From the IMG/VR virus record IMGVR_UViG_3300008110_000066, positions 1 through 57,639 of that record: 57,639 nucleotides of DNA; one strand, written 5' to 3'. Positions 1-57,639 of the stretch are shown piece by piece. A program made the position numbers and the translations under genes. The first letter of the stretch is position 1. Each line of letters opens with the position of its first letter. Under the pieces are notes generated by a model. The model made no database searches, was not told the DNA's origin, and saw nothing but the letters and a program-made list of their open reading frames with translations. The DNA is from a virus.

Positions 1-2
1 TT

Positions 3-36
3 TTCAGGTAAAAATTTTAATTATTTTTATCCTGAA
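3..36. repeat. inverted repeat at left edge
   Basis: TTCAGG (3-8) pairs with CCTGAA (31-36), and TAAAAA (9-14) with TTTTTA (24-29), giving about 12 base pairs with one bulged base. It could be the terminator of a gene lying outside the window or simply AT-rich symmetry. No run of T follows on the plus strand. Confidence 0.3.
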
Positions 37-54
37 TTTATCAAAAACTAATAC

Positions 55-62
55 TATTTATT
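55..62 (+). promoter_or_regulatory. TATTTATT box upstream of helicase operon
   Basis: TATTTATT lies 23 nt before the helicase ATG, and an AAAGGAGAG Shine-Dalgarno-like stretch (70-78) sits between them. It belongs to the recurring TATTTATN box seen before many transcription units in this window. The promoter role is inferred. Confidence 0.35.
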
Positions 63-85
63 TTTACTAAAGGAGAGAAAACTAT

Positions 86-1468
86 ATGGCGACAGGTAAA
101 AATTTTGAGTATTTGGGTAATACTTTTCAGTTACAATTATTAAATCAAATTATTGTTGATAAAGATTTTTCACACTCAATTATTGATGTGATCGAGAACA
201 ATTATTTTGAAAACAAGTATTTTAAAATCATCATTCAGATGATTAGAGAGTATTATACAAAGTATGACCATACACCGTCGTTTGAAACGCTAGAACAAAT
301 TACAAAATCGGAATTACAACAAGAACTTGCATCTAAAATTGTTATGGATACAATAAAGAAAATTAAAGATGCACCTATCGAGGGAGTGGGTTTTGTACAA
401 GAAAAGGCTTTAAAATTCTGTAAACAACAAGAACTACAAAAAGTAATGGGTAAGGCTCAGAAGATCATTGATGGTGGTGAGTTCGAGAACTATGATACAC
501 TTGAAGAAATGGTCAAAACCGCTCTTCAAGTTGGTGCAAAAGATACTTCTATGTTGGATGTATTCTCTAATCTTGATCAAGTACTTGAAGACGATTATAG
601 ACACCCAATTCCAATGGGAATACCTGGTATTGACAGATTGTTAAAAGGAGGTTTGGCAAAAGGAGAAATTGGTGTTATATTAGCTCCTACTGGAGTTGGT
701 AAATCAACAGTCTTAACTAAGATGGCAAACCATGCGTTTAACTTAGGGTTCAACGTCCTTCAGATCTTTTTTGAGGATAACCCAAAGGTAATTCAAAGAA
801 AGCACTTCACTTTATGGACTAAGATTCATCCTGACGATTTGTCAGAAAAAAAAGATGAGGTGATGAAAAAAGTTAGAGAAATTGAGGATTCTATGCCAAA
901 TAAGTTAATTATGAAAAAGTTACCATCAGATACTATGACGATGTTACAAATCAAAAATCAAATTAGAAAAATGGTTTCTGATGGAATTAAAATTGATATG
1001 ATTGTTTTAGATTACATAGATTGTATTGTACCCGACAAGAACTTAGGTGATGAATGGAAAAGTGAAGGTTCGGTGATGAGAGCATTTGAAGCTATGTGTC
1101 ACGAAATGAATCTTGTTGGTTGGACCGCAACTCAAGGTAACAGATCTTCCATATCATCGGAAGTTGTGACTACAGATCAAATGGGTGGCTCAATTAAGAA
1201 AGCACAGGTAGGACATGTTATTATTTCAGTGGCAAAAACATTACAACAAAAAGAAATGAAATTGGCTACTATTGCAATAACTAAGTCTCGAATTGGTGAT
1301 GACGGTGTTGTGTTTGAAAACTGTAAGTTTGATAACGCAATGATTGAAATAGATACAGAAAGCTCAATGACTTTTTTAGGTCTTGAAGAACAAAAAGAAG
1401 AAAGACAAAGACAACGTGTTAAAGAACTTTTAGAAAAAAGAAAACAACGAGAAACACAGTCAAATTAA
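86..1468 (+). CDS. DnaB/gp41-type replicative DNA helicase
   Basis: This is a hexameric 5'-3' replicative helicase of the RecA/DnaB fold, the equivalent of T4 gp41. The N-terminal ~150 residues are helical, as in DnaB-family N domains. A conserved GIPGIDRLLKGGL segment precedes a clear Walker A, APTGVGKST, at about residues 199-207. Walker B is DMIVLDYID near 306-314, and a TQGNRSS segment near 350 fits the later RecA motifs. The C-terminus is a charged Glu/Arg/Gln tail. At 460 residues it is close to T4 gp41. It is the first gene of an operon with nrdB and nrdA. The matching primase is far away at 32.1 kb, so the two are not co-transcribed. A good Shine-Dalgarno (AAAGGAG) supports the start. 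Confidence 0.9.
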   Translation: MATGKNFEYLGNTFQLQLLNQIIVDKDFSHSIIDVIENNYFENKYFKIIIQMIREYYTKYDHTPSFETLEQITKSELQQELASKIVMDTIKKIKDAPIEGVGFVQEKALKFCKQQELQKVMGKAQKIIDGGEFENYDTLEEMVKTALQVGAKDTSMLDVFSNLDQVLEDDYRHPIPMGIPGIDRLLKGGLAKGEIGVILAPTGVGKSTVLTKMANHAFNLGFNVLQIFFEDNPKVIQRKHFTLWTKIHPDDLSEKKDEVMKKVREIEDSMPNKLIMKKLPSDTMTMLQIKNQIRKMVSDGIKIDMIVLDYIDCIVPDKNLGDEWKSEGSVMRAFEAMCHEMNLVGWTATQGNRSSISSEVVTTDQMGGSIKKAQVGHVIISVAKTLQQKEMKLATIAITKSRIGDDGVVFENCKFDNAMIEIDTESSMTFLGLEEQKEERQRQRVKELLEKRKQRETQSN

Positions 1469-1491
1469 CAAATAAATAAATTTTATAATAA

Positions 1492-2439
1492 ATGGAAAAA
1501 ATACTAGTAGAAAATCCTGGTCGGTTCGTCATCTTCCCTATCGAACACAATGATATATGGGAATTTTACAAACAACACCAAGCGGCGTTTTGGACAGCAG
1601 AAGAGGTGGATTTAACTAATGACATTAGGGATTGGGAAAATTTAACAGACAATGAAAAATACTTCGTTAAGAACGTATTATCATTCTTTGCCGCATCAGA
1701 CGGAATTGTAAACGAAAACTTAGCGGAAAATTTTTACCGAGAGGTACAATACCCTGAGGCAAAATTCTTTTACGGGTTCCAATTAGCGATGGAAAACATT
1801 CACTCACTTATGTATTCATTATTGATTGACACTTACATCAACAACCCCAAAGAAAAAGATGAATGTTTCAACGCAATAGATAGATTACCAGCAGTTCAAA
1901 AGAAAGCAAAGTGGGCTTTAGAATGGATTGAAAAGGCTTCCTTTGCAGAAAGATTAGTTGCATTTGCGGCTGTTGAAGGTATATTTTTTTCAGGTTCGTT
2001 TTGTTCTATTTTTTGGATGAAATCAAGAGGAATTATGCAAGGATTATGTAACGCTAACTCACTTATTTTCAAAGACGAAAACTTACATTGTGATTTTGCA
2101 ATTCACTTATTAAATAATCACTTAGAGAATAAACCGTCTGAAAAAAGAATTAAAGAAATTTTATTGTCGGCTCTTGAAATTGAAAAAGAATTCATTACAG
2201 AATCACTTCCTGTTTCTTTAATCGGTATGAACTCAAACTTAATGAAACAATATCTTGAGTTTGTGGTTGATGGATTACTGATGAAAATGGGATGTAGTAA
2301 AGAATTTAATGTGGAACAACCATTCAAATTTATGGAACAAATCGCTGTTGAAACCAAGGGTAATTTCTTTGAGTCGAGAACAATGGAATATCAGAAAGCA
2401 AAACTGAATGAAACAATAACATTTACAGACGACTTTTAA
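1492..2439 (+). CDS. nrdB: class Ia ribonucleotide reductase, small (R2) subunit
   Basis: This subunit houses the diiron-tyrosyl radical that starts reduction of ribonucleotides to deoxyribonucleotides, supplying dNTPs for phage replication. The ENIHSLMY segment reproduces the metal ligands Glu and His and the radical Tyr with the spacing of E. coli Glu115-His118-Tyr122. A second ligand cluster is KDENLHCDF, and the first Asp ligand falls in FFAASDGIV. The C-terminus ends in FTDDF, the usual tail that docks on the large subunit. At 315 residues it is compact, as in phage and bacterial R2 proteins. It lies 23 nt after the helicase and 10 nt before nrdA, so a single operon is likely. Confidence 0.95.
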
Positions 2440-2449
2440 ATATTAGATT

Positions 2450-4879
2450 ATGTCATTAAAAATTATTAAACGAGGTGGTGAGGTTGTCTCATTTAATCCA
2501 CAAAAGATTTACAACAGAGTAAAACGATCTGCGAAAGGTTTGAATGTAAATTCAGACGAGATCTTTATTAAAGTTATTACTTCAGTACCAACTGAAGGTG
2601 AAGTAACCACAAAAGAACTTGACAAGTTGGTTTACGAGATTGCAGCATCTTATACAGGTAGTCATCATGACTACTCAAGATTAGCGTCATCGGTTGCAAT
2701 TTCTTCATATCATAAAGAAACAAATGATAGTTTTTCACAAACTATGATGCAACTTTATGAGGATGGGATTATAAATAAGAAACTTATTGAGACCATTAAA
2801 GAATACGGAGAAGATACAATTGATGCGGTAATCAATCACGAAAATGATTATAACTTTGATTACTTTGCTTGGAGATCATTACAAGAAATGTATCTACTGA
2901 AACGACCAAATGGAAAAGTAATTGAAAGACCACAACATATGTACATGAGAGTTGCATTATGGGTCACTTCAAATATTACAGACGCATTTGAATATTATAG
3001 ATCATTATCTGAACAACTAATTTCAAAGGCAACACCAATTATGATTAACTCAGGTACTAAAGTTCCTCAATTAGCATCTTGCGTACTTCATTATAATGAC
3101 GCTGATTCAAGAAAAGGTTTGTTAGATACATTGACAGATATTTCTACGTTTTCATCCGATGCTGCAGGTATTGGATTATCTATGTCTAACATTCGTAGTA
3201 AAGAAAGTAGAATTTCTAGTTCAGGCGGATATGCTGGAGGTTTGTTAAAATATTTAAAAATTGTAAATGAATCACTCAGATTCTTCAATCAGCAAGGTCG
3301 TCGACCAGGATCGGCAGCAATATATCTTGAACCATGGCACAAAGATATATTTGATTTGTTAGACATTAAAAAGAACACAGGAGCCGAAGAGTTAAGAGCC
3401 CGTGATTTATTTACAGCTCTGTGGATTCCTGACAACTTTATGAGGGCGGTAAAAGAAAACAATAATTGGTATCTATTCTGTCCTAACGACATAAAGAAAG
3501 CAGGTTTGAAACCATTACAAGAATGTTATGGAGATGAATATGAAGAGGTTTATGACAAAGCGGTAACTATGGGACTTGGTAAAAAAGTTAAGGCTCAAGA
3601 TATTTGGAGTAAAATTGTAGAGTCCCAAGTAGAAACAGGAGTTCCATACCTTTGTTCTAAGGACAATGCAAATCGTAAAACTAATCATCAGAACATTGGT
3701 GTCATTAAACAATCCAATCTTTGTAATGAGATTTATCAATATACTGACGAAGAAACAACCGCAATTTGTACACTTTCATCTATGGTATTGAAAAACTTTA
3801 TTAAATCAGGAAAATTTGATTTTGAACTTTTATTTAGTGAAGTTCGTAAAGTTGTCCGATCTTTGAATAAAGTAGTAGATATAAATAACTATTCAACTGA
3901 TAAAGGTAAAAAAGGTGGTTTAGAGCAAAGAGCAATTGCTATTGGTACTCAAGGGTTGGCGGACGTGTTCTATTTAATGGATTATATTTTTACTTCCGAA
4001 GAGGCGAAAAAATTAAACAGGGATATCTTTGAAACTATCTACTACGCTGCGATTTACGAAAGTAATCAATTGTGTATGAACGGTAAATACAAACCATACA
4101 ATTTTTTTGAAGGGTCACCAATGTCCAAAGGAACATTTCAATTCGATATGTGGAATTTGGATGAAACAAAACTTTCAGGAATGTGGGATTGGAACAAATT
4201 GAAAGAAAATGTTAGATCTTACGGTGTTTGTAATTCATTGTTTACAGCTCAAATGCCAGTCGCTTCATCAGCAAAAATTACTGGTTCATACGAAATGACA
4301 GAACCTGCACATTCGGCAATTTTTAATAGACGAGTTGTTGGAGGTGAAATTATGATTGTTAACAAATATCTAATCAATGATTTTGAAAAAATTGGAATTT
4401 GGTCTGAAGATTTAAAAAATGAAATTATTTTTAATGAAGGATCAATTCAAAATATTAACTTTAACAATTATTTAGATTCCGAAGATAAAAATTACAATAA
4501 GAAAGTTAAACGAATTGAACACTTAATTCCTAAATATAAAACAATTTGGGAAATTTCACAAAAACAACTTATTGATATGGCGGCAGATAGAGCGCCATTT
4601 ATTGACCAATCACAATCGATGAATATCTATATGTCTAACCCTACATTATCAAAAATTACTTCGTCACATTTTCACTCTTGGGAGAGTGGATTGAAAACAC
4701 TTTGTTATTATGTCAGAACTAAGGCAATTTCAACAGGAGCAAAACACTTGGCGATGGATATATCCAAAAGAGAAAAACCAAAGTCAACACCCGAACCTCC
4801 TAAAGTGGATTATTCACATTTAAATTTACCAGCAAGACCCGATAATTCTGACTTTGAATGTTTTGGTTGTTCATCTTAA
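2450..4879 (+). CDS. nrdA: class Ia ribonucleotide reductase, large (R1) subunit
   Basis: This catalytic subunit reduces ribonucleoside diphosphates using the radical delivered by NrdB. Residues 1-90 form an ATP-cone-like allosteric domain. The active-site motif NLCNEI matches the N437/C439/E441 triad of E. coli R1. The paired redox cysteines are visible in QLASCVL and ICTLSS. The C-terminus ends CFGCSS, a CxxC redox tail that is re-reduced by thioredoxin or glutaredoxin. It has full family length (809 residues). It is the last gene of the operon and is followed by a strong terminator. No anaerobic (class III) enzyme is seen nearby. Confidence 0.95.
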   Translation: MSLKIIKRGGEVVSFNPQKIYNRVKRSAKGLNVNSDEIFIKVITSVPTEGEVTTKELDKLVYEIAASYTGSHHDYSRLASSVAISSYHKETNDSFSQTMMQLYEDGIINKKLIETIKEYGEDTIDAVINHENDYNFDYFAWRSLQEMYLLKRPNGKVIERPQHMYMRVALWVTSNITDAFEYYRSLSEQLISKATPIMINSGTKVPQLASCVLHYNDADSRKGLLDTLTDISTFSSDAAGIGLSMSNIRSKESRISSSGGYAGGLLKYLKIVNESLRFFNQQGRRPGSAAIYLEPWHKDIFDLLDIKKNTGAEELRARDLFTALWIPDNFMRAVKENNNWYLFCPNDIKKAGLKPLQECYGDEYEEVYDKAVTMGLGKKVKAQDIWSKIVESQVETGVPYLCSKDNANRKTNHQNIGVIKQSNLCNEIYQYTDEETTAICTLSSMVLKNFIKSGKFDFELLFSEVRKVVRSLNKVVDINNYSTDKGKKGGLEQRAIAIGTQGLADVFYLMDYIFTSEEAKKLNRDIFETIYYAAIYESNQLCMNGKYKPYNFFEGSPMSKGTFQFDMWNLDETKLSGMWDWNKLKENVRSYGVCNSLFTAQMPVASSAKITGSYEMTEPAHSAIFNRRVVGGEIMIVNKYLINDFEKIGIWSEDLKNEIIFNEGSIQNINFNNYLDSEDKNYNKKVKRIEHLIPKYKTIWEISQKQLIDMAADRAPFIDQSQSMNIYMSNPTLSKITSSHFHSWESGLKTLCYYVRTKAISTGAKHLAMDISKREKPKSTPEPPKVDYSHLNLPARPDNSDFECFGCSS

Positions 4880-4902
4880 AAACTTTTAAGTTTATTAAAA
4901 TT

Positions 4903-4932
4903 AAAAATCACGGATACTCGTGATTTTTTTTT
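4903..4932 (+). terminator. rho-independent terminator after nrdA
   Basis: AAAAATCACG (4903-4912) pairs perfectly with CGTGATTTTT (4919-4928) around a 6-nt loop and runs into a T tract. It separates the nucleotide-metabolism operon from the tail module. Confidence 0.85.
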
Positions 4933-4953
4933 ACTTAAAAAAAACCTAACTTA

Positions 4954-4961
4954 TATTTATA
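4954..4961 (+). promoter_or_regulatory. TATTTATA box before the baseplate operon
   Basis: TATTTATA ends 6 nt before the ATG of the gp25-like gene and follows the nrdA terminator, so a new transcription start is expected here. It is a member of the recurring box, inferred to be a late promoter element. Confidence 0.5.
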
Positions 4962-4967
4962 TGTGAT

Positions 4968-5426
4968 ATGGCAAATGGTATAACTTATGGAATTTCGTTC
5001 CCTTTTGTGGATTCGTTTACAGGTAGATATTTGGACGTTACTAATTCTACTGAAGGTGAAATTAGATCTAATCTTGTTCATTTATTATTAACTAGAAAAG
5101 GTAGTAGGTATTTTTTGCCTGATTTTGGTACAAGATTATATGAATTTATCTTCGAACCGTTGGACGGTCCAACGTTTTCCGATATTGAGTCAGAAATAAG
5201 AGACACAGTAAGGACTTACATGCCTAATTTACAGGTAACTAATATAACCGTTGAACCAGGTTCTGCCGGTTTAGAGGACAAAGGTTATACTGTAAATCAA
5301 GATGGTGAAAGAGAATTTAGAGTTACTAACATTTCTAATTTAGAACATACGGCAAGAATCAAAATTGATTACAGAATAACAGATTCGGCTTTTGAATCAC
5401 AAGATTTTGTGATATTAAATATTTAA
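4968..5426 (+). CDS. baseplate wedge protein, T4 gp25-like
   Basis: This protein belongs to the GPW/gp25 family, a small lysozyme-fold-like component of contractile-tail baseplates that sits close to the tail tube and sheath. The family pattern is visible: SNLVHLLLTRKGSRYFLPDFGTRLYEFIFEP, followed by a conserved region of Asp/Ile-rich helix (SDIESEIRDTVRTYMP) and a β-strand ending. At 152 residues it is slightly longer than T4 gp25 (132). It sits 6 nt upstream of the J/gp6-like gene, the classic gp25-gp6 neighbourhood of contractile injection machines. It is the first gene of the late tail operon. Confidence 0.85.
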   Translation: MANGITYGISFPFVDSFTGRYLDVTNSTEGEIRSNLVHLLLTRKGSRYFLPDFGTRLYEFIFEPLDGPTFSDIESEIRDTVRTYMPNLQVTNITVEPGSAGLEDKGYTVNQDGEREFRVTNISNLEHTARIKIDYRITDSAFESQDFVILNI

Positions 5427-5432
5427 TAATAT

Positions 5433-7274
5433 ATGGCAGAGAAAAAAATATCCTATACGGTTAGGGATTTCCAAGGAGTAAGAACAGAGCTTATAAATTT
5501 TACTAGAACTTACTATCCTGATTTAGTACAAAATTTCAATGACGCTGGTATTTTTTCAGTCATGTTAGATTTGAATGCTGCAGTAACTGATAATTTAAAT
5601 TATCAAATAGACAGAAGTATTCAAGAAACCGTTTTACAGTTTGCACAACAAAAAAATTCCGTTTATAATATTGCAAGAACTTATGGTTTAAAAATACCAG
5701 GTCAAAGACCTTCCGTTGCGTTAGTGGACTTTTCAATCACAGTTCCGGCATTTGGAGATAGAGAAGATATAAGATATTGTGGTGTCTTGAGAAGAGGTTC
5801 ACAAGTAAATGGGGCTGGACAACCTTTTGAAACTGTTTATGATATTGATTTTGCATCACCAATAAACGCTGAAGGATCACCAAATAGAGTAAAAATCCCT
5901 AATTTTGACTCTAGTGGTAAGTTGATCAACTATACAATAGTTAAACGAGAAGTTGTAGTTAACGGGATCACTAAAGTTTTCAAAAGAGTAGTTACCCCAA
6001 ATGATGTAAAACCATATTTTGAATTATTTTTACCTGAAAAAAACATTTTAGGAATTTCAAGTGTGTTATTAAAATCAGGTACACAATATTCCACTATACC
6101 AAATCCACAGGATTTTCTCACATTAGGACCTGAAAGATGGTTTGAAGTTGACGCTTTAGTACAAGATAGGGTATTTGTTGAAGACCCAACTAAAGTATCT
6201 GATCAACCTGGTATTAAAGTAGGTAGATATATTACAACGTCCAACAAATTTATTTCGGAATATACACCTGAAGGATTTTGTAAAATAACATTCGGTGGGG
6301 GTAATATTTCCGCTGAAGAACAATTGAGAGAATTTGCTAGAGATGGTAAAGGATTTGATTTGAGTAGATACACCAATAATTATTCTTTGGGTGCCGCTCT
6401 AACACCAAATACTACTTTGTTCGTTCAATATAGAATTGGTGGAGGACTTGCTAGTAATGTCGGTCTAAACACTATAAATCAAATAGGTACAGTATCATTT
6501 GCGGTTAATGGACCTTCCGAGTCTGTAAACAGAAGTGTTATAAACAGCTTACAGTGTAATAACGTAACTGCCGCAATTGGAGGATCAAATATACCAACGA
6601 CTGAAGATGTTAGAAATTTGGTTTCATTTAATTTTGCAGCACAAAACAGAGCGGTTACGGTAAATGATTACAATTCTTTAATTAGAACAATGCCTTCTCA
6701 GTTTGGAGCTCCTGCAAAAGTTGCAATCACAGAAGAAAATAATAAGATAAGAATAAAAATGTTATCTTATGATACAAGTGGTAGTCTTACTAATGTTGTC
6801 TCTAACACCTTAAAACAAAATGTTGCAAATTATTTATCAAACTATAGAATGATAAATGATTATATTTCAATCGAAGCTGCAGAAACTATAGATCTTTCAG
6901 TAACTGTTGACGTTGTGTTGGATAATAGTCAAAACCAAGGTGCGATTATTTCTAAAACTATACAAATAGTTTCTGAGTTCTTTAACCCACTTGTTAGGGA
7001 GTTAGGTCAAAATGTTAATATATCTGAATTAAGAAGGTTAATACAATCCGAAAATGGAATTGTTAGTCTTTCTGACATTTCGTTCTTTAATCAAGTTGGA
7101 GGTCAGTATTCATCGGCACAAACATCAATGCCATATTCAAACCCATTAACAAGACAAATCCAACCAACTGCGGATACTATCTTTGCAACCCCAACACAAA
7201 TCTATCAAATTAGATATCCAAATAAGGATATAAATGTTAGGGTTCTCAACCTTAAATCGGTTAACTTTTCATAG
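5433..7274 (+). CDS. baseplate wedge protein, gp6/J-like
   Basis: This is a baseplate J / T4 gp6 family protein, which forms the inner ring of the baseplate wedge. The N-terminus has the typical J signature: an Arg-rich opening (RDFQGVRTELINFTRTYYPD), then a long helix after LDLNAAVTDNLNYQIDRS. The centre is β-rich. The stretch around residues 385-410 (AAQNRAVTVNDYNSLIRTMP) resembles the conserved J-family segment that begins 'R.vT..Dy..L', and the C-terminal part resembles the remaining J-family α/β region. At 613 residues it matches T4 gp6 (660). It lies directly after the gp25-like gene. Confidence 0.85.
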   Translation: MAEKKISYTVRDFQGVRTELINFTRTYYPDLVQNFNDAGIFSVMLDLNAAVTDNLNYQIDRSIQETVLQFAQQKNSVYNIARTYGLKIPGQRPSVALVDFSITVPAFGDREDIRYCGVLRRGSQVNGAGQPFETVYDIDFASPINAEGSPNRVKIPNFDSSGKLINYTIVKREVVVNGITKVFKRVVTPNDVKPYFELFLPEKNILGISSVLLKSGTQYSTIPNPQDFLTLGPERWFEVDALVQDRVFVEDPTKVSDQPGIKVGRYITTSNKFISEYTPEGFCKITFGGGNISAEEQLREFARDGKGFDLSRYTNNYSLGAALTPNTTLFVQYRIGGGLASNVGLNTINQIGTVSFAVNGPSESVNRSVINSLQCNNVTAAIGGSNIPTTEDVRNLVSFNFAAQNRAVTVNDYNSLIRTMPSQFGAPAKVAITEENNKIRIKMLSYDTSGSLTNVVSNTLKQNVANYLSNYRMINDYISIEAAETIDLSVTVDVVLDNSQNQGAIISKTIQIVSEFFNPLVRELGQNVNISELRRLIQSENGIVSLSDISFFNQVGGQYSSAQTSMPYSNPLTRQIQPTADTIFATPTQIYQIRYPNKDINVRVLNLKSVNFS

Positions 7275-7295
7275 CGATTTATTTTTATAAAAACA

Positions 7296-7333
7296 AGTTT
7301 ATCTTTTCTAAAATAGGAAATAAACTATTTATG
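7296..7333 (+). promoter_or_regulatory. intergenic region with inverted repeat and TATTTATG box
   Basis: The 75-nt gap holds AGTTTAT (7296-7302) and its inverse ATAAACT (7320-7326), which overlaps a TATTTATG box (7326-7333) 16 nt before the next ATG. A second, weaker ATTTATT is at 7276-7282. A separate late promoter for the giant tail protein is plausible. Confidence 0.35.
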
Positions 7334-7349
7334 AAAAAACGAATTTTTA

Positions 7350-10300
7350 ATGCCCAAATCATATAGAATTAGGACTGAAGTTGGTGTTGATAAATATATC
7401 AATGTGAACCTCGAACAAGATTGGGAATCTTTAGAGATACTTTCTTTGAAGATTTTAGCCGATGACTTATACACACGTTTCTGTGCCGATTACGGTGTTG
7501 TTGTTGGTAGAGTTTTTGTAAATAATGGTTTTGGTTTACCAAAGGCGAAAGTATCGGTATTTATTCCTTTGGAAGATGCGGATGAATTAGACCCTGTGAT
7601 ATCAGAACTATATCCATACAAAACAATTACAGACACTAACGAGGCTGGTTATAGATATAATTTATTACCAAAACTACCATCATACAATGGACATCAATCG
7701 ACAGGATCATTTCCTAACGTTGGTGACGTTTTAATGGATGAATCATATATTGAGGTTTATGACAAGTACTATAGATATACGGTTACCACAAATGAGAGTG
7801 GTGACTTTATGATTTTTGGAGTACCAATCGGAAATCAAACAATAGTAATGGACGTTGACCTATCGGATATTGGATGTTTTTCACTATCCCCACAAGACTT
7901 GATACAACAAGGATTGGCAACAGAAACTCAAGTTAATGGATCCACTTTTAGGACATCAACTAATTTGAGAGAACTACCTCAAATTAAAAATTTAGTTTTT
8001 GATGTTGACGTTAGACCTTTTTGGGGGGACGCCGAATTATGTCAAGTTGGAATAACAAGAGTTGATTTCGATTTAACTAAACAGGCAAATATCAATATAC
8101 AACCAACATCAATTTTTATGGGGTCGATTATATCGACAACTGATGATGATGCTCTTAAAGTAAGTTGTAAACCAAAAAACAACACAGGAAATCTTTGTGA
8201 ATTGGTTTCAGGTCCAGGTGAAATTAAATCTGTTAGACAGACTATAAACACAGATTCGAACGGACTTCCTTTACTTGAGGTTTATGATATTGAAGAAGAA
8301 GGAAAAGTTATAGATGGTGATGGGACATTTTTAATGAATGTACCAATGAATTTGGATTATGTTTTTACAAATGAATTTGGACAACAAGTTTTATCGGATG
8401 ATCCATCGAAAGGAATCCCAACAAAAGGAAAATATCGATTCAAATTTAAATGGCAAAATGACCAAGGACTACAAGGTAATTTTCAAAGGGCAGATTTTTT
8501 AGTACCTAATGTCAAAGAATATGGTTGGACTGGTAATTCAGACCCTTTTAATCAAAATCCAACTACCTTTACTTACCCTCAAATTCCAATTGGGTCAACT
8601 ACAGGAACAACATACACTTCACCCTCAAGTGTTGGATTGTCAAACCCTGTAACAATTAACGTAGAATCTTATTCTATCTATATTAACGGTGTTGTTTATA
8701 CAGGAACTTTAAATTCAATCACATTAAATCAAAATGATACTTTGTTGATTGTTGCAACACCTGTAGACCCTACTCAAGCACAAGATATTAGTTTTACTGA
8801 ATATCCATTACAATTATTTAAGTTGTTAAAATCATATGCTTTCAGCACTGATTGGGATGACTACGTTAATCCTCAAGAAGCTATAGATTGTGAAGATACT
8901 TTCTACGAATTTAAATACAACAAAGTATACACTACCGCAATGTTTTTGGATAGATATAAAAACGGCGTAGGTAGGGCAAAACATTTAGGTATTAAAGAAA
9001 TTGATAATAGAACATGTAAATCTACTGTTAACACATTTCCTGTAAATGATATTATTAGAAACTTTGATTTTATATTTTTTGTGTTCAACATACTCATTAA
9101 CATTTTAACATTCCCAATCTTAGTTTTATTATTTGTAGCGCATTTAATTGCACTACTTTGGCCAATTCTTAAATACCTATTATTATTCTTAGGTCCTTTC
9201 ATAATTGCTATGGGAGTACAGGCTGGTGTAGATTTGGCTTATTATATTGCTGAAACTTTTGCATTTACGCCACTTGGTGGACCTGTAGTTAATTTTGGTA
9301 CTTATCTACAAATTATTGCAAAAGGAATATATGCGTTGGCATTAGTCGCTGCCGGTGTCGTATTCACAATTTTTTATACAAAATTCTTTAAAGAAAGTTT
9401 AGATAATGGAAGAGTTTCTAACTTTCCAAGAATCGGTTTACCAATGATTGCATACCCTGATTGTACAAGCTGTGATTGTCAATGTGGTAATGCGACAATT
9501 GAGGATGGTTTTGATGAGAATGATATACAACAAGAAATTCAAGACGCTCAGGATGATTTAGGTGATTCATCATCAGGTTTTGGTTATGATATAACTTTTG
9601 CAGAACCAAATACGGTTTTAGCACCTTTGAGTTCACCAATAACTTATGAATTCGATCACCCAAATTTACAGGTAAATCAAGATGGTGATGATCCTTATGA
9701 TTGTGGTGGTGCTAGTCCTATATTTAAATCATTACAAACTTTAATAGGTAATGACGATATAGTTCCTGATTTAGCTGTCAGAGCAGTCCTTGATTTCAAA
9801 AGACTTGCGTCAGGTTATGATGTTCTGTCATCAACGGATCCGAACGCTTATTATACTGAGTTTTATTTATTACATGCCCCACAACCATTTTTATTTTCTG
9901 GAAAAGATAGTGCGGGTAGCGATGAAAGATTCTTTGGTTACCCAACATCAGTAACTTTACCTCAAAAATTGAACGACTTCAACACACGAGACAAATATTT
10001 CTATTCAAACACGTCAAGTGCTGCGGGTACAGGTGTGAATAGAATCAAAACTACCGTAAATCCCGGTTTAAGTTCCAATTTCTTCGAAGATCAAGTTTTG
10101 GTTGTGTTAATGAATGCAGGTACCGCATCACAAATTGGTGTCGGTGGGGTTTGTACGTTTCAGGACCCAAAATATACTGACTCACAATCTAGTAATAGAT
10201 TGATCAACTTAACAGGTGCAACTACAAATCAGTTCAATAATACCGCAATCACTGGTACTACTCTTACAGGACAAACTTCAGTAACCATAAATTACGCAAA

Positions 10301-12938
10301 CCCAAGTAACCCAAACGCCTCTATTCCTGTTACAGTACCATTTATACAACCATCTATAAGCCAACTACCTGTCGCTGGTAATCCGACCGTAGAACAATCT
10401 TATTTACAATACGCCACAGACGTAGAATATTTTCAGTTAATAACTGGTATTACAGTTTCTGATTTTGAAACTAACTCGGGTTATAATGGAGGTAATTCAG
10501 GTTATTTTCCAAGCTCATATTTATTTCACAACATAACATATAGAATATCATCATGTGGGGCTCCTTATAGTTTATCTCAACAAGGTTCTATTTCAGATGT
10601 TTTAAGATTTGCAACTAATTATCAAAATTATGAAGTTTGTATATTTGTTAGGGGGGTAGATCCATTCTCAGCACCACAAACTATTAAGTACGACTTGTCT
10701 AAAATTTTTGGTAATACAAATTATGGTACGGTTACAGTTGAAGGTAGTTATTATTTAAATCAACCAATACAAGCTCTACCAACTGGTTTGAAACCAACAA
10801 GTCATAATACAACAACAAACTCAAATACAACTTTATATTTTCCTTCATTTACGTTTACACCCGACCAAACTCAATTTACCGCATTTACCTCAAACCTACC
10901 TTATTTCTATTCAAGTATAGATGATACTATTTCCTCTTCTTACATTCCAGCTCCTATTTGGTCAACAAATAGTACACAAACCTCGGGTGGTTTAACAACA
11001 CTATCTTCTGTAAGATCTGTACCTCTGAGTCAAACTTCTTATATGGTGGGTGGATCATATTTAGCTTGGTGGGATACAACATTAAGTAATCAACCGTTTA
11101 TGACTACAGATAACAACCCCCCTTGTAATCAAGATTGTCAAAAAACACAATATTTTAATACAAATAATGGATCTTTCGTGACAGCACCAAACAATGGTAA
11201 CCTAACTGCTCTATATTCACCGGCTTACTATAGATACATTGGGTCAGGATCATTATCAGGACCTATTCAATTCAATTTGGCAAACTACAATCGAATAGTT
11301 ATGAGGAGTGATAGATTACCTACATCCACTGGCATACAAAATGGTGCTAATTTAAGAACAGGATACCTTTTACACCAAAATGATAATTTTTCAATTTATA
11401 CATTAACAGGTGTTTTGGAACCACCAACAATAAACACAGGTGGGGACTTACCTAATGGTGATGGTCTTGATAGTGACTCAATAACATCAGGATTAACAAG
11501 TTCTTTAACATGTGAGGGCATGGTTCCTTTGGAATGTTACTCAGGATCAGGTTCAAATGTTGGCATAATACCCTCAAATCAATGCTCGATTCCAACTAAC
11601 AGAATGATAAATGGTTGTTATTGTTTATTAAACAGGCGTTATGTTAAAGAGTATGGAGCGGATGTCAGACTATTTTTAGAGTGGAAAGTAAGGTTTACAA
11701 TGAACTTTGCCGCTTGTAGAGGAGTATTTGCACAAGTTTTCCAAAACAATTGGATCAATGGAGTTCTTTATATGTATAGTTTCAATAAAAGAACAACATT
11801 CGGATTAGACCCAACAAACCCTACCTACAACTACTGCGACGATGTTATTATATTCAATGATTTAACTAATAATTTCTTTTATAGATCATCACCATGGAAT
11901 GAACAACAACAAAAATTTATTGGTAAACAATCCCCCGCTCCTCCTAATATACCCGCACAATTTTTAGTATTTCCTGGTTTAGGTTATAATGTTAGACAAA
12001 TACAATTCCCAACTACAATTGTTGATATGGGACCGAGAGATAGTTTTATCAACGAAATATGTTGTTCTGGTGTTGACGGATTTGGTTCATATTTTGCTGA
12101 TCAATTAAAGGCAACTTCTTATCAAGACAATTCTGACATTATACAACTTGGATTCTTATCAAGAATATTGAATGAGGGTGTAAGACAAAGAATTATACCA
12201 ATAGGACAAGGTCAAAACAATACTGAAGGTAAAGGAATTGAACAATTTTTTAATAGCGATAGAGGTGGTTATAGAATTGACGGAGATTGGGCTCAAATGT
12301 TATCGATAAATTCCGAATGGAAAGTATTACCTTTTATTACTGAAAACGTGCCGAGTAATAGTTATATCTATTTTGGTGACAATTTGAATGGTCTATCTTC
12401 TGGTGTACCTTCGGATGAAATAAAACCTATCTTAGGTTTATTTTTTACCGCAAATACTCCCGAAATTAGATATCGAAAAATAATGTCACCTGGAATTGAA
12501 ACTTATAACTTCAATCCGTTAATTGAAGAGAAATTTGGATATGGTAAATCACAAGTTGTTCCTCACTATAAATGGTGGATAAAAACACCTACAACCTACG
12601 TTGGAACACCAAACATTTTTGGATCTGAAGATAATAATTGGTACACACAAACATATTCTTCAGGTTTCTTTCAGAAAAAATATCAAGATTTAGATTTTAC
12701 AACTTTGGGTGAGAAGTATATGACAACACAAACAAAATATGGATACATAGCTAGCTTTAATTTAACTGGAGGTACAATGCCAATTACACCATTGACTAAT
12801 ATACTACAAGGAGACCCTAGCACAAATTCAAGTAATGCTGTTGTTGTAGGTGCACCATACCACTTCTATTTTGGTTTGAATAATGGAAAAACTGCGATAG
12901 ATAGATTTTATAAACTTTATGTAGCAACTCAAGATTAA
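7350..12938 (+). CDS. giant tail/baseplate protein with hydrophobic segment
   Basis: This 1862-residue structural protein has no close T4 name that I can assign; its place after gp25- and gp6-like genes suggests a peripheral baseplate or wedge protein, where T4 has gp7. Residues ~45-185 resemble a carboxypeptidase-regulatory-like β-sandwich (GRVFVNNGFGLPKAKVSVFIP, then an extension and a 'TTNESGDFMIFGVPIG' strand pair). Residues ~570-685 contain several long hydrophobic helices in a row, which is very unusual for a virion protein. Immediately after is a cluster of cysteines (CTSCDCQCG). The rest is Asn/Thr/Ser/Gly-rich β-type sequence as in tail fibres. It is followed after one base by the next tail gene. 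Confidence 0.7.
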   Translation: MPKSYRIRTEVGVDKYINVNLEQDWESLEILSLKILADDLYTRFCADYGVVVGRVFVNNGFGLPKAKVSVFIPLEDADELDPVISELYPYKTITDTNEAGYRYNLLPKLPSYNGHQSTGSFPNVGDVLMDESYIEVYDKYYRYTVTTNESGDFMIFGVPIGNQTIVMDVDLSDIGCFSLSPQDLIQQGLATETQVNGSTFRTSTNLRELPQIKNLVFDVDVRPFWGDAELCQVGITRVDFDLTKQANINIQPTSIFMGSIISTTDDDALKVSCKPKNNTGNLCELVSGPGEIKSVRQTINTDSNGLPLLEVYDIEEEGKVIDGDGTFLMNVPMNLDYVFTNEFGQQVLSDDPSKGIPTKGKYRFKFKWQNDQGLQGNFQRADFLVPNVKEYGWTGNSDPFNQNPTTFTYPQIPIGSTTGTTYTSPSSVGLSNPVTINVESYSIYINGVVYTGTLNSITLNQNDTLLIVATPVDPTQAQDISFTEYPLQLFKLLKSYAFSTDWDDYVNPQEAIDCEDTFYEFKYNKVYTTAMFLDRYKNGVGRAKHLGIKEIDNRTCKSTVNTFPVNDIIRNFDFIFFVFNILINILTFPILVLLFVAHLIALLWPILKYLLLFLGPFIIAMGVQAGVDLAYYIAETFAFTPLGGPVVNFGTYLQIIAKGIYALALVAAGVVFTIFYTKFFKESLDNGRVSNFPRIGLPMIAYPDCTSCDCQCGNATIEDGFDENDIQQEIQDAQDDLGDSSSGFGYDITFAEPNTVLAPLSSPITYEFDHPNLQVNQDGDDPYDCGGASPIFKSLQTLIGNDDIVPDLAVRAVLDFKRLASGYDVLSSTDPNAYYTEFYLLHAPQPFLFSGKDSAGSDERFFGYPTSVTLPQKLNDFNTRDKYFYSNTSSAAGTGVNRIKTTVNPGLSSNFFEDQVLVVLMNAGTASQIGVGGVCTFQDPKYTDSQSSNRLINLTGATTNQFNNTAITGTTLTGQTSVTINYANPSNPNASIPVTVPFIQPSISQLPVAGNPTVEQSYLQYATDVEYFQLITGITVSDFETNSGYNGGNSGYFPSSYLFHNITYRISSCGAPYSLSQQGSISDVLRFATNYQNYEVCIFVRGVDPFSAPQTIKYDLSKIFGNTNYGTVTVEGSYYLNQPIQALPTGLKPTSHNTTTNSNTTLYFPSFTFTPDQTQFTAFTSNLPYFYSSIDDTISSSYIPAPIWSTNSTQTSGGLTTLSSVRSVPLSQTSYMVGGSYLAWWDTTLSNQPFMTTDNNPPCNQDCQKTQYFNTNNGSFVTAPNNGNLTALYSPAYYRYIGSGSLSGPIQFNLANYNRIVMRSDRLPTSTGIQNGANLRTGYLLHQNDNFSIYTLTGVLEPPTINTGGDLPNGDGLDSDSITSGLTSSLTCEGMVPLECYSGSGSNVGIIPSNQCSIPTNRMINGCYCLLNRRYVKEYGADVRLFLEWKVRFTMNFAACRGVFAQVFQNNWINGVLYMYSFNKRTTFGLDPTNPTYNYCDDVIIFNDLTNNFFYRSSPWNEQQQKFIGKQSPAPPNIPAQFLVFPGLGYNVRQIQFPTTIVDMGPRDSFINEICCSGVDGFGSYFADQLKATSYQDNSDIIQLGFLSRILNEGVRQRIIPIGQGQNNTEGKGIEQFFNSDRGGYRIDGDWAQMLSINSEWKVLPFITENVPSNSYIYFGDNLNGLSSGVPSDEIKPILGLFFTANTPEIRYRKIMSPGIETYNFNPLIEEKFGYGKSQVVPHYKWWIKTPTTYVGTPNIFGSEDNNWYTQTYSSGFFQKKYQDLDFTTLGEKYMTTQTKYGYIASFNLTGGTMPITPLTNILQGDPSTNSSNAVVVGAPYHFYFGLNNGKTAIDRFYKLYVATQD

Positions 12939-12939
12939 G

Positions 12940-14739
12940 ATGACAGTTGATCCATCATATAGAATAATACTATCCACAGAAAGATTTAAATCAGCTCCGA
13001 GAACTGATCAAGCAATCAATGTGCCGTTCGCTCAATCAATGAAAGAAATTATTGAGTTTGACCGATCTATTGATTTGAATTTAGTTGATGTATTTGATCA
13101 AGAAAGACAAACATGTACAATTTTCAGACCTGTAACTAAGTTTACAATTCTTTTTGAAAACGCCTTTACTGGATCAACAGTTTATGAACCTTTTAGGGAT
13201 AATTTGTATTACACTAACCCAATCAATAATGCGTCTTCATACTACCCTTCAGGTAATGTACCATCTGTACCACCATTACCTACAGATCAAACTATTCCTT
13301 GGGAAGGGTTTCCACAATATCCTGAATTTGATTTCATAAGAACTGATAAAGATGTTGTTGGATACACTTATCCACCAAATAACCATTTGAATTTTAAAAA
13401 CGTTAGTGCCTCAACTTATAATTGGTCTCATTATATTAGTTATGCTTATGGTAATGTTTATAACAAAACTCTTTTTACGGTTGAACCTGACAGTAATATA
13501 AATTGGACTTGGGTTGCATCAGACGGAATTCCTTTTTACATTGTTGAAGGTAGCGATAAATTACTAACTAATATAACATTCAAATGCCCCGTTGAACATG
13601 GTTTGACAGTTGGAGAATTTGTTTATATGTCAATTAACTACAATGGTAATCAGATGTTTCAGGTCTCAAGTTTAGGAGATCCTGCTTATGGATCAAATCT
13701 TTACATTTTTAACTTAAGAAATGTTGGTTATACAGGTAGTACTTTTGTTACCAACACCCAAGGAACATTTAAAAGAGTTATAAACGCTGCTAATTCTGCT
13801 GATACAATAAGTGAATATTACATTAGAAAACATAAAATAATGACTACACCTGATTGTACAGTATTATCTAACGCAGGATTTGAGAGGAACATCTATGGGG
13901 ACAAAACAAAATGTGAAATAAAATCTTTAACACCCAATCAGAAACAAAGAACATCAGTTAAAGAAGGATCAAGATCTTACACTTTAGCGTTCAATTGCGA
14001 TATTGATATTGAAGGATTGAAAGACAACCAAGGCAGACCATTGACAGAATTATTTTTTACCTCAATTTGGAGAGGATATTTTGGTTGGACAAGAAATTTG
14101 AAACAAGGTTGGTACTTCAACACCTATTTAGAAAATAAAAAACCTCAAACATGGTGGGACAACAGCAATGTTAATTCAAACGTTACAATACCACAATATT
14201 CTTACAACTCATTATTGAATAAAGGTCCTTTTTTTTATAATTCATTTTTAACCTCAGGTGATACTATTGACGGTGATTTTTGTGAATGGAATGACTACAA
14301 TCAATTTGAGAGAGTAATTTCAATTTACCAACATAAAATAAAATATAATGAAAATTGGTTTAGGTTAGACAACCCATTACCAACATCTAATCAACCTGGT
14401 TATTTTTACAGACCACATAACCCGATTCAAATAGGTGCATTTTCTGAATATATTGAAGAAGGGAGTTCAACAAACGTTGTCGGAATACCTGACTATGCTT
14501 ACTACTCAACATTATCGGCTCTATTTAGGTGGAGAGATAAATACCCTTATGGTTATGTTGATACAGACGGTGTTGGTGTTGATTTTCCATATTTAAATAA
14601 TGCTCACTATCCTTTTATAGATACTATTTTTAGAATTACACCTGAAGATTATAATATCCCAAGTGATTATGCATCATTAGGATCGGTTCCTGCGAACATA
14701 ACTACAATATCTGACCCTGTTGCCGATGAATGCGAGTAA
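12940..14739 (+). CDS. tail/baseplate structural protein, unknown
   Basis: I do not recognise this 599-residue protein. It is rich in Tyr, Asn, Trp and Pro with few long helices, as expected for a β-rich virion protein, and has no signal peptide or enzyme motif. It starts two bases after the stop of the giant baseplate protein, and its end overlaps the start of the next gene. That tight coupling places it in the same assembly module. A short N-terminal segment (RIILSTERFKSAPRTDQAINVPF) looks like a separate attachment region. Confidence 0.65.
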   Translation: MTVDPSYRIILSTERFKSAPRTDQAINVPFAQSMKEIIEFDRSIDLNLVDVFDQERQTCTIFRPVTKFTILFENAFTGSTVYEPFRDNLYYTNPINNASSYYPSGNVPSVPPLPTDQTIPWEGFPQYPEFDFIRTDKDVVGYTYPPNNHLNFKNVSASTYNWSHYISYAYGNVYNKTLFTVEPDSNINWTWVASDGIPFYIVEGSDKLLTNITFKCPVEHGLTVGEFVYMSINYNGNQMFQVSSLGDPAYGSNLYIFNLRNVGYTGSTFVTNTQGTFKRVINAANSADTISEYYIRKHKIMTTPDCTVLSNAGFERNIYGDKTKCEIKSLTPNQKQRTSVKEGSRSYTLAFNCDIDIEGLKDNQGRPLTELFFTSIWRGYFGWTRNLKQGWYFNTYLENKKPQTWWDNSNVNSNVTIPQYSYNSLLNKGPFFYNSFLTSGDTIDGDFCEWNDYNQFERVISIYQHKIKYNENWFRLDNPLPTSNQPGYFYRPHNPIQIGAFSEYIEEGSSTNVVGIPDYAYYSTLSALFRWRDKYPYGYVDTDGVGVDFPYLNNAHYPFIDTIFRITPEDYNIPSDYASLGSVPANITTISDPVADECE

Positions 14740-15535
14740 GATTAAAATATTAAAAACAGATCTTGATCAATTTGTAAATGTCCCTGTGAACATGCAGTGG
14801 GATTTTTTAGGTAGAGATGACAGTATTTCGGAATATGAAACAGATGTTCTTAGAAGAGTTATTGGTTTACCTATTGATTTTGAAATTGCAAAATTTGATC
14901 ATAACGTATTTCCAAATATGGATTCGGCAATCAACTACGAATTTTATTTTTATGATGATTTACAACCAATAACCGCAAATACAATTCCTCTAACTGCATG
15001 GACGGTTTCATATTTAAATAATGGATTTAGTGCTGAGGAAGTCTATTATTACGCAAAACCGTTTACTAAATCATTCTTCAAGCTTGACTTGTATGATACT
15101 ACCGAAGAAAGAACACAACAAATATATTTGTCCATAATATTACCTGTACAACAAGGACAAACTCAAACAGTAAGTTTATCACCAATTACTCCACCGGTTG
15201 AAATTAAAAAACCAAAAATGAACTTAGATTATATTGGTGATAAAGAAGGATTTGCAATTTATTGGTTAAGATATAGAGATTTTATCGATATAGATACTTT
15301 CTTCATGACCGCCAAATTTTTTGATGCAAGATTAGGAGTGTTCAAACAAATGACAAATACGGTACAAACCTCAATAACTCCAAATAAATTTAATTTTAAT
15401 AATGCGGATTATTTCTACTATAGAGTAGATTTAAATTATAATGACAAAACATACGAAGTGTTTTCAATACCAACAAATCAAAGAATTGGGGATACAGTAA
15501 CACCGATAAAGTTTTTTGAATATGTGAACCCATAA
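14726..15535 (+). CDS. tail structural protein, unknown
   Basis: This protein of 269 residues starts at the ATG at 14726 rather than the upstream TTG, because the ATG reading MNASKIKILKTDLDQ lies inside the end of the previous gene (14-nt overlap), typical of translational coupling. The sequence is β-rich, with a VNMQWDFLGRDDSI segment and a C-terminal region resembling a structural strand-turn pattern (YYRVDLNYNDKTYEVFSIP). No enzyme motif is visible. Its stop overlaps the next ATG by one base (TAATG). It is probably part of the baseplate or tail. Confidence 0.6.
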   Translation: MNASKIKILKTDLDQFVNVPVNMQWDFLGRDDSISEYETDVLRRVIGLPIDFEIAKFDHNVFPNMDSAINYEFYFYDDLQPITANTIPLTAWTVSYLNNGFSAEEVYYYAKPFTKSFFKLDLYDTTEERTQQIYLSIILPVQQGQTQTVSLSPITPPVEIKKPKMNLDYIGDKEGFAIYWLRYRDFIDIDTFFMTAKFFDARLGVFKQMTNTVQTSITPNKFNFNNADYFYYRVDLNYNDKTYEVFSIPTNQRIGDTVTPIKFFEYVNP

Positions 15536-16710
15536 TGGAATTACAGGAATATAAATTCATAGTTTCACCTGAAAATATTAAAAGTGATATTATTTTCGTA
15601 ACCTACACAGGAGATACTGATATTACGACAATTATAGATCCTTGTTGTCTTACGGCGTCTACTTTTAGTGCGACTACAACAGGAACTACTGGTGTGTATC
15701 TTCCAATGGATTATCTTTTATCAGGGAATACTGGTGGAACATCTTTTCTAACGGGTTTATCTGTCAACATTATGATTACCGAATCGGCTGTTGATATTGG
15801 TTGGTATACACCAACCGACGGTTTAATTTTACAGGCAGACGTTTTGAATAACTTCATTGTAACCGCGAATACTTTGAATCCCTACACATTTACATTTTAT
15901 AATACTTCGGATTTAGAACTAATAAAATTCTTACAACTTGTAACGTATACTTTAGATTGGGGAGATGGTTCACCACAACAACCTGTTTTAGGTATTACAC
16001 CAATAACACACATTTATCCAACAGCACCAAACAATTATACAGTCACGTTAATCGCAAATTCTCCTTGGGGAATCTCAAAAGTACAAAAAATAGTTAATGT
16101 TCCATATACAAATGCTGTTATATCTAACCCTCAAGGGTCTATAACTTTTTTTCCTGCGGGTGGGAATTGGACAGGGTCTCCTATAAGTTATGATTATATT
16201 TTTACGGGAGATTCTAACACAAATATTAACGATTACTATTCCTATAACTACACATCGGTACCTTTTGTTGTTTCTGGTTATACACAATCAACATTAAATG
16301 ATATCGCACAATTTGGACCAAAAATAAATTTAGCGGGAGGTAAATATAAATTAGGAATACAGGTTACAGGTACAACAGGTGCCATAGGGACCTATTGGGG
16401 AGTAGACCAAACAAACACATATTCTGCATATACTATAAATGGTATTAACTACTTTGATTATGAAGATTTTACAATTTATGTTACAGATTCCTATGGTCTT
16501 GTACCTGGTGAAATTGTATTGAGTGCCATTACAAAAAATGAGGCTTTATTAAATGTCATTGACCAACCAGAAATTATAACTAATGTTTATATTGAACGAG
16601 GTAAGTATACACCATTAGAAAATGTAATGAGAATAGGAGAAGTCGATAATGTCGGGGACTTAGAAAAATACGGATACAAATATTTCAATGTAGAAAAAGT
16701 ATCAACATAA
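15535..16710 (+). CDS. tail protein with PKD-like domain
   Basis: This 391-residue structural protein contains a PKD-type β-sandwich at about residues 110-195. The hallmark WGDGSPQ is at residues ~142-148, followed by HIYPTAPNNYTVTLIA, the PKD 'H.Y..pG.YtVtL.v' strand. PKD domains are extracellular binding modules common in Bacteroidetes surface proteins. The flanking sequence is Thr/Gly/Tyr-rich. The start overlaps the previous stop (TAATG). Within the tail module this suggests a surface-exposed appendage or host-contact component; the exact role is inferred. Confidence 0.7.
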   Translation: MELQEYKFIVSPENIKSDIIFVTYTGDTDITTIIDPCCLTASTFSATTTGTTGVYLPMDYLLSGNTGGTSFLTGLSVNIMITESAVDIGWYTPTDGLILQADVLNNFIVTANTLNPYTFTFYNTSDLELIKFLQLVTYTLDWGDGSPQQPVLGITPITHIYPTAPNNYTVTLIANSPWGISKVQKIVNVPYTNAVISNPQGSITFFPAGGNWTGSPISYDYIFTGDSNTNINDYYSYNYTSVPFVVSGYTQSTLNDIAQFGPKINLAGGKYKLGIQVTGTTGAIGTYWGVDQTNTYSAYTINGINYFDYEDFTIYVTDSYGLVPGEIVLSAITKNEALLNVIDQPEIITNVYIERGKYTPLENVMRIGEVDNVGDLEKYGYKYFNVEKVST

Positions 16711-16711
16711 C

Positions 16712-16719
16712 TATTTATT
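16712..16719 (+). promoter_or_regulatory. TATTTATT box before tail gene at 16740
   Basis: TATTTATT lies in a 29-nt gap, 20 nt before the ATG. It is a member of the recurring box; the promoter role is inferred. Confidence 0.4.
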
Positions 16720-16739
16720 AAAAAAAAGAAAAAAACAAA

Positions 16740-17645
16740 ATGGCAACAGGCAATTACGGAACAATAAGACCATCAGATGTTAGTCCTGAAGACGTAGAAA
16801 TCGTTATGGTTTATACCGAATCGAGGGACGACACGCAAAATTTTACACTTACAACTTTGAATGCTCAAGACGTTCTTAGACCATATTTTAATAATGATGC
16901 TACAGGTGGTGATACTGTTGAGGTTTTAGGTGGTTTGTACAATTTGAAATTACCGGCAGATCAATTTAATAAGTTAGGTATATACACTCTTATGATAAGA
17001 CCTGCTCAAATTAGAACTTTAATAACTGATTGTGGTGTTTTATCCTCTCTACCAAATGTAAAAGGTATAGTCATTGACTTGAATAATGTACCAACACAAT
17101 ATAAAAATAAATTTGTTAATCAAGGATTGGTAGGATTTAGAGTTGAGTACTTAAATCCCGACGGAACAAAAATTCCTAACTTTTTTAGAATAATAACTTC
17201 CTCATTTTACTGTGAACCAGTCATTCAAAACTTAACAAACACAATTCAAAAATCTATCAGATATAGATATGTAGAAGGAGCAACTAATTTATTGTTTTGT
17301 ACGTTGTCACCATCATCATCCCCCACTAATAAACCAAGTGCCACTCCATATATAGGACAACCAAATCAAAATATTATAATTACAAATACATTTTTTAATC
17401 CTATATCTACTGAAATTGAAATTGTTGATCAAGATATCTCAACCCTTGCAATTGCACTTTACGGTAATCAGACTAAGTCTATTGAAGATGGTATTTACAC
17501 AATCTACGATTCGGATAACAACATTTACAAACAATACAACTTGTATGAAATCAAAGATCAGTTTAATACGTTACTTTATGAAGTTAGACAAGATCGTGGT
17601 GAGAATATTGATTTCTCTAAAGCTTTTAATAATATAACTGCTTAA
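16740..17645 (+). CDS. tail structural protein, unknown
   Basis: This 301-residue protein has the opening MATGNYGTIRPSDVSPEDVEIV and an Asn/Thr/Ile-rich body. A Ser/Pro/Thr linker (SPSSSPTNKPSATP) near residue 190 divides an N-terminal domain from a C-terminal domain that ends with Tyr-rich strands. No catalytic motif or membrane segment is visible. It is the first gene of a coupled set (stop/start TTAATGG with the next gene). I take it as a virion component of the tail or baseplate from context only. Confidence 0.6.
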   Translation: MATGNYGTIRPSDVSPEDVEIVMVYTESRDDTQNFTLTTLNAQDVLRPYFNNDATGGDTVEVLGGLYNLKLPADQFNKLGIYTLMIRPAQIRTLITDCGVLSSLPNVKGIVIDLNNVPTQYKNKFVNQGLVGFRVEYLNPDGTKIPNFFRIITSSFYCEPVIQNLTNTIQKSIRYRYVEGATNLLFCTLSPSSSPTNKPSATPYIGQPNQNIIITNTFFNPISTEIEIVDQDISTLAIALYGNQTKSIEDGIYTIYDSDNNIYKQYNLYEIKDQFNTLLYEVRQDRGENIDFSKAFNNITA

Positions 17646-20632
17646 TGGCAATAAATAAATTTACTTGTCCGCCTCAGAGTAGCGCAGCCAATCAATTCTC
17701 AAATAATTTGGTGGGTGTTCAGTTAGTAACTGGTGGTGGTTTAACGCAAGCAAATTTTAACTTCACAACAAATATTACTGAAAAACAAAACCGAACATTT
17801 ACTATCGGTACATTTTCAGACCCAATAAATCTTGAGTCAATAAATATTGAAAACAATATTGAGGCTGCGGATATATTGGCCAACAACTATAGGGTTTATC
17901 CTAATTATGATCTTTCACAAGTTACTAACTTTACACAATACGGTTCATTAACAAAAAGATTTTCAGTATCCATTACAAAAATAATAAATTATTTTCCTGC
18001 GGCATTGGAGGTGTCTCCCCAAACAGCCAGTTTTATAACACAAGAAACCGCAATAAATATTTCCTACGACCCGGTAGAAGATGATACAACTTTTGAAATT
18101 ACTCTTTCTTCAATAAGAAACCCGTTTGATATAGACTATTCAATTAACGCAGACACAAATTCTTTATTCAACGAAAATGAAGTTTCTCCATTAAGAAACT
18201 TAAAACGAGAGTTTAAGAAATATGCTTTAATTATTGGTGGTAATGAATATCCAGTAAATTATATTTATCCAACCGACAGTTTATCAACCACATTAAAACT
18301 TATCGTTGATGGTAACCCATTTAATGGTAATCAAATATCTTACGATTATTTAGTTATTAGACCAAACAATTATGAGGTTAATAGAGTTTTTAATTTGAAC
18401 TTTGATGCGGTTGAAAACTTTTTGTTGAATAGACAAATCACACCGGCCTACACCGCAACTTTAAAAGTACCAAAAGAACAAGATAATGGTACATACAAAA
18501 TTACAACAGAATTAGTAACATTCCCAAGAGCTGGTTTATGGAATTTAGATATCATAAGTGCAAGTTTTGATAATTATTTGAATCAATTAAATGATTTTGC
18601 TACAAGTTTAGATGAGTATACTACAAATATAGTATCAAGATTTTTAACTACAGGGGCTTTAAAAGAGTTTGACACCCCTGATCAAAGATTTGAAAAATTA
18701 TTACAAATTTACGGAAGAAGTTTTGACGAAACAAAAACATTCATATCTGCATTAGGTAATATGAATAGTGTTCATTATACAGTTAAAAATGACATACCTT
18801 CTCAACTTTTAAAAAATTTAGCTCAAACTTTAGGGTGGGTTACTAATTTCTCACCAATATCTAATGAAGAACTTTTACAGGCGGTATTCACAACTCAACC
18901 AAACAGATTTCCTGGTTTACAAATAGGACCAACACCTGAAGAATTAAATTACCAATTCTATCGTAACTTGATTTTGAATTCTGCGTACCTATTTAAGTCC
19001 AAAGGAACTAGAAAATCAATTGAGTGTCTTTTAAGAATGGTTGGTGCACCTGAAGCTTTGATAGATTTCAATGAACACATTTATGTTGCCGATCAAAGGA
19101 TTAACATGAGTGAGTTTACAAAACAATATTATCAAATTACTGGCGGTACATATGTTGAACAATTACCCGTTTTACAGGGGGATAATACATTTTCAATTCA
19201 GGGAATTCAATACACTGGTTTTACAACAACTTCAACTAATATCAATGTTTTAACTACTAGAGGAGACTATCCGGTTGATGATTTGGGTTGTCCAAAAATG
19301 CCAACACCAACTGAAGAGTATTTCTTCCAAATTGGTGGAGGTTGGTATGAATCAACACCTGATCACAGAATGCCTGAATTCGCAGTACCAACAAATATTG
19401 TGTTTACAGGTAATAACCCAAATTTTCAAACTCAACTTTTACCTTTTAATTATGGTGAAGAATATCTTAGTAGATATAGAAACTTCCCATACATGAATTT
19501 AGGGTTTAAATTAAGACGAATACAAGACAATAAAAAAAGTTGGGTAGACACTGACCCTACATTACGAGTTAGTTCTGATGGTGGTTTTACTGCGTACTAT
19601 GAGGTTGGTGAAGAATGTTTAACATTGAACGTAAAAAATACCGACATAATGATGAATCCTGCACAAGGATTAGTTTATGATGTTTGGTCAATGTCAAGAC
19701 AATACAATTTCCCAATACCTGAACAAGGTTTATTTTACACACCACCGTCTCCTTGTGATATACCTAACCCGTACCCAAAATTAGGTGGAGTTGATTGGAC
19801 AACTATAGTACCAAAACCCAAACAAAAAACTTTCTTTGAGTTTGCCCAAACATTTTGGAGAAATATGGTCAACACTCGTAATCGTCAATTTATTACTGAC
19901 GGTAAAACAGGAGGTTACCCAACTTTACAGTCAATATATTGGAGATATTTAGAATCTCAAAATTTGGCAGGAATACAAAATGATAATTTCACCTATCAAA
20001 CCATGATAGACTATGTTAATGGTATGGGTGATTATTGGATAAGATTAGTTGAACAAATGGTTCCTGCAACTACAATATGGAACACAGGTGTCAGATTGGA
20101 AAATTCAGTTCTTCATAGACAAAAATATGTTTGGAGAAGACAACCTGGATGTAAGTTTATTCCAGTTCCTTGTAAACCTTGTAACTTGACGACTGAACTT
20201 TATGTTTTTGATTGTCCTGTACAAGAGGTAATTTGTGGATTATATCCTTGGAACAGTGATCCACAAGCTTCATCCTTTGGTGTTGTTTTAACTCAAACTT
20301 TAGAAGGATTTTACATTGACAACGGATTAAATCCATCAACTTGTCAAATAAATACTGTAGTGGTCGATTGGTATGTAGATATTAGACTTAACAGCGTTGT
20401 TTTAACACAATACCAATTTTTAACAACCGTTGGGCCATCTCAATACCCAACAAGTACACAATGGGTCAATGCATTACAGACCGCATTAGGTAGTTTACTA
20501 ACATCAGGATATAGTTATAATATTGATGAAGATAATGAACAGGTGATCGTATTTAACAATAATTGTCAACCAAATTTTGATGACATCCAAATAAACGTAG
20601 GACTCGAGTTCGATATATATTGTAACGGATAA
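17645..20632 (+). CDS. large baseplate/tail protein with tail-protein-I-like segment
   Basis: This 995-residue structural protein has a helical segment in the middle (about residues 300-490) that reads like the tail protein I / baseplate wedge family: FEKLLQIYGRSFDETK, then NLILNSAYLFKSKGTRKSIE and LLRMVGAPEALI. In such proteins this part attaches a fibre or wedge arm to the baseplate. The last ~140 residues form a Cys-containing module (from about CPVQEVICGLYPW to DIYCNG) that recurs at the end of the next gene's protein. The start and stop are coupled to the neighbours by TAATG overlaps. Confidence 0.7.
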   Translation: MAINKFTCPPQSSAANQFSNNLVGVQLVTGGGLTQANFNFTTNITEKQNRTFTIGTFSDPINLESINIENNIEAADILANNYRVYPNYDLSQVTNFTQYGSLTKRFSVSITKIINYFPAALEVSPQTASFITQETAINISYDPVEDDTTFEITLSSIRNPFDIDYSINADTNSLFNENEVSPLRNLKREFKKYALIIGGNEYPVNYIYPTDSLSTTLKLIVDGNPFNGNQISYDYLVIRPNNYEVNRVFNLNFDAVENFLLNRQITPAYTATLKVPKEQDNGTYKITTELVTFPRAGLWNLDIISASFDNYLNQLNDFATSLDEYTTNIVSRFLTTGALKEFDTPDQRFEKLLQIYGRSFDETKTFISALGNMNSVHYTVKNDIPSQLLKNLAQTLGWVTNFSPISNEELLQAVFTTQPNRFPGLQIGPTPEELNYQFYRNLILNSAYLFKSKGTRKSIECLLRMVGAPEALIDFNEHIYVADQRINMSEFTKQYYQITGGTYVEQLPVLQGDNTFSIQGIQYTGFTTTSTNINVLTTRGDYPVDDLGCPKMPTPTEEYFFQIGGGWYESTPDHRMPEFAVPTNIVFTGNNPNFQTQLLPFNYGEEYLSRYRNFPYMNLGFKLRRIQDNKKSWVDTDPTLRVSSDGGFTAYYEVGEECLTLNVKNTDIMMNPAQGLVYDVWSMSRQYNFPIPEQGLFYTPPSPCDIPNPYPKLGGVDWTTIVPKPKQKTFFEFAQTFWRNMVNTRNRQFITDGKTGGYPTLQSIYWRYLESQNLAGIQNDNFTYQTMIDYVNGMGDYWIRLVEQMVPATTIWNTGVRLENSVLHRQKYVWRRQPGCKFIPVPCKPCNLTTELYVFDCPVQEVICGLYPWNSDPQASSFGVVLTQTLEGFYIDNGLNPSTCQINTVVVDWYVDIRLNSVVLTQYQFLTTVGPSQYPTSTQWVNALQTALGSLLTSGYSYNIDEDNEQVIVFNNNCQPNFDDIQINVGLEFDIYCNG

Positions 20633-22821
20633 TGGCTATAAGTGTATATAACTTAATTGTAAGTGGTGATTGTAATAATACAGGGTCAGGAGCCGTTTCT
20701 TTTGGAGTAACGGGAGGTACTGCGCCATACGCAATTACTTGTATAAATTCTACATTACCACCAACATCAGCATTAACAGGGCCTTACGATTATACTGCGA
20801 TCTCATTGACTGCTGATACGTATTTTTTACAAATTACTGACGCAGGATCTTATTCAATTATCCAATCAATATACATTTCATCAGGAACTACAGCCACAAT
20901 AGATAGTACACCAACCTCTTGTGGTTTGAATAACGGATCCGTAACAGGTTTTACATCTGGCGCATACGGAAATGTTAAATTTTCTTTATATGATGGTTCA
21001 GATAATTTTATAATTTCGGCACAAACACCAACTTCATATTATGAATTTTTATCTTTATCGGCAGGAACATATTACATTGTTGCGGATGATGGTGGTGGAT
21101 GTACGGGAATAACGGCATCAGTTATTTTAACACCATCAACAGGTTTTACTTTTGGTGGTTATGTTGTTAATGATGGTAGTTGTCTTGGTGGTGCTAGTGG
21201 AAAAGTTTTTATAACAGGATTAACCCAACCAACTTCTGCTTACACAATAAATTGGTCAACAAATGTTGGTTCTCAAACAGGATTTACTGTAACAGGTCTA
21301 ACTGGCGGAACATATATTGCAACAATTACTGATTCTCAAGGATGTGTTGGTAGTCAATCTTTCACCGTCACAACAGTACCTCCACTTGCATCGGGAGGAT
21401 TTATCACAATAAGTCAACCAACTTGTTTTGCTAATGATGGTATTGTGGAATTTATTGTAGTTGATGGAACTGCGCCTTATTTTTTCAGTGGTTCATCAGG
21501 ACAAGTTGAAGTAACTTTTGATACTTCCGTAACGTTTACAGGATTATCCTCAGGTGCTTACAGTTTTCTTGTAACAGATGCGGGTCTTTGTACTATTTAC
21601 GATTCTGTAAGTTTACAAACACCGAATTCTTTTAGTTCGGTCATGGTAAATACCACAAATGCGACATGTTCAGCAAACGACGGAACTTTACAAGTCATAG
21701 TTGATAATGGGTTAAGTACTGAAGCGAGTTTGCAGATATCAATTTCAGGGTCAACAGGAATCAGTCAAGTTGGTAGTTTAGGTAGCTCAACTCAAACTTT
21801 TTATGGGTTGACAAATGGGACCTACATCTATACAGTTTCATCAATTGGTTGTACCTACACGGGACAAACAACTATAAATTCAAGTAGTTTATATAGTGCA
21901 ACTACCCAAGTTACAGGTACAACTTGCGGAACCAATAATGGTATCGTACAAGTAACCGCATCAACTGGAGGAACATTACCCTACACTTTTACATTAACAG
22001 GACCTAATTATAACCCATCAACTTATACAGGACCCCTAAGTACTTTTACTAACTTACCATATGGTAATTATACTTTAACAATCCAAGACTCAAGTACACC
22101 TTCGTGCACACAAACATATCCTGTTTATGTTGGATACAGCCAAGGGGTTTATTTTGATTTATACCCCCAAAACCCAATTACAGGAAATGACGGGTCTATT
22201 ACCGCTTTTATATTATCAGGGGAACCTGAATTTGATCTGACTTGGAGTAGTAATGTTGGTGGTCAAACAGGATCTACAGTAACGGGACTGACTGCGGGAA
22301 CTTACAGTCTTAGCGTAGTTGATGCAAGTGGATGTTCATTAACAAAATCGATTGTATTGACAGGAACCAAAAAATATTCAAGTTATAGATATTATACGGT
22401 ATGTGAAGAACAATTCTTTGACAGTGGATTGGTGACTAAAAGATCAATGAGGGCCATGTATTTAGAAGGGTTTGGAGATTTAACAAGTGGTGATACAGGT
22501 TGTATAATTAACTCCGCAAACTTTTCAATTTACGCACAAGTTGGTAGTCAGTCTGCTCAGACAGAATTTTACACTTCATCGGGAGCAACAGATTACCCAA
22601 GTGATGATCTTTGGGCAGATACGATAGTATCAACTTTAGATTCTTTTGTTGGAATATCTGGAGTTACTTACGACATAATAACAAATAGAATAAACATAAG
22701 TTCATCTTGTGAACAAATTACTGATAATTGTGGTACAACAACCATAAATCCATTGCAGGACAATCAGATTATTGTAAATTTACTCATTGATTACAATATA
22801 TCCTGTGTAAGTTGTACATAA
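20632..22821 (+). CDS. SprB-repeat adhesin-like tail protein
   Basis: This 729-residue protein is built from about seven tandem copies of a ~70-90-residue unit ending in a pattern like (T)GL(T/S)xGxYxxxVxDxxGC, for example GLTGGTYIATITDSQGC, GLSSGAYSFLVTDAGLC and GLTAGTYSLSVVDASGC. This is the SprB repeat of Bacteroidetes gliding and surface adhesins. The C-terminal ~150 residues form a different Cys-rich module shared with the end of the preceding 995-residue protein. No signal peptide is present, so it is not exported like a host adhesin. In the tail cluster it is best explained as a fibre or receptor-binding component. Confidence 0.8.
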   Translation: MAISVYNLIVSGDCNNTGSGAVSFGVTGGTAPYAITCINSTLPPTSALTGPYDYTAISLTADTYFLQITDAGSYSIIQSIYISSGTTATIDSTPTSCGLNNGSVTGFTSGAYGNVKFSLYDGSDNFIISAQTPTSYYEFLSLSAGTYYIVADDGGGCTGITASVILTPSTGFTFGGYVVNDGSCLGGASGKVFITGLTQPTSAYTINWSTNVGSQTGFTVTGLTGGTYIATITDSQGCVGSQSFTVTTVPPLASGGFITISQPTCFANDGIVEFIVVDGTAPYFFSGSSGQVEVTFDTSVTFTGLSSGAYSFLVTDAGLCTIYDSVSLQTPNSFSSVMVNTTNATCSANDGTLQVIVDNGLSTEASLQISISGSTGISQVGSLGSSTQTFYGLTNGTYIYTVSSIGCTYTGQTTINSSSLYSATTQVTGTTCGTNNGIVQVTASTGGTLPYTFTLTGPNYNPSTYTGPLSTFTNLPYGNYTLTIQDSSTPSCTQTYPVYVGYSQGVYFDLYPQNPITGNDGSITAFILSGEPEFDLTWSSNVGGQTGSTVTGLTAGTYSLSVVDASGCSLTKSIVLTGTKKYSSYRYYTVCEEQFFDSGLVTKRSMRAMYLEGFGDLTSGDTGCIINSANFSIYAQVGSQSAQTEFYTSSGATDYPSDDLWADTIVSTLDSFVGISGVTYDIITNRINISSSCEQITDNCGTTTINPLQDNQIIVNLLIDYNISCVSCT

Positions 22822-22822
22822 A

Positions 22823-23122
22823 ATGCCAAATCAAGTTGTTATATTATCTGCAACTGGCGTTACATCCCCATTCAGTGGTACTGCTTGTGATGTGTACGGT
22901 AACAATTGTTCCTATATTGGTAGCGGCACAACATTTCCTGTACTTTTTATTCTACCATCACAATTTGACACTGCACCAGCACTACAGTTGACCTTAACTG
23001 ATTCATTGGGTTGCTCAATTTCAGAAATAATATATTGTACTGGTGGTGGAGGACCAGACAAACAATTCCAAAATTTAGAATATTTCTTCTTTATGAGTGG
23101 AGATATCTATCAATTCCAATAA
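22823..23122 (+). CDS. small fibre-associated protein, paralogue of the minus-strand 73-aa protein
   Basis: This 99-residue protein has the pattern MPNQVVILSATG...PFSGTACDVYGNNCSYIG...LPSQF...LTDSLGCSISE. The same order of features (MPxQ, SxxG, PF, CD, C-Y, P-F-LP, D-xxC-xxE) occurs in the 73-residue protein at 31797-32018. It starts one base after the stop of the SprB-repeat protein. The C-terminus adds a Gly run and aromatic residues (EYFFFMSGDIYQFQ). Function is unknown; possibly a small adaptor or cap for a fibre. Confidence 0.65.
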   Translation: MPNQVVILSATGVTSPFSGTACDVYGNNCSYIGSGTTFPVLFILPSQFDTAPALQLTLTDSLGCSISEIIYCTGGGGPDKQFQNLEYFFFMSGDIYQFQ

Positions 23123-23127
23123 GACGA

Positions 23128-23135
23128 TATTTATT
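23128..23135 (+). promoter_or_regulatory. TATTTATT box before the collagen-like fibre
   Basis: TATTTATT ends 7 nt before the ATG at 23143. It is a member of the recurring box; the short fixed distance supports both the box and the start choice. Confidence 0.5.
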
Positions 23136-23142
23136 ATTTGAT

Positions 23143-24357
23143 ATGGCATTATTAACAGACCAAATTTTAGCTACAGGTGTCACCCCAAGTGATTTAATAC
23201 ACATAGTAATAACTGGTGATACCTCACAAAATCCTGCGGGTTCATCATATAAGGCACCAATAAGCCAAGTTCTTTCTTTATTTACAGGAACTACTGGTGG
23301 GAATGAAGGATATTATGGACAGTTTTATGTTAATACAAATCTCTTTGCACCTACATCAGGGACATCTAATACCATACAATTCAGTGGTACTGAATTATCA
23401 AATCAGGTAAGTTTGAACACCATGTCGTTAACCAATGACTCAATTATTTTTAATCAGTCAGGTAAATATCAAATCTATTTTAGAGGTACTTTATATAATG
23501 GGGCGTCAACTAAAGAGAGTGTAAGTGTTACATCATACCTCGGATCAAACATTGTAAGATCGGCAATAGATAATGTTGACGTTGAGGCAAATGGTGGTTA
23601 TGAGACAATAAGTTTTGAAAGTTTGGTGGATGTTGTTTCAGGAGAATCTCTATATTTTATATGGAAAACATCCAATATATTAACGGGTTTTATAAATAGT
23701 GCAGGTCTTTCGACAGGATATAGTATAAACGTTAGTGTTTTTAGTGTTGGAGATGTTTTGAGTGGTGCTTCAGGTACTAATGGAACTTCAGGAACTAGTG
23801 GTGTTAATGGGACTAGTGGTACCAATGGAACCAGTGGAACTAATGGAACTAACGGCACAAGTGGAACTAACGGCACAAGTGGAACTAACGGTAGTTCAGG
23901 TACTAGTGGTGTTAAAGCTTGGGGATCGTTTATTTCTACAGTCGATCAAACTATTGGTGTGGCGGGAACAACTTATAAAATGAGTGCGGATACAACTACA
24001 ACTAATTCGAATGTAACATTGTCAGGTGGTAGTAGATTTGTTGTTACAAATGGTGGTACGTACAACATACAGTTTTCCGCTCAAATAAACAAATCATCAG
24101 GAACTCAAGGAAGTGTTTGGATATGGTTGAGTAGAGGAGGTACACCTATTACTGCCACAAACACTGAAGTTTACTTAGGTGGATCAAGCAATGAAAGAAC
24201 AGTGGCGGCTTGGAATTGGGTTGATGAGTGTGACGCAGGTGCATATTACGAAATAGAATGGACCGCTGAACATAATAATGTGTTTTTAGATTATACCGCA
24301 TCACCAACATATGGACCGGCAGTTCCATCTTTAATTGTTACTTTGACACAAGTTTAA
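23143..24357 (+). CDS. tail fibre with collagen-like repeat
   Basis: The ATG at 23143 is preferred over an upstream in-frame codon at 23011 because the longer reading overlaps the previous gene by 112 nt and the TATTTATT box sits just before 23143. The 404-residue protein has an N-terminal attachment region (MALLTDQILATGVTPSDLIHIV), a β-sandwich at residues ~65-200, then 17 uninterrupted Gly-X-Y triplets (residues 208-258), mostly GTS and GTN without proline. The C-terminal ~140 residues resemble a C1q/TNF-like trimeric head (YNIQFSAQINKSSG, VWIWLSRGG, FLDYTASPTYG). The whole is a trimeric fibre, probably contacting the host. Confidence 0.8.
   Translation: MALLTDQILATGVTPSDLIHIVITGDTSQNPAGSSYKAPISQVLSLFTGTTGGNEGYYGQFYVNTNLFAPTSGTSNTIQFSGTELSNQVSLNTMSLTNDSIIFNQSGKYQIYFRGTLYNGASTKESVSVTSYLGSNIVRSAIDNVDVEANGGYETISFESLVDVVSGESLYFIWKTSNILTGFINSAGLSTGYSINVSVFSVGDVLSGASGTNGTSGTSGVNGTSGTNGTSGTNGTNGTSGTNGTSGTNGSSGTSGVKAWGSFISTVDQTIGVAGTTYKMSADTTTTNSNVTLSGGSRFVVTNGGTYNIQFSAQINKSSGTQGSVWIWLSRGGTPITATNTEVYLGGSSNERTVAAWNWVDECDAGAYYEIEWTAEHNNVFLDYTASPTYGPAVPSLIVTLTQV
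23764..23916 (+). repeat. tandem DNA repeat encoding Gly-X-Y triplets
   Basis: 153 bases encode 17 Gly-X-Y triplets, with the 9-nt unit GGAACTAAC/GGCACAAGT and variants repeated many times. Copy number may change by slippage and alter fibre length. Confidence 0.8.
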
Positions 24358-24395
24358 TCAATTCACTTTTATTTAAATTGACTTAATTTTCCTTT

Positions 24396-25376
24396 ATGGA
24401 AAAAATTCTTTTTGTCTCCGCACAGCCAGATGTCCCGTACTTTATTTGGCAAATTAAAATTTATGTAAATAATTTTATTGAAAGTGGTATTGAACCTCAG
24501 CAAATACATGTCGTGTTAGGTTTAGTTAATGGTGAAAAAACTCTGTCCAAGAATGCAGAACAATTAAAAGAATTGGGTATTAACATTCATTTTTTTGTTG
24601 ATGATAGAATTAAAAAAAATTACATACCAAGTATTAAACCATATTTAATTTCTAAATGGTTACAGTCCAATAAAAGTTTTGGAAACCTTTTTTTTCTTCA
24701 CGACGCCGATATTGTGTTTAGATCACTACCAAATTTTGATAAACTACTAAATGATAACATTTCTTATTTGTCAGATACTATTGGGTATATTGGTTATGAT
24801 TATATTATGGATTGTTGTAATAGGTATGAATTAAAACACCCTAATTCACAAAAAGGACAATTGATAAATGAAATGGCTGAGGTTATTGGTATCGATATTG
24901 AAACAATTAAAATTAACCAACAGAATTCAGGTGGAGGACAGTATCTTATAAAAAATACAACACCTGAAATTTGGGATAAGATCTATAAAGACTCAACTAA
25001 ACTTTATGATCAAATGTTGGATTATCAAAAAAGATTCCCAATCAATCCAGGCCAAATACAATTTTGGACTGCAGAGATGTGGTCATTACTTTGGAATTTA
25101 TGGATGTACGGATATAATACAAAAATAACGGATGAGTTAAGTTTTTCTTGGGCTACTGATACTATTGAGATTTATGAAAAACATAGAATATTACATATGG
25201 CAGGAGTTACCGATGATTTAAAATCTACAAAATTTTATAAAGGTGATTACATTAACGTAGACCCAATTTTGAAATTAAGACAAAACCCAAATCATTTTGA
25301 TTATGTCGATAAGAATAGTTCCACAATAAAATATATTGAGAATATGAAATCATTTATTCAAAAATACAACATTTGA
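24396..25376 (+). CDS. glycosyltransferase-like protein (GT-A fold) in the tail cluster
   Basis: This 326-residue protein is of GT-A type. The N-terminus begins with a β-strand (MEKILFVSAQPDVPYFIWQIKIYV) of a Rossmann-like fold, and a DxD metal-binding motif (LHDADIVF, Asp103 and Asp105) is preceded by a hydrophobic strand. A conserved-looking Gln/Gly-rich acceptor loop (NQQNSGGGQYL) and a Trp-rich segment (FWTAEMWSLLWNLWMYG) follow. No membrane segment or signal is present, so it acts in the cytoplasm. It lies between fibre genes with 19-38 nt gaps, suggesting that its substrate is a virion protein or the host surface; the sugar cannot be read. Confidence 0.65.
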   Translation: MEKILFVSAQPDVPYFIWQIKIYVNNFIESGIEPQQIHVVLGLVNGEKTLSKNAEQLKELGINIHFFVDDRIKKNYIPSIKPYLISKWLQSNKSFGNLFFLHDADIVFRSLPNFDKLLNDNISYLSDTIGYIGYDYIMDCCNRYELKHPNSQKGQLINEMAEVIGIDIETIKINQQNSGGGQYLIKNTTPEIWDKIYKDSTKLYDQMLDYQKRFPINPGQIQFWTAEMWSLLWNLWMYGYNTKITDELSFSWATDTIEIYEKHRILHMAGVTDDLKSTKFYKGDYINVDPILKLRQNPNHFDYVDKNSSTIKYIENMKSFIQKYNI

Positions 25377-25377
25377 T

Positions 25378-25385
25378 TATTTATA
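25378..25385 (+). promoter_or_regulatory. TATTTATA box before the gene at 25392
   Basis: TATTTATA ends 6 nt before the ATG. It is a member of the recurring box; the promoter role is inferred. Confidence 0.5.
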
Positions 25386-25391
25386 TAGATA

Positions 25392-27062
25392 ATGATGAAT
25401 TCAACAACTCCAACTATTAGAAGACCAAATGAATGTGATGTTATTACGATATTTCCTATGGGAGTCGAATGCTCGGTATTACAACCTTCAACCGAAAGAT
25501 CTTTTGATGGTGCAGCAACACTAATAATTACAGGAGGTACACCACCTTATACTATTTTTTGGGAAATTGGTAGTTTTGCACCGGCTTTGGCAAATATTGG
25601 TGTTGGTGAATATAGAGCGACCGTAGTAGATTATTACGGGGATTTTACCGCAAATACAACTTGTGTATTAACAGCAACTACCGAGACTTATTCGGGGGTT
25701 TGTTTTGTTCTTTCAGGAATTTTACAAAATGAATTAGTTTATATTTCATCCGAAAGTTTAGGGTTAAAAAATGGAAAACCATATTATAAAATACAATATG
25801 GTGTTGAAACTTATGGATATGTTTTTTGGGATCCAAATAATAATCAATGGATATTCTGTAATACCTTAGATTGTCAAGGTAATTATTACAATTATTTAGA
25901 TAACGGTAATTTCTTTTATCCAACTGGGAATACAGCTCCTGATAATTGGAGATTATACTCTGACTCACCATATATAATTACAGAATCAGTTTTAGGTCTT
26001 TGCTCAATACCAAAACCCGAAGTAGAACCAACGGACTTATGTGGTACTTTAATCACAGTAAATAACAAAGGAGGAGGATATTCACTTGTTGAAAATATAC
26101 AATTTGAGCCGAGTATCGACATAAACGGAGAATCTAGTTGGACTGCGATAACAAATGATTATATTATTTATTGGAATACAGGATCAACACCATCACAATG
26201 GACTCTTTCAGGATTTAGTAACGTAAATGCAAATGTTGTAAATAACGACCCCTCAAATCCACCAATTAGTAATTGGCAAGTATTCGGGGATCCTACTATA
26301 TTAAGTTTTGATGCTAACGTAGGTTTGTGTTCATCGGCTTATACCATTTCAGTTCTTTCTACAGTCAATAACGCTGGATGTGAGGCGACAGGTAGTATTA
26401 TTGCACAAGCATCGGGAGGGCAAGCACCATATCAGTATTCAATAGACGGAGGAGTTACTTATGTAAATTCACCAATATTTAACAATCTTACACCTGCGTT
26501 CTATACGGTTTATGTTAAAGATTCAAATGGAGTTGTGGGCGTTGGTCAGACAGTACAAATAACAAGTACAATACCAACTTCTTATACATTAACATTAAGT
26601 GTCAATTATTCAAACAATACATTCACTATTACATCTCCTGTATTACCAGTTGGAGTTACAATAACAGTCAATTTAAATCATTTATCAACTTTTAGTTTTT
26701 ATCCGTCTTCATTACCAAATCAACCAACCTATAATAATGTTACCACAATTAACACTGTTGGACCTATGACATTAGTTAATACATCCAATAACAGTTATCC
26801 ATTGGCAGGACCTTGTACCGCGGACTTCCCTATAACAGTTATACAACAAACGAATCAATACACAAATACTTTAAATATAGGTAGTAATCAAACAATAACA
26901 GGATCAATTACTAATAATATTATAAATAATCCAAATGGACCTTGTGAGTATGCATCTGGATATTACACTTTGACCATTTCAAATGGGGTGTTAAATAATT
27001 GTACGTGTTGTAATTTAAATTTAGTAAATACGACACCACCATCACAAAATCCTGTACAATAA
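25392..27062 (+). CDS. tail protein with SprB-like repeats
   Basis: This 556-residue structural protein opens with a β-rich adhesin-like unit (TLIITGGTPPYTIFWEIG, then GVGEYRATVVDYYGD). A second SprB-like repeat lies near residues 315-395 (STVNNAGCEATGSIIAQASGGQAPYQYSIDGG, then NLTPAFYTVYVKDSNGVVG). The middle part, with several WQVFGDP/NWRLYSDSP-like segments, appears duplicated. Two cysteines (CTCCNL) close the C-terminus. No signal peptide is present. It is likely part of a fibre or baseplate appendage that binds host glycans or surface proteins. Confidence 0.65.
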   Translation: MMNSTTPTIRRPNECDVITIFPMGVECSVLQPSTERSFDGAATLIITGGTPPYTIFWEIGSFAPALANIGVGEYRATVVDYYGDFTANTTCVLTATTETYSGVCFVLSGILQNELVYISSESLGLKNGKPYYKIQYGVETYGYVFWDPNNNQWIFCNTLDCQGNYYNYLDNGNFFYPTGNTAPDNWRLYSDSPYIITESVLGLCSIPKPEVEPTDLCGTLITVNNKGGGYSLVENIQFEPSIDINGESSWTAITNDYIIYWNTGSTPSQWTLSGFSNVNANVVNNDPSNPPISNWQVFGDPTILSFDANVGLCSSAYTISVLSTVNNAGCEATGSIIAQASGGQAPYQYSIDGGVTYVNSPIFNNLTPAFYTVYVKDSNGVVGVGQTVQITSTIPTSYTLTLSVNYSNNTFTITSPVLPVGVTITVNLNHLSTFSFYPSSLPNQPTYNNVTTINTVGPMTLVNTSNNSYPLAGPCTADFPITVIQQTNQYTNTLNIGSNQTITGSITNNIINNPNGPCEYASGYYTLTISNGVLNNCTCCNLNLVNTTPPSQNPVQ

Positions 27063-27076
27063 ATGTAACATAAGAA

Positions 27077-27084
27077 TATTTATC
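27077..27084 (+). promoter_or_regulatory. TATTTATC box before the gene at 27091
   Basis: TATTTATC ends 6 nt before the ATG. It is a member of the recurring box; the promoter role is inferred. Confidence 0.5.
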
Positions 27085-27090
27085 TTTTAA

Positions 27091-29589
27091 ATGGCATATA
27101 TAATTAAAAACACATCGGGTTTAGTAAACACAAGAGTTACAGATACAGGAAGACAAAGATTGTCGGAAGGTAGATTTAACATTGTTTATTTCGCAGTAGG
27201 AGATAGTGAAGTATCTTATGATGAATTACCATCAACTTACAATCAATCGAATACGGTTATATTAGAACCACAATTTAACTCACAAAATAGTTCGGGGGTT
27301 CCTGAGTCAAATAGACAATATATAAAATACCCATATTTAGTTGACGAGGGTGAAACAAATATTTATGGAATTCCTTTTATGGATTCTGGAATTGAATCTG
27401 TTTATAATAGAGCCGCAATGAGAGGTTTCTTTACAGGGAACACAACCGCATCCACTATAGATTGGAAGGCTTTAGTAAACAATAGTTACGTTGTTACGGC
27501 TAACTATGTTGTAAACATGTATACACTAAATGGTACTAACGAAATTAACGTCTACTCTTTAGGTGGTAATGTACAAAATACTAATACACCACAAGTTGGT
27601 GATTTTATTACAATATATTACGATGGTAGAGGATCTACTGACACAAGCTGTAGCAATTTCCCAACGCCCACACCAAGTGCTTCTGCAGGTCAAACACCAA
27701 CACCTACACCAACACCAAGTTCTACAAATGGAAATCCTTGTGCTTCACCAACACCAACACCTACACCAACACATACCCCTTGTCTAACACCATCCAACAC
27801 ACCACAATGTCCTGTACCACCACCACCTGATTGTGTAAAAGACGTTGTAAGTTGCTTCTCAATCCTCACATATAGAATAACCGCAGTTTGTGGTGATAAA
27901 TTAACTCTTGATAGACCAACACCTGACTTTACTAACTTATCCTCAGATTGTATTGCAAGAACAATTATTTATCCACCACAGATGGTACCTTTATATGATA
28001 GTTTTACACCTGAACCACATTGGGCTCAAAGTGTAATTGATTTTGAATCGGTTTGTGACACAGATCAGTTTGATGTTAAAATATGGAACATGAATATTCC
28101 GTGGACTGAAAGTCCTGCGGGATTATCGTCAACACAATATCAAGACTATACTAAATTTGGATCAATAAATTATATAGGTCAGAAAGAATATTTTGGATAT
28201 AATTCTTCTGATGGACAAACATCAACTGATGATGTTTACTATTACAACTCGTTCGGAGAAAAAATTGTTGTTACCCCAGAAAATCAAAAAGCAATAGCGA
28301 TCATTCACTATACAAATCAAACAATCGATTTCTTCTATGGTGAAAAATTTGCATTAGAGCCATTTGATTCTAACAATGTTGATAACACCCAAGGACAAGC
28401 CAGAAACTTCAAATTGCACATGCCAACCATAATGTGGCATAAAAACCCTGAATGTTGTTTTGGTCAAACATTTTGGGTTGATCCTGCAGGATTTGAAGGT
28501 AAAAATTTATTTGAAGTTCAATATATTAAGTCAAAAATATCAGATCAAATGAATCAACCTGGTATAAGATATTATAATCTTTGGGACACTTTTGCACAAC
28601 CTAATGGATTACCAAGTAGAGTTGGTAAAGTATTTCCCGATTCAAAGTTAATTGTTATTGATGATGAAGAGTTAGTTGCAGCATTATCTTATAAATCAAA
28701 TAGAAATTGGACTTTACCGGCACCTCAAGTTTCACTGATAACCCCTAATACATGTGGAGTATCCAACTCAACAGGAGTTTTAACAGGTGGGTCAGAAACA
28801 CTTTGGATTACATACCGATTATCGAATACAAATACATTTACAAATTCACTACATAGTAATTACTATACTAGTGTTGTTGGGACCCAAAATGTTTGTAGTC
28901 CTGACACACCTCAAAATGTGGCGGTTAGATTCGGATCTGAATTTCCATGTTTGGTACAACCTGGATTCAATCCAACAACAACTACCACAACAACATTTAA
29001 CCCAACCACAACAACAACCACAATTCCTTACACGACAACAACTACAACTAGTTGTCCTGTTTGTGTTGTACCGGCTGGATTCTACGCACAACAATTCCAA
29101 GTTTTAGCGCAGAAAACTCTTATAGGAGAAAGACCAAATCCTGAACTGTGGAAATTGATTGATTTTACAAGTCAAATTAGCCAAAATTTTATCAACGGAT
29201 ATGTAACTCAAGAATCCTTAACAGCAACTACATTTATTGTTACTGCGGAAAATTATAGTTCTGCACCTTACTACAATCTTAATGATTATATTGATTTAGT
29301 TCCCAACGGCGCAACAGGTCAGCAATTGAATTTTGGTGATGAATATTATTTTTATGGTAACTTGGAAACTGACATACAAGCAACAATTTACGAAATGAAA
29401 TATAAAATAAATTTGAGTTCTAGCGAGTTTTTAGTTTCACAAAACCCAACTTGGACATTTGGAACTCAATCTTATATCTCTGAAATTGCTTTAATGGATG
29501 AAAATAAAGATATATTAGTAATGTCAAAAATGCAATCTCCCGTATTAAGACAAGGAATTCAACAATATGTTATAAAGTTAGATTTTTGA
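27091..29589 (+). CDS. tail fibre protein with Pro-Thr and poly-Thr linkers
   Basis: This 832-residue protein has an N-terminal virion attachment region (MAYIIKNTSGLVNTRVTDTGRQRLSEGRF, then AVGDSEVSY), of a type that I associate with phage tail proteins. A Pro-Thr-Ser linker occupies residues ~190-245 (repeats of PTPTPTPS with a few cysteines). The body is a large β-rich domain with a conserved-looking NLWDTFAQPNGLPSRVGKVFPDS segment. A poly-Thr linker with Pro/Phe (TTTTTTFNPTTTTTT) sits near residues 630-650. The C-terminal ~180 residues are α/β. Linkers of this kind separate domains and are typical O-glycosylation sites; that is inference. Confidence 0.7.
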   Translation: MAYIIKNTSGLVNTRVTDTGRQRLSEGRFNIVYFAVGDSEVSYDELPSTYNQSNTVILEPQFNSQNSSGVPESNRQYIKYPYLVDEGETNIYGIPFMDSGIESVYNRAAMRGFFTGNTTASTIDWKALVNNSYVVTANYVVNMYTLNGTNEINVYSLGGNVQNTNTPQVGDFITIYYDGRGSTDTSCSNFPTPTPSASAGQTPTPTPTPSSTNGNPCASPTPTPTPTHTPCLTPSNTPQCPVPPPPDCVKDVVSCFSILTYRITAVCGDKLTLDRPTPDFTNLSSDCIARTIIYPPQMVPLYDSFTPEPHWAQSVIDFESVCDTDQFDVKIWNMNIPWTESPAGLSSTQYQDYTKFGSINYIGQKEYFGYNSSDGQTSTDDVYYYNSFGEKIVVTPENQKAIAIIHYTNQTIDFFYGEKFALEPFDSNNVDNTQGQARNFKLHMPTIMWHKNPECCFGQTFWVDPAGFEGKNLFEVQYIKSKISDQMNQPGIRYYNLWDTFAQPNGLPSRVGKVFPDSKLIVIDDEELVAALSYKSNRNWTLPAPQVSLITPNTCGVSNSTGVLTGGSETLWITYRLSNTNTFTNSLHSNYYTSVVGTQNVCSPDTPQNVAVRFGSEFPCLVQPGFNPTTTTTTTFNPTTTTTTIPYTTTTTTSCPVCVVPAGFYAQQFQVLAQKTLIGERPNPELWKLIDFTSQISQNFINGYVTQESLTATTFIVTAENYSSAPYYNLNDYIDLVPNGATGQQLNFGDEYYFYGNLETDIQATIYEMKYKINLSSSEFLVSQNPTWTFGTQSYISEIALMDENKDILVMSKMQSPVLRQGIQQYVIKLDF

Positions 29590-29643
29590 CAACTATTCAG
29601 TTTCAGATCAAATTGTATATTTTAATTTAAAAGAATCTTATTT

Positions 29644-30249
29644 ATGGCAAAAAGTCTCAAAAATTCACCAAAAGTGTTAGGTCTCGATATTTCCACTAAA
29701 ACTATTGGGTGGGCATTGTTTGATATAAAAACACAAGAACTGTTAGAATTAACACATGTTTCACCAAGACCTAAGATGGAAAAGGAAGATGATGACAAAT
29801 TGAAAGAACTTCTTCTCAAATCTGAAATTTTTGCAGAAAAGTTAAGACAATATAAAGACCTTGGAATAGTCAGAATTATAATTGAAGAACCACTACTTAA
29901 TTCAAATAATATTTATACAATCCAAACATTATTAAGATTCAATAGTTTTGTATTCAAAGAAATCTATAATATATTAGGAATAGTTCCTGAATTTATCTCA
30001 ACTTACAACTCAAGAAAGTTCGCATTTCCCGAGTTAGTTCAAGAAAATGATAAGAAGAAATTTGTTTTGTTTGGTGGATTACCGAAAGACGTTGATAAAA
30101 AAATGATTATATGGGAAAAGGTTGCAAAAAGAGAACCACAAATCAAATGGTTATATACTAAAAACAACACCTTGAAGAAAGAAAACTTTGACCAAACAGA
30201 TGCTTATACATGTGCATTGGGATTCATGAAATTTAAAAGTATTTGGTAA
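29644..30249 (+). CDS. RuvC-like Holliday junction resolvase / RNase H-fold nuclease
   Basis: This 201-residue protein shows the RuvC/RNase H-like catalytic layout. The first β-strand ends in Asp15 (VLGLDISTKTIGWALF), the second acidic position is Glu81/Glu82 at the end of IVRIIIEEPL, and the C-terminal helix carries Asp183 and Asp186 (DQTDAYTCALGF). The 'GLDxSxxxxGWA' opening is characteristic. A resolvase or debranching function before packaging is likely. It is isolated between the tail module and an inverted fibre cassette, with its own terminator downstream. Confidence 0.75.
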   Translation: MAKSLKNSPKVLGLDISTKTIGWALFDIKTQELLELTHVSPRPKMEKEDDDKLKELLLKSEIFAEKLRQYKDLGIVRIIIEEPLLNSNNIYTIQTLLRFNSFVFKEIYNILGIVPEFISTYNSRKFAFPELVQENDKKKFVLFGGLPKDVDKKMIIWEKVAKREPQIKWLYTKNNTLKKENFDQTDAYTCALGFMKFKSIW

Positions 30250-30277
30250 TAATATCCTTTTAAATACCGATAATTGG

Positions 30278-30312
30278 AAATATCGTCTTTATAGACGATA
30301 TTTTTTTTTAAA
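30278..30312 (+). terminator. rho-independent terminator
   Basis: A perfect 9-bp stem, AATATCGTC with GACGATATT, around a TTTATA-type loop leads into a long T tract. It ends the resolvase transcript and lies at the 3' end of the convergent minus-strand fibre gene. Confidence 0.85.
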
Positions 30313-31795
30313 CACAAACTGTGTTTAAGAAGTCTACAACGATGTTTGAAGAAGTTGAGGTTGGAGTTGTTGTTGAACAAATTATTATTGCTGAATAAGA
30401 AGTTACAGAACTACTTTCACTACCAGTACAATTATTGTAATTAAATTTAACTATTGAAGGGCTATTATTAGTAACTCTGTATTGATATAAAACACAAGGA
30501 CTAACACTTGGAGTTGGAGTTGGTGTATTTGTTGGAGTTGGAGTTGGGGTTTGAGACAAATTAGGTATACATTGTAAACAAGCTCCATCGGTTTGAGAAC
30601 CAATTTCAGTGGTTAGTGTTACAGAATCAACACCACTTATATTTTCAAAAAGACCATCAAACAGAACACACAATCCTTGACCATTTATTACCGCATTGTA
30701 GACATAACCTTGTTTTGGTGATGTTTCTCCTGAAACCAAAACTAAATCTGAAGTGTAATAATGTACACCTGTAAAACAATCAGTAAACCTTTTACTGTTT
30801 GCACATTGTAAAATTTCAGAAATTGTACTAAATGTGACATCACCACTAAACGAACAAGGTCTTGTCACATCTGGTGATGGTGACGGTGTTGGAGTATTTG
30901 TTGGTGTTGGTGTTGGTGTATAACCACTTGCGGTGACCAACATAGAAATACCACCACAAATCGCGGAAGATGTTGGGGTTGGAGTTGGTGTGGGGGTTGG
31001 GGTATTTGTTGGCGTTAAACTTGGGGATGGTGTTACTAAACAATCAAATATCGCGGAAAAATCAAAATCAACACACGGATTTGTGGTTGTTGTCGTAGTT
31101 ACGCAGTATCCAGTATACGCAACTGTATCATCAAAATCAGGACAAGTAGACGTACTACCATATGGGCCAAATTGATCACATGGATCACCTAAATTTTGTG
31201 CCAAACACCATCTTGTTTCACCTGTTGAGTAAAACATAAAATATCCTGTTGTTTGACCTGTATAATAAAATTGACCACCGTAAACACTGGCTTGCTGATA
31301 TGTATCATCGTATGTGGAGTCATTTTCAACACAAAAAAATTGAGTACATGTACATGCTGAAATTCCAATCAGTTGACCAGTAAAATCTGTTTCATATACA
31401 TCAATACCATCTGAATAGTATGCTAAAGTTGTTGAAATAGTACATCCTGAATCTGAAAATAAAAATTCACCAATAGTTAAAGAGTCACCATAAATTGGGT
31501 TTATTAAAGGTGCTCTACACGAGGAATCTGGATCTGCTGTTGCGGAAAATAATCCCAAAAAGTTACAAGAACAACCTGATATTCCTAATTTAATGGCTCC
31601 TGTACCACCAGTTTCAAAAATATTATTACCATTACTTAAGAAATAATTATCCAAGGTGACCGTACAACCTGAGTCTTGATAAACTAAATTACCAGGGTAT
31701 AAAGAAGTACCATACAATGTGGTTGTTGTTGCTGATGTACACAACAATGGGTTATTAACACTATCTATCGCAAACGAACCTAAACTAACGCACAT
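30308..31795 (-). CDS. minus-strand tail fibre with repeats and Pro-Thr linkers
   Basis: This 495-residue protein is encoded against the surrounding genes. Residues 19-77 and 93-150 are two copies of a Cys-rich module with the pattern (Y/F)xDSGCT...Y.S(N/D)G..(I/V)(F/Y)ET..TG....GIS.C.C. Then come a Cys/Tyr-rich segment, a TTTTTT stretch, and three Pro-Thr linkers (residues ~256-275, 295-312 and ~415-430). The composition and linkers resemble the fibre at 27091. It starts one base after the upstream minus-strand gene. It is probably a host-recognition fibre. Confidence 0.7.
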   Translation of the reverse strand: MCVSLGSFAIDSVNNPLLCTSATTTTLYGTSLYPGNLVYQDSGCTVTLDNYFLSNGNNIFETGGTGAIKLGISGCSCNFLGLFSATADPDSSCRAPLINPIYGDSLTIGEFLFSDSGCTISTTLAYYSDGIDVYETDFTGQLIGISACTCTQFFCVENDSTYDDTYQQASVYGGQFYYTGQTTGYFMFYSTGETRWCLAQNLGDPCDQFGPYGSTSTCPDFDDTVAYTGYCVTTTTTTNPCVDFDFSAIFDCLVTPSPSLTPTNTPTPTPTPTPTSSAICGGISMLVTASGYTPTPTPTNTPTPSPSPDVTRPCSFSGDVTFSTISEILQCANSKRFTDCFTGVHYYTSDLVLVSGETSPKQGYVYNAVINGQGLCVLFDGLFENISGVDSVTLTTEIGSQTDGACLQCIPNLSQTPTPTPTNTPTPTPSVSPCVLYQYRVTNNSPSIVKFNYNNCTGSESSSVTSYSAIIICSTTTPTSTSSNIVVDFLNTVCV

Positions 31796-31796
31796 A

Positions 31797-32018
31797 TTAT
31801 AAACTTAAATTTTCTTTTACTATACAATTATTACTATCTACAACTTTAACACCACAAGATGCCATACCTTCTAAAATAAATGGTAAATCAAAAGAATATG
31901 GAACCTCAGATGTTCCAATGGTATCAACGTAAATACAAGTTGTATATCCTGTATCACAGGCATAAACATCAAATGGGGATAATCCACTTAAACTTGAGAT
32001 TGTTATTTGTGTTGGCAT
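31797..32018 (-). CDS. small fibre-associated protein, paralogue of the 99-aa protein at 22823
   Basis: This 73-residue protein begins MPTQITISSLSGLSPFDVYACD and continues with the same pattern of small motifs as the 99-residue protein after the SprB-repeat gene. It immediately precedes the minus-strand fibre (1-nt gap), forming a two-gene cassette. A TATTTATT box precedes it on its own strand. Function is unknown; a fibre adaptor or chaperone-like partner is possible. Confidence 0.65.
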   Translation of the reverse strand: MPTQITISSLSGLSPFDVYACDTGYTTCIYVDTIGTSEVPYSFDLPFILEGMASCGVKVVDSNNCIVKENLSL

Positions 32019-32024
32019 ATCATC

Positions 32025-32032
32025 AATAAATA
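32025..32032 (-). promoter_or_regulatory. minus-strand TATTTATT box for the inverted fibre cassette
   Basis: On the minus strand, TATTTATT ends 6 nt before the ATG at 32018. The box follows gene orientation, which argues against a chance AT-rich match. Confidence 0.55.
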
Positions 32033-32074
32033 TAAAAGAACTGAAAAGTTTGTGTAGTTGATGTATTGAAACTT

Positions 32075-32082
32075 TATGTTTA
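32075..32082 (+). promoter_or_regulatory. candidate TAnnTTTG-type promoter before primase
   Basis: TATGTTTA matches TAnnTTTG with one mismatch, and a TTG lies 22 nt upstream (32050-32052). The primase ATG is 11 nt downstream. The match is weak. Confidence 0.3.
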
Positions 32083-32093
32083 TATTGTAAGGG

Positions 32094-32993
32094 ATGGAAG
32101 AAAATGAGGCATTAGTTGAGTTATTAGAAGAAGTTCTTGGTGACCACGGACTTCACTACCCCAATCGTGGACAAATTTCATTTAATTGCCCCGTATGTGA
32201 TGACGGAAGAAATAAACACAATTTGGAAGTTAACTATATTGATAATGTTTATAAGTGTTGGGCTTGTGGGGATAGTGAAAATACACACGGAGCTTTAGGT
32301 AGAATATTTGACAAGTATGGAAATAAAAAACAAAAAAAACTTTATAACGTTTTAAAACCTGAAACAGTAGTAAAAAGAGAAAGAAAGAAAAAAACACTCA
32401 AACTACCCGAAAGCTTTACCCTATTCAAAGACTCAAGTTCGGTATACCCTGTTAGAAGACAAGCAATGAACTATCTTAAAAGCCGTGGAATTACAGATGA
32501 GATGATAGAAAAATTTGGTATTGGATTTTGTGATAAGGGTGACCACGCTGGTAGAATTGTTATTCCATCTTATAATAAAAAAGGCGAATTGAACTATTAT
32601 ATCGCAAGAAGTTGGAACCCAACCTCAAAGGCTAAATACAAAAATCCTGAGGCTGAAAAAGACAAAATTATATTTTGGGAAAATCTAGTTGATTGGAAGA
32701 AAGACATTTATTTGGTTGAAGGTGCATTTGATGGGTTGTTTTTGGATAACCCAATACCTATGCTTGGAAAACATATGTCCGAACTTTTGTTTGAGACAAT
32801 ATATAAAAATGCTAAAGCTAATGTAATTATTTGTTTGGACGGAGATGCTTGGCAAAATGCGGTTAAACTTTATCACGAATTAAATGGTGGTGAGTTATAT
32901 CAAAAAATAAAAATACTCAAACTTCCTATGGATCAGGATGTTTGTGATCTAAAGGGTCATATTGACTCTTATTATGTAACAATAAAGGACTAA
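32094..32993 (+). CDS. DNA primase (DnaG/gp61 type)
   Basis: This 299-residue primase makes RNA primers for lagging-strand synthesis. The N-terminal zinc-binding domain has Cys32, Cys35, Cys55 and Cys58 (FNCPVCDDGRN and YKCWACG). A Toprim-like catalytic core follows, with the acidic residue in DIYLVEGAFDG (~residue 209) and a DxD in ICLDGDAW (~247). It lacks a fused helicase domain, so it works with the separate DnaB-type helicase encoded at 86-1468. It heads the recombination/replication operon; the next gene overlaps by one base. Confidence 0.85.
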   Translation: MEENEALVELLEEVLGDHGLHYPNRGQISFNCPVCDDGRNKHNLEVNYIDNVYKCWACGDSENTHGALGRIFDKYGNKKQKKLYNVLKPETVVKRERKKKTLKLPESFTLFKDSSSVYPVRRQAMNYLKSRGITDEMIEKFGIGFCDKGDHAGRIVIPSYNKKGELNYYIARSWNPTSKAKYKNPEAEKDKIIFWENLVDWKKDIYLVEGAFDGLFLDNPIPMLGKHMSELLFETIYKNAKANVIICLDGDAWQNAVKLYHELNGGELYQKIKILKLPMDQDVCDLKGHIDSYYVTIKD

Positions 32994-33856
32994 TGGATTT
33001 AAAAAAAATTGCTGAGGAGATAAGAGAAATTATCACTCAAAAACAAAAAGAATTACAACTTACCTTCGAAGAGGAAAGTCATAAATACACAATGTTGGAT
33101 AAAGATGGTAATCTACGATCAGACTTTCCTTCAGTGTCTAAAGTAATGAAGATATTTTATGATGACTTCCCAACTGAACAAGCCGCTTATAACAAAGCTG
33201 GTGGCGATCCTGATGAGGCTGAAAGGTTAATGGAAGAGTGGGCGGAAGCCGGTAAAAAATCAACAAACTTGGGATCAAGATGTCACTTCTTTTTGGAGGA
33301 ACACGTATTAAACGAGTTTGATATTGATAAAAAAGTTCGTCAACCAATCTTTGATTGTGATGCCGAACAGATCATCAAAAGTGATACGATGATTATTGCT
33401 GGTAAACGATATATTGATTTATTAAAGGAAAGAGGTTGTGTGTTGATTGATACGGAGATGGTATTAGGTCATCCTGAACTTGAATACACAGGTCAACCTG
33501 ACAAAGTTTGGTTGGTTATTGGTATTAACGGAAAGGTTGGTATTTTGATTACTGACTGGAAAACAAACAAACCAAAGAACTTTGCGACCACAAGGTATAC
33601 AAAACAAATGAAAAAACCATTTGAAGATCTACCAGATAATGCGTTGGGACACTACCAAACGCAATTACCTTTTTATGGTAAACTTTTGTTAAAAATGTTA
33701 GAAGGTAGTAAGTACCAGGACATACAGCTTTTTGGTTGTATTGTTGTTTTAATCACCGAAGAAAGAGAATATCACGAATATAGAGTATCCAAAAAAACAA
33801 TGAATACAATTCTTGAAATGGATATGAAACATTATTTGACTAAACTTAAGAAATAA
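32993..33856 (+). CDS. PD-(D/E)XK family nuclease
   Basis: This 287-residue protein has a RecB/Cas4-like nuclease core. An acidic position is in DTEMVLGHPE (Glu155), followed by GQPDKVWLV (Asp170) and the signature DWKTNK (Asp188-x-Lys190). A upstream helix carries GSRCHFFLEEH, typical of PD-(D/E)XK exonucleases where a His lies before the core. It is likely involved in DNA end processing or recombination. It is coupled to the primase (TAATG). Confidence 0.7.
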   Translation: MDLKKIAEEIREIITQKQKELQLTFEEESHKYTMLDKDGNLRSDFPSVSKVMKIFYDDFPTEQAAYNKAGGDPDEAERLMEEWAEAGKKSTNLGSRCHFFLEEHVLNEFDIDKKVRQPIFDCDAEQIIKSDTMIIAGKRYIDLLKERGCVLIDTEMVLGHPELEYTGQPDKVWLVIGINGKVGILITDWKTNKPKNFATTRYTKQMKKPFEDLPDNALGHYQTQLPFYGKLLLKMLEGSKYQDIQLFGCIVVLITEEREYHEYRVSKKTMNTILEMDMKHYLTKLKK

Positions 33857-33869
33857 ACTATTATTGAGT

Positions 33870-33962
33870 ATGACATTAACAATTACCCCCACTTGGGTAA
33901 CAACGACTAGTTGGGACCAATTATTACCTATTAAAATAAACATAAATTATATAATAAAATGA
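33870..33962 (+). CDS. possible 30-residue peptide
   Basis: An ATG at 33870 opens 30 codons (starting MTLTITPTWVTTTSWDQLL), and the stop TGA overlaps the next ATG (ATGA). The coupling is suggestive, but the length gives little coding evidence. Confidence 0.25.
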   Translation: MTLTITPTWVTTTSWDQLLPIKININYIIK

Positions 33963-34177
33963 GTGACGATATTATAAGACCAAAAATCGACTTACGACAA
34001 CAAACAACAATCAAATGTGAAAAGTGTGAGTCTAAGTTCTTCAAAGAAGTAACTATGTTGAAGAAAGTACCAAAATTATTGACAGGAAGTGCCGAAGACA
34101 CTATTGTACCATTCCCTACATACATGTGTAATGAGTGCGGTCACGTAAATGAAGACTTTGAATTATTCATAGACTAA
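33959..34177 (+). CDS. small zinc-ribbon protein
   Basis: This 72-residue protein has two CxxC pairs (KCEKCESKF and YMCNECGHVN) that form a probable zinc ribbon. The final residues, NEDFELFID, are acidic. It is the start of a chain of very small coupled genes. It may bind nucleic acid or a host polymerase; the family cannot be named from sequence alone. Confidence 0.6.
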   Translation: MSDDIIRPKIDLRQQTTIKCEKCESKFFKEVTMLKKVPKLLTGSAEDTIVPFPTYMCNECGHVNEDFELFID

Positions 34178-34323
34178 TGGAAATAGGTAAAATGACTATC
34201 AGTGAAGCAGAACCATACTTAGAAAGTATTGCAATGCTTTATGGATTAAACTTGGGTAAAGTTAAACATTTCAAATTTGCAAGAATGATTTTGGCAACCC
34301 TTTATTGTAGAGAAAACGCATGA
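34177..34323 (+). CDS. small helical protein (48 aa)
   Basis: A 48-codon frame starts with an ATG overlapping the previous stop by one base (TAATG), and its own stop overlaps the next start (ATGA at 34320). The protein (MEIGKMTISEAEPYLESI...) is helical and basic near its C-terminus. The double coupling makes it very likely real. Function is unknown. Confidence 0.65.
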   Translation: MEIGKMTISEAEPYLESIAMLYGLNLGKVKHFKFARMILATLYCRENA

Positions 34324-34559
34324 CACACAAAGAATTTTATTTTTGGTTAGAAGGATACCTTCACGCAAGGTTAGAAGATGAAAAACTTGAGATTACACCA
34401 ATCATTGAAAAAATGAATAAGGTTAAAGAAGATAGTAAAATTGGTATAGCAGAACCATTTAGAGTTCCAATACCGGTGAATCCTTTTCCAATTCAAGACG
34501 ACCCATATAAACCACCATTTGAGGTATATTGTAATGATAAACAACAATTAAATGATTAA
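34320..34559 (+). CDS. small unknown protein
   Basis: This 79-residue protein opens MTHKEFYFWLEGYLHARLED, a helical, aromatic-rich segment. A Pro-rich tail follows (RVPIPVNPFPIQDDPYKPPFE). It overlaps both neighbours by a few bases. Its position directly before the SbcD-like nuclease suggests an accessory to recombination, but nothing in the sequence confirms this. Confidence 0.55.
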   Translation: MTHKEFYFWLEGYLHARLEDEKLEITPIIEKMNKVKEDSKIGIAEPFRVPIPVNPFPIQDDPYKPPFEVYCNDKQQLND

Positions 34560-35331
34560 AAAACTAGTACATTTTTCTGACCTACACATCCGTCTTTTTA
34601 AAGATCATGATTTGTATAAATCAATTTTGGAAACTGCTATTGAACAATGGAGAGAATTAGAACCAGATCGTATTGTGTTTACGGGAGACTTAGTTCATTC
34701 TAAAAACCAAATGACACCTGAACTTATTGAGATGGTTAGATGGTTATTGACCGAATGTTCGTTTGTTGCAAAAACAATTATTATACCTGGTAACCACGAC
34801 TTTTTGGTAAATAACACCGAAAGATTAGATGCCTTAACACCAATCATTAGTTCTTTAAATAGTAAAAACATTTTTTATTACAAAGACAGAGGTGTTTATG
34901 AAGATGAAAACATCAGTTGGTGTGTATATTCACAATATCAAGGAAATATTCCACCTGACATTACAGAATCAAAAGGTAAAAGAATTGGATTATTTCATGG
35001 ACCAATACAAGGAATGAAAACAGACCTTGGTTTTGATTTTGGAGAAGAGGCATATGATGTTGAAAAGTTTGATGGACTTGAAACTGTATTATGTGGAGAT
35101 ATTCACAAAAGACAAGAATTTAAATTCAAGACCGGTAAAGGTTATATGATCGGATCACCAATCCAACAAAACATTGGTGAGAGTGTTGGAAAACATGGTT
35201 ATGGTATTTATGATGTTGAAACAAAAGAATATTCTTACGTTGATTTACCAAACCCAAAACCATTTTTGAAGTTCTCCATAAAATCATTTGAAGATATTGA
35301 AAATGGATTCGAAAAACTCCAAAATATTTAA
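34552..35331 (+). CDS. SbcD/Mre11-like nuclease (T4 gp47 type)
   Basis: This 259-residue metallophosphoesterase has the five-motif layout of Mre11/SbcD: HFSDLHIR (Asp10, His12), VFTGDLVHSK, PGNHDF, then LFHGP near residue 145 and GDIHKRQ. It is shorter than T4 gp47 (339 residues), mainly by a truncated C-terminal part. Its partner ATPase is encoded at 36713. The complex processes DNA ends for recombination-dependent replication. It starts within the end of the previous gene (8-nt overlap). Confidence 0.85.
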   Translation: MIKKLVHFSDLHIRLFKDHDLYKSILETAIEQWRELEPDRIVFTGDLVHSKNQMTPELIEMVRWLLTECSFVAKTIIIPGNHDFLVNNTERLDALTPIISSLNSKNIFYYKDRGVYEDENISWCVYSQYQGNIPPDITESKGKRIGLFHGPIQGMKTDLGFDFGEEAYDVEKFDGLETVLCGDIHKRQEFKFKTGKGYMIGSPIQQNIGESVGKHGYGIYDVETKEYSYVDLPNPKPFLKFSIKSFEDIENGFEKLQNI

Positions 35332-36031
35332 TAAGGAAATAATGCAGGCGGTGTCTGCATTTTGTGAATCACAAGAAATTAAGGATATTGATAATTTCAT
35401 ATACCTATGTTTCAAACAAGGATTCGATATTAAAAAATATGGTTTTTTGGGTAAAACGGGTGGGATTGAGGAAAAACAGGTGGAAATTGAGGTAATTCGA
35501 GAAATACAGGTGGAAGTACCGGTTGAAGTTATCAAAGAGGTTGAGGTGATAAAAGAAGTTCTGGTTGATAGAGTGGTTGAGAAAATAATCTATACCACCG
35601 ATGACAACCAAATTAACGAACTTGGCGAAAAAAACGCCAAGTTGGAAATTGAACTATTAAGAAATTCCGAACAGTTGGATGAATTGTTGTCAAAAATAGA
35701 ATACTTAAACGGAGAAATTTCGATTAAGACCACTGAAATTGACAAAGTTAGACAAGAATTTTCCACTAAAACGACAGAAATGGAAAGTTTTTTCCAAAAT
35801 GAAATGTCTAAAAAGGATAATGATATAGACGAACTTAGACAAAAGTTAGACGATCCTGTAACAAATAATAAAGTAAATATGTTACAAGAGACTTTACAAA
35901 ATCTAAGAACTGAACTACAACAAAAGAACGAACAAATAAAAGAATTAGAAAAAATAAACCGAGACCTTTTGAATGGTAACACAAACCAAGCTTATCTTCT
36001 GAGGGGATCAAATTTAAATAGAAGATTATGA
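35303..36031 (+). CDS. coiled-coil protein with EV repeats
   Basis: This protein (about 242 residues) lies between the SbcD- and SbcC-like genes. Residues ~50-95 carry a repetitive EV/KE segment (VEVPVEVIKEVEVIKEV), and the remainder is a long coiled coil (residues ~105-235). Two start choices are possible: the ATG at 35303, which overlaps the previous gene by 29 nt, or the ATG at 35342, preceded by AAGGA. I show the longer. No enzymatic motif is present. It may be a scaffold or tether for the nuclease complex; that is inference. Confidence 0.6.
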   Translation: MDSKNSKIFNKEIMQAVSAFCESQEIKDIDNFIYLCFKQGFDIKKYGFLGKTGGIEEKQVEIEVIREIQVEVPVEVIKEVEVIKEVLVDRVVEKIIYTTDDNQINELGEKNAKLEIELLRNSEQLDELLSKIEYLNGEISIKTTEIDKVRQEFSTKTTEMESFFQNEMSKKDNDIDELRQKLDDPVTNNKVNMLQETLQNLRTELQQKNEQIKELEKINRDLLNGNTNQAYLLRGSNLNRRL

Positions 36032-36378
36032 TAATTTTAATTTGGATTATTGCTGCTTATGGAATGACAAACATTCTAGTTTACGGATCAATTTTTAACG
36101 GATTGAGAAATTGGATACATAAATGGGGAAACTCAGAATGGTACGCATTCCACGGGTTAGGAAAGTTTTTATCGGGATTGATATCCTGTGTATTATGTAC
36201 ATCAACATGGGTAGGTTTTTTTATGTCCTTAACATTGTTCGCTCCTTGGCATGAAACAATTGGACTTAATAAATATATTTCCATATTTTTTGATGGAATG
36301 TTGTCCGCAGGCGCTGTATGGGCAATCAATAGTATAATTGAGTGGTTTGAAGAAAATAGACCAAATAATAATAATTAA
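36028..36378 (+). CDS. small membrane protein with CxxC motif
   Basis: This 116-residue protein has three predicted membrane segments (around residues 1-20, 45-72 and 82-105). A CVLCTSTWVGFF motif resembles the conserved Cys-containing segment of a small family of membrane proteins (DUF1360-like, a guess). The start overlaps the previous stop (ATGA). An inner-membrane location is inferred; function is unknown. Confidence 0.6.
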   Translation: MIILIWIIAAYGMTNILVYGSIFNGLRNWIHKWGNSEWYAFHGLGKFLSGLISCVLCTSTWVGFFMSLTLFAPWHETIGLNKYISIFFDGMLSAGAVWAINSIIEWFEENRPNNNN

Positions 36379-36389
36379 CAAAAAATAAA

Positions 36390-36710
36390 ATGGGTAAAAA
36401 GGCAAAAGAACACAGAAAAAAAGTTGAAAAAAGAAATGCAAGAGTACAACAACAAAAAACTGGTATGCAAAAGGCGTTCGAAAAACTTATTGAAGAACAG
36501 ATGACTAAAATGAAAGAAGAACAAGAAATAAACGCTAAGTTGGGGGCACAAGATTTAAATTTTGAAGTTGTCGACGAAAAAATAATTGATCATGCATTTA
36601 GTTTTGTGCCAAATCCTGAAGAATCCGCAAAAATTAACAAGGAGTTTGAACCTGAATATGATAGTGCGGGTTACACAATCGAAGATAGAGAGTTACCAAC
36701 AGAAGAATAA
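36390..36710 (+). CDS. small charged protein, unknown
   Basis: This 106-residue protein has a strongly basic N-terminus (MGKKAKEHRKKVEKRNARVQQQ) and an acidic C-terminus. No known motif is seen. The basic part could bind DNA. It lies 2 nt upstream of the SbcC-like gene. Confidence 0.5.
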   Translation: MGKKAKEHRKKVEKRNARVQQQKTGMQKAFEKLIEEQMTKMKEEQEINAKLGAQDLNFEVVDEKIIDHAFSFVPNPEESAKINKEFEPEYDSAGYTIEDRELPTEE

Positions 36711-36712
36711 AA

Positions 36713-39085
36713 ATGGATTTATTCAATCCACCGAGATTATACAATTATAAAATTATGATAAAAGACTTGGACTTTTCACTATTTGAAAACCCAATTATAC
36801 AAGTTGTATGGGAAGATGTGCCTGAAAACTTTACACAAGACAAATTAAAAAGTGTAAAACATTACTTTTCAAAGAAGTATAATACCAGCAATGTGAATGT
36901 TCTCACCAAAGCAAAGAATATCGAAAATGAGAACACACAAAGTATTGATGTGTCAGTGAATATTTCTGATCCACAATACCAACTTGATCTTATCACTAAT
37001 CATCTTAAGTCCAAAGGACATCAAGATAAAATTGAAGACGTGTTGTTAATAAACAAAATGGTTGAAAACAAAATGTCTGGTGATGAAGAAAACCAAGCTC
37101 AATTCAAGAAATGGTATATTCGAAACATTGAGTTCTCAAACTTTTTATCGTATGGTGAAAATCAAAGATTAGACTTTGATAAGTTAAACGGAATTGTAGT
37201 TGTTGAGTCTGATCCGCCAAACTTTGGGGGGAAGACTGTTCTTACCGTTGATCTCCTAATGTTTTTATTTTTTAACGAAACAACAAAAACTAGTAAAGCT
37301 GAGGAAATTTTTAACCGATTTTCAAACAAAGACAAGGTCCATGTAAAAGGCGAAATTACTATTGATGGTGAAGACTATGTTATTGTAAGAAACATTGAAA
37401 GAAAACTATCTAAGAAAGGTGAATGGAATGTTAAAACAGAATTGGATTTTTTTAAAAAATTATCTGATGGTACTTTGTTGAACTTTACTGGTGAACAAAG
37501 AAGAGAAACTGAAGCATTTATTAAAAATTCAATTGGAACTAAAGAAGATTTTTTGATGACAATTCTCACAACAGGATCAAATCTTGAGGATTTATTGGAG
37601 TCAAAACCAACAGCCAGAGGTCAAGTATTGTCTCGATTTATGGGACTTGAGTTCCTGAAAAGAAAAGAAGAAGTTGCAAAAGAAATTTACTCTGAGTTCT
37701 CAAAACAAAAAATTTCAAACATCTATTCTTCTGAACAATTAAAAAGTGATATTGAAACACATCAAAACTCAATTATAAACCTACAAAATCAAATTAAAGA
37801 AAGTAACCAATCTTTAGTTGAAGTTGATGAGGCAATTACAAAAGGTAAAACATATCGTGATGATATGTTAAAGAAAAAACACACAAACATTGACCAAGAG
37901 TTAAGTTTGTTAAACCCAGAAAAAACAAAAGATGAAATCAAAGAAATTGAACGTGAGAAATTGGGATTTCTTACAAAAATATCCGAAATCAAAGTTGTTG
38001 AACCTTCTCAATTCTATGAAGAAGAAATCCATGACAAGGTTAAAGAAGAGATCAATGTCCTTTACAAAGAGATCGTTAAAATTGATACAGAAATTGCGTC
38101 AATCAATAAATTAAAGTCTTCGGTTGAAGGCGGAATCAAGTGTGAGCACTGTGGAATTGAGTTGATGAATGCAGCAATTACTAACGCAAAAATTGCGGAA
38201 TTAGATGGACTTATTGTGCAAAAAAACACAAAAACAACACTTATGACGGATTTATCCATCAAAGAACAAGGTTTTGTACAACTCAAAAAAGAGTTCGACG
38301 AGTATGAGAAAAACAAACTTGTTAAAGAAAAGTATGAAATATCTGTTGAAAGTTGTGATTTAAAAATTGGTTCATTAACCGATAAGATTAAAAGGTGGGA
38401 AGAAATTCAAGATAAGATCCAAGAAAACCAAAAGATTGAGTCTTTATTGATTAAGGCCGATGTTAGACTTGATGAACTTGAACTCCAAAAAAGAACTTTG
38501 ATAAACTCAACTACAACAAACGAAGGTTTGATAAAATCAATTGAGGAAAAAATAAACGAAGCCAAAAAGAAAATAGTCACAATTAAAGAAGAGGAAGAGA
38601 AAGAAAAAATATATAAGATTTTTTTAGATCTTTATGGTAAAAATGGAATATCAAAAATTATTATGAAGACTATGATGCCCTTAATCAATTCTGAATTACA
38701 AAGGTTAATGGAAGACTCGTGTTATTTCAAATTAGAAGTCAGAATTTCTGATAAAAATGAGGTAGAATTTGTAATGATTGATAACGGTACAGGAGTTGAA
38801 AAACTTATGAGTAGTGGGTCTGGATATGAAAAAACTGTTGCCTCATTAGGTTTAAGATCTGTTTTAACTAAAATATGTACCCTCCCAAAACCAAATTTAG
38901 TAGTTATGGATGAGGTTTTTGGTAAAGTTTCTCCTGAAAATTTTGAATTACTTTATGAATTTTTTACTAAAATAAAAGATTACTTTGAAAAAATATTTGT
39001 AATTTCGCATCATAGTTTAATAAATCAATGGGGTGAACACATTGTAAGAATTCGTAAAGAAAATAACGTATCAAAAGTATTATAA
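36713..39085 (+). CDS. SbcC/Rad50-like ATPase (T4 gp46 type)
   Basis: This 790-residue SMC-like ATPase works with the SbcD-like nuclease. Its first ~130 residues are an extra N-terminal domain not part of the ATPase head. The Walker A region near residue 165 (ESDPPNFGGKT) lacks the first Gly of the consensus. A long coiled coil follows, interrupted by a zinc-hook CxxC (KCEHCGIE) near residue 478. The C-terminal half-head has signature SSGSGYEK, Walker B LVVMDEVFG and the His switch VISHHS. The variant Walker A is odd but the rest is intact. Confidence 0.85.
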   Translation: MDLFNPPRLYNYKIMIKDLDFSLFENPIIQVVWEDVPENFTQDKLKSVKHYFSKKYNTSNVNVLTKAKNIENENTQSIDVSVNISDPQYQLDLITNHLKSKGHQDKIEDVLLINKMVENKMSGDEENQAQFKKWYIRNIEFSNFLSYGENQRLDFDKLNGIVVVESDPPNFGGKTVLTVDLLMFLFFNETTKTSKAEEIFNRFSNKDKVHVKGEITIDGEDYVIVRNIERKLSKKGEWNVKTELDFFKKLSDGTLLNFTGEQRRETEAFIKNSIGTKEDFLMTILTTGSNLEDLLESKPTARGQVLSRFMGLEFLKRKEEVAKEIYSEFSKQKISNIYSSEQLKSDIETHQNSIINLQNQIKESNQSLVEVDEAITKGKTYRDDMLKKKHTNIDQELSLLNPEKTKDEIKEIEREKLGFLTKISEIKVVEPSQFYEEEIHDKVKEEINVLYKEIVKIDTEIASINKLKSSVEGGIKCEHCGIELMNAAITNAKIAELDGLIVQKNTKTTLMTDLSIKEQGFVQLKKEFDEYEKNKLVKEKYEISVESCDLKIGSLTDKIKRWEEIQDKIQENQKIESLLIKADVRLDELELQKRTLINSTTTNEGLIKSIEEKINEAKKKIVTIKEEEEKEKIYKIFLDLYGKNGISKIIMKTMMPLINSELQRLMEDSCYFKLEVRISDKNEVEFVMIDNGTGVEKLMSSGSGYEKTVASLGLRSVLTKICTLPKPNLVVMDEVFGKVSPENFELLYEFFTKIKDYFEKIFVISHHSLINQWGEHIVRIRKENNVSKVL

Positions 39086-39086
39086 A

Positions 39087-39644
39087 ATGAAAAATAAGGT
39101 CAAAGAATTGAGGGATAGTATTTTTTCTTTAAACACTAGAAAATTTGGCACTGTAAATGAGATGTTAGTTGAAAGAATTGTTGAAGAGTTTGGGTTGATT
39201 GTTGAAGAACCAAAAGACACATCTTACGATAGGAAAATTGATAACTCAAAAGATGAGATTAAAGGATCACGAGTACTCAAAGAGTCTAAACTCAAGTTTT
39301 CAAAAGAAAATATTATTGATTGTATTTTAAATCATGAATCACATCGAATGATCAAATTAGAGGACGCCTCAAAAAATACATGGGACTCAAATATACAACA
39401 AATTAAAACAGACCTTTTTTCTACTTTATGGTATTCATTGTATTTTGAAGATAAAGTTGTACTATTCAAAATAAAAAACAACTTAATAAAGGAAGATAAG
39501 AAGATCAATTATTCTGACAAACAACATAGAAAAAATGTTGGTGAAGGACAATTTCACGTCTCAAACAAAAACATAAACTATCATTTGGATAATTATTTGG
39601 TTAAAATTATCACATATGATGAAGTTTATGAAAAACTTAGTTAG
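39087..39644 (+). CDS. possible restriction-endonuclease-like protein
   Basis: This 185-residue protein starts two bases after the SbcC-like gene. The segment DRKIDNSKDEIKGSRV could be a compact PD-(D/E)XK site (Asp... Glu-x-Lys), and a late segment (GEGQFHVSNKNINYHLDNYL) resembles the C-terminal part of some type II endonucleases. The evidence is weak; it may be a nuclease used for host DNA breakdown or for recombination. A strong alternative is an unknown protein. Confidence 0.4.
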   Translation: MKNKVKELRDSIFSLNTRKFGTVNEMLVERIVEEFGLIVEEPKDTSYDRKIDNSKDEIKGSRVLKESKLKFSKENIIDCILNHESHRMIKLEDASKNTWDSNIQQIKTDLFSTLWYSLYFEDKVVLFKIKNNLIKEDKKINYSDKQHRKNVGEGQFHVSNKNINYHLDNYLVKIITYDEVYEKLS

Positions 39645-39670
39645 AACACTGGTTGTTTAGAAAAAAATCT

Positions 39671-39678
39671 TATATTTG
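39671..39678 (+). promoter_or_regulatory. TAnnTTTG-type promoter
   Basis: TATATTTG matches the Bacteroidetes -7 box exactly. The nearest TTG (39653-39655) is 15 nt upstream, shorter than the usual 17-23. The next ATG is 22 nt downstream. It probably drives the hypothetical gene and the sigma factor. Confidence 0.45.
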
Positions 39679-39699
39679 TAGAACAATTAAAAAAAACAA

Positions 39700-40224
39700 A
39701 TGAATTACTTACTTTTTGTATACTATAACACTGAGGTAGAAAACTCAGAAGAAAAAACACAAGAGATTGGAACAAAACTAGCTGAACATATGACAAGTGG
39801 TCAAGTAAAGTTCATGTACGGAGACCGACATGCGATATTTCATTTTGGGTGTAAAAGTGACTTTATAGATGTTTCTGACGTTGTATTTTTTATTTCTGAA
39901 GAAGTATCAGGATTTGAATATTTACTGACAAAGAAAGGAAGAGATTACTCGTCTAACTTTGATAAAGACAACCTTGAACATTTAATGACGTTAAAGAACA
40001 CTACCCCAAAGAAACATAAACCTGCGGCACCAAAATTGAGAACAAATGATCTTAAAGGTGATGAACCATTTATGGATCTTGCGGACATCATCATGAATTT
40101 CAAAAGGAAAGAAGTTTGTAATATGACTTTGGATGAATTGTTAGATAAGATTAGTATCCAAGGTATGGAATCATTATCTGAATTAGAAAAACAAAAATTA
40201 GACGAGTACTCAAAATCACTTTAA
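39700..40224 (+). CDS. unknown protein with Bacteroidetes-type C-terminal tail
   Basis: This 174-residue protein has an α/β N-terminal domain (MNYLLFVYYNTEVENSEEK, then a GDRHAIFHFGCKSDF strand). After a Lys/Pro linker, its final ~35 residues (LDELLDKISIQGMESLSELEKQKLDEY) match a short helical tail that I have seen at the C-terminus of Bacteroidetes proteins such as rhomboid proteases. It lies 9 nt upstream of the sigma factor. Function is unknown. Confidence 0.5.
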   Translation: MNYLLFVYYNTEVENSEEKTQEIGTKLAEHMTSGQVKFMYGDRHAIFHFGCKSDFIDVSDVVFFISEEVSGFEYLLTKKGRDYSSNFDKDNLEHLMTLKNTTPKKHKPAAPKLRTNDLKGDEPFMDLADIIMNFKRKEVCNMTLDELLDKISIQGMESLSELEKQKLDEYSKSL

Positions 40225-40233
40225 AAACAAAAT

Positions 40234-41034
40234 ATGAAAGACAAAAACACTGGAGCATCAATCAATCAAGAAGAAATTTATCATTACCTTAAAGATATTA
40301 GAAAAATTAAGGTAATGACTGCCGAAAGAGAACGACACTTGGCTACTAAAATGAAGTCAAATGAAATTTCTATTTCTGAAAAACAAAAAATAGAGCAAGA
40401 GTTGTTGACAGGTAATTTACGTTTTGTTATTACGGTCGCAAAACAATATCAAAATCAAGGATTGGATTTATCTGACTTGATAGCTGAAGGAAATTTAGGA
40501 CTTATGAAAGCTATTAAAAACTTTGATTGGAACAAAGACCTACGTTTCATTTCTTATGCGGTTTGGTGGGTTAAACAATCAATAATCCAATCCCTTAATG
40601 ATAATTCTCGTACAATTCGTCTTCCGGTTAATGTTGTACAAGATTTACAAAAAGCCAAAAAAGAAGTCGAACAAACAGGTAAAAAATTGGACGACAGGTT
40701 CCAAACATTACCCTCAATCATAGATTTAGATATGAACATCAATGAAGACGGTGACACACTTGTCGACATGATAGAAAACAAAGATGCTTTAGCTCCTGAT
40801 GCAGGTTTCAACACTAAAGATATTTTGAAAGATAAACTAATGAGTTTATTGGATGTTTTAGATGATAGAGAAAGAGTTATTGTGGGTGATTATTTTGGTT
40901 TAACGGGAACGCCACGAACTTTGGAAGACATTGGATCAGACTTTGGTCTAACAAAAGAACGAGTTCGTCAAATTAAAGAAAAGGCTCTTCGAAGACTTAG
41001 AAATGATTCTTCTGAATTATTCGATTATTTATAG
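40234..41034 (+). CDS. RNA polymerase sigma factor, sigma-70 primary type
   Basis: This 266-residue sigma factor is strikingly host-like. Region 1.2 is near residues 12-40. Region 2 (residues ~56-130) includes NLRFVITVAKQYQNQGLDLSDLIAEGNLGLMKAI and FISYAVWWVKQSIIQSL, the -10 recognition and core-binding helices. A shortened region 3 (~131-165) is followed by region 4 (~200-258) with the helix-turn-helix TLEDIGSDFGLTKERVRQIKEKALRRLR. There is no region 1.1, as in Bacteroidetes primary sigmas. It should redirect host RNA polymerase to phage promoters, perhaps the TATTTATN or TAnnTTTG boxes. Confidence 0.9.
   Translation: MKDKNTGASINQEEIYHYLKDIRKIKVMTAERERHLATKMKSNEISISEKQKIEQELLTGNLRFVITVAKQYQNQGLDLSDLIAEGNLGLMKAIKNFDWNKDLRFISYAVWWVKQSIIQSLNDNSRTIRLPVNVVQDLQKAKKEVEQTGKKLDDRFQTLPSIIDLDMNINEDGDTLVDMIENKDALAPDAGFNTKDILKDKLMSLLDVLDDRERVIVGDYFGLTGTPRTLEDIGSDFGLTKERVRQIKEKALRRLRNDSSELFDYL
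41026..41033 (+). promoter_or_regulatory. TATTTATA box at the end of the sigma gene
   Basis: TATTTATA overlaps the last codons of the sigma gene and directly precedes the structured RNA at 41036. It could start transcription of that RNA. It lies inside coding sequence, so a chance occurrence is possible. Confidence 0.35.
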
Positions 41035-41035
41035 A

Positions 41036-41137
41036 ATGGGTTGAACCGAGATTACCCATACAACTCGGCAGAAGGTGCCTGAAGTCACCAAGGTGAAAAT
41101 CCTCAATTCTATCTATATGGTAGGATGAAACTACACT
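41036..41137 (+). ncRNA. candidate structured RNA with H-type pseudoknot
   Basis: The region after the sigma gene has no protein frame but folds well. ATGGGT (41036-41041) pairs with ACCCAT (41054-41059), and CCGAG (41046-41050) with CTCGG (41064-41068); the two stems interlock as an H-type pseudoknot. GGTG (41074-41077) pairs with CACC (41086-41089), and ATCCT (41099-41103) with AGGAT (41122-41126). A strong terminator follows. I do not recognise the family. It could be a small RNA, or a cis-acting leader controlling the gene at 41231. Confidence 0.55.
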
Positions 41138-41171
41138 CCCCCACTGGTACCGGTGGGGGTTTTATTATTTT
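41138..41171 (+). terminator. rho-independent terminator after the structured RNA
   Basis: CCCCCAC (41138-41144) pairs with GTGGGGG (41153-41159) around an 8-nt loop, followed by TTTTATTATTTT. It ends the sigma-factor operon or the candidate RNA. Confidence 0.9.
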
Positions 41172-41207
41172 AGGGGTTTATAATTCTTAACGATTTGATT
41201 ATTTTAA

Positions 41208-41215
41208 TATTTATC
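41208..41215 (+). promoter_or_regulatory. TATTTATC box before the membrane gene at 41231
   Basis: TATTTATC lies after the terminator and 15 nt before the ATG, so it is the likely start of the lysis-region transcript. Confidence 0.45.
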
Positions 41216-41230
41216 TAATAAACAAATTAA

Positions 41231-42454
41231 ATGAACAAAAAAATTTTACCTTGGTTTTTATTGGTATGTGCTTTAGGATTGTCGGGTACTGCGGCTTACT
41301 ATAGTGTTGTAGGTTTATCAATAATTTTTTCGGCGGTGGCGATTCCTGTTATTATAATGGGATCATTTTTAGAAATATCTAAATTGGCAATTGCGACATA
41401 CCTACATGATAAGTGGAAAGAAACTTACGGAGTTTTAAAAATATATCTTACGATGGCTCTTGTTGTCCTTTCGATCCTGACATCAATCGGGATATATGGA
41501 TTACTATCAACAGGGTTTCAAAAAAATATTGCAGGTTTAGAAATAAACAATAAAGTAATTGAAAATATAGAAGTTAAAAAAACTCGATTTGAAGAAATCA
41601 AAACTGACTATCAAAAAGAAAAAGGTGTGTTAGATAAAGACATTACCAATTTGAGAACCGCACTCTCTACCAATACAACTACTCAATCAATAGATAGAAC
41701 GACAGGACAAGTCATTACAAGAGCAAATGGAGGTAATAGAAAGGCATTTGAAGCTCAGTTAAAAGTGGCTCAAGAGAATAGAGACGGAATATCAAAAAAA
41801 ATTGAATCACTTAATGATAGTATTACACGTTTAGACTTAGAAATATTAGATCTCGCTTCAACAGAAATTGAATCAGGTGAGTTAGGGGCAATCAAGTATT
41901 TGAGTGAAATTACAGGATGGGATGTTAAAAAAACTGCCAACTTTTTTATCCTAACTTTGATATTTGTATTTGATCCGTTGGCGATTGCTTTGGTTATTTC
42001 TACAAACCAAGCCTTTAAAATTTATAGAAGAAAAGAAGAAGACGAGGAAAAAATTGAAGAAGAAGAGGAAAATCCATTTTACGAAGAATGGGAAATACCT
42101 GAAAGTTATTTTCCTAATCCTACCCCACAAGTTACCCCCCAAGTCACCCCCCAAGTCGAACCTGAAATTATTGAAAAAATTGTTGAGGTTGAGAAGATTG
42201 TTGAAGTCCCTGTTGAGGTAATTAAAGAGGTCGAAAAGATAGTTGAAGTCCCTATTGATAGGATGATTGAAATCGTTAGAGAAGTACCTGTTGAAGTTAT
42301 TAAGGAAGTTGAAGTGCCTTTAGAGATACCATATAAGTATTATGTAAATGATAAAGGTCAAGTATTCGATGAAGAGGGTAATGAAATGGACACTAGGATT
42401 TTTGAAAAAAAAATTGATGAGATAGAAAAAAGAATTTTAAAATATAAAAAATAG
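41231..42454 (+). CDS. multi-spanning membrane protein with coiled coil and EV repeats
   Basis: This 407-residue protein has three N-terminal membrane segments (residues ~5-22, 28-50 and 73-95). A coiled-coil loop follows (~105-225), then a fourth hydrophobic segment (TANFFILTLIFVFDPLAIALVIS, ~238-258). The cytoplasmic tail is rich in Glu and Pro (TPQVTPQVTPQV) and ends in EV repeats (IVEVPVEVIKEVEKIVEVP), similar to those in the coiled-coil protein at 35303. It precedes the amidase and may be a holin-like or scaffold protein, but it is larger than typical holins. Confidence 0.6.
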   Translation: MNKKILPWFLLVCALGLSGTAAYYSVVGLSIIFSAVAIPVIIMGSFLEISKLAIATYLHDKWKETYGVLKIYLTMALVVLSILTSIGIYGLLSTGFQKNIAGLEINNKVIENIEVKKTRFEEIKTDYQKEKGVLDKDITNLRTALSTNTTTQSIDRTTGQVITRANGGNRKAFEAQLKVAQENRDGISKKIESLNDSITRLDLEILDLASTEIESGELGAIKYLSEITGWDVKKTANFFILTLIFVFDPLAIALVISTNQAFKIYRRKEEDEEKIEEEEENPFYEEWEIPESYFPNPTPQVTPQVTPQVEPEIIEKIVEVEKIVEVPVEVIKEVEKIVEVPIDRMIEIVREVPVEVIKEVEVPLEIPYKYYVNDKGQVFDEEGNEMDTRIFEKKIDEIEKRILKYKK

Positions 42455-42457
42455 ATT

Positions 42458-43048
42458 ATGGAAATAATTGAAAATTTTATTGAAAGTAAATTTAAAGAAG
42501 GAGTTAGAAAAACTCAAATAGTCCTTACACATACATCAAGGACACTTTTTGATTACATGGTATCAATTAAATTTAGGTTCAATGGAAAACCAATTAAATT
42601 ACCACATTATTTAGTGGGAAGAGATGGTAAAATTATTAAACTTTTGGATGAGTCAATCAATGGTAATTTTACAAATAATGACAAGGTTAATAACAAATGT
42701 ATTGTTGTTTGTTTAGAAAATCTTGGTTGGTTAGAAAAAGAACCACTGAAACTTCATCACATAAACTGGATTGGTAATATTTATAAAGAAAAAGTTGTAG
42801 ATCGTAAGTGGAGAGATTACATTTTTTGGCATCCTTATACAGACGTACAAATGGAAAAAACCGTTGATTTATGTAAGGACTTGTCAAACAGATTTAACAT
42901 CCAACTTAAATGTATAGGACATAATACTAAAGTTAAAGGTGTTGAGTCTTTTTTAGGTATAATTACGAGATCCAATTTTGATGAGTTTGCCACTGACTTA
43001 AGTCCGGCATTTGATTTTGAAAAATTTAACAAACTACTAGAAAAATGA
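42458..43048 (+). CDS. N-acetylmuramoyl-L-alanine amidase (endolysin)
   Basis: This 196-residue protein resembles the amidase_2/PGRP zinc amidases that cut the bond between muramic acid and the peptide stem of peptidoglycan. The visible pattern is LTHTSR (His25), PHYLVGRDGKIIKLLDES, CIVVCLENLG, then IGHNTKV (His155) and the closing DLSPAFDFEKF (Asp180), which matches the family's D-P-G-P-x-F-D/P-W ending. The likely zinc ligands are therefore His25, His155 and Asp180. There is no signal peptide, so export needs a holin or similar. It is very probably the lytic enzyme. Confidence 0.75.
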   Translation: MEIIENFIESKFKEGVRKTQIVLTHTSRTLFDYMVSIKFRFNGKPIKLPHYLVGRDGKIIKLLDESINGNFTNNDKVNNKCIVVCLENLGWLEKEPLKLHHINWIGNIYKEKVVDRKWRDYIFWHPYTDVQMEKTVDLCKDLSNRFNIQLKCIGHNTKVKGVESFLGIITRSNFDEFATDLSPAFDFEKFNKLLEK

Positions 43049-43638
43049 GTAATTACGATGAAATAAAAATGTTGGTTGAAGCATCAAGACGTGCTTTGTC
43101 AGGTAAAATGAATGAGTCATATAATAATGAAATCAGAAAAAAATATGGACTTTTGACTGAACAACCTGTGAAAAAAGAAATAAAAATTACTGACGAAGAA
43201 GAAACAGAATTAACTAAACAAAATAAAGACTCCGCGGAAATCGGAACCCAAAGAGACAAACAGAAAGCATATAGAGTTAATGGTAATATAATTGTTTTGC
43301 ATGGTAAAAGCAAGTCAGATACACAACTAACCACAGACGAAAAAAATGCATTTACGTCAAGTGTTGATGAATTTAGAAATGAAGTTGCTGAGATTGTAGA
43401 TTTTGGTAAATTAAATGTTTTCCATGATAATGTTGAATGGTCCGGTAGAATATTAGAACTTGATTTAGAATTTTTCTACACCGTTAATGAACCAAATGGA
43501 ATATATATAAATGGTCAGATGATCAAAATTGATCAAGATTATTTAGAAATGGTAGGAAAACTACAAACTTATTATGAAAAGTTTAAAACTAAATGGAGTA
43601 AAATTGTTGCTTCGAGACAAGAAGATGTTGAAAAATGA
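43045..43638 (+). CDS. unknown protein with prohead-protease-like N-terminal motifs
   Basis: This 197-residue protein begins with MSNYDEIKMLVEAS, a helical basic leader, and has two (L/I)-x-E sites (LVE at residue 12 and LTE at residue 39) before an acidic/basic α/β body. Such sites are recognised by T4 gp21-type proteases in head proteins. The body reads as an α/β domain (IIVLHGKSKSDTQL, then ILELDLEFFYTVNEP). It overlaps the amidase stop (ATGA). It may be a head component or a cofactor of lysis; the context does not decide. Confidence 0.5.
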   Translation: MSNYDEIKMLVEASRRALSGKMNESYNNEIRKKYGLLTEQPVKKEIKITDEEETELTKQNKDSAEIGTQRDKQKAYRVNGNIIVLHGKSKSDTQLTTDEKNAFTSSVDEFRNEVAEIVDFGKLNVFHDNVEWSGRILELDLEFFYTVNEPNGIYINGQMIKIDQDYLEMVGKLQTYYEKFKTKWSKIVASRQEDVEK

Positions 43639-43988
43639 AAGAGTTTTTAATTAAGAATTGGAAAAATATAACTCTCACTATATTGGGGGTTATATTTGTT
43701 TATTTATTGGTCAGAGTCTTTACTCCAACACCAAACATATCCGAACTTAACAAATATAAGTTGGAGCAAATTGATAAAAAAATTAAAGAAATAAAAAATT
43801 TACAAAAAAATTTAAATGACTCAATTTATTTATACCAACATAAAATTGATAAAATTGACACTAAAATTTCACACATAAAATTTGAAAAAAAAGAAGTAAA
43901 TAATTTTTACATACAAAAAAAAGAAGAAATAAAAAACGCGGACAAGAAAAAAATTGATAGTCTGTTAAGAAGTAGATATAATTTTTAA
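43635..43988 (+). CDS. membrane-anchored coiled-coil protein (spanin-like?)
   Basis: This 117-residue protein has one N-terminal membrane segment (residues ~11-28, ITLTILGVIFVYLLVRVF) and then an uninterrupted coiled coil facing the periplasm. This is the topology of an inner-membrane spanin (Rz-like). It lies two genes after the amidase and directly upstream of another secreted coiled-coil protein. No sequence motif of a named spanin family is visible, so the call is based on topology and place. Confidence 0.5.
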   Translation: MKEFLIKNWKNITLTILGVIFVYLLVRVFTPTPNISELNKYKLEQIDKKIKEIKNLQKNLNDSIYLYQHKIDKIDTKISHIKFEKKEVNNFYIQKKEEIKNADKKKIDSLLRSRYNF

Positions 43989-43989
43989 T

Positions 43990-44406
43990 ATGAAAAAACT
44001 AATATTTTTAATTTCATTTTTAGTTGTCAGTTTTATTTCTGTCGCTCAAGTGAAGAAATCTGTTGATACAACACAAATGTGTATTCCCTATGATGTTGTA
44101 CAAAAAATGTTGTTAGAACTTAACGATTATGATAGATTGAAAGAATTATCTAAATTGGATAAAAAAGAAATTATTGAACTTAACAATAAAATTGTTTTAT
44201 TAGAAAAAACAAACAATACTTGGATTGAGAAAGATTCTTTAAGTAATCAGATAATTTTACAATCTGAAGACAAAGTAAAAATTTATAAACAAGAGAATGA
44301 AAACTTGAATAAAGAAATGAAACGTCTTAAAACAAAAAACACTTTGTTTAATATTATTTCAGGAGCAATTATTGCACCATTAACTTATTTATTGATCTTA
44401 AAATAA
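43990..44406 (+). CDS. secreted coiled-coil protein with C-terminal membrane anchor
   Basis: This 138-residue protein has a clear N-terminal signal sequence (MKKLIFLISFLVVSFISVAQ, probably cut after Ala or Gln). A coiled-coil region lies at ~45-115, followed by a C-terminal hydrophobic segment (FNIISGAIIAPLTYLLIL). No lipobox Cys is present. A periplasm-spanning role with the upstream protein (spanin-type) is plausible; alternatively it is a single anchored protein with no lysis role. Confidence 0.5.
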   Translation: MKKLIFLISFLVVSFISVAQVKKSVDTTQMCIPYDVVQKMLLELNDYDRLKELSKLDKKEIIELNNKIVLLEKTNNTWIEKDSLSNQIILQSEDKVKIYKQENENLNKEMKRLKTKNTLFNIISGAIIAPLTYLLILK

Positions 44407-44651
44407 TGCCATTTTCAAATTCACAAACAAGAGAAATAGAAAGTATTGCTAAGAAAGAAATTAAAGATTTCCTATCTTCCAACACTTCAAAACAATTCGA
44501 AGATAAACTTATTGATAAGGTTTCTAAAGAATTAGAAAAAGGTAAACTTAGAAAAGATGTTAAAGATGTCGTGGTAAAGGCTTTTTTGGAGTACTTTACA
44601 ATAATGTATCAACAAAGAATGTATTGGGAATCAAAATTTAAAAGTTTATAA
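44406..44651 (+). CDS. small helical protein, unknown
   Basis: This 81-residue helical protein (MPFSNSQTREIESIAKKEIK...) has no motif I recognise. Its start and stop are coupled to neighbours (ATAATG junctions). It is probably part of a structural or assembly module with the next gene. Confidence 0.5.
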   Translation: MPFSNSQTREIESIAKKEIKDFLSSNTSKQFEDKLIDKVSKELEKGKLRKDVKDVVVKAFLEYFTIMYQQRMYWESKFKSL

Positions 44652-45412
44652 TGGAAGACGTTTTGACAAAATTAAAAGATAATTTGGGATCAAGTTTGGC
44701 CGATGTACCAGAGGCAAAATTCCAAATGATGAAACAATTAAATAGGGCTAAAGAGATGATGGAAAACAAAAAAACACCTGAGTATTTAGAGTTTCTGAAT
44801 AATCAAGACGATATTATTGAAATTTACAAACTTATCAAAAATAAAAAATTATCTGCTAATCAAATTAGAAGTAAAATAAAAAATTATCTTAAAGATCCTG
44901 AGGAACTTAAAACTTTTCTTAAAGCCATTATAAATACAAAGTCTACAAAAAAAGAAGAAAATACCGAAGCAACTAGCTCAGGTGCTGCAGGAGGATACTC
45001 AATGCCTCTTTTTTCAACAACCAAAGGGGATATTGTAAAAACAGTAAGAGAACAACTTGAAGTTGAAGGTGGTGAAGAATCAGAAGGAAAAGTAAAAAAG
45101 ACTGAAACCAAAGAAGCAACTTCTGTTTCATCTTCAGGCCAATATAACCAACCTTCAATTTGGGCAAAATCTATGAGTAAAAAAGATTTTAGAGGTTATT
45201 CAAAAGCACAAATTCCTGGGGGTAAATTTGTACAAGTTAAGAAAAAATGTAAAAAATTTCCTTATTGTAATCAAGGCGATATGAAAGCTCTTAAAATATT
45301 TGAGAATGAATCTGTACAAAGTGCGATCGAAAGTGTCTCGAGTGTGTACGGGATTGATAAAAGTTATATTTCAGAAATTGTCTTCCAACAAATTAGAAAA
45401 AGACAACAATGA
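44651..45412 (+). CDS. unknown protein with conserved basic C-terminus
   Basis: This 253-residue protein has a helical N-terminal domain, a Ser/Gly-rich linker around residues 105-125 (TEATSSGAAGGYSMP) and an acidic/basic middle. The C-terminus is a compact basic segment with two Cys (KKKCKKFPYCNQGD) and a final helix. It may be a nucleic-acid or portal-associated protein, but there is nothing diagnostic. Confidence 0.5.
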   Translation: MEDVLTKLKDNLGSSLADVPEAKFQMMKQLNRAKEMMENKKTPEYLEFLNNQDDIIEIYKLIKNKKLSANQIRSKIKNYLKDPEELKTFLKAIINTKSTKKEENTEATSSGAAGGYSMPLFSTTKGDIVKTVREQLEVEGGEESEGKVKKTETKEATSVSSSGQYNQPSIWAKSMSKKDFRGYSKAQIPGGKFVQVKKKCKKFPYCNQGDMKALKIFENESVQSAIESVSSVYGIDKSYISEIVFQQIRKRQQ

Positions 45413-45415
45413 TGA

Positions 45416-45423
45416 TATTTATA
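45416..45423 (+). promoter_or_regulatory. TATTTATA box before the gene at 45437
   Basis: TATTTATA lies 13 nt before the ATG at 45437. It is a member of the recurring box. Confidence 0.45.
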
Positions 45424-45436
45424 AAAAAACTTGAAG

Positions 45437-46909
45437 ATGAATACAAAACAATATATTGAATCTAGATTTCAAAAAATACTTATGGAAAACCTTAATGAAA
45501 AGGCTGACGCAATTCTTAATCGTTTAAATTACGATGAAGAAGCACCATTCAATCCTGCTGGAGAAGAATTTGACTATGTCCAAGAAGGTATGAAAGAAAC
45601 TTGTGAACAATGTGGTGGTATGATGATGGAAGGTGAATGTTCCGAATGCGGCTACCAAAGCGAAGGTGAAATTATGGAACTTGGAGGAATGGATGACGGA
45701 CACCCAAGATTTGGAAAAATGAAATTCAAAAGCCCAATGTCTATAGAGGATATTGAAGATCTACTTAGAAATTACGAAAGTGATGACGAAGATGAAGATG
45801 AAATTGATATTGATGACTTAGAATATGGTGATGACGAAGATGAAGAAGAAGAAGAAAATGATTTAGATACAGAGTGGGAAGAAGTTGATGAGAGCGAGTG
45901 TAATGAATGTGGGGGAATGACCGAATCAAAAAAATTATCACAAAAACAAAAATATATTGCTAAACAAGCAAAACCATATAACAAAATAGGGTCTAACGAT
46001 TTTAAAAAATTAAGATCAATGAAGGAAGAAGATAGTTTATATGAGGTTGAGTTTGAAAAAGATATTGATGAATCAGAAACTCAAGAAGGTAACGCTTTTA
46101 CAGGGGCTTTAGCAAACGCTAAGAAAAAAGGAAGAGATTCTTTTGAAGTTGAAGGTAAAAAATATAAAGTTACCGAATCAATAATTTTCACCGAAAATGA
46201 AATTTTATCAATTATTGAAGAAATGGTAAACGAGGAGAAAAAATTTAGTATGGGGGAACCTAAAGGATATAAAGAATATGAAAAGGCTCATAAGGCAGAT
46301 AAAAAAGAAAACGAAGATTATTTGAAAATGGTTGCCAAAAAAATGACGGATTATTTAAAAGGGGCATCAGACAAAGGATCGAAATATGAAATGAAAGAGA
46401 TTAAAAAATTTCCAACTGAAAATGGAGGGTTAGAAAAAGGTAATAGAAAAAAATACACACCATCAGATGCTGTTGATGAATATATTGACGCTTTTTCATA
46501 TCCTGGACAAACGAATTTAGTTTTTGATGAAATCAAACCAAATGATGATAGAATTGAAAAATATCTCAAAGGTCATTCTACCACAGGAAATGCACAAGTT
46601 GATAAAGACGGCAACCCATTAGGAAACGTAATTCCTAGTGACGTAGGTGATAAATTCTTTAAAAACTATCAGGACAATCTTTACGGTCAAGAACAACAAC
46701 AAGCGTCATATAAAAGACAAACACAACCTGTAGACCAAGCTGGAGAACACACAGAAAGTGGATCTTTGAAATCTAAAAAGAGTAAAAAAACAGCACAAAG
46801 TGTTTTAAATAAAGTTGAAGAGTCTCAAAATGAAAAAAAAGTTATCAAATTAACCGAAGAATTTGTGAGAATGCAAAACTTAATGAACTACACCAAAAAA
46901 ACTCAATAA
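45437..46909 (+). CDS. acidic protein with zinc-ribbon pairs and N-terminal LxE site
   Basis: The ATG at 45437 is preferred to the TTG six bases upstream. The 490-residue protein opens MNTKQYIESRFQKILMEN, with an LxE site ending at residue 17. It has a CEQCGG...CSECGYQ zinc-ribbon pair at ~residues 38-55 and another ECNECGG near 155. In between is a very acidic stretch (Asp/Glu over ~40 residues) that could mimic DNA. A later segment (GNAFTGALANAKKKGRDSFEVEGKKYKVTE) is a compact module. It may be an internal head or scaffold-type protein. Confidence 0.6.
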   Translation: MNTKQYIESRFQKILMENLNEKADAILNRLNYDEEAPFNPAGEEFDYVQEGMKETCEQCGGMMMEGECSECGYQSEGEIMELGGMDDGHPRFGKMKFKSPMSIEDIEDLLRNYESDDEDEDEIDIDDLEYGDDEDEEEEENDLDTEWEEVDESECNECGGMTESKKLSQKQKYIAKQAKPYNKIGSNDFKKLRSMKEEDSLYEVEFEKDIDESETQEGNAFTGALANAKKKGRDSFEVEGKKYKVTESIIFTENEILSIIEEMVNEEKKFSMGEPKGYKEYEKAHKADKKENEDYLKMVAKKMTDYLKGASDKGSKYEMKEIKKFPTENGGLEKGNRKKYTPSDAVDEYIDAFSYPGQTNLVFDEIKPNDDRIEKYLKGHSTTGNAQVDKDGNPLGNVIPSDVGDKFFKNYQDNLYGQEQQQASYKRQTQPVDQAGEHTESGSLKSKKSKKTAQSVLNKVEESQNEKKVIKLTEEFVRMQNLMNYTKKTQ

Positions 46910-46956
46910 TTTACATTATTCTGTTCTCTCTTATAATTTTTTCATAGGTTTTTACT

Positions 46957-47424
46957 ATGGATAATTTTTTGAACTATATTACAAAAAATCTTGACCCTGA
47001 ACAAGTTGACATCTGGTTCAGGGTTAATAATATAATACCAGAAAAAATGGAATTGTATTATGATCTGTCTTATAGTTTATATTTGTTAATCAAAACAACT
47101 TATTTGGGTGATAACGATGTATCTAACGAAACAAAAGTTGAAATGAATGAAGTTGATAACAAAAAACATTTTGATTGGTGTTGGAATAAAACATTGGATA
47201 ATTTTGATAAAGAAAATATCACCTTCCAAAGAGAAGGTGACCACTACGAATATTTTTTTTCTCTATTTAACGAAATATATTATAACCAACCAAAAGAGAT
47301 ATTCAGAGAGTCAATCGACGTTTTTTTTAATGATCTATTCAATAGAGAAAAACCTTTTACACAAGTAGACTTAGATTTAATTTTCAATATATACAAGACA
47401 TTAGACAAAAATCTTACCATATAA
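46957..47424 (+). CDS. unknown protein
   Basis: This 155-residue, mostly helical protein (MDNFLNYITKNLDPEQVDIWFRV...) is rich in Phe, Tyr and Asp, with no motif that I recognise. It lies alone in a short gap after the acidic protein. Function is unknown. Confidence 0.5.
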   Translation: MDNFLNYITKNLDPEQVDIWFRVNNIIPEKMELYYDLSYSLYLLIKTTYLGDNDVSNETKVEMNEVDNKKHFDWCWNKTLDNFDKENITFQREGDHYEYFFSLFNEIYYNQPKEIFRESIDVFFNDLFNREKPFTQVDLDLIFNIYKTLDKNLTI

Positions 47425-47449
47425 CATTTACAAAAAATGGGTAAATTAC

Positions 47450-47457
47450 TATTTTTG
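47450..47457 (+). promoter_or_regulatory. candidate TAnnTTTG box before the histone-like gene
   Basis: TATTTTTG matches TAnnTTTG, 31 nt before the ATG at 47489. No TTG lies at the usual distance upstream, so only half of the promoter is visible. Confidence 0.3.
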
Positions 47458-47488
47458 ACTAAATAAACACTAATTTTACACATAACAC

Positions 47489-47659
47489 ATGGAAACTTTA
47501 GAAAAAATTAAAGAACTCACTGAACAGTTGAGTGTTGATGTCAACAAATTTTATGGTGGAAACAAAAGCGCTGGTACGAGAGCAAGAAAAACATCACAAG
47601 ATCTAAAAACGTTGATTCAACAATTAAGAGGAGAGATTCTCGAAGAAAGAAAAAAATAA
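47489..47659 (+). CDS. histone H1-like DNA-binding protein (Hc1 type)
   Basis: This 56-residue protein (METLEKIKELTEQLSVDVNKF, then NKSAGTRARKTSQDLKTLIQQLR) has the length and layout of the Bacteroidetes histone H1-like proteins. An acidic helix is followed by the basic GTRARK-type segment and a second helix. Such proteins compact DNA. The gene is a short frame in a gap, with an ATG well placed after a TAnnTTTG-like box. The ~6-nt gap to the next gene suggests an operon. The phage may use it to organise its own or the host's DNA. Confidence 0.75.
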   Translation: METLEKIKELTEQLSVDVNKFYGGNKSAGTRARKTSQDLKTLIQQLRGEILEERKK

Positions 47660-47665
47660 GAAATT

Positions 47666-47869
47666 ATGGAGAAATTGGATATTTTGTTCCTTTATATTTT
47701 TGTTTTATCCTGCATTTACATTGTAAGTCAGGTTATCAAAATAATAACTAATATATTGAGTGAACAACCAAAGTACATGGTATATAACCTTAAGGAGAAA
47801 GTATCCAATTACCTCTTCATTTCCTATTTTATAACTTATATCATTACAAATTTTATTCAAAATGTATAA
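47666..47869 (+). CDS. small two-span membrane protein
   Basis: This 67-residue protein has two hydrophobic segments (residues ~5-28 and ~48-65) with a short charged loop. It lies 6 nt after the histone-like gene and overlaps the next gene by 8 nt. A membrane-located accessory role is likely; it is unnamed. Confidence 0.5.
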   Translation: MEKLDILFLYIFVLSCIYIVSQVIKIITNILSEQPKYMVYNLKEKVSNYLFISYFITYIITNFIQNV

Positions 47870-48290
47870 AGAATTAAAAGACATATTTCAGTTTTTAATG
47901 TCTGTCAGAAAATTAAAAACATATCTAACGATAGATGTTGAATTTCCTGACCACTGGAAAATACCAAAAAAGTATGTCCAAGAAGATAAAGTAGTTGAAA
48001 ACGAAAGAGTAAATGAAGGTTTGAGGTTTTTCTCATTTGTTTGTGAATTCAACGAACATAGCCTTGCAACAACTGTAGACAGTATAAAAAAAATAATTTC
48101 TTTCAATAAAGAAATTGAAATGAAAGAAAAGTTGTTAAAACAAAAAATTGACGAACTGAAGAAAATATTTCAAAGCGAAAAATTAGAAAGTCTTCAGAGT
48201 TTAAAATTTGATTTAATAGAAGAAAAACTTGGAGATGGAGAAGAAATTATCAACGCAAATAGAGAAGGAGATAGATTGGTTGAAGAATGA
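47862..48290 (+). CDS. unknown helical protein
   Basis: This 142-residue protein starts inside the end of the previous gene (8-nt overlap). The N-terminus (MYKELKDIFQFLMSVRKLKTYL) is amphipathic, followed by a coiled coil at ~70-140. No motif is recognised. It belongs to a set of four overlapping small genes. Confidence 0.45.
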   Translation: MYKELKDIFQFLMSVRKLKTYLTIDVEFPDHWKIPKKYVQEDKVVENERVNEGLRFFSFVCEFNEHSLATTVDSIKKIISFNKEIEMKEKLLKQKIDELKKIFQSEKLESLQSLKFDLIEEKLGDGEEIINANREGDRLVEE

Positions 48291-48435
48291 AGTAGAAAAA
48301 GATAAATTAGAGTTAGAAAGACAAAAAAAAGATCTAATTAACTCTATTAAAAAAATAGATAAAAACGAAATTATTCCACCAAAACAAAAATTAACTTTAT
48401 GGAAGAAAATAAAAAAAGTGTTGTTGAACCAATAG
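48235..48435 (+). CDS. small coiled-coil protein
   Basis: The ATG at 48235 (MEKKLSTQIEKEIDWLKNEV...) is used, since the codon at 48229 is TTG. The 66-residue protein is almost entirely coiled coil with a basic end (KKIKKVLLNQ). It overlaps the genes on both sides. Function is unknown. Confidence 0.4.
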   Translation: MEKKLSTQIEKEIDWLKNEVEKDKLELERQKKDLINSIKKIDKNEIIPPKQKLTLWKKIKKVLLNQ

Positions 48436-48716
48436 AAAAAATGGCGATGATAACAGATGCATTGCAAGATCTATTTCCTGAAGGTAAAATTATTTGTGTC
48501 TTAGAGTTAAAAAAAGAAGATTTTAAAAAAATACAAGGAAATTTCAGAACAATAGATCATACTCATAATAAATTTTCTATCAATATTTCAGGTGTTGATT
48601 TTGTTTTTATTGATGAGAGTGAAAATATAAGTGTTGAAGAGCCTAAAACAGAGGTGTCAAAACAAACTAAAACTAATTTTTTTAAAAAATTATTTTCTAG
48701 TTTTAAAGGTGGTTGA
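48399..48716 (+). CDS. unknown protein
   Basis: This 105-residue protein (MEENKKSVVEPIEKMAMITDALQDLFPEGKI...) has a compact α/β-looking core and a Lys/Phe-rich tail. It overlaps the preceding gene by 37 nt and the convergent minus-strand gene by 27 nt. Function is unknown. Confidence 0.45.
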   Translation: MEENKKSVVEPIEKMAMITDALQDLFPEGKIICVLELKKEDFKKIQGNFRTIDHTHNKFSINISGVDFVFIDESENISVEEPKTEVSKQTKTNFFKKLFSSFKGG

Positions 48717-49331
48717 TACCCTATAAAGAGATTGTTTACTAATACCTTTTTGAGACAACAGTTCATAAAGGTATTTTTTTTGCTCTTTTGACGTTTCTGA
48801 AACAATGATACAATCGATTCTATTTTGATTCATCATAAAATCAGATAAAGTATCCAAAAACCTTTTTGATTCCATTTCATTTTTCAGTGAAAATAATTTT
48901 ATATCATCATCGTTTTGAAGTGCAATTTTATTGTTGAGTCTTGAAATAAGTTTTATGTTGTTTTTTGGTAAAAACCCTTTTATGAAAGATTCGAATGTAA
49001 TTTTATTTTTCTTATCAATTGAATAAATTTTTTCAGGTAAGTTATATTTTGTGAGTTTAATAATTTTATAATCAGGATCATCCAAATTTATTTTTACTTG
49101 TCTGCCCATTTTATCCTTAATAAATAAATTATCAAAGTCGGTATTGTCTTTCTTAAGAAGACCTAATTCATAGTCTACCACCAAAGCATTTTCAACCAAG
49201 ACTTCAAAACTAACAGAATTACTTTTTGATATTAAATCATTGTAAAATTTAACTGCTCGTTCATATGTCTTGAATTTGTTGATTATTTTTTTTCTTTCTT
49301 TATTTTTAAAAAGAACAATTAAGTAATTCAT
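48690..49331 (-). CDS. unknown minus-strand protein
   Basis: This 213-residue protein (MNYLIVLFKNKERKKIINKFKTYERAVKFYNDLI...) is encoded on the minus strand, convergent with the previous gene and divergent from dnaJ. A TATTTATA box precedes it on its own strand. It begins with an α/β segment and is Lys/Asn-rich throughout. No motif is recognised. Confidence 0.5.
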   Translation of the reverse strand: MNYLIVLFKNKERKKIINKFKTYERAVKFYNDLISKSNSVSFEVLVENALVVDYELGLLKKDNTDFDNLFIKDKMGRQVKINLDDPDYKIIKLTKYNLPEKIYSIDKKNKITFESFIKGFLPKNNIKLISRLNNKIALQNDDDIKLFSLKNEMESKRFLDTLSDFMMNQNRIDCIIVSETSKEQKKYLYELLSQKGISKQSLYRVSTTFKTRK

Positions 49332-49340
49332 AAAATAAAA

Positions 49341-49348
49341 TATAAATA
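49341..49348 (-). promoter_or_regulatory. TATTTATA box in the divergent region (minus reading)
   Basis: On the minus strand TATTTATA lies 9 nt before the ATG at 49331. Read on the plus strand the same bases are TATAAATA, 13 nt before the dnaJ ATG, so it could serve either direction. Confidence 0.4.
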
Positions 49349-49361
49349 AACTAATTTATAA

Positions 49362-50282
49362 ATGAATATTGATAATTTATATGAAGTTTTGGGTGTAACT
49401 GAAAATGCATCACAAGACGATATAAAAAGGGCTTATAGAAAATTAGCGAAAGAAAATCATCCAGATACTGGTGGTAATGAAGAAACATTTAAAAAAATAT
49501 CAATTGCTTATGATACTTTGAGCGATGAGGGTAAAAGAAAAGAATATGACATTAAGAGAAAAAATCCTTTTTCAGGTGGTAATGTTGATGATATATTTGG
49601 TAGTATGTTTAGGAACTCAAATAGAACACAACAAAGAACGGTACATACCACAAACATAACCGCAAATGTTGGTGTTTTGGAATCTTATAGAGCTTCAAGA
49701 CACAACCTTTCCTACCGTAGAAATATTGCTTGTGAACCTTGTAATGGAAGTGGTGGTGAAAAAAAAGTTTGTCCTACTTGTGGTGGGACTGGAAACATAG
49801 TACAGCAGTTTGGTGCGGGAATGTTTGTGCAACTTATTCAAACCCCTTGTGGTAATTGTAATGGTAAAGGTACATTTTTAGTAAACCCATGTTTTTTATG
49901 TAATGGTTCAGGAACCAAAGTTGAAATGAAGTCTTTAGATTTATCTTTGCCGCACGGAATAGACAATGGTCAGTTTATAAGATTGAAAGGGATGGGTGAT
50001 TTCAGAAATGGTGTTTTTGGAGATTTGGTGGTAAGAGTTGATTTGAAAACTCAGGACGGATTTAGTAAAGTTGGTAATCATTTAGTTTATGACGCCTTTA
50101 TGTCTTTAGATGAGTTGAAGAATGGTGAAATAAGAATACCACATCCAGATGGAGAATTAAATTTAAAGTTACCGAAGACAATTGATACTTCTAAATCTTT
50201 AAGAGTTAAATCAAAAGGTTTTAGATTAGATACTGTTGGTGATTTAATAGTCAATCAGTTTGTAAAATACGATAGAGATTAA
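49362..50282 (+). CDS. dnaJ: DnaJ (Hsp40) co-chaperone
   Basis: This 306-residue DnaJ has a complete J domain with the HPD motif at residues 33-35 (ENHPDTGG). A short G/F region follows, then all four zinc-finger repeats (CEPCNGSG, CPTCGGTG, CGNCNGKG, CFLCNGSG). The C-terminal substrate-binding part is shorter than in cellular DnaJ (~375 residues). It recruits host DnaK; phages use this for virion assembly or for early host takeover. The gene converges with a minus-strand gene that overlaps its stop codon by four bases. Confidence 0.9.
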   Translation: MNIDNLYEVLGVTENASQDDIKRAYRKLAKENHPDTGGNEETFKKISIAYDTLSDEGKRKEYDIKRKNPFSGGNVDDIFGSMFRNSNRTQQRTVHTTNITANVGVLESYRASRHNLSYRRNIACEPCNGSGGEKKVCPTCGGTGNIVQQFGAGMFVQLIQTPCGNCNGKGTFLVNPCFLCNGSGTKVEMKSLDLSLPHGIDNGQFIRLKGMGDFRNGVFGDLVVRVDLKTQDGFSKVGNHLVYDAFMSLDELKNGEIRIPHPDGELNLKLPKTIDTSKSLRVKSKGFRLDTVGDLIVNQFVKYDRD

Positions 50283-50440
50283 AATAACGATATAATGTCC
50301 TTAATAAAGGATATTATTCCGTAAATACCAAAAAAGAAAAATACTCCACCACCAATTAAAACAAATCTTTGAGTGTTTTGTACTTGTTTACTATCTTCAC
50401 AAGTTCTACATTTTACTTCTGTTGCTTTTTTTTCTTCCAT
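50279..50440 (-). CDS. small membrane protein with CxxC motif
   Basis: A 53-residue frame on the minus strand (MEEKKATEVKCRTCEDSKQVQ...) has a CxxC pair and one membrane segment (FVLIGGGVFFFFGIYGIISF). It lies 8 nt downstream of the minus-strand gene at 50449-50955 and its stop overlaps the dnaJ stop. The zinc or redox role of the CxxC is unknown. Confidence 0.6.
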   Translation of the reverse strand: MEEKKATEVKCRTCEDSKQVQNTQRFVLIGGGVFFFFGIYGIISFIKDIISLF

Positions 50441-50448
50441 AAATTAAA

Positions 50449-50955
50449 TTATAATACAATGGTTTTAATATGAAAATAGTTTTCTAACATTACTTTTTTT
50501 TGTTGGGGTTTGTTTTTGTTGAAAAATCTTAGATAATTACCATCGAATGAATAAGTACTTGTTGGAATTACGTAAACCCTGTCAGTAGTTTTTTCAATTA
50601 TAAATTCTAAATAATCAAAAACTTCTTCATCTTCATTATCTTCATCTCTAAAAACAAACTTCAATCTATCACCCAAAGAATAATCCGAGAATGATCTAAT
50701 AATTTTCGGATATTTTAATTCTATAACTTGTGATAAAATGTCGTTAGGAACTGCAACTCTTTCGTGTGTTGAAGTATCAGAGTCAATAGAATCTAAAATT
50801 GCTTGTCTTATGAAATCAAAATCTTTGTTACCTTTTCTATGAATTGATTGATGACTTGAAGCGTAGAATGAATTACCTCTTGGGCTCACATATAATAAAT
50901 CCTCTTTATCGGATTGCTCAACTATAATTGACCTTAGAATTTGAAACATTTTCAT
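50449..50955 (-). CDS. unknown minus-strand protein
   Basis: The ATG at 50955 (MKMFQILRSIIVEQS) is chosen because a TATTTATG box lies five bases upstream; a longer frame starting at 51075 overlaps the methylase gene. The 168-residue protein begins with a helix ending in an (L/I)-x-E site (IVE, residue 13) and has an α/β body with an acidic loop (DEDNEDEEVFDY). It heads a two-gene minus-strand operon. Function is unknown. Confidence 0.55.
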   Translation of the reverse strand: MKMFQILRSIIVEQSDKEDLLYVSPRGNSFYASSHQSIHRKGNKDFDFIRQAILDSIDSDTSTHERVAVPNDILSQVIELKYPKIIRSFSDYSLGDRLKFVFRDEDNEDEEVFDYLEFIIEKTTDRVYVIPTSTYSFDGNYLRFFNKNKPQQKKVMLENYFHIKTIVL

Positions 50956-50960
50956 ACTAT

Positions 50961-50968
50961 CATAAATA
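50961..50968 (-). promoter_or_regulatory. minus-strand TATTTATG box
   Basis: On the minus strand TATTTATG ends five bases before the ATG at 50955. It is a member of the recurring box. Confidence 0.5.
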
Positions 50969-51023
50969 GTTGAAAAATAAAAATACAATTGATTATTTGT
51001 TTTGTTTTTACTATCTTCATTAC

Positions 51024-51863
51024 ATGTTAAGTTATATTGGTGGAAAAAGTAAAATTGGTAAATGGATTGTTCCATTCTACGATAAAAATATGGAGGTCTA
51101 TGTAGAAACTTTCGGCGGAATGTTTTGGTGTTTTTTTAATATGGACCTAAAACAGTTCCCAAACCTTAAAAAAGTTGTTTATAATGACTTTAACCCGCTG
51201 AACTACAACCTCTTTAAATGTGTTCAAAACCCAACTGAACTATTGAAGGCGATTAACGCAATTGATTGTCAAAAGTTGGGTGAGGAACCAACTCCACCAA
51301 TCTATAAAGAACAATTTGTAAGGTTTCAGGCTGAAATTTTTAATCAAGGTTTCAGCGTAGAACCTGGTGATTATGAGGTCGCAGCTAAATACGTTTACGT
51401 TTTAACACAAGTTTTTAGTGGGTCAAAACCTGAAACATCCGGATTCATTGATCTTAAAGGTAAGTATAAATCAAAATATCTTACATTCAGAGATAAGTTA
51501 TCAAAACCTGATTGGATTGAACACTTTCTTAAGATTACAGAAGTAGAGAACATGGACTTTGCGGCTGTGATAGAAAAATATGACTCACCAACCACTTATA
51601 TCTATTTGGACCCACCTTATTGGAAAACTGAAAACTATTACTCCAACCACGACTTTGATCGACAAGATCATGAGCGTTTAGCTAATGTTCTACACGAAGT
51701 CCAAGGTAAGTTTTCTCTATCCTATTATGACTTTGAATTACTACATGAATGGTTCCCCGAAGACCAATATACTTGGGTTAAAAAAGAGTTTGCGAAAGCC
51801 GCTTCAGCCAAGAAAGGAGAAAAACAAAATATGGGTGAGGAATTATTGATTATGAATTACTAA
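51024..51863 (+). CDS. DNA adenine methylase (Dam / D12 class)
   Basis: The ATG at 51024 begins MLSYIGGKSKIGKWIVPFY, the N-terminal SAM-binding motif of D12-class N6-adenine methyltransferases. The protein (279 residues) has the catalytic DPPY motif (YLDPPYW, near residue 196). The segment VETFGGMFWCFFNMD and the following Asn-Asp strand (YNDFNPLNYNLF) match the family. It may protect phage DNA from host restriction. No cognate nuclease is adjacent. Confidence 0.85.
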   Translation: MLSYIGGKSKIGKWIVPFYDKNMEVYVETFGGMFWCFFNMDLKQFPNLKKVVYNDFNPLNYNLFKCVQNPTELLKAINAIDCQKLGEEPTPPIYKEQFVRFQAEIFNQGFSVEPGDYEVAAKYVYVLTQVFSGSKPETSGFIDLKGKYKSKYLTFRDKLSKPDWIEHFLKITEVENMDFAAVIEKYDSPTTYIYLDPPYWKTENYYSNHDFDRQDHERLANVLHEVQGKFSLSYYDFELLHEWFPEDQYTWVKKEFAKAASAKKGEKQNMGEELLIMNY

Positions 51864-51881
51864 TTTTTTACTGTTTACAAA

Positions 51882-51889
51882 TATTTATT
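51882..51889 (+). promoter_or_regulatory. TATTTATT box before the gene at 51904
   Basis: TATTTATT lies 14 nt before the ATG. It is a member of the recurring box. Confidence 0.45.
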
Positions 51890-51903
51890 AAATAAAAAAT
51901 ATT

Positions 51904-53286
51904 ATGTCACTTAGGTTCACCAATCTATTAAGAGATCTTATTGTTGAAAGTTCAAGATTTCAAGTATTATTCGATAAGTTCGTAAAACCAAAGGAAAGAG
52001 GTCAAAGAGGTATCATGCCGTTTGAAACTCTATTCGCACTTATTGTTGCCGACCCAACTACAAAGGTACCAGAAGGAATGGATATTGATAATGTTAAACC
52101 TGAACAAATGGAGAAGGTTAAAATTGGGAAATACGCTCAATGGTTGTTAAAAAACTTTGTCGCCCCTAAATTGGAACCAAACCACCCTTTGATGGTATTA
52201 GATCCACAATCAGGTCAATATAAAGCAGCTTTAAAGGCATTCCAAGATCTTTTCATGGAAGACTTATATAAGGTTACAACAAACCTTCAAAAGTTTGAAA
52301 GATTTAAAAATAGATTACCTCAAGAATATAGAGATATCAATAAACTAACTCCTGAGACTTTATTTGATCAAGTTAAAGATTTTAGTTTAGAGAAAACTAA
52401 AGCGACTGCCGCCGAGAAAAAAGAAGCTTCAACAACATATGCTCACCCTGGTGCGGACATTGTTTATAGAGGTCAAGATTGGACAGTTGCCAAAATCTCA
52501 GACAAAGGTCCATTAGGTAAAGAAGCGGCATGTTTCTATGGTGGATCCCATAATGAAGGAAGAAGAGGAGAAACTACTTGGTGTACATCTTCACCTGGAC
52601 TTTCTTGGTTTGATCGATATATTGGTAAAGGACCATTGTATGTTGTAATTCCAAACAAACCAACATCATTCAAATCTTACGGTAAAGAAGTTGGGGATGT
52701 TTCAGGTTTACCTGCAAACAGATACCAATTCCACTTCCCCGATAATCAGTATATGGATGCGGATGACAGACCAATCAATTTGATTGAATTCTTAAACACA
52801 AATGAAGAAGGACTAAAACAATTCTTCAAACCTGAGTTCATGAAGTCATTGGCTGGTGATAAAGGAGAAAAGGTTGTTATTGATTATCCAAGTGATTCTG
52901 CATCTAAGTTTATTGCTCTTTATGGTTTTGATGAGTTCTTCGCAACTCTTCCTGAGACATTAAAAAGACTTACATTTAAAAATACATCAAGAGATAAGAT
53001 CTCACTTAATATTCCTAATGACATTGGAAGATTCAAACAACTTAATGCAATTAACTTTGTTGGATGTGTTGCGACTTTACCTGAAGCAATTTGTAGTTTA
53101 AATAACTTACAGTATCTTTCATTAGTTAATAATCCCGATCTACAAAGATTACCTGAATGTATTGGTGACATGGAAAACCTTATGGTGTTAAACCTTGGAG
53201 GATCTGATCCTAAAAAAGTTTTACCTGAATCAGTTTTCAGAAGAGCTGAAACAGACGAAGACTTTAATTTATTCACCCACTCATAA
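51904..53286 (+). CDS. leucine-rich-repeat protein with N-terminal (L/I)xE leader
   Basis: This 460-residue protein begins MSLRFTNLLRDLIVESSRF, with an IxE site ending at residue 15. The middle holds a compact α/β domain (TTWCTSSPGLSWFDRYIGKGPLYVVI) that I have seen in other phage proteins without a named function. The C-terminal ~150 residues form leucine-rich repeats (LPETLKRLTFKN, LPEAICSLNNLQYLSLVNNPDLQRLP, NLMVLNLGG). LRRs mediate protein binding; an injected effector or a capsid-internal protein is possible. A strong terminator follows. Confidence 0.6.
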   Translation: MSLRFTNLLRDLIVESSRFQVLFDKFVKPKERGQRGIMPFETLFALIVADPTTKVPEGMDIDNVKPEQMEKVKIGKYAQWLLKNFVAPKLEPNHPLMVLDPQSGQYKAALKAFQDLFMEDLYKVTTNLQKFERFKNRLPQEYRDINKLTPETLFDQVKDFSLEKTKATAAEKKEASTTYAHPGADIVYRGQDWTVAKISDKGPLGKEAACFYGGSHNEGRRGETTWCTSSPGLSWFDRYIGKGPLYVVIPNKPTSFKSYGKEVGDVSGLPANRYQFHFPDNQYMDADDRPINLIEFLNTNEEGLKQFFKPEFMKSLAGDKGEKVVIDYPSDSASKFIALYGFDEFFATLPETLKRLTFKNTSRDKISLNIPNDIGRFKQLNAINFVGCVATLPEAICSLNNLQYLSLVNNPDLQRLPECIGDMENLMVLNLGGSDPKKVLPESVFRRAETDEDFNLFTHS

Positions 53287-53305
53287 TATTTAATATAACG
53301 ACTAT

Positions 53306-53337
53306 AACCCCCTTCTTCAGGTTGGGGGTTTTTTGTT
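53306..53337 (+). terminator. rho-independent terminator
   Basis: AACCCCC (53306-53312) pairs with GGGGGTT (53324-53330) around an 11-nt loop and runs into TTTTTTG. It ends the LRR gene transcript. Confidence 0.85.
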
Positions 53338-53345
53338 TTACAAAG

Positions 53346-53353
53346 TATTTATC
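53346..53353 (+). promoter_or_regulatory. TATTTATC box before the gene at 53358
   Basis: TATTTATC ends four bases before the ATG at 53358. It is a member of the recurring box. Confidence 0.45.
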
Positions 53354-53357
53354 TTAT

Positions 53358-53732
53358 ATGAAAATCATCATAACAGAAGAACAATATAACTTGATTCAAG
53401 AAGAATATAGAAGGGATCGTTTCGATGCTGAGTATGCTGATGAATACCCAAAATATAAGAAGTTGTTTTTAAAGACCATTTCTAAAGATGTTAAAGGTTG
53501 GGGTGAATGGCCAGGTTCTATTTATTTGATGAACGAATTTGGAGAACCTTTATTTGTATATAGAATACCATCAAAAACCGTATATTACGATTATTCAATA
53601 GATAAAGAGATGGAAGAATACATTCCTTATCATATAGTTTCAAGACACTTGAAAAACGCAGTTTATGATTACTTCAAAGGACTTTTTCCTGATATTGAAA
53701 TAAAAGAGGTAAGTGGGGCTAATATTGTATAG
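53358..53732 (+). CDS. small protein with shared MKIIITE leader (1 of 3)
   Basis: The ATG at 53358 is used, after the TATTTATC box; an upstream in-frame codon (53322) lies in the terminator. The 124-residue protein opens MKIIITEEQYNLIQE, with Glu at residue 15 forming an IxE site. The same 15-residue pattern starts the next two proteins, though the rest is different. The body is an α/β domain with a WPGSIYLMNEFGEPLF strand. It could be a capsid-targeted internal protein. Confidence 0.6.
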   Translation: MKIIITEEQYNLIQEEYRRDRFDAEYADEYPKYKKLFLKTISKDVKGWGEWPGSIYLMNEFGEPLFVYRIPSKTVYYDYSIDKEMEEYIPYHIVSRHLKNAVYDYFKGLFPDIEIKEVSGANIV

Positions 53733-53734
53733 TT

Positions 53735-54283
53735 ATGAAAATAATAATATCTGATAACCAATATAGTCTTATTAAAGAATCTTACCGAAATAAAGGTATT
53801 GATGCGGTTATTAAATATTGGAAAAAAGAGTTAGAAAAAGGTAACAAAATTAGATTTGATAGAGATGAACTTGAATTTTGGGGTATAACTAAATTCACTG
53901 ATAAGTTACATGCTCAAACAGAATTTCAAGAACTTATAGGGGATGAGGTATTTGTTAAAAAATTTATAAATACATTAAAAAACAAGAAATTCTCGACAAA
54001 AGATTTTAGTGAAAGATTAGTTGGTGGTTATGATTTTGAGTGGGTAATCACTAATATGGAATATAGAGATTATGATGTTTTTCTATATGGAAAAACTCTA
54101 CCTGGAGGTTCCGTAACTCTTATGGATGGAAGATATCTAACCTTAGATCAAGCCTTGGAGGATGAAGAAATAGGATGGGAAATCCAAGAAGAAGTTAATG
54201 ATGTTGTTCAGGACTGCATGAATGAAATAATTACACCAGTCACAGGATATGATGTGTCAGTTCCTTTGGTTACTATTTATTAG
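53735..54283 (+). CDS. small protein with shared MKIII leader (2 of 3)
   Basis: This 182-residue protein begins MKIIISDNQYSLIKE, with an IxE site ending at residue 15. The body is acidic and α/β, with no known motif. It lies two bases after the previous gene and two before the next, in an operon of three leader-bearing proteins. Function is unknown. Confidence 0.6.
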   Translation: MKIIISDNQYSLIKESYRNKGIDAVIKYWKKELEKGNKIRFDRDELEFWGITKFTDKLHAQTEFQELIGDEVFVKKFINTLKNKKFSTKDFSERLVGGYDFEWVITNMEYRDYDVFLYGKTLPGGSVTLMDGRYLTLDQALEDEEIGWEIQEEVNDVVQDCMNEIITPVTGYDVSVPLVTIY

Positions 54284-54285
54284 AA

Positions 54286-54873
54286 ATGAAAATAATAATT
54301 ACAGAAAAACAATATAACAAACTGACTGAAGACAAACTTCAGAAACTTTGCTATACAGTATGGAACCAACAAAAAAAGAGAGGTGAAGAACCTTATATTG
54401 ATGATATAATATATGACATTACAGATATTAGAAAAAACTCAAACGAAGACTTTCAAATCATTAGACCCATTTGGTATAGATACAACGGTGGATTTGATAA
54501 CTTATTTGAAAGACTTAAAAATGAAATTGACGAAAAAATATTTGATCTAACAAGTGGTTGGGGTAATCTCAATACAAGAGTAGAAGTTATTGAAGTAAGT
54601 CAATTTGGTAGATTAGGTGAAGATTTTGGAGTAGATATATTTGTAAATGTAGATCCAAATGGAACCATGGATTTCGAAATGTTTGAAGAAGGGACTGATA
54701 ACGAAATTCAAGTTAATGATACAATTGAGGCCGCTTATTTTGAAGCTCAATCCAATTATGAAGGTAGTGATCTTCTTGGTTACTTAAGAGGAGAAGTTTA
54801 TGACCTTTTTTATAAAAAATTAGAAAAATACGGAATACCAATTGATGTGGATGTTGATCTAAAAGAATTTTAA
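54286..54873 (+). CDS. small protein with shared MKIIITE leader (3 of 3)
   Basis: This 195-residue protein begins MKIIITEKQYNKLTE, with an LxE site ending at residue 15. The body is α/β and acidic, with VNVDPNGTMDFEMFEEG. It is the last of the three proteins with this leader. No function can be named from the body. Confidence 0.6.
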   Translation: MKIIITEKQYNKLTEDKLQKLCYTVWNQQKKRGEEPYIDDIIYDITDIRKNSNEDFQIIRPIWYRYNGGFDNLFERLKNEIDEKIFDLTSGWGNLNTRVEVIEVSQFGRLGEDFGVDIFVNVDPNGTMDFEMFEEGTDNEIQVNDTIEAAYFEAQSNYEGSDLLGYLRGEVYDLFYKKLEKYGIPIDVDVDLKEF

Positions 54874-54878
54874 CGATA

Positions 54879-54886
54879 TATTTATT
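54879..54886 (+). promoter_or_regulatory. TATTTATT box before the gene at 54893
   Basis: TATTTATT ends six bases before the ATG. It is a member of the recurring box. Confidence 0.5.
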
Positions 54887-54892
54887 ATCACT

Positions 54893-55129
54893 ATGGGACC
54901 AATCGAAAAAAAAATCTTAGAATTATCTAAAACAGAAGGACTTTCTGAAGAAACTGTAATGGCTTTAACTCTAATCAAAAATCAAGTTAAAGAGGATGAA
55001 AAAAGAATTGTTAATGAGGCCTACCAAAAAGGTTACCATGATAAAGAAATGAGCCGTAGACCAACATGGAACTACTTCGAAAGTAAGTACAAATCATTTT
55101 TCACAAATTTCAAAGTTGGTCAATTGTAA
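54893..55129 (+). CDS. small unknown protein
   Basis: This 78-residue helical protein (MGPIEKKILELSKTEGLSEETVM...) has a basic/aromatic C-terminus. No motif is recognised. It has its own TATTTATT box and precedes a TAnnTTTG promoter for the next gene. Confidence 0.5.
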   Translation: MGPIEKKILELSKTEGLSEETVMALTLIKNQVKEDEKRIVNEAYQKGYHDKEMSRRPTWNYFESKYKSFFTNFKVGQL

Positions 55130-55146
55130 AATTTTTCTTATCTTTG
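55116..55146 (+). promoter_or_regulatory. Bacteroidetes promoter: TTG-N20-TATCTTTG
   Basis: TTG (55116-55118), a 20-nt spacer and TATCTTTG (55139-55146) match the Bacteroidetes consensus exactly. The ATG of the SAP-domain gene lies only four bases after the box, so the transcript may have almost no leader. Confidence 0.65.
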
Positions 55147-55150
55147 TGAT

Positions 55151-55435
55151 ATGGAAGACTTGAACAAACTTGAATTACCCGAAATAAAATCACTATGTAA
55201 AGAATACGGAATCGGGACCGTAGGGGATAAAAAAACTCTAATCAAAAAACTTAAATATTTCTTAGATCCTATTGAGGATGTATTAAATTCCCATCCTGGT
55301 AGAAAATTGCCAAAAGATAAAAAAATTGTTGGGGCTAAAGTAACCCGACAAGAAGAAATCAACAATGTGTTAAAAAAGAAAGGTCAATTTTTATATTATT
55401 CTTTGGGTTATCACTATTATATGGTGACAGAATAA
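55151..55435 (+). CDS. small SAP-domain protein
   Basis: This 94-residue protein has an N-terminal SAP-like helix-turn-helix (LELPEIKSLCKEYGIGTVGDKKTLIKKL, residues ~7-35), a DNA-binding motif. A basic middle (GRKLPKDKKIVGAKVTR) and an aromatic C-terminus follow. The preceding TAnnTTTG promoter suggests early or host-type expression. It may bind DNA in the host nucleoid. Confidence 0.6.
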   Translation: MEDLNKLELPEIKSLCKEYGIGTVGDKKTLIKKLKYFLDPIEDVLNSHPGRKLPKDKKIVGAKVTRQEEINNVLKKKGQFLYYSLGYHYYMVTE

Positions 55436-55445
55436 AAAAACTAGA

Positions 55446-55453
55446 TATTTATT
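55446..55453 (+). promoter_or_regulatory. TATTTATT box before the gene at 55467
   Basis: TATTTATT lies 13 nt before the ATG. It is a member of the recurring box. Confidence 0.45.
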
Positions 55454-55466
55454 AAATAAAATTAGT

Positions 55467-55811
55467 ATGAAAAAACAAATACTTAAAGAGCTTAATGATA
55501 TTAAGTATCTTTTTAATTACAATAGAGGTAAAATTATTTCAGAACAGGAACAATTTGACGATGAAGAAGAATTCGTAGATTATGATGATATAGATTATGG
55601 TGATATGGATGATGATATGGATGATGATGAAGAAGAATATTATCCTGAACTTAGAATACCTCATGACATGCCATCATACAAAACTAAATATAGACATAGT
55701 GATGATGATATGGAATTGGACGAAGAAATGGATTTACCTGTAATGTTACCAGGAACAAAAGAGAAACCAGATTGGTTAACCTTTGATGAACTTGGAATTG
55801 ATTTTGAATAA
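55467..55811 (+). CDS. acidic protein with leader and IxE site
   Basis: This 114-residue protein begins with a basic helical leader (MKKQILKELNDIKYLFNYN) ending in ISE at residue 26, then a very acidic run (Asp/Glu over residues 28-60). This layout is like a cleavable leader on a capsid-internal or DNA-mimic protein. It ends one base before the next gene's spacer. Function is unknown. Confidence 0.55.
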   Translation: MKKQILKELNDIKYLFNYNRGKIISEQEQFDDEEEFVDYDDIDYGDMDDDMDDDEEEYYPELRIPHDMPSYKTKYRHSDDDMELDEEMDLPVMLPGTKEKPDWLTFDELGIDFE

Positions 55812-55812
55812 C

Positions 55813-57048
55813 ATGAAAAGATTAAACAGAAGATTATATACAGAAGGTGTCACAAAGTCTCAATTTGTCAGACTCATGGAAGCACCAAATTACGAAGGAC
55901 CTGAAAGAATGGCGGGTGACATCGAGAGAAAAATTACAGGTAAGGAAACTCCTTACCACAATTTTCCCGCAATACCCGATATGGATGAAGATTTTATTGA
56001 TCTAATTTCTTCAAAAAGATTTAAAGACTCTGTTGAAAAAGTTAGAATGGCAATGGGAGACACAAGAGTTATCCAAGGGGGTAACCCACTAATGCAATTG
56101 ATGATGACGGTTGGTCAGGCAATGAGAAGTTTAGTTATGATCCAATCTCAAAACAAAAAACAACTTGAGGATTTAGCGATTGAATTGGTAAAAAGTGAGA
56201 TGGGGATTCCTGAAGGAGCAATGCAATTTAAAGCTGAACTTGTAACACAACCTATGGGAGCCGCCGAAGGTATGAAAAATGAGGGTGAAATGCCAAGTGA
56301 AGAGGAAATAGAAGAGTTTATGGGAGACGTTGAAAACTTCAACTTAGAAAGATCCAAAAGAAGATTTATCAACTCACTAATCCAAGGTGCTGCATTCAAA
56401 GGAGGTCATATGTATAATCTTGTAAGAAACGAGATTAACGAAATCAATCCACAATTGATGAACCTTTACGCAGTTACTCAAGCTTTAATGGAACACGCTT
56501 ATTGGATCTTCCCTGATATGGAAGGAATGGCCGGTAGTGGTGGTGGTCAAATGGGTCAATCTGAATATGATGATGAAACAGATCCACCCACGGTAAAGGC
56601 TAAAGCTGTTACATTCCCATTACTTGTTCATGAATTAGTTAAAGGTGTTTATGAGGTATTTGGAACGCACGGATTACCTGATGACCCAAGACAACGAGAA
56701 ATGGTATTAAACGCTGAAGATTCTCTTCCGGCCGAAATTTGGGATTCCCGTTTAGGACCTATTTTTTGGGAAAAATTTGTGGCAACTTATCCAATGGAAT
56801 TGTTTGAGGATGATATGAAACACATACAACATTATTTGTTTATGAGATTCTCATCTTTAACTGCCGAAGAGTTTATGAGAGTCGCTAAAATGATTCTTAG
56901 TGGGGACCCCAAAGGACAACAGTTTATCCAAAGAATGGTAGATGACATTGTTAGAGAACTAAAAGAACAAGAATATAAAGACGCCATGGGAGACGAAGAC
57001 GACGACGAGGACTATGGGGATGTAGATCTAAGTGATTTGGGACTTTAA
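55813..57048 (+). CDS. unknown protein with N-terminal LxE site
   Basis: The ATG at 55813 is used, one base after the previous stop; a longer reading from 55783 overlaps that gene. The 411-residue protein begins MKRLNRRLYTEGVTKSQFVR, with an LME site ending at residue 23. The body is helical and Met-rich, with a Gly-rich stretch (GMAGSGGGQMG) and an acidic C-terminal tail (DEDDDEDYGDVDLSDLGL). This composition suits a virion or scaffold protein. A terminator overlaps its stop codon. Confidence 0.55.
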   Translation: MKRLNRRLYTEGVTKSQFVRLMEAPNYEGPERMAGDIERKITGKETPYHNFPAIPDMDEDFIDLISSKRFKDSVEKVRMAMGDTRVIQGGNPLMQLMMTVGQAMRSLVMIQSQNKKQLEDLAIELVKSEMGIPEGAMQFKAELVTQPMGAAEGMKNEGEMPSEEEIEEFMGDVENFNLERSKRRFINSLIQGAAFKGGHMYNLVRNEINEINPQLMNLYAVTQALMEHAYWIFPDMEGMAGSGGGQMGQSEYDDETDPPTVKAKAVTFPLLVHELVKGVYEVFGTHGLPDDPRQREMVLNAEDSLPAEIWDSRLGPIFWEKFVATYPMELFEDDMKHIQHYLFMRFSSLTAEEFMRVAKMILSGDPKGQQFIQRMVDDIVRELKEQEYKDAMGDEDDDEDYGDVDLSDLGL

Positions 57049-57070
57049 TTAGTCCCATTTCTTTTTTATA
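57038..57070 (+). terminator. terminator overlapping the stop codon
   Basis: TGGGACT (57038-57044) pairs with AGTCCCA (57051-57057) around TTAATT, followed by TTTCTTTTTT. The stop codon TAA lies in the loop. Confidence 0.75.
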
Positions 57071-57107
57071 AGAAATTTCTTTATTACATTTACTAAAATT
57101 ACGAACT

Positions 57108-57404
57108 ATGAAAAATATTGATTGTGAGATATACATAAAACAACTAATTTCTTTTTTTGACAAAAATCCTGGTGATTTAATGCAGTTAATTGGTAATGTA
57201 CAAAAAGAAGATTTTTACCTTAAATTAAGAGAAAAATCAGAAAAGAATGTAGATGATGGATTAGATCATGTTTTGTCAAGACAACAAATGATTGATATCG
57301 TATTAGAGTTGAAAATTCCTGAACTATTTGAAGAACCTAACCCTAAGGCTATAGTTGAAGGATATATTCAAAAAACAAAATGGGGAAAAATTATTTTAAA
57401 TTAA
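57108..57404 (+). CDS. unknown protein
   Basis: This 98-residue protein (MKNIDCEIYIKQLISFFDKNPG...) is mostly helical with no known motif. It lies after the terminator of the Met-rich protein, so it has its own transcript start; no clear promoter box is visible upstream. Confidence 0.5.
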   Translation: MKNIDCEIYIKQLISFFDKNPGDLMQLIGNVQKEDFYLKLREKSEKNVDDGLDHVLSRQQMIDIVLELKIPELFEEPNPKAIVEGYIQKTKWGKIILN

Positions 57405-57406
57405 AG

Positions 57407-57436
57407 TTGGTATTTATTGAAAAATTATTATCTTTG
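57407..57436 (+). promoter_or_regulatory. Bacteroidetes promoter: TTG-N19-TATCTTTG
   Basis: TTG (57407-57409), a 19-nt spacer and TATCTTTG (57429-57436) match the Bacteroidetes consensus exactly. A TATTTATT (57411-57418) also overlaps it. The next ATG is 23 nt downstream. Confidence 0.7.
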
Positions 57437-57459
57437 TAGAGTGATAAACGAGAAACAAA

Positions 57460-57576
57460 ATGAAAACTATAGAAGTAACGATACAAGAAATCTGGCAGGC
57501 GACTAGACCTATCGTGCAAAAAAGTAAGAAATCATATACTCGTAAAGTCAAACACAAAAACAAAGAAAATAATTAA
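57460..57576 (+). CDS. small basic protein (38 aa)
   Basis: A 38-codon frame (MKTIEVTIQEIWQATRPIVQK, then a Lys/Arg-rich tail) starts 23 nt after a strong Bacteroidetes-type promoter and ends two bases before the next ATG. The basic tail could bind nucleic acid. Function is unknown. Confidence 0.55.
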   Translation: MKTIEVTIQEIWQATRPIVQKSKKSYTRKVKHKNKENN

Positions 57577-57578
57577 CT

Positions 57579-57639
57579 ATGATATACACACCAGAACTAA
57601 TCAAATCAATTGCACCGGCAGTATTCGCCACATCACCAT
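57579..57639 (+). CDS. partial gene cut by the window edge
   Basis: An open frame from ATG at 57579 (MIYTPELIKSIAPAVFATSP) runs off the end. The opening resembles the N-terminus of DUF932-type phage/plasmid proteins (an 'APAVFAT' motif), which is only a guess from 20 residues. Confidence 0.4.
   Translation, partial: MIYTPELIKSIAPAVFATSP

Follow-up and report, generated by a model that had tools for sequence, protein, structure and literature searches.

The three leader genes and their surroundings

The window analysed here, the whole stretch of 57,639 bases, is an entire IMG/VR record and thus a fragment of a genome. Three adjacent orfs on its + strand, with 2 bp between them, encode proteins of 124, 182 and 195 amino acids (53358-53732, 53735-54283 and 54286-54873, respectively). 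In order, they begin with MKIIITEEQYNLIQE, MKIIISDNQYSLIKE and MKIIITEKQYNKLTE, for which the consensus is MKIII(T/S)(E/D)xQYxx(L/I)xE with a glutamate as residue 15 in all three; the orfs, the starts and E15 were all found again as described in a first-pass annotation that had drawn attention to a common 15-residue leader. A relaxed regular expression for this leader matches three of the 61 orf starts in the window and none of 312 internal methionine positions. The leader, a presumed propeptide with a predicted cut after E15, covers 53358-53402 of protein 1, 53735-53779 of protein 2 and 54286-54330 of protein 3, all on the + strand. A TTG at 53322 would lengthen the orf of protein 1; the ATG at 53358 is preferred because a TATTTAT box directly upstream (53346-53352, +), a possible promoter or start signal, ends 5 nt before it and because relatives start there too.

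The bodies behind the leaders were originally described as different from each other, which stands for body 1 but apparently not for the other two. Profile alignment of body 1 matches neither body 2 nor body 3, while the latter two show a weak alignment to each other (hhalign P = 3e-4, probability 39%) and, in the AlphaFold models of the two (mean pLDDT 81 and 83), have helices and strands that follow each other in the same succession; they are probably divergent paralogs, and hence the window would hold two body types. The body of protein 1, a predicted head cargo, is seen only in related viral contigs, with no match in a Pfam search and only a weak one to PHROG. A relative in contig L063 reads MKKLIKKILLQE↓TFSRDRFD (the arrow marks the junction between leader and body) at the position equivalent to MKIIITEEQYNLIQE↓EYRRDRFD in the window. 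In the model of protein 2 the body is confidently folded, and leader residues 1-16 are of low confidence and predicted to be disordered; a fold search with this body matches one uncultured-phage protein. Protein 3 has an alpha+beta body with no PDB match at E <= 0.001 in a fold search and no relative in the phage collection searched. The families of proteins 3 and 2 also occur as a natural fusion (L097:2149-3258, +), in which the second domain has lost the leader that it would otherwise carry.

Directly upstream of this cluster of leader genes is a D12-class adenine DNA methyltransferase (51024-51863). Between 51904 and 53286 (+) lies the gene for a 460-aa protein with a TATTTAT box, a weak leucine-rich-repeat match and a diverged leader, whose junction is kept among its relatives (MSLRFTNLLRDLIVE↓SSRFQ, MAIRFTDILRDLIIE↓NARFQ and MKITSVLSNLITE↓QSRFQ). 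An acidic protein encoded at 55467-55811 (+), also with a box, carries another type of leader, MKKQILKELNDIKYLFNYNRGKIISE↓Q, and the protein G002_11458 begins with a similar one. The 490-aa product of the boxed gene at 45437-46909 (+) has a conserved N-terminal junction, ILME↓N, where its relatives have IISE↓N, ILNE↓T and VLSE↓E. A 420-aa protein (55786-57048, +), whose relatives are located near the portal gene, belongs to a family with a conserved (L/I)xE↓AP, the junctions being LME↓APNYEGP, LLE↓APIDYEGP, INE↓APIDYDGP and LKE↓APISYEGP. The window further contains baseplate genes of T4 type (gp25 at 4968 and a baseplate-J-like wedge at 5433), as well as replication genes for a DnaB-like helicase, ribonucleotide reductase and primase.

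Spread of the leader and the proteins that carry it

At least 120 viral stretches, with at least 143 orfs, match a degenerate DNA pattern that codes for M-K-I-x-I-(T/S)-(E/D)-x-Q-(Y/F). A stricter leader pattern has no match among the species genomes of bacteria and archaea, 84,980 in all. A related pattern gives 1 to 16 matches per genome in 21 leader genomes, with none for the reversed-pattern control and none in six phage records without the leader, about 2.8 Mb in total, that served as negative controls (the cultured Flavobacterium phage immuto, Microcystis phage Mel-JY01 and four records of huge phages). Taken together, the matches listed in these scans comprise 166 distinct leader proteins, which blastp places in 61 groups of unrelated bodies. 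Four larger genomes that were read whole encode 5 to 16 leader proteins each, and other leader families besides. The leader is thus shared beyond chance and beyond one locus. Its synonymous codon variety is close to that of the bodies, so the constraint on it acts on the protein. A tblastn search of annotated phages with a 20-aa leader consensus, too short a query, returned nothing, and a search confined to the open-access literature yielded no paper on the leader sequence.

In Pfam and PHROG the group representatives match, among others, phage lysozyme, ECF-type sigma-70, cell-wall hydrolase, LysM, DHH, HNH and an internal virion lysozyme motif; some further leader proteins resemble ADP-ribosyltransferases, as judged by eye alone. 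Genes for ECF-type sigma factors with both the leader and a TATTTAT box lie at L081:6783-7346 (-) and L106:9257-9811 (+), and their products are candidate injected sigma factors.

The predicted cut site and the exchange of leaders

The prohead protease of T4, gp21, cuts after L/I-X-E, and the internal proteins of T4 carry targeting propeptides of 10-19 residues (PMC9026906). T4 served as positive control in our analysis, where MKTYQEFIAE↓A was found twice, together with MKTFKEFTSTTTPVSTITE↓A. That the leader ends in a gp21-type (L/I)xE, as the first-pass annotation had it, is true of all three window proteins, and 35 of the 61 groups have the glutamate of the motif at residue 15 or 16. The frequency among 1339 control orfs was 3.7%, and shuffled sequences gave 2.7 groups on average (maximum 9). 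Widening the range to residues 15-30 raises the count to 49 of 61 groups (control 26%), with 12 groups lacking the motif there. An I-x-E is also seen at residue 7 or 8 in all 61 representatives, partly by construction of the search; the predicted cut position is therefore not unique, residue 7 being an alternative site. E7 (in I-T-E) as the sole cut site is ruled out by protein 2, which has D7, and by its G009 homolog, which has N7, both of which keep E15.

Homologs of the bodies that lack this leader have (L/I/V/M)xE at the equivalent junction in 26 of 43 cases, in 11 of 16 body groups, the 26 being approximate, as a few of these are altered forms of this very leader or other possible sites within the body. 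The DHH protein of various relatives begins with MKIIITESQYKQLIKE↓SGIRDI, MNMRKNLILE↓SGIRDI, MKKLIIE↓SGIREI or MKNLLKE↓TGLRDI, and in huge phages with MISKYNQFINE↓EVGLRNI (LR745206) or MLRKYGQFINE↓EVGFKNL (LR756502). Such swapping of leaders at a conserved (L/I)xE is the strongest evidence in these sequences for reading the leader as a propeptide.

Three more shared leaders were seen in G025, G030 and G002 (L175-L221): MKK(I/V)IRLTESDLTRIVKRVIKE (15 orfs, 11 with a TATTTAT box), M..FLITEEEKxRIL (9 orfs, 7 with a box) and MK..LIKKILKEE (21 orfs, 8 with a box). The LTESDL, ITEEEK and LIKKILKEE families, whose regular expressions were defined after the data had been seen, mostly reach an (L/I)xE too, and the first two are clearly associated with the box. 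The 635-kb phage LR745206 has a leader like that of T4 IPIII, KYxxFI(K/N)E, on many different proteins (L228-L247); the first 400 kb of its genome hold 19 regular-expression matches of this type, not all of them convincing, and its S77 protease match is weak and under the family cut-off.

The prohead protease, the capsid protein and the probable host

A gp21-like protease, which the first-pass annotation had suggested looking for, is present in relatives but not in the fragment itself: neither a protease gene nor a capsid gene lies within the 57.6-kb window, while the related genomes G002, G025 and G030, which have homologs of 42 to 47 of the 58 window proteins, each encode an S77 (gp21-type) protease. 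Among the leader contigs, 13 of 50 have this protease. A T4-type portal is found in 14 of 45, and 13 of those 14 have the S77 protease; in the fourteenth, G006, the portal is at the very end of the contig. The protease is thus present in every leader contig whose sequence extends into an intact head module of T4 type (13 of 13), and no HK97-type S78 protease was found in 45 leader contigs. In the 12 homologs of gp23 that were compared, (L/I/V)xE↓(A/S/T) is retained at the position of the T4 gp23 cut (for example LINE↓A, LLTE↓A and LLSE↓S in relatives), with V in two of the 12.

The viruses carrying the leader are similar to the bS21 phages of freshwater Bacteroidetes in genome size (293-331 kb), GC content (31-34%) and the cluster of terminase, portal, protease and capsid genes; the portions of that report drawn on here mention no shared leader or head-targeting signal, unlike what we see (PMC9723584). 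In L126 an S21-like orf is found beside the protease: a small one at 2665-2868 (+), recognized by eye, on the strand opposite the adjoining S77 protease, which may be compared with the published bS21 phages. The phage of the window is T4-like, probably with a host among the Bacteroidota, the host being suggested by its likeness to those bS21 phages.

The TATTTAT box

The TATTTAT sequence is strongly overrepresented at distances of 10-14 and 20-24 nt ahead of start codons in the window and in G002, G007, G009, G025 and G030; in one bin of G025 it was observed 40 times, against 1 expected. It may serve these phages as a late promoter or as a start signal, the two preferred distances also allowing a role in translation. 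The box lies upstream of 34 of 56 leader genes and of 286 of 1455 further genes (Fisher p = 6e-11), so that about 20% of the non-leader genes have it as well. It precedes the S77 protease in all four head modules read and the scaffold gene in three of the four, and in the window it stands before several tail or baseplate genes, most of the replication genes being without it. Within the trio, gene 2 has no box before it, and the box of gene 3 falls within the terminal part of gene 2, without conservation in G009; the trio may thus be one operon.

Comparison with known systems and the probable role of the leader

In T4 the proteins IPI, IPII, IPIII and Alt, all cut by gp21, have a short N-terminal leader (7-19 residues) that ends in (L/I)xE and precedes otherwise different bodies, much as here (PMC9026906, PMC7411985). 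The relatives of the window phage also share with T4 the gp21-type S77 protease and a gp23 with an (L/I)xE-type site. Leader length varies in T4, with Alt starting MMELITE and IPI starting MKTFKEFTSTTTPVSTITE↓A, as it does in our viruses. The leader that IPII and IPIII share, MKTYQEFIAE, a likeness to which is not essential to the function, differs from MKIIITExQYxxLxE and shows no resemblance to it; it is the homologous DHH protein of LR745206 that has a T4-like leader. The T4 late box is TATAAATA rather than TATTTAT, and packaging of the cargo is in our case a prediction. Head proteolysis is extensive in phiKZ and SPN3US, both giant phages, where N-terminal propeptides are removed from many of the head and ejection proteins by a cut after the glutamate of a short motif, as we propose here (PMC9026906, PMC7411985, PMC10052503), though the motif of phiKZ is S/A-X-E in place of the (L/I)xE seen here and in T4, and the abundant propeptides of SPN3US are long (124-130 residues) in contrast to this short leader.

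Quite likely, in our view, the leader serves as a capsid-targeting propeptide that the prohead protease cuts off, in a variant of the T4 internal-protein system. The earlier proposal of a T4-like leader cut after (L/I)xE gains support from the 61 body groups, the enrichment of the site, the leader swaps, the protease and gp23 site of the relatives, and the shared box. New with respect to T4 are the sequence of the leader, the existence of several leader families side by side and a cargo that was not expected (ECF sigma factors, lysozymes and a DHH protein). The leader proteins would be made late, alongside the virion proteins, and the MKIIITExQY part would bind the core of the forming prohead, so that closure of the shell would enclose them in the head. 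A gp21-type S77 protease, presumed for the window phage itself, would then cut after the (L/I)xE at about residue 15 or 16 and free the body within the head, to enter the next host cell together with the DNA. There the cargo may act early, as a sigma factor, a wall hydrolase, an ADP-ribosyltransferase-like protein or possible anti-defence proteins.

Alternative explanations

An alternative to which we give a rather small chance is a leader that targets the head, or docks to the virion in some other way, and usually stays on the protein, the (L/I)xE being merely the end of a docking helix. The MKIIITExQY part is indeed more conserved than the E15/E16 site, and the 12 groups without (L/I)xE at residues 15-30 would fit. 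In T4 IPIII, moreover, targeting and processing use different residues, an Asp at position 10 blocking processing but not targeting (PMC9026906). A kept peptide does not, however, readily account for the replacement of the whole leader by an unrelated one with the junction (L/I)xE retained, nor for the same site in the gp23 homologs at the end of the T4 propeptide.

Less likely still is a docking or localization peptide that works inside the cell and has nothing to do with the head, for example one that attaches to a complex of the host or the phage at a late stage of infection. The function of the leader is a prediction, and sigma factors, lysozymes and the DHH protein could also act in the infected cell; against this stand the association of the leader with a T4-type protease, the occurrence of a T4-like leader on the homologous DHH protein, the box that leader genes have in common with head-assembly and tail genes, and the conserved (L/I)xE↓AP on a protein of the head locus.

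Simple paralogy, with an ancestral N-terminus that signals nothing, agrees with the apparent relationship of bodies 2 and 3 but is very improbable and was rejected, as the same leader is found on 61 body groups, including lysozyme, sigma-70, DHH and HNH proteins, and leaders are swapped on one and the same body. The least probable explanation, a DNA or RNA signal at the start of the gene (a translation enhancer or recombination hot spot) from which the shared peptide merely follows, draws on the TATTTAT directly upstream of many leader genes, and start-site signals may be important where the host makes little use of Shine-Dalgarno sequences, but it was rejected because codon choice at the conserved leader residues is about as varied as in the bodies, placing the constraint on the residues.

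Implications

The propeptide reading has a precedent among the T-even phages, where many internal-protein genes were found by way of their signal sequence and where Ip1, Ip2 and Ip3 are injected inhibitors of restriction enzymes (PMC12373910). Our sequence comparisons indicate that dozens of proteins, different from one another apart from this removable tag, are directed by it into the head of the phage, from which they are probably then injected into the bacterium. A broader possibility, for which we see about even chances, is that interchangeable short leaders ending in (L/I)xE (ITExQY, LTESDL, ITEEEK and LIKKILKEE, plus KYxxFIxE in a huge phage) form a code by which T4-related uncultivated jumbo phages load dozens of effectors; these would include injected ECF-type sigma factors that redirect the host RNA polymerase at once, wall hydrolases, and DHH phosphoesterase-like and ADP-ribosyltransferase-like proteins.

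If the propeptide reading is right, the leader would be a candidate for a tag with which to load proteins into heads, and the sequence alone would predict which proteins an uncultivated jumbo phage brings into its host. That, in turn, would provide a list of candidate injected effectors, with sigma factors, lysozymes and many unknown families among them, for phages whose virions are beyond present study.
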